From contig NC_037598.1 of NCBI RefSeq assembly GCF_003073045.1, positions 8,672,342 to 8,736,341 on the forward strand: a DNA stretch of 64,000 nucleotides. The letters run 5' to 3'. Under the pieces are notes generated by a model. The model was not told the origin of the DNA. It did not search any database and saw only the letters and a program-made list of their open reading frames with translations. Below, in pieces: positions 1 through 64,000 of this stretch. Both the position numbers and the translations under genes were made by a program. This stretch comes from Pomacea canaliculata (taxonomy: Eukaryota; Mollusca; Gastropoda; Architaenioglossa; Ampullariidae). Position 1 is the stretch's first letter; every line of letters starts with the position of its first letter.

Positions 1-1334
1 AGTGCGAGCTGAGTGGAAGGGAGCTGGTGAGTGAGTGAGTGAGTGAGTGGTGAGTGAGTGGAGTGAGTTGGTGAGGAGTGAGAATGAATGAGGTGAGTGA
101 TGAGTGGTAGCTGAGTGAGTTGAGTGGTGGAGGTGGATGTGGGTGAGTGGGTTGATGATGAGTGAGTGAGTGGTGAGTGAGTGAGTGGAGTGGGTGAGTG
201 AGTTGAGTGAGTTGAGTGAGTGAGGAGTGGATGAGTGGAGTGAGTGGAGTGGCGTGAGTGGAGCTGAGCTGATTGAGTGAGTGAGTGTGAGTGCAGTGAG
301 TGAGTGAGTGGAGTTGAGTAGTTGATGAGTGGAGTGGAAAGTGAGTTGAAGTTTGGGAGTGGAGTGATGGAGTGATAGTGAATGAGTGCAGTAGTGAGGT
401 GATGGATGGGTGAGTGGGTGAGTGGAGTCGAAGGTGGAGTGAGTTGAGGGATTGCAGGTGAGGAGTGGGAGTGGTGGTGAAGTGAGCTGTTGGATGAGTG
501 AGTGGAGTGGCAGTCGGAGTAGTGATGTGAGTGAAGTGAGTGACGTGAGTGTTGAGTGGTGAAAGGTTGGAGTGAGTGGCAGTGAAGTGGTGAGTGAGGT
601 TGAGTGAGGTGGTGGAGTGAGTGGGATGAGATGGTGGGTGAGTGAGTGAGTGAGTCGAGTGAGTGGAAGTGCGAGTGGGTGAGTGAGTGATGGTGAGTGA
701 GTGACGTGAGCTATGAGTAGTTGAGTGAGTGAGTGATATGAGTTGAGTGAGATGTGGTGAGCTGAGTGGAGTGGAAAGTGGGTGAGTGGGTGAGTGAAGT
801 GAGGTGTGGTGGAGTGGAGTGGGTGAGTGGGTGAGTCGAGTGAGTGGACGTGAGTGAAGTTGATTGAGTTGAGTGGAGGTGAGTGGGTGGGAGTGAGTGG
901 GACGTTTGGTGGAGTGAGTGAGTGAGTGGCAGTGAGTGAAGTGAGTGGGTGAGTGGAGTTGACGATTGAGTGGGTGAGTGAGTGGACGTGGAGTGGAGTG
1001 AGTGAGTGGAGTTTGAGTGGAGTGGAGTGGAGTGCGTGAGATGAGCTGAGTGAGTTGAGGGAGTTGATGTGGAGGTGCGAGTGGGGTGAGTTGAGTGGAA
1101 TGGAGATGGAAGTTGGAGGTGAGATGAGTGAGTGAGTTGTCCCAGTGAGTGAGTGGTAGTGGAGTGGAAGTGGAGTGGAGTGAACGTGGAGTGCAGTAGT
1201 GAGTGAGTGGAAGTGGGAGTGGAAGTGAGTGAAGTGAGTGAGTGGAGGTGGGAGTGGGAAGTGGAGTGATGGAGTGGAGTGGAGTGGAGTGAGTGAGTGA
1301 GTGAGTGAGTGAGTGAGTGAGTGAGTGAGTGAGT
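1..1334. repeat. Degenerate GAGT-type satellite
   Basis: The first 1.3 kb are almost entirely GAGTGAGT runs interrupted by GGAGT, GGTGAGT, GTTGAGT and CGTGAGT variants, ending in a nearly perfect (GAGT)n block at about 1288-1334. The minus strand reads as a Thr-His-Ser-Leu frame of about 210 codons that is only the repeat translated. The array starts before base 1, so its full length is unknown. Sequence leaves the repeat abruptly at about 1335. Confidence 0.95.
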
Positions 1335-1590
1335 GAACATCTTCACATCTTCCTACGCCACTGCCATCAGATCGCGACAAAGCTAGATTTCCGTAGGACA
1401 GCATTTGTCCATAGTTTCTCACGATAGTTTGCTTAACCTTAACGCCGTGTGTTTTACTTGTTTAGTTTCTGTCGAATATATTGAACTTACCTATGGTGAA
1501 ATTATGCTTTTGAATCTACTTATCTCTATGTATATTGTTGACTGACTGTTTATGTGAGAAGGCATTGGAATTATTATTATTATTATTATT

Positions 1591-1707
1591 AAGACAAAAT
1601 CCCCAACTACCAGCCTTTAGAACAGGTGTCACACTTTCTGTGTCCCGCGATGAGATCTGAACCCACAACCTTTCAGTTCTCATTTAACCACTACACTATC
1701 GGGAGCC
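1591..1707 (-). mobile_element. tRNA-derived SINE relic
   Basis: Read on the minus strand this begins GGCTCCCGATAGTGTAG, contains an A-box-like TAGTGTAGTGGTTAA (1685-1700) and a B-box-like GGTTCAGATCTC (about 1652-1663), then a body with GTGTGACACCTGTTC. The same body motif recurs in the relic at 6.6 kb. The spacing and order are those of a tRNA-derived SINE promoter. It is too diverged to be a working tRNA gene. Confidence 0.55.
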
Positions 1708-1847
1708 TATAATCGATGTCAGCGACAGTTCCCATGTTCTTTTATGTCTTACAAAGTCAGCATACTTTAAAAAAAAATATTTTCTTTACCTCGCCTTGCT
1801 CTTCGTAGTATTTGTACCTACTCCTCTCACATGTTTTTGAAAACCTT

Positions 1848-1995
1848 ATTTGGCGGTTCTTGCCGCAACGGTTAGCGCCTGCCACCAATACAGTGAAGGT
1901 TATGAAGGATAACTGTCCTGGGTTCAGCTCTTGTCTCGGTACGCTGTTCTTTTTCTGCATATGGCATCTTTTTAGCCTTAGTTACTGGCTCGGTT
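1848..1995 (+). mobile_element. tRNA-derived SINE relic
   Basis: An A-box-like stretch (TTGCCGCAACGGTTAGCGC, 1860-1878) is followed about 40 bases later by the B-box-like GGTTCAGCTC (1921-1930). The body after it (TACGCTGTTCTTTTTCTGCA) recurs with a few changes at about 6938-6957, so two copies of one family are present in the window. Confidence 0.5.
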
Positions 1996-2902
1996 TAAAA
2001 CACCATTTCCTGTCCCCTACCCGTCATCTTGTGTCATCACTCCACTGTTTACGTGTCTCCATTTGTTGTCCATACTACTTACCTGTAATATCTTGTTTCC
2101 TGTGCTCATCCCCTCAGGCACATGCGACAGACAAAGCCGTCTTGCAAACAAATAGGTGGCTCTTGGGGCTCCGTGATAAACCTCTTCATCTCACCTTCCA
2201 TTCTCTATGGAGCAGCTCATCACCATGTGGGTTTCTTGTAATCCACGTCCTACTGTTGCATCGAATCATTAGAGAGATAGAGAGAGAGGTCAAGGAAAGA
2301 GTGAAGGTATAATTTTCGCTGTTACTGCCAATCAGAAATATGAGAGACGGGCTGGAGAAGTGGAGTCAGGCGCAATTTTCCTGCAGTTCCCCGAGTCAAG
2401 GATTTTTCTTTAAATTTTACGAAAGCTTTCCTGTCTGCTCGTCTCTCTCAAGATTAGACAGGGTTAGGAAAAGTGAGACGGTTGGTGATGGACCTGTCAG
2501 ACGCTTGGTGAAGAATCGGATGCCTGGTAATATACCAATGGCTTCAGAAGTCTTATATTTTGACGGCTGTTAAAAAAAAAAGACTCATATATGAGAGTGA
2601 TGATGATGATTTCGATGACGACGATGATGATGAAGAAGAAGATGGTGATGATGCATCAAAAGGTCTCTTGAAATCAACAATGACGAGTGATTATTTTTCC
2701 TGGAATATTTATATTTAATGCATGTACCGCCTGTAAATATTTCGCCACCAAACGGTGATACCTACACTGGTAAAACAACCACCAGACAGACAGACAGACA
2801 GAAAGACAGACAGACTGACAAAACAACGAGTTTTCCTGATGAATTAAACTTTTATAAATCTTCGTTTATACGACAAGCAGTTAAGGCCAAGTCGTGAAAT
2901 TA

Positions 2903-3603
2903 CAGTGATACCTCGGTTCTCGAACATAATTCGTTCCGGGAGGACGGTCGAGAACCAAATTGTTCGAGAACCGAAGCAATGAAACACATAGGAAATAATG
3001 GAAACTGGATTAATTCGTTCCAAGCCCCAGAAAATGCCTATTTACTGGCCTAATTTGTATATAATATGTAGAAAAACATGAGTCTCAGCAAGAAATAAGA
3101 AATAAAAGTGTATTTATTAAAGCAAAAAACAAAAACAAATGAACTGTACAGTACAGTAAATTGTGTTTCATTTACTGTACTTGTACCAAACTTTATGGCA
3201 GGAGGGAATGAATGTGGAGGGAGGAGGGAAGGGGGATGGTTATTGTTTTGAAGGGGAGTCCTCTTCAATAAAAACAGAGGGTAACTGCTCTTCGGGTGTT
3301 TCTGTTCTCTGTATCTTTTGCTGAGGAGAATCAGAATCTTGCTCTGCAGTTGCTTGTCTGATTTCTTTACGGAAGAATTTGTCAATTGTTTGCTGTTTTT
3401 TTCTCCTCTGCACTCACACTGATGACGCAAGCAAGGCGCGCTGGCCGAATGAACGCCATTCGGCTCAACTCGGCTCATCTCGGACGTTCGGATGTTCGAG
3501 TTCCAAATATTTGTTCGGATTCCAAGACAAAATTTTCTCGAATTTCCTGGTCGAATACCGATTTGGTCGAAAGTCAAGGCGTTCGAGAACCGAGGTATCA
3601 CTG
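2903..3603. mobile_element. Non-autonomous pogo/Tigger-like DNA transposon
   Basis: Perfect 23-bp terminal inverted repeats begin CAGTGATACCTCGG at 2903 and end as the reverse complement at 3603. They are flanked by TA on both sides (2901-2902 and 3604-3605), the target duplication of Tc1/mariner/pogo elements. The end sequence is of the Tigger type. The 701-bp interior has no transposase frame. It holds an internal hairpin (AGTACAGTAAA at 3150-3160 with its complement at 3171-3181) and a purine-rich run at about 3200-3240. It therefore looks like a non-autonomous derivative, and its intact ends suggest fairly recent insertion. Confidence 0.88.
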
Positions 3604-3605
3604 TA

Positions 3606-6314
3606 ATTTGGACTCTTAATTTTTTTTATTTATGTTTGACAAGTGTCTAGGCGACGATTGAACTCGACTAGTTGTAAGGTAGAGGATAACTCTTGCGGGG
3701 CCTGTGTGTCCGAGAGGCTTACCTGCTCTTGCTTTATACAGCAAGGAAGAACTGTTCCCAGAGAATAAACCTGCTGCCCTTTGCGGAATTCGCTTTCGCC
3801 CCCGGAAATCATTTTCCAGGTAAGCGTGACATCTACCCTCTGACGGTGCAGAGGCAAAGGGCAAGTAGAGCAGAAGGTATGGAGGGTGATGGAGGCATTG
3901 GCAGGTAAATGTTACCTGGGACACTCGGTATGTCCAAGCATTGACACGTTGTGACTTTCGAGACTTGAAAGTTTTCTTGCTTATGTATCTATATTTTGGC
4001 TTTGTAAGGTATACAGGACAATCAGAAAAGGTGAGGCTATCTTACATAGCATCTTGGAGGCTATTTGCATACCCTTAGGGCTTTTAAATTTTTTTCCCTT
4101 GCTCCTTTCTGTATTAATTTGTTTGGTACACAGCTCCCTTTTTTTTCTTCCTGGATTCCTTAAAGTATTAACTTCCCTGTCTTCACCCTTGCTGGTTAAA
4201 TGATCACCCGAGAATCTGGCCCCTTTAGTTGTCTTTCTCCTTCATATCATGAAGTGTATGATGGAGATAAGTCTGACAGGGCGAGAAAAACAGCAAAAGC
4301 AACTGTAGTGTCAACAAACTGCCGCTCCTCCAAGTGACAGTTTGTCAGACGAACCTGTCGTCAGGCCGAATCCCAAACAGCTAGCAGGAAACGAAAGGTT
4401 GATACTTTTGACAGAATGTTTGCTTTCTGAACATGGAATGTTTAAAAATAATTTGATATATTGCAATACGAGAACGCCAGTCCTGCTGTGTACCTCGGGT
4501 ACCAAGAAGCGCAATTTACAGACAAATTAATCAGTTTAGCTAATAGCTACAACACTACTGATAATCTTTTTGTTTGCTACTCGACTTTTCATTTTTTTCT
4601 ATTTATAAACTTCAGAAACTTTACAACCACACATTTACCCACCAACATACACACATACTCATGCCAAGACAAATGAGCACACACACACACAGATGCCGAC
4701 AACATCATGGCTAACTGCTGTTCACGGTGCGTGTCTGCTATGGCTGGCTGCGTGACGTCCGGCAGCCATTTTCTGTCATCTGGAGATGACACGAGGAGCC
4801 GCTGTAACCGCAGGACAGTCGATGGCTGCTTCGTGACACAAGGCTGCCGCCCCTTTCACTTCTTCAGTCACGTTCGTTCACGCAATTATGGGCGACTGAA
4901 AAAAATATAGAACCTGTTGATCTCCCTTTTGTGAGGACATTAAAATCTGAATCGTGAACATTCTAGCAAAATTGCTTTAATGACCGCAGCTGTGTTTTAA
5001 TGTTTTTGAGGGGCTTTCAAGTATTTTGTTGGAAAATTGTAGTGCATGACATGACAGTTGCTCACAACAGGGAATTAGTAAGGTGACAGAATCCCTTTTT
5101 GTTTTCCCTCCCCGCTGAACACACACACTCACATAGGGCAGTCTAGAATTCACTACACTCCTTCTCTCTCACTACTAGCTGCATCTGTCTTTTTATCTTT
5201 CTTCCTGTCTCTCTTTTTTCTCTCACCCCTCTCCCTTCCAATTTTCTGTTTTCCTGTCTGTGATTATTCCCAGCAGGACCAAACACCTTAGTCGTCACAT
5301 TCAAGGGAAGCAACCGATATAGGGGCCCCCGAGTAGTCTGAAGAGAGAGATGCTCGAGTCACCAAAAACAAGGCCCTTAATCTCCAGCTCGCGAGTGCAA
5401 GGCGAGGGCACGTGTACAAGAGGCAGTGGCAGCAAGCAGAAACATTTTTTTAAAAGTTGGGGAAGTCAAAATTGAAAACAATGGCAAACGGGGTGGCGCG
5501 TGTTTGGGCGAGACTGAGAAACAAGGCGGAGTCAAGGAAAGAACGCCATTGCGTCTAGTGCCGAGGCCTGCAGCACAGCACATGGCGAGATGTCAACGCA
5601 AAAATGTGCTTCTGATAACCTGCTACCCGTTTTGTTACAGAAAACATTTTTTCTTAAGTTGACTTTTATTCTTATGGGCCAACGTGTAGCAGGGTAAAAA
5701 AACTAAAATAAAGTTAAATTCAAGGACTATCATTTCGATAAAATTAATAACAAGCAAAAAACTTTGCAGACGATTCCAGAAACACTTACTAATCTTAACT
5801 GACAAACTCCGTCCGCACTCACTTACACACTCACAATCATTTGCTTACTTATCCATGTCATATGTTTTTGATAGCTAAACATATTTTTTTTTGTTTTCGA
5901 TAGAGTTGACATGAAGTAATCCAGAGTTCGACTGGAAAGGAATATCTTTTCCAGCTTTGGCCTTAACCAACAGAAAACATTTCAACATTGAGCATCACAG
6001 CCCGCAAACCAAGCGCCCTTTCGTAAGCAGACATAATTTGTCCTCCAGGGACAGCTGAAATGAGATGGCTAATAGCCGCCGAAGGGTGTTTGCTCTAAGT
6101 GGAAAATTAATTATAGTTTCCTCGCTCCCCCGATGGCAGGAAGACGTACATCTGTGATCGGACGAAGAGTCTGTGCTTTCGCAGACACATTTGAAGATAA
6201 AGTTTTCGAATCCTGCAGCTTGGTTACCACCACATGGGTATGCGAGGGGACACATGTCTGTTCACTCTTGTTTCGAATCATCTAGAACAGAGGACATATA
6301 TTTCTAGTAAATAC
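3606..6314. other. Gene-free stretch, no recognised feature
   Basis: Unique-looking non-coding DNA with pyrimidine-rich runs (5160-5240), a short (AC)n at 4678-4692 and small frames in several phases with no domain, consistent splice sites or family resemblance. I see nothing else to annotate. Confidence 0.5.
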
Positions 6315-6420
6315 GGTCATCTCTCACTATATCACGTTTCACTTATTGCAGCTTCACTGTATCTATTTTTTAAAATTCATCTCATTCTGTATCGCAGAAT
6401 TTTGCGGTAGATTGTTTATT
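6315..6420 (+). mobile_element. Fragment of a Tigger-like transposon end
   Basis: The stretch starts TACGGTCATCTCTCACTATA and continues with repeated TATCACG, GCTTCACTGTATC and CTGTATCGCAG phrases. These are the hallmark of a different Tigger subfamily whose ends read CAGTCATCCCTC. No matching right end is seen nearby, so this is a partial and diverged copy. Confidence 0.45.
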
Positions 6421-6534
6421 CATAAAGAATTCATCGCAATAGTACAGAAATTGTATCTAGTTGGTTGATTTGGCGGGAATGTGCTTGAACCTAGGGGGTA
6501 ATTTCGCACTGAGTGAAGAGGAAGGGGGAGAAAA

Positions 6535-6665
6535 CAGTACCCGGGGTACTCCAAACAGCCCTGTGAACAGGTGTCACACCCAGAGCTCGTTAGGAGACGA
6601 AATCATAGCCCTGGTCCTGTCACCTCAGTGGAGACAAGTATTTTAATCACCACTCTACCGGGCAC
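6535..6665 (-). mobile_element. tRNA-derived SINE relic
   Basis: On the minus strand it begins TGCCCGGTAGAGTGGTGATT (A-box-like). It then has a weak B-box region and the body phrase GTGTGACACCTGTTC, followed by GGCTG. The last two are shared with the relic at 1591-1707. The B-box is degraded. Confidence 0.45.
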
Positions 6666-6871
6666 CACAGCTTATATTATGTCCTGATGTTATGGATTCC
6701 AATGCAACCATTGATGGTGAGATCAGGTCATCAGCGATATTTGGTCAGAAAGTGTGAAATGAATCGTTTTTATTTTTATTGAGCAAAAGAACTGAAAGTT
6801 TGCTTTGACTTTAAAAACTTATTTAGCTATTTTTAAAAGGACGATTCCCCACAAGTGAATGCCATCTGTTG

Positions 6872-6990
6872 GCTCAATGTTTGTAACCAAGACAGTCAGG
6901 GGTTGGTGTACAGCGTTCCGATCTTGTCTAGGGTACACTGTTCTTTTTCTACATGTAGCAACTTAGTTTTCTAATGAAAATCTTTACGTA
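6872..6990 (+). mobile_element. tRNA-derived SINE relic
   Basis: The phrase GATCTTGTCTAGGGTACACT followed by GTTCTTTTTCTACATGTAGC matches the copy at 1848-1995 in order and spacing. The tRNA-like 5' half (GTTGGCTCAATGTTTG) is strongly diverged. Confidence 0.4.
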
Positions 6991-7918
6991 TCCTGTTCTT
7001 TAGAAAAATACATTACCTTAATGTCATTCAGCTGCGAAACAAAGTATTTGATCTGAGAACATCCACACAGCTTCTGTATATATTTAAGATCGTCCACTGA
7101 ACACAAACAGCTTTGTTTAGGGCGGCGGTTTGTAAACACACACATCATTAGTGCATTCAAGTCGTGCTGTACTTGCAATATGAAAATATCAGCGCCCTCA
7201 CGTATACAGAAGCAAACTCAGACGAAAGGTGGGATGTTGCGAGCGAGCGAGAGAGAGAGAGTCCTTGTTACAATCACAATACAGACAGCTGTGACAGCTG
7301 TGAAAGCTGTGACGAGTTTCCTTCGCGACGGGTATGCACATGGGCGGCGGAAGAACGTATCCATTCTCATGTTTGTTTGGGCAGGAGTTTTTGACATCTC
7401 GCTAAACTCTCGCCACATCCCGATGAAGGGAGGCCACCCTGGAAGTAGAAAAAAAGGGGGAGGGCCCAGCGAGGCAAAAGTTCAGGTGCACTCACCACTT
7501 CATCGCAAAGGACAAATAAAGAGAGAGAGGAAGAAGGCATGAACACGTGAGAACAAGTAAATTTTTTTCTAGGTCGTTCCCAGTCTAGTTTTCTTCATGT
7601 TAAAACTTAACAACAGTTGTCATAGATACTAGCCAATAAAGTAAGGGAGGCTTCAGTCGACATCGTGTCTACATCCTCTAAAAGTCAGCCACCCCATTGC
7701 CAGTCCTATTTCCGTCGCCATTAAGTGCAGTCGTCACGGAAAAAACACTTCCGTGGTTTGTAAATGTTCTATTAGTGTCTAGGCACACAATACCTGCGTG
7801 GATACTTGACCCCTACACAGCACTCTCTACGTTCGCTACACCAACAAACACTCAAAGATTCCAGTACCTTCCACACCGGAAGTCCACCATACGTCATTTT
7901 TTAATGACGCAAGCCTGG

Positions 7919-8040
7919 TGACGTCACCCCATCTGAGTTGACGTGTAATGTTTGACTGTAAAATCGATGTGGACGGTGAGACACAGGTATGGCCCAATCA
8001 GCGAGCGTGTTATAAAAATTATGTCGCTGTGCATCACGTG
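7919..8040 (+). promoter_or_regulatory. Possible core promoter (CRE, CCAAT, TATA)
   Basis: A perfect CRE palindrome TGACGTCA (7919-7926), a CCAATCA box (7994-8000), a TATAAAAA box (8011-8018) and a CACGTG E-box (8035-8040) occur in the usual order within 120 bases. A 27-codon frame starts with ATG at 8099. It contains a donor-like GTAAGG after codon 8, so it could be a first exon. Each motif is common by chance and nothing downstream is recognised, so this is weak. Confidence 0.22.
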
Positions 8041-10563
8041 GTATGTTGGATTTGAAGCCCTAGAGTAGGTCGCGCGAGAATTTTGTTGGTGCATTGGCAT
8101 GAAGATGTCTTTGCAAACAACCGTAAGGCAGGGCAGCTACATCCTGTGTGAAACGCATTACAAAAAGTTAGTTTATTACTAGAAGTAATTGTTTTAAATT
8201 ACAGTCAGCAAAACTAATTTTGTGTTCTTCTGCTAAATTGTTTTCACCCTTCCTCTTGATCATGCAAAAAACACACACACACAGATATTTAAAAAATTCG
8301 ATATCTTCACGAAATCAAGTTTTTCATTCAGTCTCCCTATCATTGACTTAAAAAAAAACAGCAACCTAACCATCAAATTCGATGATCCCAATTTTTTCTT
8401 GCTGTTCAGTTGCTTAAGGCCTCACGTTGGTGAGTATCATTCACTTACATTCAACAACTTTCACACTCATACCCCTGGGCACTAACCCTCGTTTTCAAGT
8501 ATACGAATCTGTAAATCGCGACCTAAATGCAGAGCTGTTGACGTAGCCGTTAGGTCTGCGTTCATGTCTATGACCACTGAAGTCCTTCCCTCAATCCACC
8601 CCCAAAATTAAAATTGTTTTCTTCGTGAGTCTCAGATAGCTAGCAGTGATGATGGTTTTCTTTCTTTTTTTTTTTTATTGGAGCATACTGCGTACTACCC
8701 CGCCCCCCATTGCAGAATTTGCAGACAGTTCTATACCTCTGCTTTTCTCCCTCCTACCTCCCTCTGCCCCTCTCTCTTCTTGCCGGCCATTTCGTTCAAG
8801 CCCCAGAGGCGCCACCTAGGGAGAAAATCAAAGAGGGACAACCTCGATATACCAGCTGCAAATAATTGCGCCAAGCTTCGACTAGCCTTCATTAAAAAAA
8901 ATGAACACAGGCTTACACCAACAAGGTTGGTTTGGAGGAGAAATTAAACTAATTTTCTCAAACCGTCAGTCTCCAGTTACCAAATCTTTGCCCACAGGGA
9001 GACGAGGAGTTGGCGGCAAGGAGGAGAGACTTGTAGTTACATGGCTGCAGTTGTCGTTACACGGCGGGCGAAGTTCGTGGTGGAGGCATTTCATCAAAAC
9101 CTTGACCGTGTGTAGGCCACACAGTTTCTAACAGGTTAGTCAGTAAAGAAATGACTTGCAACACACCTTTCCGACTAATTCAGATCCTCGTATCATGTTT
9201 CTGGACAGCAAATTTGTGTATTTGGGAAAGATAATTAGCAGACCTGTTTCTCCTTTCTGTCCTCCACTTCTGCATCTTTAAATCTTCATTTTAGTTTGTT
9301 CTCCCTTTTCTCTGTTCATTGTCTTTTTACCCTTTATTTGTATTCGTCCTTCTCTTTGTTGATGTGTCTTTTAGCTGTTATCTTTTTTTCCCGCCCTCTC
9401 GTTTGTCCAGCCATCTGCGTTCTTGTCCATCTTTCTATCACTCACATATATATATATATCTCCGGTTCAGATTAACTCCCCTTGCTATTAATAAGAAGAT
9501 GCATAAGTTCGATAACTCGCCAGAAACTGTTTTCAAAACCTTGTGTTTCGACATCTCTGTGCACGCCCCAACCTCGGCCCCCTGCCTCAACAACGAGATG
9601 AACAAACAACGCTGTCTCTTAATAAACACATCAGACATCACTCTCGAGAGCTTCAGACCACCCAACTTTTTATTTGTTCTGGAGTTTTTCTAACCTGCAG
9701 AGCAACACCTTTTCACCCTTAAAAAAAGGTCTAGCTCTGAGGGCTTTTTCCTGTCTTTATTATTTTTCTTATTTTCGTAGAACAGTTGCTGTTTAATTTC
9801 CTACATATGAGAGTTTTTCTTACATTCATACACAAGTTTTGCCTGACAACCGATAAAGTGATGTCAAGAATATTCTGTCACTGTTCGCCAGCACTTGCAT
9901 TTTTCACAATGTTTTTTATAGACACAAATGATTTTTTTTTTCAAGGTAGACATTCTGTTCACTGTGGATAGGCGAATGTTCATAGGAAGCGGTGGAGTAA
10001 GCCCGTTAAATGTTGACCTTTCACACCATACTTGAGAGTATTATTGTAAGTCGCTTTGAGATGACAAGGGCGGCAGCAGCAACCGAGTTGCCTGCATCAC
10101 CGTGGAAATACTCCCCACCTAGCAGGAATGTAAACAAAAAAATAAAATAAAGCGAGTGCCTGGCGCTATTATCATGACACCAGCTCTTTGCAGAAAGCAC
10201 AAGCATCTTTGTTGTTGCAATAAGCACTCCTTGCTGATTAGTGTCCCTGCACTTAATGTGCGAAACACTTTCCCGGTGTACCATGATAATGTCGCCGATA
10301 ACCTGAAGACCAACTCCTCCTTGTTTGTATTGTATTCCTCCCTCCGAGTCTGCTCAAGCTTGACTTGCTACTCATCCTGAAGAATGCGTAAGTACTTCGA
10401 TATCGGAAACCGTTGCCCCCTGTGCTCCGGAAGCCGTCGTGCACTCTGTCACCAGGACACACCTTGAAACACACCTGGCCGCCCAAGCGTCTCGAGCTGC
10501 TGTGACGTCACTGGATACAGGTGTTTCCGTTCACGAGAAAGAGAACATAAACGCAGGTAGGAC

Positions 10564-10599
10564 TATTGAAGACCCGCGGACAATTGAAGACCCGCTGAC
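10564..10599 (+). repeat. Two-copy 18-bp tandem repeat
   Basis: ATTGAAGACCCGCGGACA is followed directly by ATTGAAGACCCGCTGACA, one mismatch in 18. Confidence 0.85.
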
Positions 10600-10791
10600 A
10601 ATTGTCTGGCATTGGTTTCCTGTGACATCCGAGCTTCTTTGTTTTTCCTTTGCAACTGCATGTCAAGGAATGTTTCTTTCTTCGTCTCTGTTGTCTGCAC
10701 CACCTCTTTGTTCGTATCTGAAAGGGAAACAGCGCGCCTGCAATTACATAAAACGAAAATAAAAACCGTTCTTCGTGACATTAGGTTCATC

Positions 10792-10869
10792 ACGTGACGT
10801 TCCTATGGACAATGGTAAGGACGTGACATTGCTGTGGACATGATGGTAGAGACATGAAATTGCTTTAGT
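10792..10869 (+). repeat. Short minisatellite, period about 31
   Basis: Three diverged units begin ACGTGACGTTCC, ACGTGACATTGC and ACATGAAATTGC. The first two each continue with a GGACA...ATGGTA phrase. Confidence 0.6.
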
Positions 10870-11034
10870 GATAATGATCGATTTGTTTCGGTTTCTGATT
10901 GAACTGATTAAACCATTAATTTGATTTAAAAATATTTTATTGAGCCTTCTAATCTTTGTCTTCGGCACGTGTCGAGGATTTTTGAAGGATTTGACTGAAG
11001 AAGACTTGTAGACAACATCTGTGGCCAGATGAAT

Positions 11035-11139
11035 AGCTAACTAGCTGAATGCTAACGCCTGCCAGTCAGTCGTCAGCTAAACTACTCAAAGAATAGTAGC
11101 ACTTTAGCCAAGTGCTTGCCGCTAAGCAGCTAGTTAGCT
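11035..11139. repeat. Long inverted repeat (possible cruciform)
   Basis: AGCTAACTAGCTG (11035-11047) is the exact reverse complement of CAGCTAGTTAGCT (11127-11139). Inside, GCTAAA-CTACT pairs with AGTAG-TTTAGC. The result is a 105-bp imperfect palindrome of unknown role. Confidence 0.7.
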
Positions 11140-14100
11140 CGACCCGGTCAAGTACTCTTGAAGTCAGTTTGAAGACCTTGCTCTCACCAGCTTTGGATTG
11201 AAGCTCTCCTTTGACGGAAGCAATGAGTATGGCAACGACTCAGCTGAGAGAAAGAGTGAGAACGATAAAAAGAGAAAAATCACACACTTTCTCTAGAGGC
11301 GACATTGATTGTGAGAGACAGAGAAGCAGGGGAATAATGGAGGGAGAGAACAAAAAAGGTAGGGATAGGGGTAGGATGACGAGGGGGAGGGAGCAGGTTG
11401 GTATGGGGGGCGGAGACAGTTAGGGACTAAGTCATGAACGGCTCGAGATCACGTCATTGAGGAGCACAAAAGAAGAGGCGGTCACCTCCCTTCCTTTTTC
11501 TTTCTCCCGCGAAAAGAGTAACGGTACACCGCAATGTTGACGAAGCAAGTGCGGGCCGTAAGTGGAATAAAGGTCGGCCACAAATTAGCGCAGTGCGTGG
11601 CACAGGCAGCGGCTTTCAGCGGTGTTTAGATTGGAATTCACCCTGACACCACTCTCAAGCACACCTTTCGTCCTCTATCCCATCCCTCCTCCCCTTCCCA
11701 CCCGCTTTCCCCCTCCCGCCAGCAGTCACCTGAACAGAAAGCCACCGAGCAGTCAGTACCTTGAGGTTGATGTTGTTGGTATGGAGTAGGGGAGAAGAAA
11801 ACGGGGGACAGTCAATGTTAAGGGGGTGAACTGCTGACTTCGGGGCTGTGAGGAAACAGGATGACAGGGTTCACTGGACAGGTCAAGGCCAGTTCTTGCC
11901 TGCGTCAGGACTCCTAACTGCCACTTGCAATGATGATGGAGGCAGAACAGGCCACCGATGTTTCGCTGTTTGTTTAGGTAGAAGGATCGTGAACCTGATG
12001 CCTTCAGTATCAAGTCTGTGTAGAGGATCTTCTGAGAACTAAACTTATTCATATGTTCCCTAAAACATTAATGAAGGCAGATTTGTTGATGAGGGGGTCA
12101 ACAGAATATTGTGTTCTTATGAGGCGTCACACAAACTACTTTTCACATTAATTTCTTTGGAGCAAAAGAATGCAGGGATTGACCTAAATTTGTACTCTTA
12201 AGGTCACCGGAAACCCTAGCCAAGGCGAGAACTTCTAGAACATGCTAATGAGCTCTCGCCATTCGCCACCATACTGAACATCGCGGTAATTGATATGATT
12301 TTACCTCTCTTCAAAAAAAATATACATAAATAAATAAAAATAACCAACCAAACAACAACAACAACAACAAAAAACAACGAAACAAAAAAAAAAACCAACA
12401 ACAACAAAACAAACAAACAAAAACAAAAAACAAACAGGTTAAAAAAAATTACAATGCTGTCAAGCTCGGATGTTCATAACAAAATTACTCACTCCAATTT
12501 GGGGAATCAGTCCTTTACAACTAACAACACAAAAGAGCTTAAAAAGTATTCGACTCTTGCAAGCCTTTAATGTAATGGCGAGTGGGGGAGGAACTTATAA
12601 GTGCTTGCTGTCACATTCCACATGACAGTAAAACATTTTCTTCCAGTGTTATATGTGACTGGTTTTGACGCCTCTGGCACATTGTCTTAGCAATGAGAGA
12701 GTTTCTAGAGGTTATAACCCCAGAGGTGATGCAGCCCTAAGTTTGAGGCTGAATATCAGTCACTGTCTGTAACAGTATCTGACCCCACACCTCATCTTCT
12801 GCGTTCCATTGCTCTTGCATCAACGTCGTGTCCTGTGACACTCCAAACACACAGCTTCTGTAAAACATCTAAACAAGTCTCTTTAAGGTTCTTGTTGTTT
12901 TTTAATTCTTTTTCTAACTTTTTCATTGACAAAATTTTTCTGCTTTTGCTTCGTGACACACATTTGTAGCATGTCACAATACTATGATGATGCCACATAC
13001 GTGTTACTCAGTCTCATAATTCTTTCAGCTTCCCACCACCCCAATGGCAAACGATGGATCTGGAGGCTTGCACATTCAAAAACCACGTGGACAAGACATC
13101 GTGTCGGCGTCTGATTAGTTTACAGAAAACGATCCCCTTCCCCTCTAAAAAATAGACAAAGACTCAAAGGTGCTTGTGTTGAAGTTGGTGGTAGAGGAGT
13201 CATAGAGTTCAACCCTCAATTTAATAATTATAGTTTAAAGGTGAAAGAACAAATGTGTTTGGAGAGGCAAGCGTTTGGACAATGTCCATTGGTTTCGCAA
13301 ACATCGATCTCTGGACATGACCTTCCTAATGAAGGAAAGACCACCTTGCTACTCGTGATGTCATACAGACCATCAGACCATTTGTTTTCTTTAAACATTA
13401 GTACGAAGATTTGAGTGATTAAGATTCAGTGAATGTCCAGATCGTTTGTTTTACTTTTGTAGAAACACAAACCACGCAGACTTCAAGCGTAGGAAGACGC
13501 TTTTGCTATCCTAAAGAAAAAAAAAAAGTTTAACGAATTATTTCAAGCCACACTACAGTAAAAAAAAATATAAGTAGGGAAAATAAATAAAGTAGAAAAC
13601 TATAATTCGGAGAGATGGATGAATAGTCGTCATCTCACAGTACAAGCCATTCGGTCAGTGGGTCCTTGATACATGCTCTCAATAGCGTGTGAAGTTTTTT
13701 TAAAATACAGACTAAGCTTTCTTGCTAAGGTATGTGGCTAGCATTCCTGTATTGTTCACCCCTCTCTTTAAACATCGGCGTGTTTACCTGAATGGACAGA
13801 GCATGTTCTCGGTGCACGCAGTTGATTGTGAGGATTAACTGACAAAACTGTCGTCAAAGACAAACGAAGTGTGGAATATTCTTAGCATTATATCATACGT
13901 ATACATTTCACTGTTTAATTTTCAAGGCCTTGAACTACTTCACTGATCATGTCTTCTCGAAGTTGTTTCATAGAATCTCAAAAGTAACTTGAACAAACGA
14001 GCGAAAGAACGAATAAATAACATTAAAACAGAAAGAGTGAACAATAAAGGCAGAGACATACAGACACACAAACTGTCAGACAGAATGCAAGGACGAAACA

Positions 14101-16883
14101 TAACACAAATTCGAAGAGCGTCTGCAACAACCCATGTCTAAATATTTCCCCCCAACTGTCTGATGCCCGGCTTGCTCCAAATTTATTATAGGCTTCTGGG
14201 AAAGAAGATACTCAGGAATTCTGAAGCGCGGCAACCGCTACCGCGCTGGCGTGCTATTACTTTTTAAAACTCTGATTACCCACCCGAAAGCCACTTAGGA
14301 CAAGCTCACGGCAGTTACCTCACCGTGAGAGGAACGAAAAAGCGAAAGAAACATTATATAGAGAGGAAGAGCGATAAAGAGTGGAGGGGTGGAAAGTATG
14401 AGAAGAGATGTGTGTGAAGGAGAGAGAGAGAATGAGAGAGGGAACGAAAGAGAGAAGCACTGAAATGTTAAGTTCATCGAGTCCTTTCTAATAGTTTCAC
14501 AAGGCGGGCAATATGCGTCATTAATTTTGGTCAGGAAAGAAAATTAAAATCAGAACCAGACATAATTTTCGCTCGAATGAAGACGTCTGTGCAAAAAATT
14601 GGTGTGACCAGGAGAAGGGGGGATGAAATATGACCCCCTAATTATTTGACCATCTGCATCTGCAATGCTTCACAGGAGACGAGTTCAGTGCGAACATGCA
14701 CCTCGCGCACAGACTGCCTGTCTGCAGATGCAAGTCACGTGCATGTGCTTCCTTAAAAACTGAAGTGGAGGGCGTGGAGGAGCAGGATCCGGAGCTGCGT
14801 TCAGAGTGTCAGCATATGGGGCAGAATGGCATAAACCGTTCAGTAGGAGTGTGAAGAGAAGCGCAAATGATGTAAAGAAGGAAGAAAACCTGAAAAAAAT
14901 ATACTTGGGATGAAGTAATGTCCTTTAATAGCCACTCAATATAATGTGGGAACATCATAATTTTGAGCCAGTGAACGAATAAATGAAACGAAAGAAAAAA
15001 GACATAAAGAAAGAAAGAAAAAGGATCCAGGGTTAAATATTCCCCTCACTACCCTTAACTTTCTGACCCCAACAACGGTTTGTAGATATGTGATGCTACC
15101 CAGTCGCTGATGGCTGATAGACACTCATCATCGACGAGTGATTTGTAAAAAGAAAAAACAACAACAAATAAAACATTTAACAATGCTTTATTAAACTCTC
15201 AGGAAATTACTACCCCTCCCTGAATGTGTCAGAACAACTAAAAGATGAAAGAGTTGGAAATACACAATCAAAAACTGACTCATTTGTCAAGGTGTAAAAC
15301 TTGGTTTTGAACAAGTGGACGCATCCTCATTCTTTGAGGCCTTATAGTGAAAAGGATGTTAAATAACTCAGTCAAACTTAAAGATGATGATGATAATTTA
15401 TTTGCGGCGCTAGTGAAACACAATATGGCAAAAGACAGATTACAGATGTCCTCAGATATTACAGTGTGGACTACAGTGTCTGTTTGTCTGCTTCATATAA
15501 AACTTTCTTTTTCCGTGGCACTGTTGAAAGTCTTTTCACTCAGAAGGTTGTCACCATAGGACAGCCCCAGTAGTAAAGGTGTAGACACCCATTGTTTACT
15601 GAAATCCTCGAAGTACTCTCGGACAACAGAAGATGATCACTTGGTTCTCCAGTCCGACTTCGGTAGTCGTGGGAATAAATTTCAGAACAAAACATTCCTT
15701 CTGCGAACAAGTCTGGAAAGCAACCATTCAGTTTGTGAATGAGTTCATGAATCCACCATTCGTGTGAATACGAACGAATAAATACATGCACCGGTCATTC
15801 ATCATGTAAATAACTCTGGAAAACAAGAATGACAACAGTGTCTTGACAGGCTGGGATGCTGCAAAATACTTGCAGACCGTATGTTGCTCGACATAATATG
15901 TCTGGCAAGTAGAGAAGGCCTCTCTTCTGAACGAAGCCCAGATTTCTGCTTACGACATTAAAATCTAAACACGTTCATCTTGGCTTCCCCATGAAGAAGG
16001 CCAGAACTCCATTAAACACGCTTTTCTTTCATAGAGCTCCGAGGATGTGGGCCGAGAAGCCGAAATGATGATAGAAATATTTGCCTAGCAGGGGCGACAT
16101 GGTGTTGATGTGCGAGATGCCAATGAAATAATTTTGGGCTTCATGTTAAAAAAAAAAATGCCGTCCCACTACTAGATGGTGAAGTGGGAGTACTGTTCAC
16201 TGTAACGGCTTCGTTATCGTTTAGCAGGCAAGAGGTTGGCGGAGGGGTAGCGGATGTGTATGGTGGGGGAGTGGGGAGAGCTGGGAGGCAGGAGTGAATG
16301 GAAATAGAGAAGATGGGACACCAGAAGTAGTGTGTGATACCAGAAGCCCCAACTGTGCAGTTTTTTTTTTTCTCCTTTTTCCCGCCGTTCGGTAAAGCGG
16401 CATGCAAGCGAAACGCGGAGAGGCCATCAGCACCCAAACTGCTATCAGGCCATGACACTAGGCGTGATCAAATGTTGATGACAGACCCAGCCGTGGCGAG
16501 AACGGCGATAAAAGAGGAGAGGGCAGACAGAGTGAAGTGCTTTCCCTCTCTTGTTCCCCCTCCGCCTCCACATAGAAGGCATTCTTATCATCTTCCCTCG
16601 TCAGCCCAACGCCACGCTAGGTGGGCGTGGTCAGTGCCAGGGGACTGAGCCGCCATTATAGCTTACATTTTACAGCTTAATCTCTTTTCAAACTGGTGAC
16701 AATAAGACAGTGTCATCAAAGGTGCCGAAAGAAAAGCAAACAAGCAAACAAAAACAACTTTGTGGTTGTTTTTTTCTTAAACTTACGATGAATGGACAGA
16801 CTGTACAATGTTGTTGAATCGGCTTTTCGTTTCTTCCGAGAACTGAACACACTGGGAAAGTTTCACGCTTTCGGAAATCAGAA

Positions 16884-17070
16884 GAGGTCAGCTAGGTGGA
16901 CAGCGCACAGCTTCCAAGATCACAGGCTTGTCAACTAGCCGGTTCGATACCCGTATCTCGCACGAGTACTATCCCTCGAAAACCAGCTGTAAAGGATACG
17001 TGACCCTGTAGAGGGATGTGGAGGGAAAGACAGAAAAGATATATGAGATAAATAAGAGAGAACACGGGGA
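16884..17070 (+). mobile_element. tRNA-derived SINE
   Basis: GTCAGCTAGGTGGACAGCGC (A-box-like) is followed by a clear B-box GGTTCGATACC (16941-16951) with tRNA-like spacing, then a non-tRNA body running into purine-rich sequence. The B-box is the best preserved in the window. The minus-strand frame over it ends in an Asp-Thr-Gly-Ile-Glu phrase that is typical of a tRNA-like region translated by chance. Confidence 0.6.
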
Positions 17071-20026
17071 TTGTCATCACAGAAAATAGCCACGAGAAAA
17101 GTGCTTCAGTCACCAAAAGGTTAGGGAAATTTAAATATGCTCTCATGTAGGGTACGAGTGTGTACGAGTCTGCGAGTAGGGTAGGGAAACAATATCTAGC
17201 ACTCCCTTTCCCCCCTGCATTTTTTCTCTCTATTTCTTGAGTGCAAACTGAAACACGCGGTCTGAATTGCTTAATAAATTCAACTAAACGGGACATTTGA
17301 TCATCACTGCCACGACACTTTCCGACTTTGTAGTCGTTAACAGCAACTCGTAAACTTCCGCCGTCCATCACTCCATGGATTATGTCTGTTTAAGAATCTC
17401 CATCTGGAATGACGTATCCTCAGATTTAAGAGCAACAATTTACAAGTAACAATTTTGTACGATTTAATGCCAGAGACTTGAACCTTTGAGGTCCCCTGCG
17501 TGGCCGCTCGCGCGCACGGCACCGTATCCGGTTGCTAAGATTAGAGCCACCCGCTACTCCTCGACGTGGCACCCGCACCACAGGCAACAGCTTAGTCTTC
17601 GCCGGGTAATAACTCAGGCTTACGGAATTATTTTTAATGCAGCGGAGGAAGACAGTCGATCAGATGCACCCTTCATGGGGTTGTTGTCGTCGGACGGTTT
17701 GATGTTGCTGTCTGGCACAGAGGCAACGATGCGAGGAATTTGTCACCCCCCTACCCCACCCTTCCAGGCTTTCATCCAGCTTTTCTCGATTTCATTTGAA
17801 ATAGTAGATTGTAGGTTGGGGTTGGGAAGAGAGGTGCGTGTTTTGCCATGCAGCGGTTTCACCACTCACATCTACTACCTCCAGCTGGAGGCATGCGCTG
17901 GAGATTAGCCAAGAGAAAGTCACGTGGTACATACAGCAGATCCGAGGAATGCCGAACGTTTGTTGCGTTCGTGATACCCACCTTGCTTAGCTACCTGCAT
18001 TCTACACGCTCATTCATAACCCTGCTCAGCAAGTCTCGTAGAAAGACACGACACTGAACAGCCCTCACTCACTCTACCTCCATGTCGCAAATGCATTTCC
18101 CCCTTTTCATCACCGAGCGTACACTCCCTCACCCAACTACCCACCCGAACTCCCCTACCTCACCCTTCCTTACGAAGGAACTTCATCTTTGTCATTGGCA
18201 TGGACAGCAGGAATGCACTGGGAGAGAAATTCGACAGTGGCAGGTAGATGTGCAGTGAGACACTCCCCCACCCCATACAGGGCTACCCTGTAACTGCCGA
18301 GCACTACAGACCCCACAGATGGCACTCCAAGGTGAGACACATCTGCCCACCTCCCAGGGCGCCTCGTATTCACCGATTCCAGTGTCATTATACTCGCTTT
18401 AAACGTCGCTCCGTTGGTAGCATGCAGTAAGCTAACCCCCGTGGAAATGTTAAATAAGCATGCACAATGGATACCGTGCCTGCACTGCTTATCTTTCCGC
18501 CGCGACACAACGCACCGAGAAACACCTTTCGTACCCGGGGAAACGGGAGCACACTATTAAACTAAACTCTGCTTCTATCTAACGGTCTGCTTGGACTCAG
18601 GAAAGCAAACCGAGTGATAAAAAAACAAAAATTAAATAAATAAAAAATCTCCTCACTACCAGCACCTCCTCCCTACCCCGAGTAATGAGCATTACGGGTA
18701 GATTACGTAAGCTTAACAGAAATCTCCCAAACATTTGGGTAGGGGGTTGGGAGAGTAAGAGAGAGATGGATGGATGGAGAGAAGCCTAACGATGGAAAAA
18801 GGAAAGAAGCTTGGCTGTAACAGACGGTATGGCTTTAGTTCTTGGAGGATTAGTGGGAAATTAGGCGGGTGTAACTGTCGATTTTAGAAACGCCTCTTCT
18901 AGACAGGTAGAAACCTCTGTTATTTTATTCCCCGGGTAACTTAATTACGGTCTTGTCTGGCAACGGAGCGAAGCAACTCAGCGTCGGTGGAAATTGGCCG
19001 TTAAGTGGCCGGAAGTATCCAAAGCTCGTAACAAGCTCTCTACATTAACTTCAAACACATTTCGACGCTCGACGGCTTTGTTATTTCGGGTATTTAAACC
19101 GCTCGGTTATGTGACTTTTTTTTGGGGAAGAATTTACACTATATTTTGTTTCTTGATTTTGTAGATGATTTCGTGACAAAAGTAAAATAACTATGGACTT
19201 GTCTAGTATAAAAAAATTATCGCATGCAAACATAAGAGGAGGGCTGAGTAGGAAATTTACAGAATGTAATACAGTTGAAAGGACAAAGGGTGATACACCA
19301 AGTTCATGGTTAGGATATTTTGTATTTCCAGAGACCAAGATATTAAGTCAGAAATAAGAATCTTTTGATATTTGTTTAGTTCTCCATGCGTGCGTGTGGT
19401 CCCAGTCTCCCATTCTCCGATGGATTTACCTCACGCCTACACGATTTCCTTCTTTCTTCGCCCTATAATTTTCAATTTAAAACAATTTTTTCTCAAGGAA
19501 AACAACGGGAACAGAGCAGATGCATTGTGCAAGTCGAACATGTATTAATAGTGCATTTATTTTTAACGCCTTCAGTCAACATTCTTTCTCCTGCCTCCGT
19601 CTTTGCACCTGATTTGTTTCTGTTGAGAATCAGGACAGGGGAGGAGGTTCACAGGTAGGGCGGGTTGTCTTTAATCAAAAGATTGTTTATCGTTAGCTTC
19701 ACGTTCGCTAGTGATTCCTTCCTCTTACATTTCTTGACAAATAAAACATACATTTGACAAACTATGTGTTTGAGAATGGATGGGGTCAACCCCTGAAAAC
19801 CACTGCTTTTACCATGATCTAGCTTATTGGGGAGCATGGGCTGTGAATGGCTGCAGCAATGCTGCACGGTTGTCTTATCGCTGCGCCGCAGCTGCTGGGC
19901 AAGAAAAGGTGCGAGCTTCAGACTGTGTGTGTGTGTGAGCGCATCCTTTCATCTCATTTATTGAAGTGAAACTGCAATATTAGCAAGATGCAAGCAACAG
20001 CTGTAATCCATGCAGCTGCTTTTAAA
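17071..20026. other. Gene-free stretch
   Basis: No gene is supported. A GC-rich part at about 17480-18540 carries several overlapping frames on both strands without a recognised domain. The rest is AT-rich and unremarkable, apart from a (GT)n run at 19924-19936. Confidence 0.45.
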
Positions 20027-20054
20027 GGGGCACGGGGCAAGGGGCATGGGGCAC
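20027..20054 (+). repeat. GGGGCAN heptamer array (G-quadruplex capable)
   Basis: Four perfect heptamers GGGGCAC, GGGGCAA, GGGGCAT, GGGGCAC lie in tandem. They give four G4 runs separated by exactly three bases, the canonical intramolecular G-quadruplex pattern. The array lies 35 bases before the 41-bp inverted repeat. Confidence 0.85.
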
Positions 20055-20088
20055 AGTCATCTTGAGCTGCCTGGAAAGGGAATCGGGA

Positions 20089-20175
20089 CCTGCGCCATTG
20101 GATCGAAGATACAGCAAGAAGTCTGCGGACAAGATCCGCAGACTTCTTGCTGCATCTTCGATCCAGTGGCACAGG
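20089..20175. repeat. 41-bp inverted repeat with 5-base loop
   Basis: The left arm 20089-20129 and right arm 20135-20175 are reverse complements at 38 of 41 positions, separated by CAAGA. An RNA from either strand would fold into a near-perfect hairpin. It could be a palindromic duplication or, less likely, a small-RNA precursor. Arm length and loop are atypical for an animal pre-miRNA, whose loops are usually longer. Confidence 0.9.
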
Positions 20176-20340
20176 TGAACGGATCTTACGCGTGACAAGA
20201 TGTCTCTCAGGGACGACTGGAAGCTGCAGGTGAGTTCATCTCAACTGATGAGCTGATGCCGCAGGTCAAAGGATCGTAAGGAGACTGGATGCCGCAGATG
20301 AATGGATCCCAAGGAATATGAATGCCGGTGGTGTGAATGG
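20172..20340 (+). repeat. Degenerate minisatellite, period about 33
   Basis: Diverged units share GGTGAA/GGTCAAAGGATC...ATGCCGCA phrases (for example GATGCCGCAGGTCAAAGGAT and GATGCCGCAGATGAATGGAT). The right arm of the inverted repeat merges into this array, so the two structures share sequence. Confidence 0.55.
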
Positions 20341-23300
20341 ATGAAAAGAGAGCAGAAAATCTGTCACAAGGTTTTCTCCGATTAGTGGAAGGCGTAGTCA
20401 TGTGACAGAACAGGAAGTGAATTAGACATTGAGAGTTGCGTCCCTTGTTACAAGAAATAAGTAAAGAGTCGACACTTCGTCAACTGGATGGACATCACAC
20501 TAACACGTGACTGTAATAACGGGATCATTTCAATTCATTTGTATAACAGACAACTATAGTACCAAGATTTTTCTGTCTATTAAAGAAGGAAAAGAATTTT
20601 CACGTGCAACCAGTCAACCCCCTACCCAGCAAAGAAATAATAAACTTTCTTCAGGAGACAAGATCTAGAACAATATTCCGGGCGAAACACACACACACAC
20701 GCAGGAAGCTTTTGTGGCCAAGAACTGCATAACCTTTAGGGGCATGAGAACATTTTTCGAAACACCTCACATCCGGTTAAGTAAAGAACCTCGGGCTGGA
20801 GCCCTCAGCATTCCGTTATCTGCCTTTTAATCAGACTTCTTCTCACCTCTTCACAGTCATTGGCATCCGCTTTGCGTGCAAAGATCACGTGTCATCAGTG
20901 CCTGATAACGCTTGATGATGATGTCACGGTGCCAACCCCAACAGCCTCTGTGTTGACGGGTCTGATGTGATGAAGAACTGGGACCAGGGGTTCATGCGAG
21001 GAGGAAGGGAGCTGCCAAATTCCGGAGTGTGAAGACTGAGAACAAGGAATATGTGAAATTTAGGACCAGACCAGCAGCATCTGTGATTGCAGACAGGTTT
21101 TGACTCGTCTGACAAAAGTTCTGGGGGTAACTAAGACAGATCTTGCGCCGGTCTTAGGTCGATGTAGTGCCACCGGCCCCACTTTTATCGCCGGTCGCAG
21201 AACAATACCCAAAAGTGAAAGGGGTGGGCGAGTCTGACAGCGGAGAGGCGGTAGACCAGCGCGTGGATCCGACCGCAGGACGGCTTGTCACGCTGCACAC
21301 GGTGCGATCGCTCCGCGCTGCGGTAACGCTTCATTACTGGTCACGTGACGGAGAAGGCGCTTGGGGTGCGAAGCCAGCAGATCGTGGCCTCCAGCACCCA
21401 GGCGTCGGCAGACTTCATTAAAGTGAGCCTGGGCCAGGCGGTGCAGTCTGCTGACCCAGAACTACGGAGTATGGGTACCCGACAAACTGCACGAGGAGCT
21501 GTGCATATGCGTGTGTCTGTCTGTCTGTCGAAAATAAAACATTAAAAAATGAAAAAAAAAACCCCTAACAAATAAAAAATTGAGCAGGGCATTTCCAGTA
21601 GAATTACCGATAAAACCGCAGAAAGCATGCATTAGAAGTCCCAGCATGTTGTTACGTGGAGGGGAAAATGAGCTTTGAAGTTCTCTATCTCCGAAGTGCG
21701 CACTGCCTGGGCTCCCGCCTAAATATGTTGCTACCCTTTTGTTAATGAAGATGCTTAGGCATCACTTCCTGCTGGCATGCTGGGCTCCAGCGACTACCTC
21801 CACCCCACCATGCCACCCTTCCTATCCAGCATCCTTGTAGAATGTGTGACAGTTATTGATGTGCATGTTCTGTCTCCCTCCGTTCTCCCCACCACCGAAA
21901 AATATAAAACAAAAGCTCAAATATTTTTTTTTCTTTTGTCTCATCTGCACACAGAGGTGAAGCCAAGTAAACACCTAGATGAGAGAAAGAAAGTGAAAGA
22001 TAAATTAAAATCAGTCGTTGATTCAGCTAGAACTTCCTTTACCACAAGACTAAAGATACAATAAAGAGAGTCCAGTTATTAATGAAGTCTTCACTTAAGC
22101 ATCATAAACAAAATAAGTTAAGTCAGAAGCTTCGAGAAAACTGATTAACAGCCAGCTCTCCTGGGTTGGGTTTTCAATGAAGGTTGTGAAGCTGTGCCAA
22201 GCCTTGGCTAACACCTTATCTCCAAATATTCCTGGGCGATTTTGAACCTGCCTTGCGTCAGTACAGTTACTCAGTTCACTCAGCTTCATCATGACAAGCA
22301 TTTTCTCGCTTCTTTGAAGCCCATCCTGCCACGCTCTGCTCAATTAATGAATTACGGTTTCAGTTCATCGCTGTGACCTGGCTGTCTTGAGCCTGAGTGC
22401 AAAACGCTCTGCATGCTGGAAGGAGGTAGGGGGCAGTACCTTCTCCTCCCGACTTGGCACTTTTGATGTCTTTGAACCGACAGAAAAGGCAACCGTCCAC
22501 GTCTGCACCTTGCTTCTGACAGGATCGGCATCTTTCACCTCTTTCATCAGTCTCAAATTGGCTCGCCGTGTGGTTCCTCACGGTGACGTCACACAGGGGC
22601 AGATAATTTGCACACGGAACCACTGGGTGCGCGAACAGACAGACAGACCAATATACTATCATTACTTCTCTTTCCACGTCTTAGTCATGTTATTCTCTCC
22701 CATTTCTTTGCACAGACACACACGCACGCGCACACGCACGCAGACACGCCTTCTATCTGGAAGTCCTCGAAGACATACAAGACACAGACCAGGCTCGGCA
22801 AGGAAACAGCCCCGAGCTCTTCTGGTTTTGAAATACACTTTTATCGCAGTTGTCTCGTACAGAATGGCTCCTACATCATCGTCGTCACAACACGGCGTCG
22901 TACAAGCTGAAAGTGAAAAGAACGCAGAACACGCGAAGAAAGGAGACAACAAACAATTCCGTTCTCCTCAGCTCGCCTCTGTTCGTCTGTTAAGATACCC
23001 GCAGGCAGCATCCTCTTTCCACCTGTCTCGGTCTTCTGAGAAGCTTTGTTCTAACTTCCACTTTTGGTGAGTGGCATAGTCAAAACAAACCTTAGAGGTT
23101 AGCTAAGTTGCAGCGAGCGAGGCAACCTGAAAAATAAATGGTCGTCATGCTGTTGTTGCTGAGGACAACACTGATGAATCAAGATTCTTTATTCTGTCAC
23201 CCTCTAAGAGGTATTATGTACATATCTAATATTGACACAAATTCTTATCTTTCTATACAGTATCTCTCACACCCTCTCTGACATGGTCGGTTTGTGATAG

Positions 23301-26300
23301 CTAAAAAAGCTAATTTTTTCATCCATCACTCATTCTTTGCTTCTTCCAGCCTTTTCATGTATTCCTGTAGCCAAATTTAAAGCACATGTAAACAAGGAAT
23401 AAACACTCTTCTTCTCTCTCATTCACACATATGACGACGACGATGACGACGACGACGACAACAACAACAACGAAAAAAGCAATATTCAAGATATCTTATT
23501 GGTCTCTGTGTGTCTCCTGTGACGCATTTCCGTTATTCAGTCCTTCTCATCGTTTTTCTTTACTTTGTTATTAATTAATGATCAATAGTTCATCTTTTTT
23601 CTTCAATGAGGTCCTCATTCGGTTTGTCATCAAAGTTCGTCATCACCTTCTGACTCACCTTCATCCTCCTTCTCATAATCATATTCATGCTCACCATCCT
23701 CTTCTTTGATCATAGTAGCATAAAAAAAATCATGAATCAGTTCACACTCTATAGGGATACCCAATAGGTAATAACTCAGTGACAAGTAGTGAAGACTTGT
23801 GTGTTTCTCACTTTTGGTGAGATTATTTCTCATATACAATAAGGAATGTAAAGAAAGAAAGAAAAAGAAGATCGGAAGATAGATAAGCTGAAGAAAAGAG
23901 AATCAAATAAGACAAACAAGGAGTAAAATAACAGAGAGAGAGACATCTCGAGAGGCGGAGAGCTCAATTACAGTTTAAATTAATCACGACTAAATGTGCG
24001 CGTGCATTGTCCACGGGACTCTCGGCAGCTTGTCTCCTACCTGCTAATGGCGGTGTCCCGACTACCAGGACAAATTTTCCGGTCCAGACCTCGCAGCGCA
24101 AACACGCACCAGCCTGACTCTGTTGGGGGTAGACAACTCCTTCCAAGGGAGAGAACTTAGATTGTTGTTTAATTTATTAGTGCTAAAGGCACGTTGCTGG
24201 GGTCCGTGCTTTGCGTGCGTCTAACAAGCATATCGAGTGTGGGTAGCTTTTTATAAAAAAATGTGCCTCCCCTCCCTCACCCACAAAGAAATTGTAGTCG
24301 CCACTGACTCCGATAACTGACTTCTGGGAAATAAAGCATAAAGGGAGAGCACTCCGAGGAGTTCACTTCTTCGCCATGTTTAGGAAAGAATGTCGATAAG
24401 ACACGCTCTATGTCTCATTGCTTGGATGGACACACTGCCAAGAGGTATGCATTGTTCTACCGACGTGCAAGCTGGGATACCTGTTGGTAATTACCACCGG
24501 AGTCAGTTGACACCCTCGCGGTAAAATTATCCCCCTTCTTCCGATCCAGCAAACCTTCCCTGCATTTCTCTCTGTGTGTGCAGAGTACGATTTTACGGTT
24601 CGTGAATACTGTTTGTCATGAGGTGAATGTCAATGGATCCTTCGGCTAAAAAATGTTTAGTTACTCAGACTATTAATTAATTTATAACATTAGTAACGAG
24701 GCAGACCCCCTCAAAGGTCTCGAGTGCAATTATTTATAGAACAGTAGGCCTTGTGTTTTGTTTATGTTGATGTAGTCCACTTAATATGGATAGAAGACAT
24801 TTCTGACCCAATACTCTCGACTTTTAGGCGAAAGTAGAACAAACTCTTAATGATAGATTATTTAAGATCTTTCCTTTTCTTGAGCATTTGACGAAGCCCA
24901 AAGTTAGATAAAGGACAGATTCTTGCAGCAAAGCACTGTGAAAACAAATGTTCGTGCACCTTCTTCTTCACATCAATGTCTGCGGAGGAGAATGGGGCGT
25001 GTACACGCATGCCATCCCGTGCTTGCGCGCGCATGCGCTGTTGAAGTTAGTAAATGGCGCGCCATGTTGCATCACAACAGCAAAACGAAACTTCTATCCT
25101 TCCATGCATCAGCTAAACTGACATGCGAAACAAGACCACTCGGTATCCATCCTGTCTCTTTGCTCCATCCATCTTTCATTCTCTCCCTCAGTTTTTTTTT
25201 CCTCTTTGTATATCTTTCTTTCTTTCCCCATTCCATTCTTTGTGTCTATTTTTCTCTCGTTCTGTTTTCAACTCTCAGAATCAGCATGGATGAACGATTC
25301 CACAATAGATCTTTGGTTAAAGCCGGCGAAGCATGAGTGGGTATATGCACGGCGATGCTTCAAGATGGTGTTTGCATGCAAAACATGCTGCGAAGACGGG
25401 TCGACATGTGCAGGAGTGTTGGAGTGGTGGACATTCTACCCGTCGCTTCTTTTTCTTTTGTACCGCGCCCGCCGCAGACGGTCTTTCCATAAACAAGCTT
25501 CGTGTTTATGTTTCCTTTCCAACTCCTCCGGTTGCCTGCATGAGTGGGAAGACAACTCATCCAAAACCTTTGACTTTTTCCATCCCTCCTCTCATCTTTT
25601 GGAACATAACCTGTTATCCCAAGTAAAAAAGATATCTCAGGTTTATGGATGTACAGACCTCGCTTTGTCGCTCTCATTGACTACTTCTGTATGTGCAAAG
25701 GGCATGGCAAAAGCAGTGTATGTGTCACTGTTTATTTCGTGGACTGGATGGATGGATAAGCACACCAGTATTGGAAGGAGATAGAGCTAACCTGACGATA
25801 ATTAACTATACCTCATAAAGCCTGTGTACAACAGACGAGAAAGATACAGATTGGAGTACAGGTTGTTCCCGAGAAAGTCTTGAAGTCGATTTTGCTTCGG
25901 AACACGCAGGAAAAGCTTTTAGCATCAGTTGGTCACATCTTCTATGCAATAAAATATTTCAGAAACACGTCCAAATATCATAAAACATCTTAAATGTAAT
26001 AGTAACTCGTGGTTACGAAGTCATGTAACAGCTCGATCGTAAGTACGGATGTCCGTAACTCGAGCTTTCATTGACCGAGGACTGTCTGTAGATACGAGAA
26101 GTAGATGGTTGTTGAGTCTGCCTTCAAGCAAGCAGTACAAAATATTTCGCATCCTGTCAGAAACCAGTTCATTCATTCGCGTTCTCTGTTGCACTCCGTG
26201 TTCCTGCACTCGGCGCACATCACCTGCTCGTCCGCGCGCTTGGGCGCACGTGAATTCCACGAAATTGCCGTAATATGCAGAATCTCACTGCATTTGAGGC

Positions 26301-27124
26301 CAAATCCCTCGCTGAAGCGTCCTGCACCGGCCCTTCCGTTTCGTTCAAATTGCTTAAGCCCGGATGTAGACGCCATGGGCTTTGCCATCTTGAAGTCTGC
26401 ATCAGCCAGAATAACTGGATTTCATCAGACATCGGGGGTTTCCTTCTTCCCTGCTGCCTCCTGTCTCCTGCACTTTCTACCCTTCCCCTCTCCTCCACCC
26501 ACCGCCACGCATGCATACCCGCTTTGCCTGGCAGTGCACCCAGTCCTTTGGACCACAGGCTGTGTGGCAAATGCACTGATGTGTGTGCAGATGATTGAGA
26601 AGGTGTCGATGACGTCATCGCCTTCTTCCTCATCATGGACGTTGAAAAGTGTCCAACTGAAATAAATTTACTTTTCGCCTTCCTGGGGCTGTAGTCATGA
26701 AGCTAAAGTAAATCATTTCGTTATGCGCAAAATCGTGCACTCGAGCAAAAGTGTCTTGCTTCTGTAGATACCATTCGATCCCCAGAACCCCCGGACATTG
26801 TGTTTCTTTACCTGAGAACACCTTTGTCATATCTTCACAACTACGGCTTCAGGGCCGAAACAACACCTGCAGGATATAAAAATTCGGAAGCAAGGCGCTT
26901 GTCCTTACGTTCCCAATGTTACCCCCAGGGCAACGACTTACCCTCACTTCATAACCACGATACGAGGAGAACACACACATACATACACGCGCGCGCATGT
27001 TGGAAGTCTCTGTAGAATTACTGCCCTCGACTTCAGAGAAAACGATTAGTGGTTTAGAAGACCTTTTCGAGGCTGTTGCTGGAAATGTTCCCACAGCCCA
27101 CCCAGCAAAAATGGATACCTGTTT

Positions 27125-27245
27125 GTACCAAGGGAGGTAAATACGGCAGAAGGAATGGGTTAGCTCCCTGCCCTAGACACAGTGAACTGCTGAGATTGAC
27201 TTCCTTACGACCACTAGGATGCGGGGCGCCTTATCTTTACCTTTG
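27125..27245 (-). mobile_element. SINE-like relic
   Basis: On the minus strand the order is GGCGCCCCGCATCCTAGTGG (A-box-like), then GTTCACTGTGTCTAGGGC, then a tail GCCGTATTTACCTCCC. A bounded tRNA-like head followed by a fixed tail suggests a SINE, but the B-box is not clean. Confidence 0.3.
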
Positions 27246-30200
27246 GCAGACAGATATTTTGATGGATAGATAGGTCATTCACTTTCTTCACGCCTGCGGT
27301 CCTGGCCCGACTGATCAGCCAGGGGTTCGAATAATTCATAATAAAACATAAAAGCTGCAACGCAAGCAATTTCTCCATTATAAGAAGAAATTATTTCATA
27401 TCCCGCACGGTTTAATCACTTTCAAACAGTAGCTTCAGCTGCATACGGTATGCAATTCAAGTTTTGGTTTTATTATGGAAAAGATGAAAAAAAAAAAAAA
27501 AGACAGGGGGGAAGGAGAGAAAGGAATTGTCTGGAAAAACAAGTTTGCAGGAAAAAATCTCCAAAAACACTAAATTGTAAGCAAAAACTCCTAGAAGCAG
27601 TTTGCACGCGTAAGCATCGAATAAATCATTCATTTTTGTTTTTGTTTTGTGTTTTTAATGCTGTTGTTGTTGGTACGCGCATTATCACTGTCACGCCCTC
27701 TAGACGCTGCAAGGGCCGACAATCACAAGGAGGTGTTCAGGTAGCATCTCCCGTGAGCCCCACCTGGAGGCGCCTCCTGTCTGGCTGCAGGGTGGAACAT
27801 GTGCGTGTTGGTCCCGCGGATTCTTTTTTTTTATTTTATTTTTAACATCAAGATTGCACGAGCTGCACGTTTGTTATGAACGTTGTTCTCTTCAATACGC
27901 TAACAGCACAGGGCGGGGACAAGACTTGGCGAGGTGTTTATTTATCATGGCTTTTCCTAGCAGTTAACGAGAAACCTGTTGAGGACTGACATTCTAAACA
28001 CATCCAACCTCTTTGTGGAGCCTGTCTGAACATGACTGCACGTGCACCGCAGTCTTGTAAAGTGTATTTCACTGTTTAACTGCTAGTATCAATGGATGAG
28101 TCGAACAAACTGAGTCAAAAGAAAAAGTGTATCCAAATAAAAATCATAGAAGAGTTCACGAGGTGGAGGTGGCGGGGAGTCTATTAAATGCTTCCTGCAA
28201 TAAAATATATTCATTAAATAATGATAAGAATTTTTAATGGTTTATCATTATTTTATTAATGTAGATATGAGGTTTTTGTAACTGTCTACCATCTCTCTGA
28301 TGCTGTTCAAACACGTGCACGTCCTCCGGTGAGATCTCCTACTTTCCTACTTTCCTGTTTCCTCTTAGGTCATCGGGAACAAAAGACCCTTCGTTGTAAG
28401 ACACAGTAACCAAGTGCCACAGGAACAGCACACGGTCGCCCTTTGACCCTTAATTACCTGCAAATTTGCACTGATGATGTTCGCCGCGCTATGACGCAAA
28501 CCGAGGCTTGTCAGGCGTGAGCTGTAATTAACCAAATGAGTCGAGTTATCTTTAGTGAGCAGAGTTATCGGCGCACTCCGCACGTGTGCTGTGTACTTAA
28601 AAGCCAACACTGCTGTCGCTCACCCAACTGCCATCTTTCTGTTTCTTTAAGATAAGAAATATCTTTTTACGTGCGCGCTTGCGTGCGTGCATTTACATGC
28701 CCCTGTGCACGTCCGAGAAGGAGCGCGTGGGGGGTGGGGCAGCATGATGCAGGACCGTTGTTGTTGTTTTGTATTCCACACACACACACAGAGCATCGCC
28801 ATCAGCTCTCCAGACTCGATGACCAGATACCCTGGTGCTGGTGAGGTTTGTTTGATGCGGCGAGGGAAGAAAGCACCGATGTTTCATCAGCGGGCACCGG
28901 GTCGCTGAACGGGCTGTGACCCGACTTCCGTTGCTGTTCTTAAGATCGTCTATCATCTAAAGGAGCCCTCCCGTGAGATTCTCGTGCAGCAGCGATACCG
29001 CATGAGGTCTGCGGTGTTGTTACTATCGCCACGATCGTCACACTCTCAGTGTTGCTGCTGTCTGCTAACGCTTCACCGCATCACCAGGTGATCTGCTCCT
29101 GGTCCTGCTGGAGCTCTTGCTGCAACTACTTTATCTCCCCTGTGTAACAATTCTGCCGCCATGACAGCTACTTTTTCTATCTCTTCTACTTCTTGCACTC
29201 TCGTAAGTGCGATTCCTGCATTCAGTTCTGCCGACAGAATCGAACCAAATAGTTTAGAAGTGAGGTAAAGGGTCTGTAGTTGGAGCTAAGGGTAGGTAAC
29301 CGTAACTGCTTTATCGTGTACAGGACACGGCATGTGGTAGGCCCACACAATCTCCTTCTGTAGCCCTTTAACTTCCCTGATAAGTCAGATGCCCAGGCTT
29401 CTCTGCAGGCACAAGGAATTCCATTCATAGACCCCAATGAGCTTCAAAGCACCGGCACTCTGCTCTGAATTAAAGCCTACTAATCACTAGGTCACACTAT
29501 TAAGCATCTGTTTCTCCGGTATCTCTTGTTGCTTACCTTCAAGACTGTATCAGTGTGACGAATTACCTGTAGACTTTATAGAATGAAGTTAAGTTATTAT
29601 TGGAAAAAAATTTGTTGCTAGTTGAATACAAGTTCCAGCGTTTGAAAGAAAAGTTAAGAAATTATACAATTAGACAAAGATAACAAAAAACATTTCAGAA
29701 GATCTACCCTCTCCCTCCTTACAAAATTTAATTATCAAAAGACACAGCACGTGCACTTGATAAAATCGCTAGAAAAATCTTTAATTTTTGTCTCTTAGTT
29801 CATGAGCTGTGAACTTTAGAGCTGCATTTACCTTTAAATTATTGTGTGACGGACGCACAAAGACAACTGTTTACTGTAAGATAAAGCAATAGTATGACAA
29901 CTTAAAATTATTGTAAACCTAATGCTTTTGGTTTTAAATTTTAAGTCGTTCGTTACTGTGTATGTTTGCATAAATGGTATCAAATAGGTACGCGAGTATG
30001 TACATGAGGTAATAGGAATACTTACAGGAAAGCCATTTATAGGAAAAGGAACGTGAAGCAGATAGTTGATAGATACATGTACAGACTTTGTAAATCGTTT
30101 TTATTAAATTTTGGTGTGCAATACAACTGTTTCCTTACAATCGCGTCTAAAACACAGGTCTTGGACAAAACAAAAAGGCAGCCATGTTTTTCAGTGACAT

Positions 30201-30804
30201 CATCGAAGCTATAAACAGTTGCAACGTTCGCTTTTAGATTTGTAAAAACGGTCGTCGAAATTCGGGCATCATGTATCTGTAGATCATGCCATAGAATTTC
30301 TATCCATATAGATAACTATATAACAAGAAGAGACTCCAAATACTTCAAAATTTAAGTGAAATGATTGAAGACTTGGTTGCGAACGTAACATGGGAAGCAA
30401 TCGAATCACCCGAGCAAAAAAAAAAATACATATGTGCGTGCGATTCACTCCCCTGAATGTGTCGGCTGCTGTTGCTGCTCCTTCTAGCGAGGTTGGACAT
30501 TAAAGTGTCTATTGACAAATATTTCAAACAAATTTTAAGTACCCACTTGGTAAAATTATAAATTAATTAAAATAATTATGAACTAGGTGATCTTTATAAT
30601 ACAAATATTTTCAGCAAAATTAATTCACTAAATAACAACGAAAGATAGCAAGACGAGAGAGACCTTTACATTATTTATAATTGTAACATACATTCCTGGT
30701 CTCATGGTGTTGCAAAAATGAAAATAATCATAATAAAAAAGCAGATATCAACAGTACAAGGACACATTAAGTCAACGTATATATCGTGTCATCCAAACTT
30801 GTTT

Positions 30805-30903
30805 ATTATAATCAGCCCCCGCGGGGCCCGAGACAGGGTATGTGAGGGGCCCTCGACAGATGCCTCGTCTACCTGCCCCTAAGCACGCACCTGATTATAA
30901 TCA
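30805..30903. repeat. GC-rich insert flanked by 10-bp repeats
   Basis: A 79-bp GC-rich segment (30815-30893) sits in AT-rich DNA between two copies of ATTATAATCA (30805-30814 and 30894-30903). This looks like a target-site duplication around a small insertion. The flanks are also nearly palindromic, so they pair as inverted repeats too. The family is unknown. Confidence 0.45.
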
Positions 30904-31397
30904 CATACACAAACACACACACAACTTTCTGTGAAGTTTTGGTTTGACTACTTCGAATGACTTGAGTCTTTCAGTTAGATTGATTCTTTGCATTCTTTTT
31001 GAAGAGTAGCGTTTCTCTTGCAGTCCATCAGAATTATTATTAACAGCCAATATTAATGAAACCACATTAAGAAAAAATTGAATATGAAAGTGTTATTCGG
31101 GATTTACCAGTAGCAAAGTTTGTATTAATTTCTTGGCTTACAGTGCCAATTGTTAAGCTAAATTACCTTTTTGAATGACTATCAATTTGAAATATAAATA
31201 AATAGAATTTCATTTGTTAATTTTACGATTGACATATTACTTTTAAATAAACTTATAGTAATAGATAAGAAATAACATCAAAGCGCTTTAAAAAGCAGCA
31301 CTCCTTCCTCATCACTTACTTTCACCTGCACTTAGTGTTTTGTCTCATACTGAGGCAATATGTAAAATATTTTCCCCCTCTGGCAACTGTTAAATAG

Positions 31398-34300
31398 TCA
31401 AACAGGAAAGTTAACTTCCTCGTACACATCCTTGTCAAGGGAGCTCATGCCGAGGGCGGAGGAGTCTCCTTCTTCATGTGTGTGTCTGGGAAAAGGATTG
31501 AAGGCATTTCCTGTCCTCATTGGTACTTCCTTGTCCCACCTTGTATTGATGTAGTCTTCACAGGAACAAGGGACAAAAATCTTTATCAGTCACAGATGAT
31601 ATTCTTGATGCGATGGCTTGAAAACGGTGGCAAAAATATCTTAGGAAGCATACTGTCATGAAATACATTAAACTGGACATAATACTCCTACAATTTACTG
31701 TCAAACAGCGTAGAAATTGAGTTCACTCGATGTTTTTTTTACTAAGACATTCGCGTATTAGACTCACTGTAGTGTTTGCAGGTTTCTTCTTTCTGGCTCC
31801 ATTATGGGAATAATCACCATCATAATTTAAAGGATTCAATCGTTACAATGAAAATCTTGCTTTTATAGAAAGGCATCTCGACATTTTAAAAAAGAACACC
31901 CCACCAGAACTACCCACCAGGAGAAAATGCGATCTGAAAGGTCTCAGCACACCCTTCATATACAATTCTACTTTGGGGTCTTGTAGTAGGTTCGTGCTGG
32001 TGGTTTCTAGCACGCTTCAGCCAACTGCAAAATTAGAGTTCGTTATTGTCAGTCACAAAAGGACAAAAATTTAAAAACGTGGGAATCCAGTTAGGCAGAA
32101 ACATCAGACTTTCTAAATTTCACTGTAACATTTGCAGTTCAATAAACACACTCAGAATGTTTGCCTTTAGTTTGCAGCTATCTACTATACCGAGCATGAT
32201 TTTAGACCCCTTATTATAATAGTCCACATCAAAGTGTGATAAATATAAATATTTATGCCTGATAGTCCGCAACGTAAAGTACGTCAGCCGTTATAGATCA
32301 TAATCACAATGTTTTGAATTCTATTTTCAAGTTAGTTGAATTTCGACTTTCATTCCCATCTTTGGTGAAACTGAAATCGCATGATGATTATGACAACAAA
32401 GTCTTTATTTGACTACTGATTAGACATTCGGTAATGTAAGAGTACTTACAAAACAATCGCCACGATGAGTCCAACCAGAATACAGCAAGCTAGGAGGGAA
32501 CCTACAACTGGCAGTGCCACCTTTGTCATGTCATTGTCAGATGGCGAGCTGACTGCTCCAGCTACAGAAAAGCACTTTACAAATTACATTACATAATCTT
32601 GAGACATATGAACTTTTTCTGACAGACCCAAACAATATTTTAACAGACTGAAATTTTGTATTAGCAGAGAAAGTCAAGTGGAATGTAAAATTTATATATT
32701 AGTGAGAAATAAATTCCGTTTTTGTTTTGCATATATGGGTTCAAATAATGCTAACCTTATCGTACAGTAGAATATTAATTTGCTCTCCAATAACTGAAAC
32801 ACGATATTTCTCAGAGCTTTTAAATGTGTTTTGCTTTTATTAAAATATTTTATTTATTTCAAAACACTTCAGGATTAGTAAAAAGCTAAACCTTACTTTC
32901 TTTGCAATAAGGTTGTATGCAACAACTACATCAAAACATTATTCATATTATCTTCTTCATTCTTACGCATTCATCAAATGTGACTTTTTGAAAAATTTGT
33001 AAACACTTCATTTGGATATGTATTAATATCATCAAACATATGGCATTAATCATAGACTGTACTATATATATATATGTAAATGTTATGTCAGTACTTAGGA
33101 GTTTATTTTGAATTAGAAATCAAGAATTGGTAGGGGCATACAATGAGAAACAAAAAGTGAAATAACAAAGATACAAAATAGAAAAGAGTGATTTTAGAAA
33201 GAAATAAAGACGGAAGGAAAACTGGAAAGTGAAAATAAGATAAAAAGGACAAAAGAAGATTAAAGGTAGGGTAAAAACAAAAGACGTAGATAAGAAGGAA
33301 GGGCAGAAAGAAATTTAAGAATTAAGGTGTTAAGAAAAGAGACAGAAAAAGAAGAAACCATGGACCTCCCCTCTTGAGGCAATACAATTAAAAAATCTGA
33401 AACAAAACCGACTGGCTTGCTCTTTACATAATTGTTCATGTGTCATTTTTATGAAATGCTATCTTGGACAGAAGTCCTTTTTCACTTACCCTGAGGGCAT
33501 GTTCCATCCACAGGACTACAGACCTGGTTGTTCTTGCAGACTGGTTCTGGACAGACTTCTTGACACTCACGTCCAAAGTACCCCGGACAGCAGACTAGGA
33601 ATCAAAACAGATAAACTGTGTGAGGTCTCGTATCTATAAAGATTGTTCGCAACTGATGTGGGAAGTGGCATGATAATTTTATCATATTGTCTCCAATAAT
33701 AAACTGACAGGGAAATAACTAGTGAGACATCAGATATTTATCAAAACAGTGGGTTAGGAACATTACTACTAGAAAATACAACAAAAATGCATTAATTAAA
33801 TTTATTTCTTACCTTACTACTAGTTAAAAATAACGGAGAAAATAATATAGAACAAATATCTTCTAAGCAAAAATCAGTGGTGAAGTAACTTATTAAACCA
33901 TACGTATTGATAGTATATTCAGAAATCATAATCGATGTTTCAATCTCCTGAACTATGCAGATGACAACCTATGAACTGATTGATGTCAAGAAGAATGATG
34001 GTAAAGTAGTGATAGTAGAATGTTAACGGTTTTCTCGTTGCCATTAGACGTAGACCCTTGGGTCGTTATATAAATTATCTCTCCATCATTCTCTCACTCT
34101 CACAGTCTTTCATTTTAACTCTTTTTTTTTTTTTGTCTCGTTGTGGACATAGTTTCAACAAGAATAGTCTTAGCAGCAGAAAGCATCATCGTCATCATTA
34201 CCCATCACTTCAATTTCACAGAGAGTGAGGAAGTAGTGGTTCAAAGTCATGTCCGCCTTTGACAGTCGTACTGTTTGTCCAGTGAGCCAAGTATCACAGA

Positions 34301-34739
34301 TGATGTTTGAAGACAAAGTAACAGCTGGACCTTGGAAAGTGTAACACAGCTGTCCATCCACGGTCACGTTCACTCCATTACTGCGAGCGAGATCTGAAGA
34401 AAGAACAAGAAATAAGGAGGGAAACGACTATACTCTGCTCAGGTTTAATATCACATTGTGAAACAAACTTAAGTTTCCGTCTGGTGACTGATGAGGGATC
34501 CACTTTCAAATTAACTCGGCGACCATTTGTGTTTATCATTGTTATCATTATCTCAGTATCAAACCAAACAAAACCGACATCCAACACAAAAATACAGAGA
34601 TCACTATCCATTTCACCCTTTAGTTTTGTTTTGCTTAATTAAGTGTGACTATTGTGATAATTAAAAGAAGAATACATATGCATCTGTTTTTTTATATCTT
34701 TTCTCAATTATTGCATCTAACATCTTGATCTGATATCTG

Positions 34740-34824
<85 letters not shown>

Positions 34825-36203
34825 TATAACGAGGGATAGGCAGAACACAAGACATCCTAGTTCTACAAACAGAAATACCCGCCTGTACTTCTCCAGTAGA
34901 TGATGATGGAGGAAATAGCATACGGCTCACCCAGGTTGACCTCCCAGTAGGGTTCACGGTCATTATCACCCGTATGTATACAATTAGGACTGTCCGGAAA
35001 TTGGTTAATAGGTCTAAAGATGCCTTCTGTTTTATCGTCCACAGCGAGACAAGGTGGACCTGATGTCTGGTTATAAACTGAGCTGTTCAACTGTGAACTC
35101 ATTTTTGTTGGTTTTCCTATCGCGACATTTCCTGCAAGGAAGAAGTGAACGAGTCATCAAATGCTAAAATATTTTCCAAACTTTTGATGAACAATGTTGT
35201 AATGAATGTAATGAACGAAAGACAAATTTCAAATGAATTGCAGAACTTCTTACTTTACTATTTGGTTTATTTTTGTTGCCTAACACACACACACACACAG
35301 AGCAAAACGATGTATTATGTGTGATACATAGATAGATAGAAAGATAGAGGAGGTATAATTTTACTGAGACGACTCGGCTGAAAATCATTGAGGCTGAAGT
35401 TGCAAGAAGTATAACTTTGGCAGGAGCAAATGGAATCTGAAACCAAAAATATGTAAATTTTTTAGGAAGAAAAGTTTCTACGGATGAGCTAAAATGAGCC
35501 AGAAAACAGATTAATAACAAGTTTTTTCTAATAATGAGAAGGAAGAAAAGGAAGAAGATGATGATGTTTTCGATGGGTTGACACACGTGTATGCCATCGC
35601 TCGAATGTTTATTTCTGTTCTCGCTTGAATGTCACAGGAAGGCAAGATATTTTATGTCTATTGTCTCAAACCTGACCAGGACGTGTAGCTACACTACATT
35701 CAGCTGAATGATGAGGAAAATTAGTAAAGGAAAAAGACTTGTGATGGTGAATCATCGGGGATCATTCATTACTTCACTGATGCGGACATGCTTATTTACA
35801 ATACAATATTGCGATCCCTATTACTATAAAACTGTTATAAGGATTTATAATAAGAATAGTTTTAATGGCACCTTTTTCACGTTTGTAAACACATTTTTGA
35901 AACACATAAAGACAATAAAACATACGTATACGTGCCCCCCGTACCATACACACAAACTCTATCTCTCTCACACACATTCTCACTTTTTCTTTGTCTCCCT
36001 ATATCGCTAAACGTTGTGGTGAGCAGACAGAGGAATAAAGATTTCAAAGCGGCAAGAGAGAAATACTACACTGGGGCAAGTTATTACTAAACTAACTCAA
36101 TTACTGCTGACACAGAGTGAAAACATTACCTGTGACTGCAGCAGGCAGAATGTAAAAGACAAGACAGGCAAAGCCAGAAGCCACCATTCTGTTGGAATCC
36201 ATG
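31398..36203 (-). CDS. Gene A: FTP-lectin/EGF/TM receptor, 8 coding exons
   Basis: Predicted 353-residue type I membrane protein. Coding exons (minus order): 36203-36131, 35436-35365, 35131-34889, 34393-34202, 33594-33490, 32561-32450, 32024-31918, 31555-31398. Phases are 1-1 throughout until the membrane exon (1-2) and tail exons (2-1, then end), the same as gene B. Order: signal peptide (1-24), small Cys module with CSC...SC (25-48), FTP lectin domain (49-193; NVAIGKPTK, CLAVDD, REPYWEVNLG, LTGQTVRLSK, LTLCEIEV), EGF-like CPGYFGREC module (194-228), membrane helix at about 243-266, and tail with DYINT, NPFP and DVYEEV. The lectin part should face outside and the tyrosine tail should signal. 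A GC donor at 34882 is an alternative end for exon 3 and would add two residues. Ligand unknown. Family call firm, exact ends less so. Confidence 0.82.
34745..34820. repeat. (CA)n microsatellite
   Basis: About 38 CA units lie in the gene A intron that splits the FTP domain, some 70 bases from the exon 3 donor. They are very likely length-polymorphic. Confidence 0.97.
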
Positions 36204-37461
36204 TCGGATACTCCGCTCCTTCACCTTCATGCTCAACGACAAGGGCAGACAACGACACTGGGTGGCGCTCGTATCTTCAGAATTAATGATTACCTCAGTG
36301 ATTGTAAACAGGATGCCATTCAATCAACTGTGAATGGCGAGTTTTCCTTATTTTTATTTGAAGACATTTAAGCAGGCTTCGTATGAGCTTAATGCATGTA
36401 AGGGAAAGTGTTGAGAGAGATTAACAAAGAAGTTTTTCTTTTAAAAACCCGAATCGAAGACTGACTGCAACCACAACTGGACTAAAACTTCCTAGACTTG
36501 GTCACCTGGGCGCAGTTACTTGTTTTGTTATTTACACATTCGCCAAAGTGTGATTTGCCACCTGTCTGTCAACCATTTTTGTCAAATTACTTGACATACT
36601 CTGTGGACATTTCAGAAAGGTGGTGTTCGTTGGGTGGCTGTATGTAGCAATGCTCATCCTTGTGTGTATCCCTGTGTGCTGTTTATTTATATGCCCTCGA
36701 AAATAAAAACCCCCAAACTGCCGCCTATCGGAGTGAAGGGAGTGGATGGCGGTTTCTTACAATCAAACCCAGAGCTTTCTCGAAAGGATGAGAGATTTTA
36801 CTCTCGTTTTTCTTTTAAATTCTACTCTAAGGTCAGGGGTCTGGTAGCAAAGTTTTCACCTCCGACAAAGCCTTTACTGTTTCCAGCAGCTCTAGATTGT
36901 TCGCTGACTCTTGCTTGGAAAAAAAAGCTTCCAGTACCCGTACGTAGAGCATCTTCACACCTACCGCGAGTCGATGGCGAAGGAAAAGTTGGCTGATGTC
37001 TGGTGTTTATACTATCCCACTACCCGTTTCTACAATGTTCGAAACTATGAGGTGAAAAAAAGGAAACAATTATCCTCTCAGCGTTACTTGCTCAGCACGA
37101 TAAGGTCCAGTTATTTACAGATGACATTTGCCTGCATTTTCATATATACGAGGAACTATTTCAGAGAAACAGTCTTTGATGAAGAGTATTAAGCGTCGAG
37201 GCGGGTCTGCCAGGATCTGATTCTGACTACAACATCCTGTCTCACATGATCGGATTTGTCTTCTCGTCAGGTTCTTTCTTTGACAGTAACGATGTTTGTG
37301 AAGCAAGTGATGCATTGTCCACAGCTTTGCTGGAGTCAGTATTATATCAGTTATTATACATCCTGTTTATACTCGCTCTCTATTTAGACAGTGTCTCAGA
37401 CCCCAGCGCCATCTATAGTCTTGGACAACGCCAAAGGCTGTTGTTGCAGTGAAGCCTCCAG
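36204..37461. promoter_or_regulatory. Divergent promoter region of genes A and B
   Basis: The two start codons are 1258 bases apart on opposite strands, so this interval must hold both 5' regions. No convincing TATA box was found for either side. A possible 5' UTR acceptor (TTGTTGCAG at 37441-37449) precedes the gene B start. A plus frame at 36634-36996 has no recognisable content and is probably chance. Shared regulation is inferred from the geometry only. Confidence 0.4.
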
Positions 37462-40400
37462 ATGGAGGGACTCAGCAACTGTCACTGGGGACAATGGCTC
37501 TGGATTCCACTGCTCTTTAGCTGCGTGTCTACGGAGGTGACAGGTAATTGTTTAGTCTTGGATCTTGATAAATGTCTGTGACATTTCTTAATAACTGGTC
37601 TGCATGTCTGGGAGTATGTAAATCGTATAACAATTGCCGTTTAATAAAACAAAATTATTTATACACACTACTTTGGATAATATTTCTTTTCTATCTCTCT
37701 CTCCTTCTCTACTTCTCTATTTCTGCCTCTTAGGACGACCTGATGCCATGTACACAAAACGTTGGTGCAAGAGGCTGTTTTTATTACGACTACAGTTGCT
37801 ATAATTGTTTTCTTTTTATATTTTCCCTTCCTCCTTTTTCATTTACTCCTCCTTCTTCTTAATCTCTATAGTATGATCCCTTTCCTCCTCTTTCTACTTT
37901 GTTCTTTATATTTCTCCTATTTCTCCTTGTATTTATATTCTTTTTTTATTTCTCTTCATCGTCCACTTTCTCCTTTTCTGTTCCCTCTTCATGTTTCTCT
38001 TTCTCCCACTTGTTCCTCTTCTGAAGTTTCTTCTCTATCTCTTCTTTATTTAATTTTCGTCATTTTACTTCTTTTCACCCTCGTACATTTATTCCCTACC
38101 TTCCTTTTTTTTCTTCGTCTTACACTACTTTATAGATCACGACAAAATGGTTCTTCTGTGCTTTAACACGTTCATGCGTTTCCCTTTTAGGACCGGTCTG
38201 TGCCTGCAAGAATTATGGTTCTTGTGATTTCAAAATGCAAGATGGCTTCCAGTTCTTTAGAAAAAGTAAGAATTATTTTAGTAACTTTCAAATTCTCTCC
38301 GTGTATTTGCAGTTAGTCACAGAAAGTCGTATAATTTTTGATTTCTTTACATCTTAATTTTGGTTCCTTTATATAATACCTAATAATTAAGTCTGTTAAC
38401 GGATTACTGAGGAATTAAATTTGTATTCGTTACTAGGCAAGGATCAATGCAATATGTCCCCAGATCTGGTTAATTAGTTTCCTTTCATTACAAACATCAT
38501 CATGTACAGAAAGAGGTCAACGGCACAGGAATGCATACGCGTACGTTAACGTTACGAAGGGCTCAGCCAATGGTAAAGCTGGAGCCATGTGATCATTAGG
38601 TTTTTTTATTTTGACTTTTTTCAGTGCATGGTGATGCCTGTATTGATGTATCTCGAGATCAGAAGTAAGTTTAGGGTTCATGAGAGCTTGGGTGATATGT
38701 TTATTAGGCTTACATGTTTACAGCGTGACGTCACTAGTTACATTTCTTTCAGCGCGTGGTGATGTTTGTAGGCGTGCATCTCGAGAACGGAAGTAGGGAA
38801 TTCGTCCAGATTGTGAGAAAAAGCAATTTTTCACTGAGTTTTTTTAAAGTCATTAGAATCAAATTTTGCGCCATACTACTCCACGAAAAACGAATTATTC
38901 TTTTGGTGCTTGCAGGGAATGTGGCTCTAGGCATGCCAGCAACCATGAGTTCCTCATATGAAAGTGAAGGGAGGTCTGGTCCGGCCTGTCTCGCTGTGAA
39001 CGGTAAAAGAAACACCACCTTCATACGTATTAACGAAAACACACCAAATCCTAGCTGTATCCACACTGGTAAAGATGACCGGAACCCCTACTGGGAGGTC
39101 GACCTGGGTGAGCCGTATCCTGTAGCCAGCATCACCATCTACTGGATAGACAGATTTTGTCAGTATCTTTGTGGTTTCTGTCTATTTTTGTGACCATAAT
39201 CATCTTGCATTCTCTCTGTCCCTTTCTCTATGAGAAATAGCTCGCACGTGTTTGTGTGTCTGTCAGTGAAAGCTCATTTCACTTTATGCACTTGTGTGTA
39301 TGATCTTTGGATGCATGCGCCTGTCGTGTCTTAACAGTTTCAGACACTTTAAGCTCTGAATTCAATGCTGAGATTGACGCTGATAACAGTTTAAACCCTT
39401 GTTGATGAGTCCTCTATCACACTTCGTTTCCTTCCTTTCATATTGAGATTAAAAACCTTCCGTCGATTAAGTATTCATAGTCACACCCAACTGATGCTTC
39501 AAAAATTATAGTTCCGCAAGTCTTGAAGATGATTCCTAAGTTCAAAATATTGCTTTTATTAACTTTTGTGACTTTTATTTAAGTATTGCTTTCAAAAAAG
39601 TAATAATGAGAATATAATATTTACAAAATCTGCAGAATGGTCTCTAATTAAAAATATCTCTCTATGACAAACACCGGACTTATTTAGTTGGAGCTCTGTG
39701 ACATATAAATGTGTGTTTACAAATATTCGACACACCTATTAGTGTAATAACGGAAAATTTCCTATTAAACAGAACTGGAATGATTAGAACCCCTTCCTGA
39801 AAAAGATGAAAAACACTAGGGAGTAGATTCTAAAGCGATGTCGAAGTATACTTGTACTAAGACACTTTTTACTTTTATTGTTTAAGATTTTGAACGCGGT
39901 GACAAAGTCACTGTGACTGTGGACACACAGCTCTGCCACACATTCCAAAACCCACTGTCCAACCCGTCCACAGTTACCTGTGGTGGTACATCACTGACTG
40001 GACAAACCGTGAGGCTGTCTAAACGTGATGTGAGCTCAGATGACCACTACTTTCTCACTGTGTGCGAAGTTGAGGTCTGGGGTAAGAAGAAAATACATTA
40101 GACAAAGCTTCTAGTGCTAGTAGTGTTCTTACCATCCCCACCAGGACCTTATTTTGATTGAACATTTTAATATCTACTATTTACTTTCTTTAAATATAAT
40201 AAAGAATTTATTTTTATTACTTGAACAAAAATATCCCGCCAGTATTCACACTATATTCACATTTATTATATTGATTTTCAAATTGTTATAGAAAAGTGCA
40301 TGACATGAATAGCTTTATTATTTTCTTGATTTTAACTAATTATGCCCATAGTCTGCTTGCCCGGATTTTTCGGACCTGACTGTGAGAGAGCCTGTCCACT

Positions 40401-42106
40401 GTGTAAGAACAAGGAGACGTGTAGTCCTATCGATGGAGCATGTCCACAGGGTGAGTGAGAATTAGCCTCTTAAAATGTTTACAAAAAAATTGGAGTCAAC
40501 ACAAAGCCAAAGAGCGGAAGATGATTCCGGGAGTTTGATGGACCATGTTAAGGTAAACTATTATTTTAAATCAGGTTATGTTCACAACAGGTAGTTCTAA
40601 AGGTGAAAGTTCCCAGGACTGTGGACGGTGTAAGGGAGGTAAATCATGCAACGCGACTACCGGCGATTGTGAAGAGAGATGTGAACATGGAAGGAAGCTT
40701 CCTTTCTGCAACGAGAGTGAGTCTCGTGTTTCACAAACTGATTCCTTTAGTAAAAAAGGAAAACACTTATTCTATTTTAATTTCGATTAAACAGTGAATG
40801 TTTTATATAACGATCTTGTCAAAACTTTATTAGGGTTTCAGAAAATCTGAAATAACAAAAAATAAAAAATAAATAAAATAAAAAATTAAAATAATAAATT
40901 AATAATAAATAAAAATAATAATAAAAAATCAATAAACTTTTTGAGATCAACCAAAAGAAGTAAAATATTTCCGGAAAATTTGGTGCTTAAATTTGGCATG
41001 CACTGCTTAAAGAAATCCAGTTTTCTTATGCAGCACAAAATTGTAGTGTGGATGATAAGCATTTTGAATTTAAATGTACTAAAAAAGGGAAAAAATCTTT
41101 CTGAGGCCTCTGGATTTTCTTCAATACATAGAACTTAAAATATAAAAGTGTGAGGGGCAGTCTTGAAAATATTTTATAGTAGAGAATGATTTCAGGTTAT
41201 TGTTTCTAAGTGTCCCTTACACTTTTATTTATTTTTATTTTTTTTATTAAGGAAACGTCCAAAATGTCAGTGAAAAATTATTTTAATTTTTTAATACATT
41301 ACCGGGTGTGTTTTTAGAATTATAATTTTAGTCTTTTTTTAAATTTTGTTATAGTTTTCTTTTTGTTTACTTTGTGATTTTATTCCCTCCTTAGATGTTA
41401 GTCTAGGGGAGGTAACAATGTTTTACTAGTCCTCGAGAAGCAGTTACCTATCTCCCCTAGTTCGGACCATAACTTATACAAAATAAATAATATATTTATA
41501 ATTTTACTACTCGTGAACTGCTAAAAATAATTTAATATTCCTTTAACGCCAGCAATGAATATCTGGTTAAAACTTCAAATGTTAAGTGGGTAATAAAATT
41601 GATCACAAAATTCCAGCCAGACACAAAGATATAAATTAAAGTGTGGGAAAAGAGTAATAGCCTCATCAAGCGTGATAATCAAGGAATCAAAATGAAACAG
41701 GTGACACGAGGAACACAAGCTTTGGGAGGTTCAGTCGATTTTTTCATTTGTTAGCTTGACAAAGATTAGTTGTAATATTTATGTAAATAAACATGCCTAT
41801 TGTCCGTCTTTGCTTCATGCAGCGGGAGAAACATTTTCACCTTTGAACCCTGACATGACACAGTTGGCTCTTCCAATCGCAGCCTCTATTGTGGTCGGCT
41901 CTTTTGTCATAGGAATCAGCATAGGGATCGCTCTGTGAGTTTTTCCCTCTTTTTTGCTTAACGCATCGATATTTTGTGACAATGGAACAGAAAAACCTTT
42001 ATGGACTTTTGATACCCACCTTTCGCAGTTTGATATCTACATAGACTATTTTGGGTAAAAATTTATGTAAAGTAGCCTGAAAACTATTTGTGTAGTACAG
42101 TGGCAG

Positions 42107-42152
<46 letters not shown>

Positions 42153-42926
42153 AGTAGTTGTAGTACAACGACGACGATGATGATACAATGTACTATAACA
42201 CTTTGTAGGCAAGAATTTTGTTCGCATGTTTAAAGTAACTGTCGGTTTTATAATGTATAAGTTGGGTGTTCGTTTTTTAGAGCTCGCCCCTAACTGTAAC
42301 ACACGTAAGCACTGCTTGTGTAGATATTTGAGACGCCGTAAAGACCAGCACCATGAACCTGATGCCAGAGAACAAAGCGTGGCTGTAATGGTTACAGAGG
42401 TCAGAGGTGACACCTTGCAACATTCGTCAGCTCCTGCTGCTCAAACATCAGGTATTTATATGTAATATAAATAATGTCAAACCACCCGTCTAAGTATTTA
42501 CTTCGTTGTTTACGAAAGTGAAAACCAAGATTTGAAACCAGCTTGGTAAGTACCCAGCAAGTCAGATTGACCATGTTTTTAGAAATTAGTCTAAATGTCC
42601 ACATGAAATATTTCACTAAGAAAAAAGGGCAAGAATGAATCAAACTTTAAGTCTTACTGCGTTTTGTTAAATAACCGACAACAGTGAAAATATTGTATAA
42701 CAGTAATGAATCAATTTTGATTATCGGTAATACTAAACTTATTCGTTTGTGTCCAGCAGGAGAGGGGAGGTATCCTCCATCTTGTAAAGGGTTTGAAGAA
42801 AGTAATATCGTGGGTCAGAGCAAGGTCCACATTCCAAAGAAGACAGGAAATGGTTACAAGCCTTTTCCCGTACGGAAAAAGATAGCTTCCGACCCAGACG
42901 ACATCTATGAGAACGAAGAATACTAG
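37462..42926 (+). CDS. Gene B: FTP-lectin/EGF/EGF/TM receptor, 9 coding exons
   Basis: Predicted 408-residue type I membrane protein. Coding exons: 37462-37543, 38191-38265, 38916-39158, 39887-40081, 40352-40450, 40591-40716, 41823-41934, 42324-42451, 42760-42926. All junctions are in frame, with phases as in gene A. Order: signal peptide (1-27), Cys module CACKNYGSC (28-52), FTP domain (53-198; NVALGMPAT, CLAVNGKRNT, WEVDLGEPY, LTGQTVRLSK, LTVCEVEVWG), first EGF-like module CLPGFFGPDC (199-231), a second EGF-like module absent from gene A (232-273), membrane helix at about 288-311, and tail with RRRKDQHHEP, YKPFP and C-terminal DDIYENEEY. The acceptor at 42323 was chosen over the one at 42280 because only it keeps frame and aligns with gene A. 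Ligand and signalling partner unknown. Confidence 0.82.
40851..40935. repeat. AT-rich A/AAT low-complexity run
   Basis: An A-rich run of AAAT/AAT units lies in the gene B intron after the second EGF-like exon. The same intron holds a hairpin at about 41403-41462, where CTAGGGGAG and GGTAAC pair with their complements. Confidence 0.7.
42108..42152. repeat. (GAT)n microsatellite
   Basis: About 15 uninterrupted GAT triplets lie in the intron between the membrane exon and the first tail exon of gene B. Confidence 0.95.
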
Positions 42927-45348
42927 GAAATGGTTTAATCTGTTTATTTGCTTCTGAAATAGACGAAAAAAACAGCAAACATTTCGTTGATCTACTGCGG
43001 GTGTTGCACACCTACCCGCATCTCTGAGACGAGATGTGGACAAAACATCCACGACCCTCACTGTTGGTGCCTGGAGCCTTTTCTTGTTATTGTAGATACA
43101 TGTACATACGCATTCTGTAAACACAGCCTTACTCTGCTGAATGTTTCACGATGTCACAATATTTAATATAGTTTAAAATGTGTTTTACACCATTTTTTAC
43201 GAATTTTGTACACAAAAAACTTCCACTGCTGTGTAGTGTACACATTGACTTCTTATAATGTGCACATAAGTAATATTTTTCTATTTTTCGAGATATACAT
43301 ACGTTTTTACATGCTGGTTAATCGAAGCAAAAATTAAGCTAGAGAGAAGTTTAAACTAACTGATTAGAAAACTGTGATTAGAAAAATAATTATTTCATCT
43401 CCATTATACAACTTCATACAATGTCCTATGTATCCAGTCCCAGAGACAAGTATGGTGTAAGACAGAGCATGTTTATCATTAACAAATCAATCAGCTTAAG
43501 ATGTACTATCAAAAGAATGAAAATTAACTTCATATGAGAGAAGACTTTTCAAGAATCTTACATAGTGTATACTTGTACTCTATAATAACTTGTGGCTGCC
43601 ACAGTCTACAGCAACTAAGCTGCTTTTCTGTGTAAATGTGAAGCCACTGTGCAGTTCTGTGTTCACACATTCACAGGTTTTGAAAGCAGATGCTTTTCAG
43701 TCGATCACCGTGTACCAGAACTGTCCAAATATTAATTTCTTGAGGCACACATTTATTGCTATATAATTCTGTTCTTGTGCAAATATGGTAATTAATTATA
43801 CAGGATCCCGAGCAGTTAATTTTTTATTGCGTGAAATCCAAAACTTCCCAAAAAGAAATGATCGGTATTTGTCTTATGTTTAGAAAAATCATTTACGATT
43901 ATGCATTGTTTTGGCAGAAAATACAAACTTAATACTAAAACATAGACAATGCAGACTTATATATATATATCTTGCTTCTCATGGCTGACTCATAAAATAT
44001 GTCAAACAATATATCATTAGTGATTTATTAACAGTGTGTAATATGTCTCCAAACCCAATCATTAATTAAATGGATGAAAGTTGATTACACAGAAGTAACA
44101 CCAGAGTATTGATGGCAGCATAAAGACAAAGTTACATGGTCTTGTTACAGGCAGGTCCAAGAAAGAATAAAATGCACTTGATTTACTGTTTTCTAAAGCT
44201 TGCCAAAAGATTTTCTGGCTTCATAATGACCGGACTTCAGAAAGCAAACATTGTATGGTTGGTCCATTCAGCAGACAATTCTGTCACATCTCCTCAGGTT
44301 GAGCATCTAGCATCGGATGCTGAAATAAACATATGATTGTATGCAGCAACACTCGGGATAGCTTTGCTATAATAACCAAGTGTGAAATATACCACACAAA
44401 TTAAAAATACCTGTTTCTTTTTAAAAAAATGACAATCTCTCACGAAGCACAAATGAAAGTGTATATTCCATATACTGTGTTAGCAAAAAAAAAAAAAAAA
44501 AACAAAACAAAACCAAAGGGAGGCAAGTGTACATGTGGCAGGCATTTAACAAGTTGTGTCTAATTAGTTGCTGATTGTAAGACAGTCTCACAGAGAACTA
44601 TCTTTAATACATACTAGCAGAGATAAAGGTTAAAATCGTTGTATTCTAGATTACAAATGTAGGGACACATTCGTGTCGATGCCACTAGGGAATAGGGAAC
44701 CTTTTAGGATTTTCTACTTGTACACCTTTATTAGAGCTGAGTTATCGAAGTCGATAAAGTCAAATATTTAGAAACTGCTGGACAGCAATAACTGTCAATG
44801 GTAGTAACGAAGTGGGCCAATTAGCTCCCTTATTCATCAGTCTGTAAAATTAATTAACCCGGCTAATATGTGTTTTACTTGTCAATTTATTTCAAAGTTT
44901 ACTCTGTTTTGTGGGAATAAGATTTCCTATGGCCTGACTCATGTAAATGTAGCCCTATTATATTAAATCATATTAGTCTTAGGTTTATGATGGTACTAGC
45001 AGTATAAGAAAGAAAAATATTACATGAAGAGAAAGTGAAACAACATACATTATACTTGAATATGTTAATTTCTCATTTGGACTAACAAAGTACAATGAAG
45101 AATTTCTTGAAGAACTGTTTACATAATCAAAGAGTGGCAGGACTTTCATCAGGACTTTAAACACAAAAATGGAAATACCTGACTTGATATGTTTCCCCAT
45201 GACTACTTCCAGGTTTTGGAGCTGCTTGAGCTGCCGAAGGTTGAAAGTTTCACGACTGAACTCTGTCAACAGACCTTCATCGGCTACAGTATTGTATTAG
45301 AATCCTCCTGGTGGTCTTAAAAGCATCCCCCCGCCAAATACACGCACA

Positions 45349-45350
<2 letters not shown>

Positions 45351-45431
<81 letters not shown>

Positions 45432-45441
45432 ACACACACAC
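45351..45441. repeat. (CA)n microsatellite
   Basis: About 45 CA units with single interruptions (AACACA, GACACA). Confidence 0.97.
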
Positions 45442-45906
45442 CATTCATTTAAAAAGAGCTGTTACATATGCGGCATGATAAGAAAGAAACTTCCAAGACC
45501 CTGCAAATTTGTGATCATCAACCTTAACAACAGAATGACAAACTTTTTCTTGTCGGAGGGAGGGTTTTTTCCAAGATTTATTTCGTCTACGGTGTTCTGA
45601 TGTCGACCTCATTCTGTTTTAGAGCGTGTACTCCTGGGCGTTTTCGCTAAATTTGGAATTGAGACTGCTCCATAATCTGTGGCGAAATCAAGTAAATAAA
45701 AGAGTAGAAAGAAAATGAAATGCACAAATGATTCTTAAAATTAATGTCTTGCACTGGGGATAACCATTTATGACAGAACTCGCATGTCACTATGCTGATT
45801 CACGACAGAGCCTGTCAACATGGAACCTGCAAATACAGAAGATAAACATCAAACGACAGGAATTCAGGGTAAACACAAAGTTTCCTTACTTGACACACAC
45901 CTAAGT

Positions 45907-45921
45907 GGGGGGGGGGGGGGG
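45907..45921 (+). repeat. G15 homopolymer
   Basis: Fifteen consecutive G lie inside a small stem (AGTGGGG pairs with CCCCACT just downstream). The length may be affected by sequencing error. Confidence 0.85.
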
Positions 45922-46379
45922 AACCCCACTCTTCACATCATGATGCATGTCAGCACCATAAAATTAAAATTACCTACATGAGCATCCGTTAATAGCTTAC
46001 GGAGTCAGGTCACGTGATGCGACAAGTCTCTCGGTTGACTGAGGTGCTACACCCAAGAACCAAACGCCGGCAGCGTAGCGTGATTTCGTCTTAATAAAAG
46101 TACAGTTATTTTTTGATGAAGAAAAATACTACAATGAGTTAATACGTACTTAATAGGAAATTAACTAAAATTAAAAATAAGAAATTAAATACTAATATTA
46201 ATTTACTGTAATTTAAAAAGCCGTCCCTTTCTCACTCTCATATATACATATAATGATGTATATCTTGCAATTAAATTAATGACCAAATCGAATGCAAATC
46301 ACGCTGTGCTCAAAAGACTCTATCCATATCATAATTTCAAGCGTTAGCTTGAACTCAAAATCGCAAGAAAGAAATATAG

Positions 46380-46600
46380 TAAACAAAAGCCGCGGCGTCT
46401 TCGGAATACGCGAGTCGCGGCGGAAGTATTCGCAGTGACGTCAGCTTGGTGAAAAAGCCAATCGCGTTGACACCGTAAAACGGCCGATAAACGAGCTCCG
46501 AAAGCGCAAGTGCAGGACACATTCTTGTGCTGTTACCAACTGTAGATGAACTTTTCTTTCCTTCCCATATAACGACGAGATATTTGTAGGAAACTAATGA
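46380..46600. other. CpG-rich patch, possible promoter or THAP-like relic
   Basis: A locally CpG-rich patch in AT-rich DNA with TGACGTCA (46437-46444) and CCAAT (46460-46464). On the plus strand a short frame reads HSCAVTNCR at about 46514-46540, then a stop, then SFPYNDE. This vaguely recalls the start of a THAP zinc finger. No complete domain is present. It may be a promoter or a decayed transposase-type fragment. Confidence 0.2.
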
Positions 46601-46947
46601 TCCAAGCAATAATCTCTGTTGCAGCTAAACATATAATGATTGAAAAACATGTAGGACTCGAAGAAATCATTAAGACAGAAAAATGTAAAAACTACTACAT
46701 CAAACAGAGAGCAGACAGACCCAGGTGTTCAAATCCACCAGAACATCACCAAAACTAAACAAAACAGGGTCATATAGCAGAAGGCTGTGCGTGAAAGAAG
46801 ATATTCTTCTGTCAATTGTGTATGATTGAAGTAGCAGTAAAACCAACGATCATATAAGCAAACGGTTGTAGTCATTTATCAGTCAGTTTACTCCCCCTGT
46901 CTATCTATACCTTATGCAAACTTATTTCTAACAGGCTGTATGCTTAC

Positions 46948-47065
46948 CCCAAACTTCCACTTCGCACACGTTAAGAACATAGAAATGAGTTGTCCTGTTG
47001 TCGTGTTTAGACAACCTAACGGTTTGTCCAGTTAGCGGTGTCCCACACGTGATATTTGACGGATT
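46948..47065 (-). pseudogene. Orphan 3' half of an FTP exon next to a transposon
   Basis: On the minus strand this reads NPSNITCGTPLTG, then QTVRLSKHDN, then VCEVEVWG followed by a good donor (GTAAGCA at 46947-46941). It is the second half of the second FTP exon. Its 5' part is missing: homology stops at about 47065, exactly where the truncated end of the Tigger-like element begins. With no acceptor and no first half it should not be spliced as a lectin exon. It is closer to genes A and B (LTGQTVRLSK) than to the C/D type (LSGQVVRLSK), so it may come from a different unit. Confidence 0.75.
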
Positions 47066-47849
47066 CGGTTAACGAACAAAAATTTCGGTAAAAGTTTGTC
47101 TCGGATAGCGAACAAAATTTCGGATAACGAACAGCCACGTGAACAACACGTGACCGACCAGCATGTCATCATTCGCGCTCGAGACACAGTTATGATCGGT
47201 CGTTCCTTATCTGTGCGCATCCTTCTTATTTAGTGATTTGTGTGCTTTATTTTAGTAAGATAATCCTCAATCATGGCTCCAAAGAAGATTAAGAGCAATT
47301 AATAGTAGTGAGGTAATGACAAGGAAGCGGCCAACAAAAGAATTGAAAAAGGAAATGATTTCAAAGTATGAAGGTGGCATGTGTCTGTCAGATATGTGAT
47401 GTCGTATTACTGAAGAGTTTTACAAAAAAAGCAGAAGGAACAGACACTGGACAAGATTTTTGCTTTAACCTCAAAGCTACAGAAAAGGAAGTCACCCCCG
47501 ATTTTATAATGTCACGTGTTCATGGAGGGGGAATCAAAGCAGTAATTCCACCCATCCTCACCACACCTGCTTCCATCCACGCCGTCAAAACGGCAAGTTT
47601 TCTGATGTTTAAATGCTTTCGTTAATGTTTTTATATTTAACTTTATTTAAACTGCATTATAACTGTTCTCATTAAAACAAATACCTATATAGCCTGTAAC
47701 TTTCAAATATTAGCGAGTCAACAGGGGCTGGGAACCAATTAAATCTATTTCCTTTATTTCTTATGGAAAAAATTGTTTCGGATAACGAACATTTCGGATA
47801 ACGAACAGCTTTCCAGAACGGATTAAGTTCGTTAACCGAGGTTCCACTG
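47066..47849 (+). mobile_element. Decayed Tigger/pogo-like transposon in gene C
   Basis: The right end is complete: its inverted repeat closes at 47849, reads CAGTGGAACCTCGGTTAACG on the minus strand, and is followed by TA. The left end keeps only the inner part (CGGTTAACGAAC from 47067) and has lost the outer ten or so bases. Inside, the plus strand has a MAPKKIKSN start (47273) followed by stops, and a second frame MTRKRPTKEL...YEGG (47316) like the N-terminal helix-turn-helix of Tigger transposases. The catalytic part is missing, so it cannot move by itself. Its minus strand supplies a stop codon and an AATAAA to gene C. Confidence 0.85.
47753..47758 (-). promoter_or_regulatory. Candidate poly(A) signal inside the transposon
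   Basis: TTTATT on the plus strand is AATAAA on the minus strand, 74 bases after the predicted stop of gene C (47834-47832). Another lies at 47642-47647. Both belong to the Tigger-like element and fit a transposon-derived 3' end for gene C. Confidence 0.4.
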
Positions 47850-50800
47850 TACATGGCCCTGACATGTACAGTTTAAAACTGAAACCCAAAAGCCTTGTTA
47901 TGTTTGATTATACCTCATAGAGTATATTTATATATACTCCATGCAAACCTTTCTCTAAGTCTTCCCTTTTGTATTTTTTTGGACATGAAGAGGGACAAAG
48001 AAAAAAAAAAGAAAGAAAAATAGAACGATAGAAAAAGAAGGGAAAGAAAATCTGTTCTTCTTGTATTCTTAATATGGTAAATATTTGAGGTCATTGTTTC
48101 TATTAATAATACGGAATGATTAAAAGCATCTACATGTATTCTATGGTTACATTATTTAAATTAAAATGAGGAGCCCATCAATTAATTCAACCAATCTTGT
48201 GTTAGAGAGAAACGTTTTTCTTACCCGTCACTTCAACTTCACACAAAGTGAGATAGTAGTTATTTCTAGTCGTGTAGTCAGTTTTTGACAACCTAACGAC
48301 CTGTCCAGAAAGTCTCTGATAACAGGTTATTGTTGAGGGATTAGAAAGTGGATGTTCGAAGATGTAACACAGCTCTCCATCAACGGTTACTTTGACGTCA
48401 ACATTGCGTTGAAATTCTGAAAAAATGACATGGACCGTGCATTGAGCCTTGAGGAGTAGTCGGGAAGCAAAAGCAAGTCGTTGTCCATAAGAAGAATTGG
48501 GAAATCATGGACAAACGTTTTGTCTACAAAGCGACCAGTTCGTGCCGACAATGTTTTGTTTTCTCATACTTAACAAATCTTTTCCAATGTCATTAAACTA
48601 TGGTACAAGAAATAAACCGTCTTCTGGACGCTATTGGATAGATGCTGATGACATTAACCCTGATAAAGGACGCAATATTTTGAGTCTTCCTGGACACCAC
48701 CTTATTTTTCTTAAAAAATATAATCTAGGAATGTCTAAATATGTTGGAAATACAGACAATGGTATCAGCTTATCCTGCATTTAAAACAGTTATTTTTCTA
48801 ACATCTTCTGTTTTATACATTTCTAGCATTCTTTGAACAATGTGGATATTCTCTTTCTTGTCTGTCACCTGACAAAGATACATAAACTGTAGTTCATAAC
48901 CCTAGAATTCTTCATATTTATTAATAAAAATACATACAGTTCATATGTTTCAGCAGTATCAAAATTTTATGATATCTTGATGCAAGTGTAGTTAACATAG
49001 GGTGATCGTGTAGGTATAGAGGAAGGTAGATCATATATTGTCAGTTGTCAACTAACACTAATGTGAAAATTTGTATCTAGATAATGACCTACACATGTGT
49101 CCCAGCCCTCCCCACCACACAGACCTACAGATGTGTCCTGATCTACCCACCACACTGAAAAAAGAGAAAAAACCCAAAGAGCTCTAGATATACAGAATAC
49201 CAAGGAAAAAAAGCTAAATGTGAAAGAACTTCAACACAAAAGATGTGACAACGACCAAAGAAAGATTAGTACCTGAATCTCTCCAGTAGACGGTGATGCT
49301 TGCTATATTATACAGGTCACACAGGTCAACCTCCCAGTAGGGTTCACGGTCGTCTTCTGCAGTGTGCATACAGCTAGGATTGTGAGGAAAATCGTTACAA
49401 GGTGCGAATCCTGTGTTTCTGTCACCATTTACAGCCAGACAAGCGGGACCAGAGACCGCATTAAACCGTGTACTGTTGAACAATGAACTCGCTCTTGCCG
49501 GTTTGCCTAGCGCTACATTTCCTGCACAAACAAAAGAAATACAACATACTCTACTCCCTAAACAATGATAAACAAGAGCGAGTGGTTCAAATACATCTGG
49601 TAGATACAATTCGTCGATCTTAATCTTGCAATGATCTGTTTTCATGCAATGTGCAGTCTAACTACAAAAGTAAGAAGCAATTTTTGTTAAGGATTCGATT
49701 AAAATGCTTATTGATTTGACAACTTGTAAAAAATAAGAAAGCGAGAAGCTAAAACATACGTGTATTGTAGAGATTGTCTCGAGAATCGTTTCTCTGATAG
49801 CCGCAAGATCCTTGTACAGGACCCTGACATGTACAGTTCGAACCTGAAACCAAATGCGTTGTTTTTGGTTGATATGATTGTTGCCTGCAAGCTTACTCCA
49901 TTGTCATTTCCTTTCTCATTATTTTAGTCTTACATCGGATGCTTTCTTTAGTGAAGTCCCCGTTACCGCCAGGTAATTCGACTGGTAAAAATTTTACCAC
50001 GTCACAAGAATATTAAACAGGATGTTGAATATTTATTCGGACATCTGTATTTAAGCACTCAGCCATCCGCTTTTTATAGCATGTGTTACGTTTTCAGTAA
50101 CGTTAGTAAACGGACACAAAAATTTAACTGCTTGTTATCTCTCTCTCCACTTCAAAGCTGCACCGACTCGCCATCTACAACCAACAGATAAAGCTGACTC
50201 CCATGTGTTTCCTTGTCATCCGCCAGACAAATCCTGTATTTTTCGTCCTCTAACCCAAACTTCCAGATGTTAACCACCAACTCCATGACACAACGCGTCT
50301 GGCGTCAATACCTAATTTCGTAACATAATGACGTCAATACCTAATTTCGTAGCATAATGACGTCAATACTTAATTTCGTAACAGCATGTATAAATTTATA
50401 ACAGTCCAGCGATGTTATGTTTAGGTTAAAAAAGCTGTTAGGACAGGGTAGGGACTAGTAATAAGGTAAATTCACCTTGTCAAGAATTTAACAAACGTTT
50501 ACTGCAGTCTATGGGAAGGTGGTATAAGGGTTCATTTACTCCTCCGCATAAGAGCGATTGTGAAAGTGAAAGTGAAAGTTGCTGTAGTTATGGATGTGCT
50601 TGTCTTTTGTTTATGTTTATCTCGGTTGTGAATTCCCCTGCGAAGCCTTTCTAACCTAAAAATATAAATATTGAAGAAAAAACGTTTTTGTACTGCGAAG
50701 TACTTTGTGGATTCGAATGTTTGATGAGTGTGGACATTAAGAGAGAGAGAGAGACAAAGTTTGTTTCCTTGGAAGTAATGAATTTTGTCGGGAAATAACA

Positions 50801-51506
50801 ATTGTTAGTTTTGTTAGTTTTCTTGGTGTGACATGGATGGCTCATTCTGCGCGATTAAAATACACAAATATCCCTAAAAAAATCCTAGTTATTAGTCAAC
50901 ATATAATACTCTATAAGTAGCTGGTTAAACCAGTTTAAATAAACTACCATAATGAGGAAGCCGAGCCAAAAGATATACCTAATACTAGTTACCATGCCAG
51001 AACAAAATATATTATCTGTAGCTGGGCTTTTTTATTGTTCTCTTCTCCCTTTGAAAGACGCACAGCTTCATTCCTGTATCTTTGGGGACCGCAATCGCAT
51101 GCTCTGAAAGCGCCATACTGTCAAGACCACTCATCCGGAAACCTACTAAATAACGAAGCTTAGTGTAGGTGGATATCTAAGAAAATTAGTAACCAATAAA
51201 ACTTCAACTAAAAGGCACAGAGACACAGCAAACCACATCGCCACTGAGCGCAACAATGGAGGAGAAAATCCTTTCTCAAATTAACCCGAGAAAGTGGCTT
51301 CGTCTCACAGTTATTTAATTTGAATCACATTATCAGCAATATGTAAATAGTATTATTAAAAAGCATGATAATATTCATTCTACCTTCAAAAAGGACAGCC
51401 TACCCTTACCTGTTACAGCAACAGACGCAGAAGTCAATAGCAGAGCAAGCCAGAGCCAGAGCCAGAGCCGCTCTCCCTGACAATGACCGCCGTCCTGTGG
51501 ATCCAT
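47832..51506 (-). CDS. Gene C: short FTP lectin, 3' end in a transposon
   Basis: Coding exons: 51506-51410 (signal peptide), 49843-49760 (Cys module CTCQGPVQGSC), 49521-49273 and 48416-48225 (the two FTP halves: NVALGKPAR, CLAVNGDRNT, WEVDLCDLY; then TVDGELCYIF, LSGQVVRLSK, LTLCEVEVTG), and 47878-47832. All four junctions are phase 1. The last exon starts as a second Cys module (LNCTCQGHV), crosses into the transposon end and stops there after QWNLG. Predicted product 222 residues with signal peptide and one lectin domain but no EGF or membrane part, so it is probably secreted. The signal peptide has a Leu-Trp repeat from a CTCTGG hexamer. An alternative is a pseudogene that is not expressed. 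The front of gene D is its closest relative. Confidence 0.62.
49760..51281 (-). repeat. Segmental duplicate of 63291-64000
   Basis: The Cys-module exon and the intron before it match 63291-64000 closely in both exon and intron sequence, down to phrases such as AACATATAATACTCTATAA and GCATGCTCTGAA. The copy here carries about 795 extra bases (about 49908-50703) that the other lacks. Gene C and the front of gene D therefore come from one duplication. Confidence 0.85.
50303..50387. repeat. 29-bp minisatellite with CRE palindromes at the junctions
   Basis: Three units of CGTCAATACCTAATTTCGTA plus nine further bases (50303, 50332, 50361). Each internal junction creates TGACGTCA (50329-50336 and 50358-50365). 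It lies in the part of gene C intron 1 that gene D lacks. Confidence 0.85.
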
Positions 51507-54500
51507 GAGTCGATGGCAGAGTCCAGATGGGCCTTGGCAAGACTGAAAGTGTATCTTGGATGCGAGGTGCCTAAAACCAGAGCAGCACTTAAGAGCAGGA
51601 TGTATAATAATTTGCCCTTATAAGGCACGGCACTATTTGTTCTTTTAAGGTCATGCTGATGTGGCGCTGTGTCATGTGACCTGATAGGAGCAAACCGATT
51701 GGAAGGAATAAGGAATAAGGAATAAGGGTTGAGTGACAACCGGAAGAACAGACTTTGAGACAGGATGTCGGCCATTTTCTGATCGCATCTTTCATATGTG
51801 TCCTGAAAGCAGGGTTGAAAGGAAGCGCATTAATCAAATCAGTTCACTCAAGGAAGGCTTGCGCTACGGCTGTTGCAAATTTTTTTATCCAACAAGCACA
51901 ATATTCAACATCTACATGACATTTAACACAAATGTATTAATCAAAGACATTCATTAAAGCATATTCATTCAGTACAGAAGGAGAAACAAGAGTAGACATG
52001 AAGGTAGGGACGAAAGAACTGGAGAAAGAGTGAAGGAAAGATAAAACTAATGAAGACATTCATAGCTTTCAATATTTGTACTTACATTAATTGTCGATTA
52101 TTTATTGATGGTTTCCACATGAATTCCAACAGGTCTAATTTATTGCTTGACATAATACCTTTCTGTGTTGTATCTATATTTCACAATCTTCAAAAAGACA
52201 TCAGTAGAAGGTGTATTGTTTTTCCCTTTGCATACATAAATATCATGTTTTGCTAGCATGATGATTAGGTCTAACGCTTTGTCAGAATCCTTACTCTTCC
52301 TGTCACTGAAACAGCAACACATGGACACAACATTTTGTGAAGCAAAACAATGGAACTCTCTCCCTTTCCATATCCGCCACCTGCCCACTATTGAATCCTT
52401 TAAATGTGCACACTAAACACACATCTTCCGTAAACATTACTCCTAATAACCTTTCCCATAATGCTAGTCCTCTTTATCATCTTTCCTTTTGCAGTATCAT
52501 GCTACTCTCAGATCTCATACTTATTTTTCAGTTGCTCTTTGTGTTTTCTATATTTCCTTTTATTCTTCGTATAGTACGGTTGTTTATTCTGTTATAGTTC
52601 ATATGTTGTTTGTTTGCTTGCTTTCCTGTCCCTGGTATACTGTCCTTGTCTCGTTCTTGTTCTCAGACGCTGAACATGCTCCTTAGGAGTGTGAGTATGA
52701 GCTTCAAACATTTTGCATTTATTATTATTATTATTATTGCTCCTGATATTAATGTCTGAGTTGAAAACATGTGATCCCTGTATGTTCATTACTTGCAATG
52801 AGATCCACAAAGTCAAGGCGCATTAAGGACAGGCGAATCACTCTTAGCTTGAACAAGAGACATTCGAACATATAAAAGCAAGATTTATATACAGCATATT
52901 TATATAGCACATATGTATACAGAATATATTTGTATAACACATACAGTACTTATATAGCACACATTCACACTCGTAAGGAGCGAGCTCCTGGCGCTACAGA
53001 AAAGGAATGGATAGCATACGAAGGAGGGGAGATATAAACAGCAGAGGTGATGATTAAAACAAGACAAGTACAGAAAACACAAAGAGGAACCAAGGAACAG
53101 GAACTGATAGTATCGTGATTCCGCAAAAGGAAGACAAGTAAGGAAGTAGCAATAAGTGGAAAAAGCAAGTGTGTATGAAAAAAGACTTGTATTGTATGGA
53201 CTGTGTTCAGAGTAATGTTTAAAGGAAAATGCTTTTCTCGGTGCACATTTAAAGTATTTTATAATGGGTAGGTGGCAGATATGGAAGCAGGCAGAGAGAG
53301 AGAGTTCTCTTTTTTTTTACTGCACAGTAATTTAAACCACTGTGATCATATGATGTTGTTCTGAGGATAGGAATAGTTAGGATATAGTCATGAGAGGTAG
53401 TTTTCTGGCTGAGCCAAAAAGGAAGAAAAGCTCACAGAAATATGGCAGATGCCTGCAAAGAAATTAAAATATAGCATGGATAGTTTGTATTGGATACGAG
53501 AACCGAGGGGCAGCCAGTCTAGAAAACGTAGGAGAGGGGTGACATGGTCCCGTGGATGGAGCAAGTAGCAAATATCCGCTAAATCAAAGCTCTACCCTCA
53601 CCAAGAGTAAATGGTAATTGGATTCGGCTGTAATATGCTTTGGACAATAAGTCCGAACTATATAAACTCACGCATGATGAGAAGAGGTATCACCAATACC
53701 ACAAAGGTTCGGTCGCCGCCATGTTGAATAAGGACTGCTCATCTCTTTGATACACTGCCTGGAGGGGAGAGCCAAATATTTGCTACTGGAGCAAGCAAGA
53801 CAGCCAGCAAGCTAGTTAGCAAGACAACACTCACACTCCAAAGGTAAACATCTCTTAGTACGTGGACAGTCCACAAACTACATCAATGCGGAACGCAAAA
53901 ATATGCAACAAAATATGTCCAGGACTTGTAACAGGACATGTGGTAGGACATGTGGGAGAACACGTGACAAGGTGTGTCAAACGTTGATGTCTTGCTGCCG
54001 CATGTGAAGTTTTCCTGCAGGTATCCTCCATCACCTTAAATAAGAGAAATATAGTTACACCTGTTTTCTGCGGCACAAACAGCCGCTCAGGTACAGACAG
54101 GGTCAGTAACTCGTGATGGACATACATGACCAGACTTAGAAAATTAACGGGGAATGAGGAAAAAGTCAATTTATAAATTTCCACCAATACACTTTTATTA
54201 GCAGCGCGGTGAGAGATAGCAGCCTCTAGTAAACAATGTAAGGGAAGGTACCAGGAATTATCTGTCTAAATTACACGTTTATCTCCCTTACATCATGCCT
54301 TTCGAAGTACACAGACGTTGTACACATTAACTCTAAGCACAACAACTTCAAGGAAGGTGTTTCACCATCAATCGCAGCATTATGTGTGCGAGTACTGCCA
54401 GCTGAAAATTACTTTAATTTAAATTATTTTAATGATTTGATGAGGTTGTCGTATTTAATCACAGGGGTACATGTTCCCAACAGAGTGTTTCCATTGCTAT

Positions 54501-55085
54501 TTGTGTATTAAAATATTACAATAACTGTAGAATGAGTATGTTACAATGATTACAATGATTGCAATGATTATAAGATTACCAGCCAGACTTAGCGACAGAT
54601 AAACTTTTAAAGGTGTATCAAACTTTGAATTTCTCTTCCGCCTGTGAACCCTACCTGCTGACATCCATCTTAAATAAGAGCGATACGTGTACACCTGTTT
54701 TATGCGGCACAAACAGTCAGTCAAGAACAAGCAAGGTAAATACTATTGTGATGTACATCCATCTGGATGGACAAGTCACCTCATAACCAGACATAAAAAG
54801 TATTTGAAAAGGTGAAAAAGGCTAAATTCCTTATTAGCAATAGTGTTGATAGTTCAACGATCACTAGAGAACAAGGTATGGGACTGTAGTAGTAATCATC
54901 AGTCAAAATTACTTGTTATTAAAAACATAAAACTGGATAATTTTATGCAATATAATTATGTAAAGCATGTGACATATTTTTCAAGTCGGTCATTTGGGCT
55001 TTTCCGCTAATACATCCCAGTGCCGAATCAACCAGGCGATTTACATCGATGATAATTTTCTGATGTAGAGAATGAGTTGAACAGA
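51507..55085. other. Intergenic DNA between gene C and upstream tail exons
   Basis: This holds the promoter of gene C (not resolved), a LINE 3' fragment at 52.3-52.7 kb and a diverged repeated segment at about 54018-54130 and 54648-54760. Both copies of that segment share AAATAAGAG...ACACCTGTTTT then GCGGCACAAACAG, in the same orientation about 630 bases apart. No lectin exon was seen. Confidence 0.5.
52306..52740 (+). mobile_element. LINE 3' end (end of reverse-transcriptase ORF and tail)
   Basis: A plus frame reads FCEAKQWNSLPFHIRHLPTI then ESFK, a stop, and THIFRKHYS. The WNSLP...SFK...THIFRK pattern is the well-known C-terminal end of non-LTR retrotransposon ORF2 proteins. The 3' tail ends in an (ATT)n run (52718-52738). 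Everything upstream is missing, as expected for a 5'-truncated LINE insertion. The clade (CR1/L2-like or RTE-like) cannot be fixed from this. Confidence 0.6.
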
Positions 55086-55919
55086 TTATATCATCTCTTC
55101 GCACTCTTCATCGTCAGAAGAGCTCGCTTTGGGGACGGTGACGACCTTGTGCTGAGACCAGCGAATGGGAAAAGGTTTGTAAATATTTTTCTTCTTCTTT
55201 GGGATCAGGACCTCCAGGCTCGGACTCATCCTGGCGTTGACGTATTCTCGAGACTCGCCATCAAGATGAGGGCGTCGCTCACCTCCTGCTGCAATCATAG
55301 CGGATCCTGTGCAGAGAAAACAATTACTATTTTTTGATATTGGTGTTTCCAGAACTATAAGAAACTAATGAATTAAAAACTTTTAAAGGACTTTTGAGAC
55401 GAAAATGAGTTCTAAATATTTTCAGGAACCTGACCTTAAGGGTTTATCTCGTTATCATAGATGTCTGCAAACATCACTAGACTGAATCAGGTCAACAACA
55501 GAAATGTTTACACAAGCTTGCTGTTACCTTGTGAAGTTGGAGAAAAACATTTGTATATCAACTATTAGTGTATATAGTAACGTGTCTCTCCTACACCCTT
55601 CTCTCTCACATACATACACACACACCTTTTTCAGGTAAAAGCAAGCAACTGTGTATGGATGGTGAGTATATCTATCTATTGTACCTTCTCTTGTGCACTT
55701 ATAGAAAAAAATCTAACCCCTGTCCAAAAATTTACCAGTGACTAACTTAGTTGCTTGAAACACTTACCTGAACTTTGAGCAGCGCCAGGTGGCGAAGCCT
55801 GAGTTGACTCCCAGACCTCTGTCATGCTGACGTCACCACTTTGTGGGCTTACGTGACGTCCACGTTGCGTAGCTTGAACACGTGTCAGCCTCCTGCAAGC
55901 TCCCGGGTGCCGGAAACAC
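55086..55919 (-). CDS. Two cytoplasmic-tail exons of a lectin receptor
   Basis: Exons 55919-55768 (phase 2-1) and 55306-55086 (phase 1 to stop TAA) have strong acceptors (CTCTTTTAG, CTCTGCACAG) and the donor GTAAGTG. They match the tail exons of genes A and B in phase and content. The first ends TEVWESTQASPPGAAQSSG (gene B: AAQTSG). The second has SREYVNARM, VLIPKKKKN, IYKPFP and a Ser/Asp/Glu-rich C-terminus. No membrane exon was recognised upstream before 59376, so these are either the true end of gene D with its membrane exon missed, or a remnant of another copy. The tail would be intracellular. Confidence 0.6.
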
Positions 55920-57466
55920 CTAAAAGAGAATTGAGGGGGACACACGTATGAGAAACTTTAATGGGAATGTAAACAGAAAGTAAACAGTAAATTTTACTTA
56001 CAGCTACATGGGGATGAACCAAGTTTTTACATCAATAAATATGTATCAAATCATTACATTCTATTTTTAGTGGTAAAATTGTCTTTATCAGCAGTCAGTT
56101 GTAAATATAAAATAAAAATACAATGCTGGAAGTTAACCATCCACCAAATAACAAAATTACAAGAGTTCATCTTAACAAACGCGCGCGTCAAACGTATGTA
56201 TACTTTATAATGCACCTGGAAAAATTAGCTCCCCTTAGTGACAGACAATCAACAATAACACAAGGTAGACCATGAACGTAGATCTCCTGGACCGATGGCA
56301 GACGATTTTTTTCACTTAACTGCTAGAACGAGGCGATCGTGTGCTCAGAACTTCCGGTTAAGCCTACCATGGTTTAGCGAAGGACTACAATGGCTATGTC
56401 AGCAAAATCTGCAAGAGTAACAACAATAAAGAAACGCACAAAAGGCGGTTGATACTGCTGCTGGTAGAATGTAACTGCAAGTATCAAATCGTTCGGTGTA
56501 AGTTTTTTTCCGCTTCCGCGAGCAGGAATATCGACAGATCAAGACAAGTGGCGAGCGGCTCTCATTTATGCTACAGGTCACGAACGTGTCTATTAGTTCG
56601 TTATCAGACACAAGTTTCAATTTACTGACAGCCAAGATTTGTTCAAGGCACTTGGAAGAAGAATGTATTAAAAAAGGTACTGATCTTATTTACCTCTTAC
56701 TCGTCTTTGTCCTGTTCATGCTATAGTTCGCGACTATAAGGCGACAATTTTCACATAGCCAAGGATATGCCCATTAAAAAAAAAAAATCAAATTTTGTTA
56801 TTAATAATCGTGTCATTCATTACATTACTTGAGAAGTGTATTGATTAAATATTCTTCTTACTGTTTTTAAAAACTCGCTGTATATGAATACGCCTAGATC
56901 AACATTAGTGCTTTCAGTTCACACACAGAGATGATTTAAGATGTTTCTTATGCTGAAAACCAGTATTAGAGGTTTTAAATAAAAAAACGAAAATATCTAA
57001 ATTTATATAAAATTTATATAAAAGCGAGAGACCGAGGTGAAGCATATAAGCAAACACTTCATGATTCTAGATCTAGAAGTTTAAATGCGATTCATATTAT
57101 TTATTATTTCATACAAAAGATTTCCGACTAGTGAAGCAAATACTTTTGTGTTCTAAACAGATACGAGTTTGGTTAAAAATGCAAACAAGCAATACACTTA
57201 CGGTAATTATATTGTTGATATCAAACGTCTCATTAAATTCCATTTTCGCGCTGCTCTTCCGGAAGTACGATTTTAATCTGGTTCGCCGAGACTGACCGCG
57301 GATCACTTCGCAAGAGGCCGACAGTGAGTCTCGGCGTACAGACATCAGTCCACCTATCTACGTCCATGGGAGAACTTTTCAGCCTTTAAAGGGAAGTAAT
57401 CAATGGAGGAACAAGTCCTAAAGGTTCCAGTGTAGCCTCCCTTATGTATTTATTCATTTACGCACA

Positions 57467-57520
57467 GGGTTACAAATTAAGACACTACACTGGTTACCGC
57501 AGTGTCTTAATTTGTAACCC
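57467..57520. repeat. Perfect 20-bp stem hairpin
   Basis: GGGTTACAAATTAAGACACT (57467-57486) and its exact reverse complement (57501-57520) flank a 14-base loop. CACAG/CTGTG extends the stem across a bulge. Confidence 0.92.
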
Positions 57521-57559
57521 CGGGCTGTGGGTGAGGGGCCCATTACTAGAAGCCATTTC

Positions 57560-57577
57560 CCCTCAGCCGGCTGAGGG
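57560..57577. repeat. 18-bp perfect palindrome
   Basis: CCCTCAGCCGGCTGAGGG reads the same on both strands, 40 bases after the hairpin at 57467-57520. The surrounding 57521-57600 is GC-rich relative to its flanks. Confidence 0.92.
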
Positions 57578-57891
57578 AGCATGGCGATTGTGATAAAGTT
57601 TTACAGAGACTTTTTAGCAACTAAAAATGTGAGAGGAATAAGCTTAAATTTTCTTAATTGTTAGACACACAGTCAAAGGTACAGTAAAGTATGTGGCTGT
57701 TAGTACCACCCAGAATGAGGAGCATTTCAAGATTTTCCAGGTCAACATCTCCATTAACAACGTGCATAGTGTCACGTGAGTGACATATTTCTGTAGCTAC
57801 TGGTAAGTATGATCTTAACGAGTCACTAAGTGCCAAGGATGGCACCATGTCTACATTTACAGACTATTTCAGTTCTTGGTATTTATTATAA

Positions 57892-58027
57892 TTATTCAGT
57901 ATTTATTATCAGTCGATCTCGTGTCAGAGTCAAAGGCTCTCGACTGCTCTGGTCTGTTGGAGGTAAACATTTCCTTTCCTCTCTGGAACAAAGATCCTGT
58001 TCTGACTCTGACTCATGTTGACGTCGT
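57892..58027 (-). CDS. Possible tail exon of another lectin-receptor copy
   Basis: After a good acceptor (GTTTGTCTTCAG) the minus strand reads, in phase 2, RRQHESESEQDLCSREE...RDRLIINTE and a stop at 57894-57892. The start resembles the first tail exon of genes A and B (RARNHQHEP, RRRKDQHHEP). No donor continues it, so it would be a terminal exon or a decayed one. The match is short. Confidence 0.33.
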
Positions 58028-58716
58028 CTGAAGACAAACACCCCCTCAGTAGTACTGTGGTCAATTAGTAAATATATTGAGTATTCTTTAATATTCAAAT
58101 ATTTTCATAAACAGTTATTTTTTTAATAAACTTTAAAGTCAGTTAGTCAAGTTAAAGACGGACGTACAGTTAATATGCTCCTACGTGCACATAAACTTAA
58201 CAAATAAAGTTTCTGCAAAACCGTCAATCTTGGACTTAATAAATAATATTTAGCACTTACATTCATATTAGATTGGGGGAATTTTTGGCTGCAGACCACT
58301 AGATCATATATTTTAAAAAATTATTCTTCTTAATCAAAGCTTGTAAGACTGCCTGTGCATTAAAGTATTTAGTTTAAAAAGAATAAATGAAAATACCTAG
58401 TGATATTCCTCCTGTCATTTTCACTGTGCTTCACGGACAGCGTTCATGTCGAGTATTTGCAAACCATAGTGAGACTCCCGCGAATCGTAGAAAGGGAGCT
58501 TAATCCAGTTCGACACCTGACGTTTGATACGTTGCGGGATTTACCTCCCTTCGGACATCAAAGTTGGACGAAACGTGTTCTCACTAATGTTAAATTCTTT
58601 TTGCATATGATGAACAGGCAACATTTAGAATGTTGTTATTTCTCTCACCTATAGCTGTGCCTTTATAATTAAAAAAAAAAAATCCTCATAGCATTTAATT
58701 GCCATAAAATCTTCGT

Positions 58717-59188
58717 TTAAAAGTAAAAATAAGATGTGGCTCCATAATCGTGGCTCCACTCTATATCACCTGCACTGGCAAAATTATCACCACCTTCATC
58801 TTCGTCTGATAATTCACTGGTGGTAGCACAGACATTAGCTGCTGAGTATTCTTCTTCAAGAAACTCTTCTACTTTCTCCAGGGTAATATACTTTCTTCGT
58901 ACGTTTCACTGAAAAGATAAATAAGTCTTATTTAAGTTCAAGGAACTGTATGCACTTCATTATCTAAAAATCCAATTTATAGGAGGGTGGATAATGAAGT
59001 GATGTTGCGTTTTTGTTCGTGTTATAGGAATAAAATTGAGAAATAGGATCATGTGGATAGTTTACTTACATGGCATCAGTACCTTTGTCTCTGCAGACAA
59101 GCACAACGCTTGCAGACTTGCCGTCACTTGTAGCGAACGTCACAAGTTCAAAACGCAACTTGTCGCACACGTTACATGCCACACGGCA
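58717..59188 (-). other. Unassigned exon-like segment with acidic region
   Basis: Two minus-strand pieces may belong together. One (about 59188-59068) reads VCRVACNVCDKLRFELVTF...VCRDKGTDA and ends at a strong donor GTAAGTAA. The other (to stop at 58719-58717) reads KYITLEKVEEFLEEE, then an acidic SELSDEDEGGDN stretch. An acceptor at CGAAG (about 58900) would join them in frame, but the stronger upstream CTTTTCAG would not. The acidic part recalls the N-terminus of piggyBac-type transposases. No firm family is assigned. Confidence 0.25.
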
Positions 59189-59375
59189 AACTCATCAACA
59201 GCACTACAACAGCTCAGAATTCTCTTTGAATGCGCAGTGATTGCTTCGGTAGATCAGATAGAGGTCTGTGTATACTTGTCTTTTCGATAGAAAAAGGCAA
59301 GTAACGAGTAACATTGAAATATGTACACAGCCAACTGATTCAATGATTAGTTTGTGAGAGAAGCTGTTTTCTTAC

Positions 59376-62300
59376 CCATCACTTCTACTTCACACAAAGT
59401 TAGATAATAGTCATCTGTAGTCATGTAGTCAGTCTTTGAAAACCTAACGGTCTTTCCAGAAAGTCTCTGATAACAGGTTATTGTTGACGGATTAGAAACT
59501 ATATAATCGAAGATGTAACACAGCTTTCCATCAACGGTTACTTTGACGACAGAATTGCGTTGAAAATCTGAAAAAAATGACAGGAAACGTGATTTGTGCC
59601 TAGAGCAGTAGTCGTGAAGCAAGGGCAAGTCATTGACCAGAAGTAAAATTACAAATTCAAGTACAAACATTTTCTCGAAAACCGCTACACACAATGCCGA
59701 TATTTTTTTTCTTATTTTAGACCAGCGAATCTTTCTCAGTGTCATAGAACTATGGTCCTAGGAGTAAAGCGACATCTGGATGCTGTTTGATAACTACACT
59801 ACTAGGGACGCAAAATTTTGAGTCTTTCTGGGCACCACCTTATCTTTCTTAAAAATATAATCGGGGAATATCTGAATATCTTGCAAACATAGAAAATACC
59901 ATCAGTTTATTCTTGACTTAAAACAGTTTGTTTTCTTAAACCTTCTGCTCTTTACTGACTGGAAAAAAAAATGAGAGAAAGACGGAAAAGAGTATAGACA
60001 AAATAGGTGAGACAAAGCTAAAAAAGACAGACTTACAGATGTTTCTATCAACACCCCCCATCATCACACAAACTTATAGATGTGTCCTAATCTACCCACC
60101 ACACTGAAAATGATAGAAAAGGAAAATGATATATATATATAGAATGCCAAGGACAAAAAGATGTGAAACAATTTCTACACAAAAGATGTGACAACGACCA
60201 AAGAAAGATTAGTACTTGAATCTCTCCAGTAGACGGTGATGTTTGCTATACTATACAGGTCACACAGGTCAACCTCCCAGTACGGTTCACGGTCGTCGTC
60301 TGCAGTGTGTATACAGCTGGAATTGTTAGGGAACTGATTACAAGGTCTGAATTCTGTGTTTCTGTCACCATTTACAGCCAGACAAGCAGGACCAGAGACC
60401 TCCTTGTACAATTCATTGTTCAGCAAGGAACTTACTTTTGTCGGTTTGCATAACGCTACATTTTCTGCACAAACAAAACGAAATACAAAATACTCTACTA
60501 CCTTAGCAATGATGATTAAGAAAGACCGGTTTAAATATACAAAGTAGATACACGTCTTTGATGTCAAGTAAATTTGATACGATCTGTCTTTATATTATGT
60601 TCATTTAATTGGCTACAACAGTATGAAATTGTTGTAATAGAATAATGAAAAGTTAATAAGGTCTAAAGTTTAGTAAAAGATTATATTAAAATACTATTAT
60701 TGATTTGACAACTTTTAAAAACCAAGAAAGCGAGAAGCTGAGACATACGTGTGTTGAAAAGACTGGCTCGAAAATCGTCTCTACGATGGTAGCAAGATCC
60801 ATGTACAGGATCCTGACATGTACAGTTTGAACCTGAAACCCAAATGCCTTGTTAAAATGACCACCTTCGCGCCCCCCTTGTAAGCATGTCCCCATCCCCA
60901 GGGTGCACGCCCCACAGGTTGAGAACCGCTGTCTTAGACTATCTAAATATGTTGGAAATACAGATAATGGTATCAGCTTATCCTTCATTTCAAACAGTTA
61001 TATTTCTTACATCTTTTCTTTTCACACATTTCTAGTATTCTTTGAACAATTTGAGTATTCTCTTGTCTGTCCCCTGACAAAGAGACCTATACTGAAGTTC
61101 CTAACCCTAGAATTCTTCATATTTATTTTTAAAAAGACATACAGTTCATATGTTTCAGAAGTATCGAAGTATCGTGTAGGTATAGATGAAGCTAGATCAT
61201 ATATTGTCAGTTATTAACTATCACTAATGTGAAAATTTGTTTCTAGATAATGATTTGAATAAGTGAAGAAAGGCACCGGAATCGAGTACGAACACAACAG
61301 GTGAGTTAAAGCTACAGAAACACGGACCTACAAATGTGTTCCAGCCCTCCCCACCACACAGACCTACAGATGTGTACTGATCTACCCACCACACTGACAA
61401 AGAGAGAAAAAACCCCAAAAGACTCTAGATATATAGAATGCCAAGAACAAAAAGGTGTGAAAGAATTTTCACACAAAAGATGTGACAACGACCAAAGAAA
61501 GATTAGTACCTGAATCTCTCCAGTAGACGGTGATGCTTGCTATACTATACAGGTTACACAGGTCAACCTCCCAGTAGGGTTCACGGTCGCCTTCTGCAGT
61601 GTGTATACAGCTGGGACTGTTAGGGGACATGTTACAAGAGGTGAATGTTGTGTTTCTGTCACCATTTACAGCCAGACAAGCAGGACCAGAGACCGCCTTC
61701 ATCTGTGTGCTGTTCAGCAAGGAACTTACTTTTGTCGGTTTGTCTAGCGCTACATTTTCTGCACAAACAAAACGAAATACAAAATACTCTACTACCTTAG
61801 CAATGATGATTAAGAAAGACCGGTTTATATATACCAAGTAGATACACGTCTTTGATGTCAGGTAAATTTGATACGATCTGTCTTTATATTATGTTCATTT
61901 AATTGGCTACATCAGTATGAAATTGTTGTAATAGAATAATGAAAAGTTAATAAGGTCTAAAGTTTAGTAAAAGATTATATTAAAATACTATTATTGATTT
62001 GACAACTTTTAAAAACCAAGAAAGCGAGAAGCTGAGACATACGTGTGTTGGATAGACTGGCTAGAAAATCGTCTTTACGATGGTCGCAAGATCCATGTAC
62101 ATGTCCATGACATGTACAGTTTGAACCTGAAACCCAAATGCCTTGTTATGTTTGATATGTATTTCTTATACCTCATAGAGTATATACGCTACATGCAAAG
62201 CTTCTTCTAAGTCTTCTCTTTTTCTTTTGGACATGAGGAGGGACAAGAAAAGAAAGAAAGATAAATAGAACGATAGAAAAAGGACAAGAAAGTCTGTTCT

Positions 62301-63374
62301 TCTTGTATTCTTAATATGGCAAATATTCGAGGTCATTATTTCTATTATTAATACGGATTAATCAAAAGCATCTACATATATTCTTTAATTACATTATTTA
62401 AATTAAAATGATGTACCAATCAATTAATTCAACCAATCTTATGTTAAAGAGAAACTTTTTTCTTACCCGTCACTTCAACTTCACACAAAGTAAGATAGTA
62501 GTCATTTATAGTCGTGTAGTCAGTTTTTGACAACCTAACGACCTGTCCAGAAAGTCTCTGATAACAGGTTATTGTTGACGGATTAGAAACTGGATGTGTA
62601 AAGATGTAACACAGCTCTCCATCAACCGTAACATTGACGCCAACATTGCGTTGAGATTCTGAAAAAAAGACAAAGACCATGAATGCCAATAACAAAAAGG
62701 TAAATGTGAAAAAACTTTAACACAAGAGATGTGACAACGACCAAAGAAAGATTAGTACTTGAATCTCTCCAGTAGACGGTGATGCTTGTTATACTATACA
62801 GGTCACACAGGTCAACCTCCCAGTAGGGTTCACGGTCGCCTTCTGCAGTGTGTATACAGCTGGAAGTGTTAGGGAACTGATTACAAGGTCTGAATGTTGT
62901 GTTTCTGTCACCATTTACAGCCAGACAAGCTGGACCAGAGACCTCGTTGAAACTTTCATTGTTGAACAAGGAACTCGCTTTTGTCGGTTTGCCTAGAGCT
63001 ACATTTCCTGCATAAACAAAATGCAATACAAGACGCTCTACTCTTTAAACAACGATAAATAAGAGAGAACGGTTTAAGTACATCTAGTAGATACAATTCG
63101 TCGATCTTAAGTAATCTAGCAAAGATCTGTTTTCATAAAATGTGCTGTCTGACTACAAAACTAAAAAGCAGTTTATATATATATATAGTAACAAGATAGT
63201 GAGGCTAGATGGTTAGTTATAGATTCGATTAAAATGCTTATTGGTTTGACAACTTTTGAAAAATACAAAAATTGAGGAGCTGAAACATACGTGTATTGTA
63301 GAGGTTGTCTCGAGAATCGTGTCTCTGATAGCCGCAAGATCCTTGTACAGGACCCTGACATGTACAGTTCGAAC
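59376..63374 (-). CDS. Gene D: multi-unit FTP lectin, 5' end outside window
   Basis: Eight exons, all phase 1-1, give 461 codons in frame. Unit 1: Cys module 63374-63291, FTP halves 63007-62759 and 62658-62467. Unit 2: Cys module 62126-62043 and first FTP half 61758-61510 only. Unit 3: Cys module 60832-60749, FTP halves 60464-60216 and 59567-59376. Signature phrases recur: NCTCQ...GSC, CLAVNGDRNT, REPYWEVDLC, ITVYWRDS, TVDGELCYIF, LTLCEVEV. The signal-peptide exon should lie just beyond base 64000, judging from gene C. The missing second half in unit 2 coincides with an hAT-like fragment. The exon phases would let unit 2 splice straight to unit 3. Whether a membrane part follows (see 55086-55919) is unresolved. 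Confidence 0.65.
60856..60931 (-). mobile_element. hAT-like transposon end fragment
   Basis: On the minus strand it starts CAGCGGTTCTCAACCTGTGG and continues GGCGTGCACCC...GGGGGGCGCGAAGG, the typical end of hAT/Charlie-type elements. Only about 76 bases remain. To its right the sequence resumes in the middle of the unit 2 intron; to its left it joins the flank of the unit 3 Cys module. The second FTP exon expected between them is absent. Confidence 0.65.
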
Positions 63375-64000
63375 CTGAAACCCAAATGCGTTGTTTTTAG
63401 TTTATATGATTGCTGCCAGCAGTTTTGCTCCATTGTCCTTTGTGGACTCGAATGTTTGATGAGTGTGGTCGTTAAGACAGAGAGAAAGTAAGGTTCCTTG
63501 GAAGCCGTGAATTTTGTTGGGAAATAACAGCAATTCTTAGTTTTGTTAGTTTTCGTGGCGTGACACGAATGGCTCATTCTCCGCAATAAAAATACACAAA
63601 TATCCCTAAAAGATCCCAGTAATAAGTCAACATATAATACTCTATAATTAGCTGGTTAAACGAGTTGAAATAAGCTACCATAAAGAGGAAACCGAGCAAA
63701 AGATATACCTAATATTAGTTACCAGAACAAATAGAACAAATATATTATCAGTAGCTGTGCTTTTTTATTGCTGTCTTCTCCCTTTGAAAGTGCACAGCTT
63801 CATTCCTGTATCTTTGGGGACCTCAATCGCATGCTCTGAACGCGCCATACTGTCATCCGGAAACCGACTAAATAACGAAGCTTAGTGTAGGTCGATATGT
63901 AAGAAAATTATTAACCACTAAAATTCCAGCTAAAAGGCACAGAGACACAGCAAACCACATCGCCACTGAGCACAACATCGGAGGAGAAAATCCTTTCTCA
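63291..64000 (-). repeat. Segmental duplicate of 49760-51281
   Basis: This is the other copy of the duplicated Cys-module exon plus upstream intron. The last 40 bases of the window match 51241-51280 (GGAGAAAATCCTTTCTCA in both). The next feature expected past base 64000 is therefore a signal-peptide exon like 51506-51410. Confidence 0.85.

Follow-up and report, generated by a model that had tools for sequence, protein, structure and literature searches.

Gene C, an F-type-lectin-like gene on the minus strand of contig C9 of Pomacea canaliculata, reads from one of its own exons into a DNA transposon and stops there. This raises the question of whether the element has given the gene a new and usable 3' end, or whether it marks the point at which one copy of a tandem family was broken. 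The window considered here is the whole stretch of DNA analyzed, 64,000 nucleotides (C9:8672342-8736341), and homology searches covered a genome of 440,159,624 bases in 24 contigs. F-type-lectin-like genes form a tandem cluster on both strands, at window positions 33488-64000 and at loci L009-L012 and L015 (C9:8.70-8.78 Mb), and are assembled from signal, Cys, F-type-lectin-like (FTP), EGF, membrane, and tail exons. FTP exons also occur elsewhere on C9 and on C3, C6, C7, C8, C11, and C13. Judged by title, none of the publications listed for Pomacea with Tigger, F-type lectin, or fucolectin concerns gene C.

Exons and lectin-like domain of gene C

Gene C consists of five exons on the minus strand, all open, bounded by canonical AG and GT dinucleotides and joined in phase 1, which give 222 residues followed by TAA. 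The product comprises a leader, a Cys module, a two-exon F-type-lectin-like domain, and the start of a second Cys module. Exon 1 (51410-51506) encodes the hydrophobic leader, assigned as a signal peptide by eye, and is 91% identical to the gene B exon at 64222-64130. The first Cys-module exon (49760-49843, SNCTCQGPVQGSCGYQRNDSRDNLYNT) is 96% identical to its gene B counterpart. The lectin-like domain is encoded by FTP1a (49273-49521) and FTP1b (48225-48416). The last exon, the interrupted second Cys-module exon (Cys2), occupies 47832-47878; its AG lies at 47880-47879, and from 47878 it reads VLNCTCQGHVQWNLG, ending at the TAA at 47834-47832. Positions 47878-47850 are native and positions 47849-47832 are derived from the element. 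The acceptor position, the product length, and the uniform junction phase that had been proposed in the first-pass annotation all hold over the five exons.

The domain encoded by FTP1a and FTP1b matches striped bass FBP32 (3cqo) with an E-value of 6.6e-11 in phmmer, and also matches a fucolectin-related protein (1.6e-4) and eel agglutinin 1k12 (9.2e-4). In Pfam, the two exons together score 35.3 bits with PF22633 (cut-off 27.8) and 28.9 bits with PF00754 (cut-off 28.2). These matches indicate that the domain is homologous to F-type lectins, while sugar binding is putative. The fucose motif of F-type lectins, HX24RXDX4(R/K) according to PMC5712786, does not occur in exactly this form in gene C, where HX27R is followed by R-D-S-E-F-Q-R. 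Of the earlier designation of gene C as a lectin, the relationship by sequence stands, whereas lectin activity is not supported by an exact match to the published motif. In the alignment with FBP32 domain 1, its His and both of its Arg are paired with His and Arg of gene C, whereas the motif Asp two places after Arg and the Cys-Cys pair of F-type lectins are absent. Unlike in FBP32 and eel agglutinin, the domain in gene C is combined with a short Cys module.

A broken Tigger-like element in the second Cys-module exon

The element occupies 786 bp (47064-47849, minus strand) and adjoins, at its intact left end, a TA target dinucleotide at 47850-47851 that marks the passage from native exon to element. 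With up to three mismatches allowed, the window holds a single occurrence of its 22-base terminal repeat, compared with 0.00 occurrences expected from shuffled sequence. Genome-wide, 40 near-full-length matches, the gene C copy included, were found among the 40 candidates scored out of 1003. We fetched 27 of the 39 other near-full-length matches as a comparison set. All 27 are 813-837 bases long and have both terminal repeats with a TA on each side, and 26 of them carry GGTTAAC at the left end. The gene C copy diverges by 2.7% from the family majority, compared with 1.4-3.5% for the other copies, and has six private substitutions.

The proposed identity of the terminal repeat as Tigger-like, and its position immediately after the TA, are borne out both by this repeat family and by transposase-bearing relatives with the same termini. 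Among 30 loci cut out of 62 matches to PF03184, both halves of the gene C element were matched beside a DDE_1 transposase at L046, at L064/L068 (which are one element), and at L065; L052 matches the left half, and L057 and L061 match weakly. The gene C element corresponds to the two ends of such a DDE_1 element joined at about base 455. It is on this shared-terminus evidence that we assign the element as Tigger-like: judged from these matches, it derives from a Tigger-like element by internal deletion and belongs to a non-autonomous family of about 0.83 kb. As in the Tigger/pogo group of Tc1/mariner elements and their short, MITE-like derivatives, there is a TA on both sides (in the 27 copies) and the termini are inverted, starting CAGTGGAACCTCGGTTAACGAAC. 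Unlike complete members of that group, the gene C copy has lost its right end and retains only the left TA. By its alignment with the family, it is a broken member, and it is the family as a whole that is placed in the Tigger/pogo group.

An uninterrupted comparison is provided by gene B, located approximately 14 kb upstream of gene C, whose counterpart of the Cys2 exon is whole (62124-62044). Gene C positions 47843-48442 align with gene B positions 62092-62684 at 86% identity over 610 bases, spanning FTP1b, the intron, and the beginning of the Cys2 exon. The alignment ends at the TA, beyond which gene B continues as a normal exon. The gene B exon reads SNCTCHGHVHGSCDHRKDDFLASLSNT; gene C has the same sequence up to CATGTA and then continues as CAGTGGAACCTCGGTTAAC. 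The first base of the interrupted exon in gene C is T, compared with G after CAG in the other four Cys exons of genes C and B, and this T would make the acceptor slightly poorer. Gene C is most likely a truncated paralogue of this neighboring F-type-lectin-like gene. In gene B itself, which spans window positions 55089-64000, a tandem duplication has produced an additional Cys-FTPa unit that lacks its FTPb exon (61756-61511).

Fusion at the right end and the DNA beyond it

The gene C element stops 41 alignment columns short of the family's right end and so lacks its right terminal repeat; these columns are present in all 27 fetched copies. The element breaks off at GTTCGTTAACCGAA and is followed directly by AATCCGTCAAATATC, which begins the second half of an FTP exon b from another lectin module (46948-47065, minus strand, NPSNITCGTPLTGQTVRLSKHDNRTTHFYVLNVCEVEVW), followed by the donor GTAAGC. 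An AA at 47065-47064 is common to the element end and the half exon, and this 2-base overlap fits end joining. The best relatives of the half exon are other cluster genes (74-75% identity), compared with only 60% identity to FTP1b of gene C itself. With the right end lost and the element fused to a half exon, gene sequence must also be missing, so that a deletion formed part of the event; the simple insertion described in the first-pass annotation is therefore not supported as it stands. In genes D, E, F, and B, the distance from the Cys exon to the corresponding point in FTP exon b is roughly 1.2 to 2.6 kb, and we estimate from this spacing that about 1.2 to 2.6 kb may have been lost.

Two simpler routes to this arrangement were considered and dismissed. 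An uncomplicated insertion of an element complete at both ends is incompatible with the absent right end and with a flank that belongs to a different exon, and after recombination between two copies of the element a terminal repeat should still be present on the right. A search for a displaced right junction, that is, the element end followed by the exon remainder, returned 187 places with up to three mismatches (those with three were listed in part); among the places with up to two mismatches, none lies in the cluster except the left end of the element itself. No orphan second half of the Cys exon was found at E-values up to 1.

It had also been proposed that the insertion would turn a multi-unit lectin, probably anchored in the membrane, into a short secreted protein. 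By homology, cluster genes A, X, D, E, and F contain EGF, membrane, and cytoplasmic exons, and a membrane stretch occurs in these genes and in gene H of the 134-kb stretch. Since related cluster genes have such a stretch, an anchored ancestor of gene C is possible. The proposed conversion finds no counterpart in the DNA downstream of gene C, where neither tblastn nor shuffled local alignment recognized EGF, membrane, or tail exons on the minus strand between 42936 and 46946. For the six queries used, the best scores there were equaled by 12, 16, 48, 98, 120, and 179 of 200 shuffles. The two exons least firmly excluded are a tail-like stretch at 45257-45180 (12/200 shuffles as good) and a membrane-like stretch at 45869-45801 that has stops inside (16/200). 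A hydropathy scan was a weak instrument, as its first form missed both controls and its second missed one of two (D and H were found, and X was missed). Gene B, the closest relative, likewise lends the proposal no support: it keeps two tail exons, at 55897-55766 and 55307-55089 (0/200 shuffles as good for each), and in shuffled local alignment it has no recognizable EGF exon (70/200) or membrane exon (199/200).

Two side observations concern this downstream DNA. The open stretch at 45180-45283 (minus strand) has a faint resemblance to a tail exon and scores 14.6 bits with Recep_L_domain, below the Pfam threshold of 21.8. In the search, the region matched nothing else in the genome except at 42936-43228, which is 86% similar to C9:7387679-7387974, and in seven short matches.

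Origin and possible use of the truncated gene

The explanation that we favor, with a probability of roughly 0.6, is that gene C is a truncated, decaying paralogue whose present 3' part is a by-product of gene damage and has no selected function. A non-autonomous Tigger-like element inserted at a TA in the second Cys-module exon. Later, or during a failed excision of the element, a deletion that began or ended within the element would have taken the right terminal repeat, what was left of the Cys exon, the FTP exon a that came next, and the beginning of an FTP exon b, and the remaining ends would have been joined by end joining on the 2-base overlap. The element has lost an end of its own, which suggests that it was already in place when the deletion occurred. 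If the gene is transcribed, splicing at the Cys2 acceptor would lead into the element and to the TAA at 47834-47832, the message may terminate at the AATAAA of the element, and the product would be a 222-residue protein without a membrane segment.

As had been proposed, the stop is the TAA of the element's GGTTAAC, and this is the only open reading of the Cys2 exon. Read on this strand, the element reaches its first stop at codon 6, 29, or 59, depending on the frame; because any insertion in this orientation would run into a stop within 59 codons, the stop is unremarkable, and its occurrence within six codons in gene C is an accident of frame. The AATAAA at 47753-47758, which starts at 47758, does lie 74 bases past the stop on the same strand, as the first-pass annotation had it. 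It is a family feature (AATAAAGG in 26 of the 27 fetched copies); a second AATAAA, at 47647, is present in at most one of the 27. An AATAAA lies within 74 bases of about 10% of random points on this strand of the cluster, so the arrangement of stop and signal mildly favors a working 3' end.

Comparison of module 1 of genes C and B gives a dN of 0.076, a dS of 0.142, and a dN/dS of 0.54. Together with the open exons and canonical junctions, this ratio points to some constraint on gene C, probably before the insertion and perhaps after it, and counts against decay. Simulation put the neutral chance of acquiring no stop at 0.37 or 0.17 since the split of genes C and B and at 0.83 or 0.52 since the insertion, in a crude model that ignores indels. 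With chances of this size, the open frame says little about the use of gene C after the insertion.

Were the element instead a ready-made terminal exon, a short secreted lectin would be made from gene C and used. The open 222-residue frame, the leader, the phase-1 exons, and the canonical acceptor all fit such a product, and the element supplies both a stop and an AATAAA. Nonsense-mediated decay does not generally apply to a stop in the last exon, and cleavage within the element would place the stop there, so that the message would avoid this fate. The insertion, however, is not clean, the Cys2 acceptor is slightly poorer owing to its T in place of G, and the fucose motif is not matched exactly; we regard this alternative as unlikely, although it ranks second after a decaying paralogue. 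Its more elaborate version, in which gene C encodes a working soluble F-type-lectin-like protein with an element-derived 3' end, stop, and poly(A) signal that would act as a secreted partner of, or decoy to, the membrane-anchored members of the cluster, the change having been fixed by deletion of the alternative 3' part, seems to us a long shot. Transcripts might also extend beyond the element and be spliced at the intact-looking GTAAGC donor after 46948, which would place the TAA about 880 bases before the junction and make the message a target of nonsense-mediated decay. This outcome is improbable, given that no downstream exon of the family was recognized as a splice partner and that AATAAA signals come earlier, inside the element.

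It is also conceivable that the fusion is an artefact of assembly or haplotype and that another haplotype has the element in full or the gene without interruption. The element is repetitive, and alternative heterozygous contigs were filtered in the published P. canaliculata assembly, according to PMC6129957. Against this, the junction is exact to the base and has the 2-base overlap that end joining predicts, and the searches gave neither a displaced right junction in the cluster, among the places with up to two mismatches, nor, at E-values up to 1, an orphan second half of a Cys exon; we consider an artefact very improbable.

Transposon-truncated genes and transposon-derived terminal exons are known in many genomes. 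Gene C resembles them in having a stop, and possibly a poly(A) signal, supplied by an element, and differs from them in the one-ended deletion into the element and in the fused piece of a further exon. As it stands, the locus is a well-resolved case of an insertion and a one-ended deletion that broke a single member of a tandem family, and the uninterrupted copy lies 14 kb away. If the product is made, it would be a dated case of a DNA transposon turning a repeat-unit, receptor-type gene into a single-unit soluble protein, and such a conversion would lie in an expanding immune-type cluster.

Elsewhere in the cluster, L012:3040-5013 (97040-99013 in window numbering) has EGF, membrane, and tail exons with no FTP exons of its own nearby; its EGF frame contains a stop, and it is perhaps a relic gene. 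The tail exons at 42822-42923 (plus strand) and 55089-55307 (minus strand) and those in L010 and L012 terminate in acidic tyrosine motifs, DDIYENEEY and DDEEYEEMI among them, and look like signaling tails.
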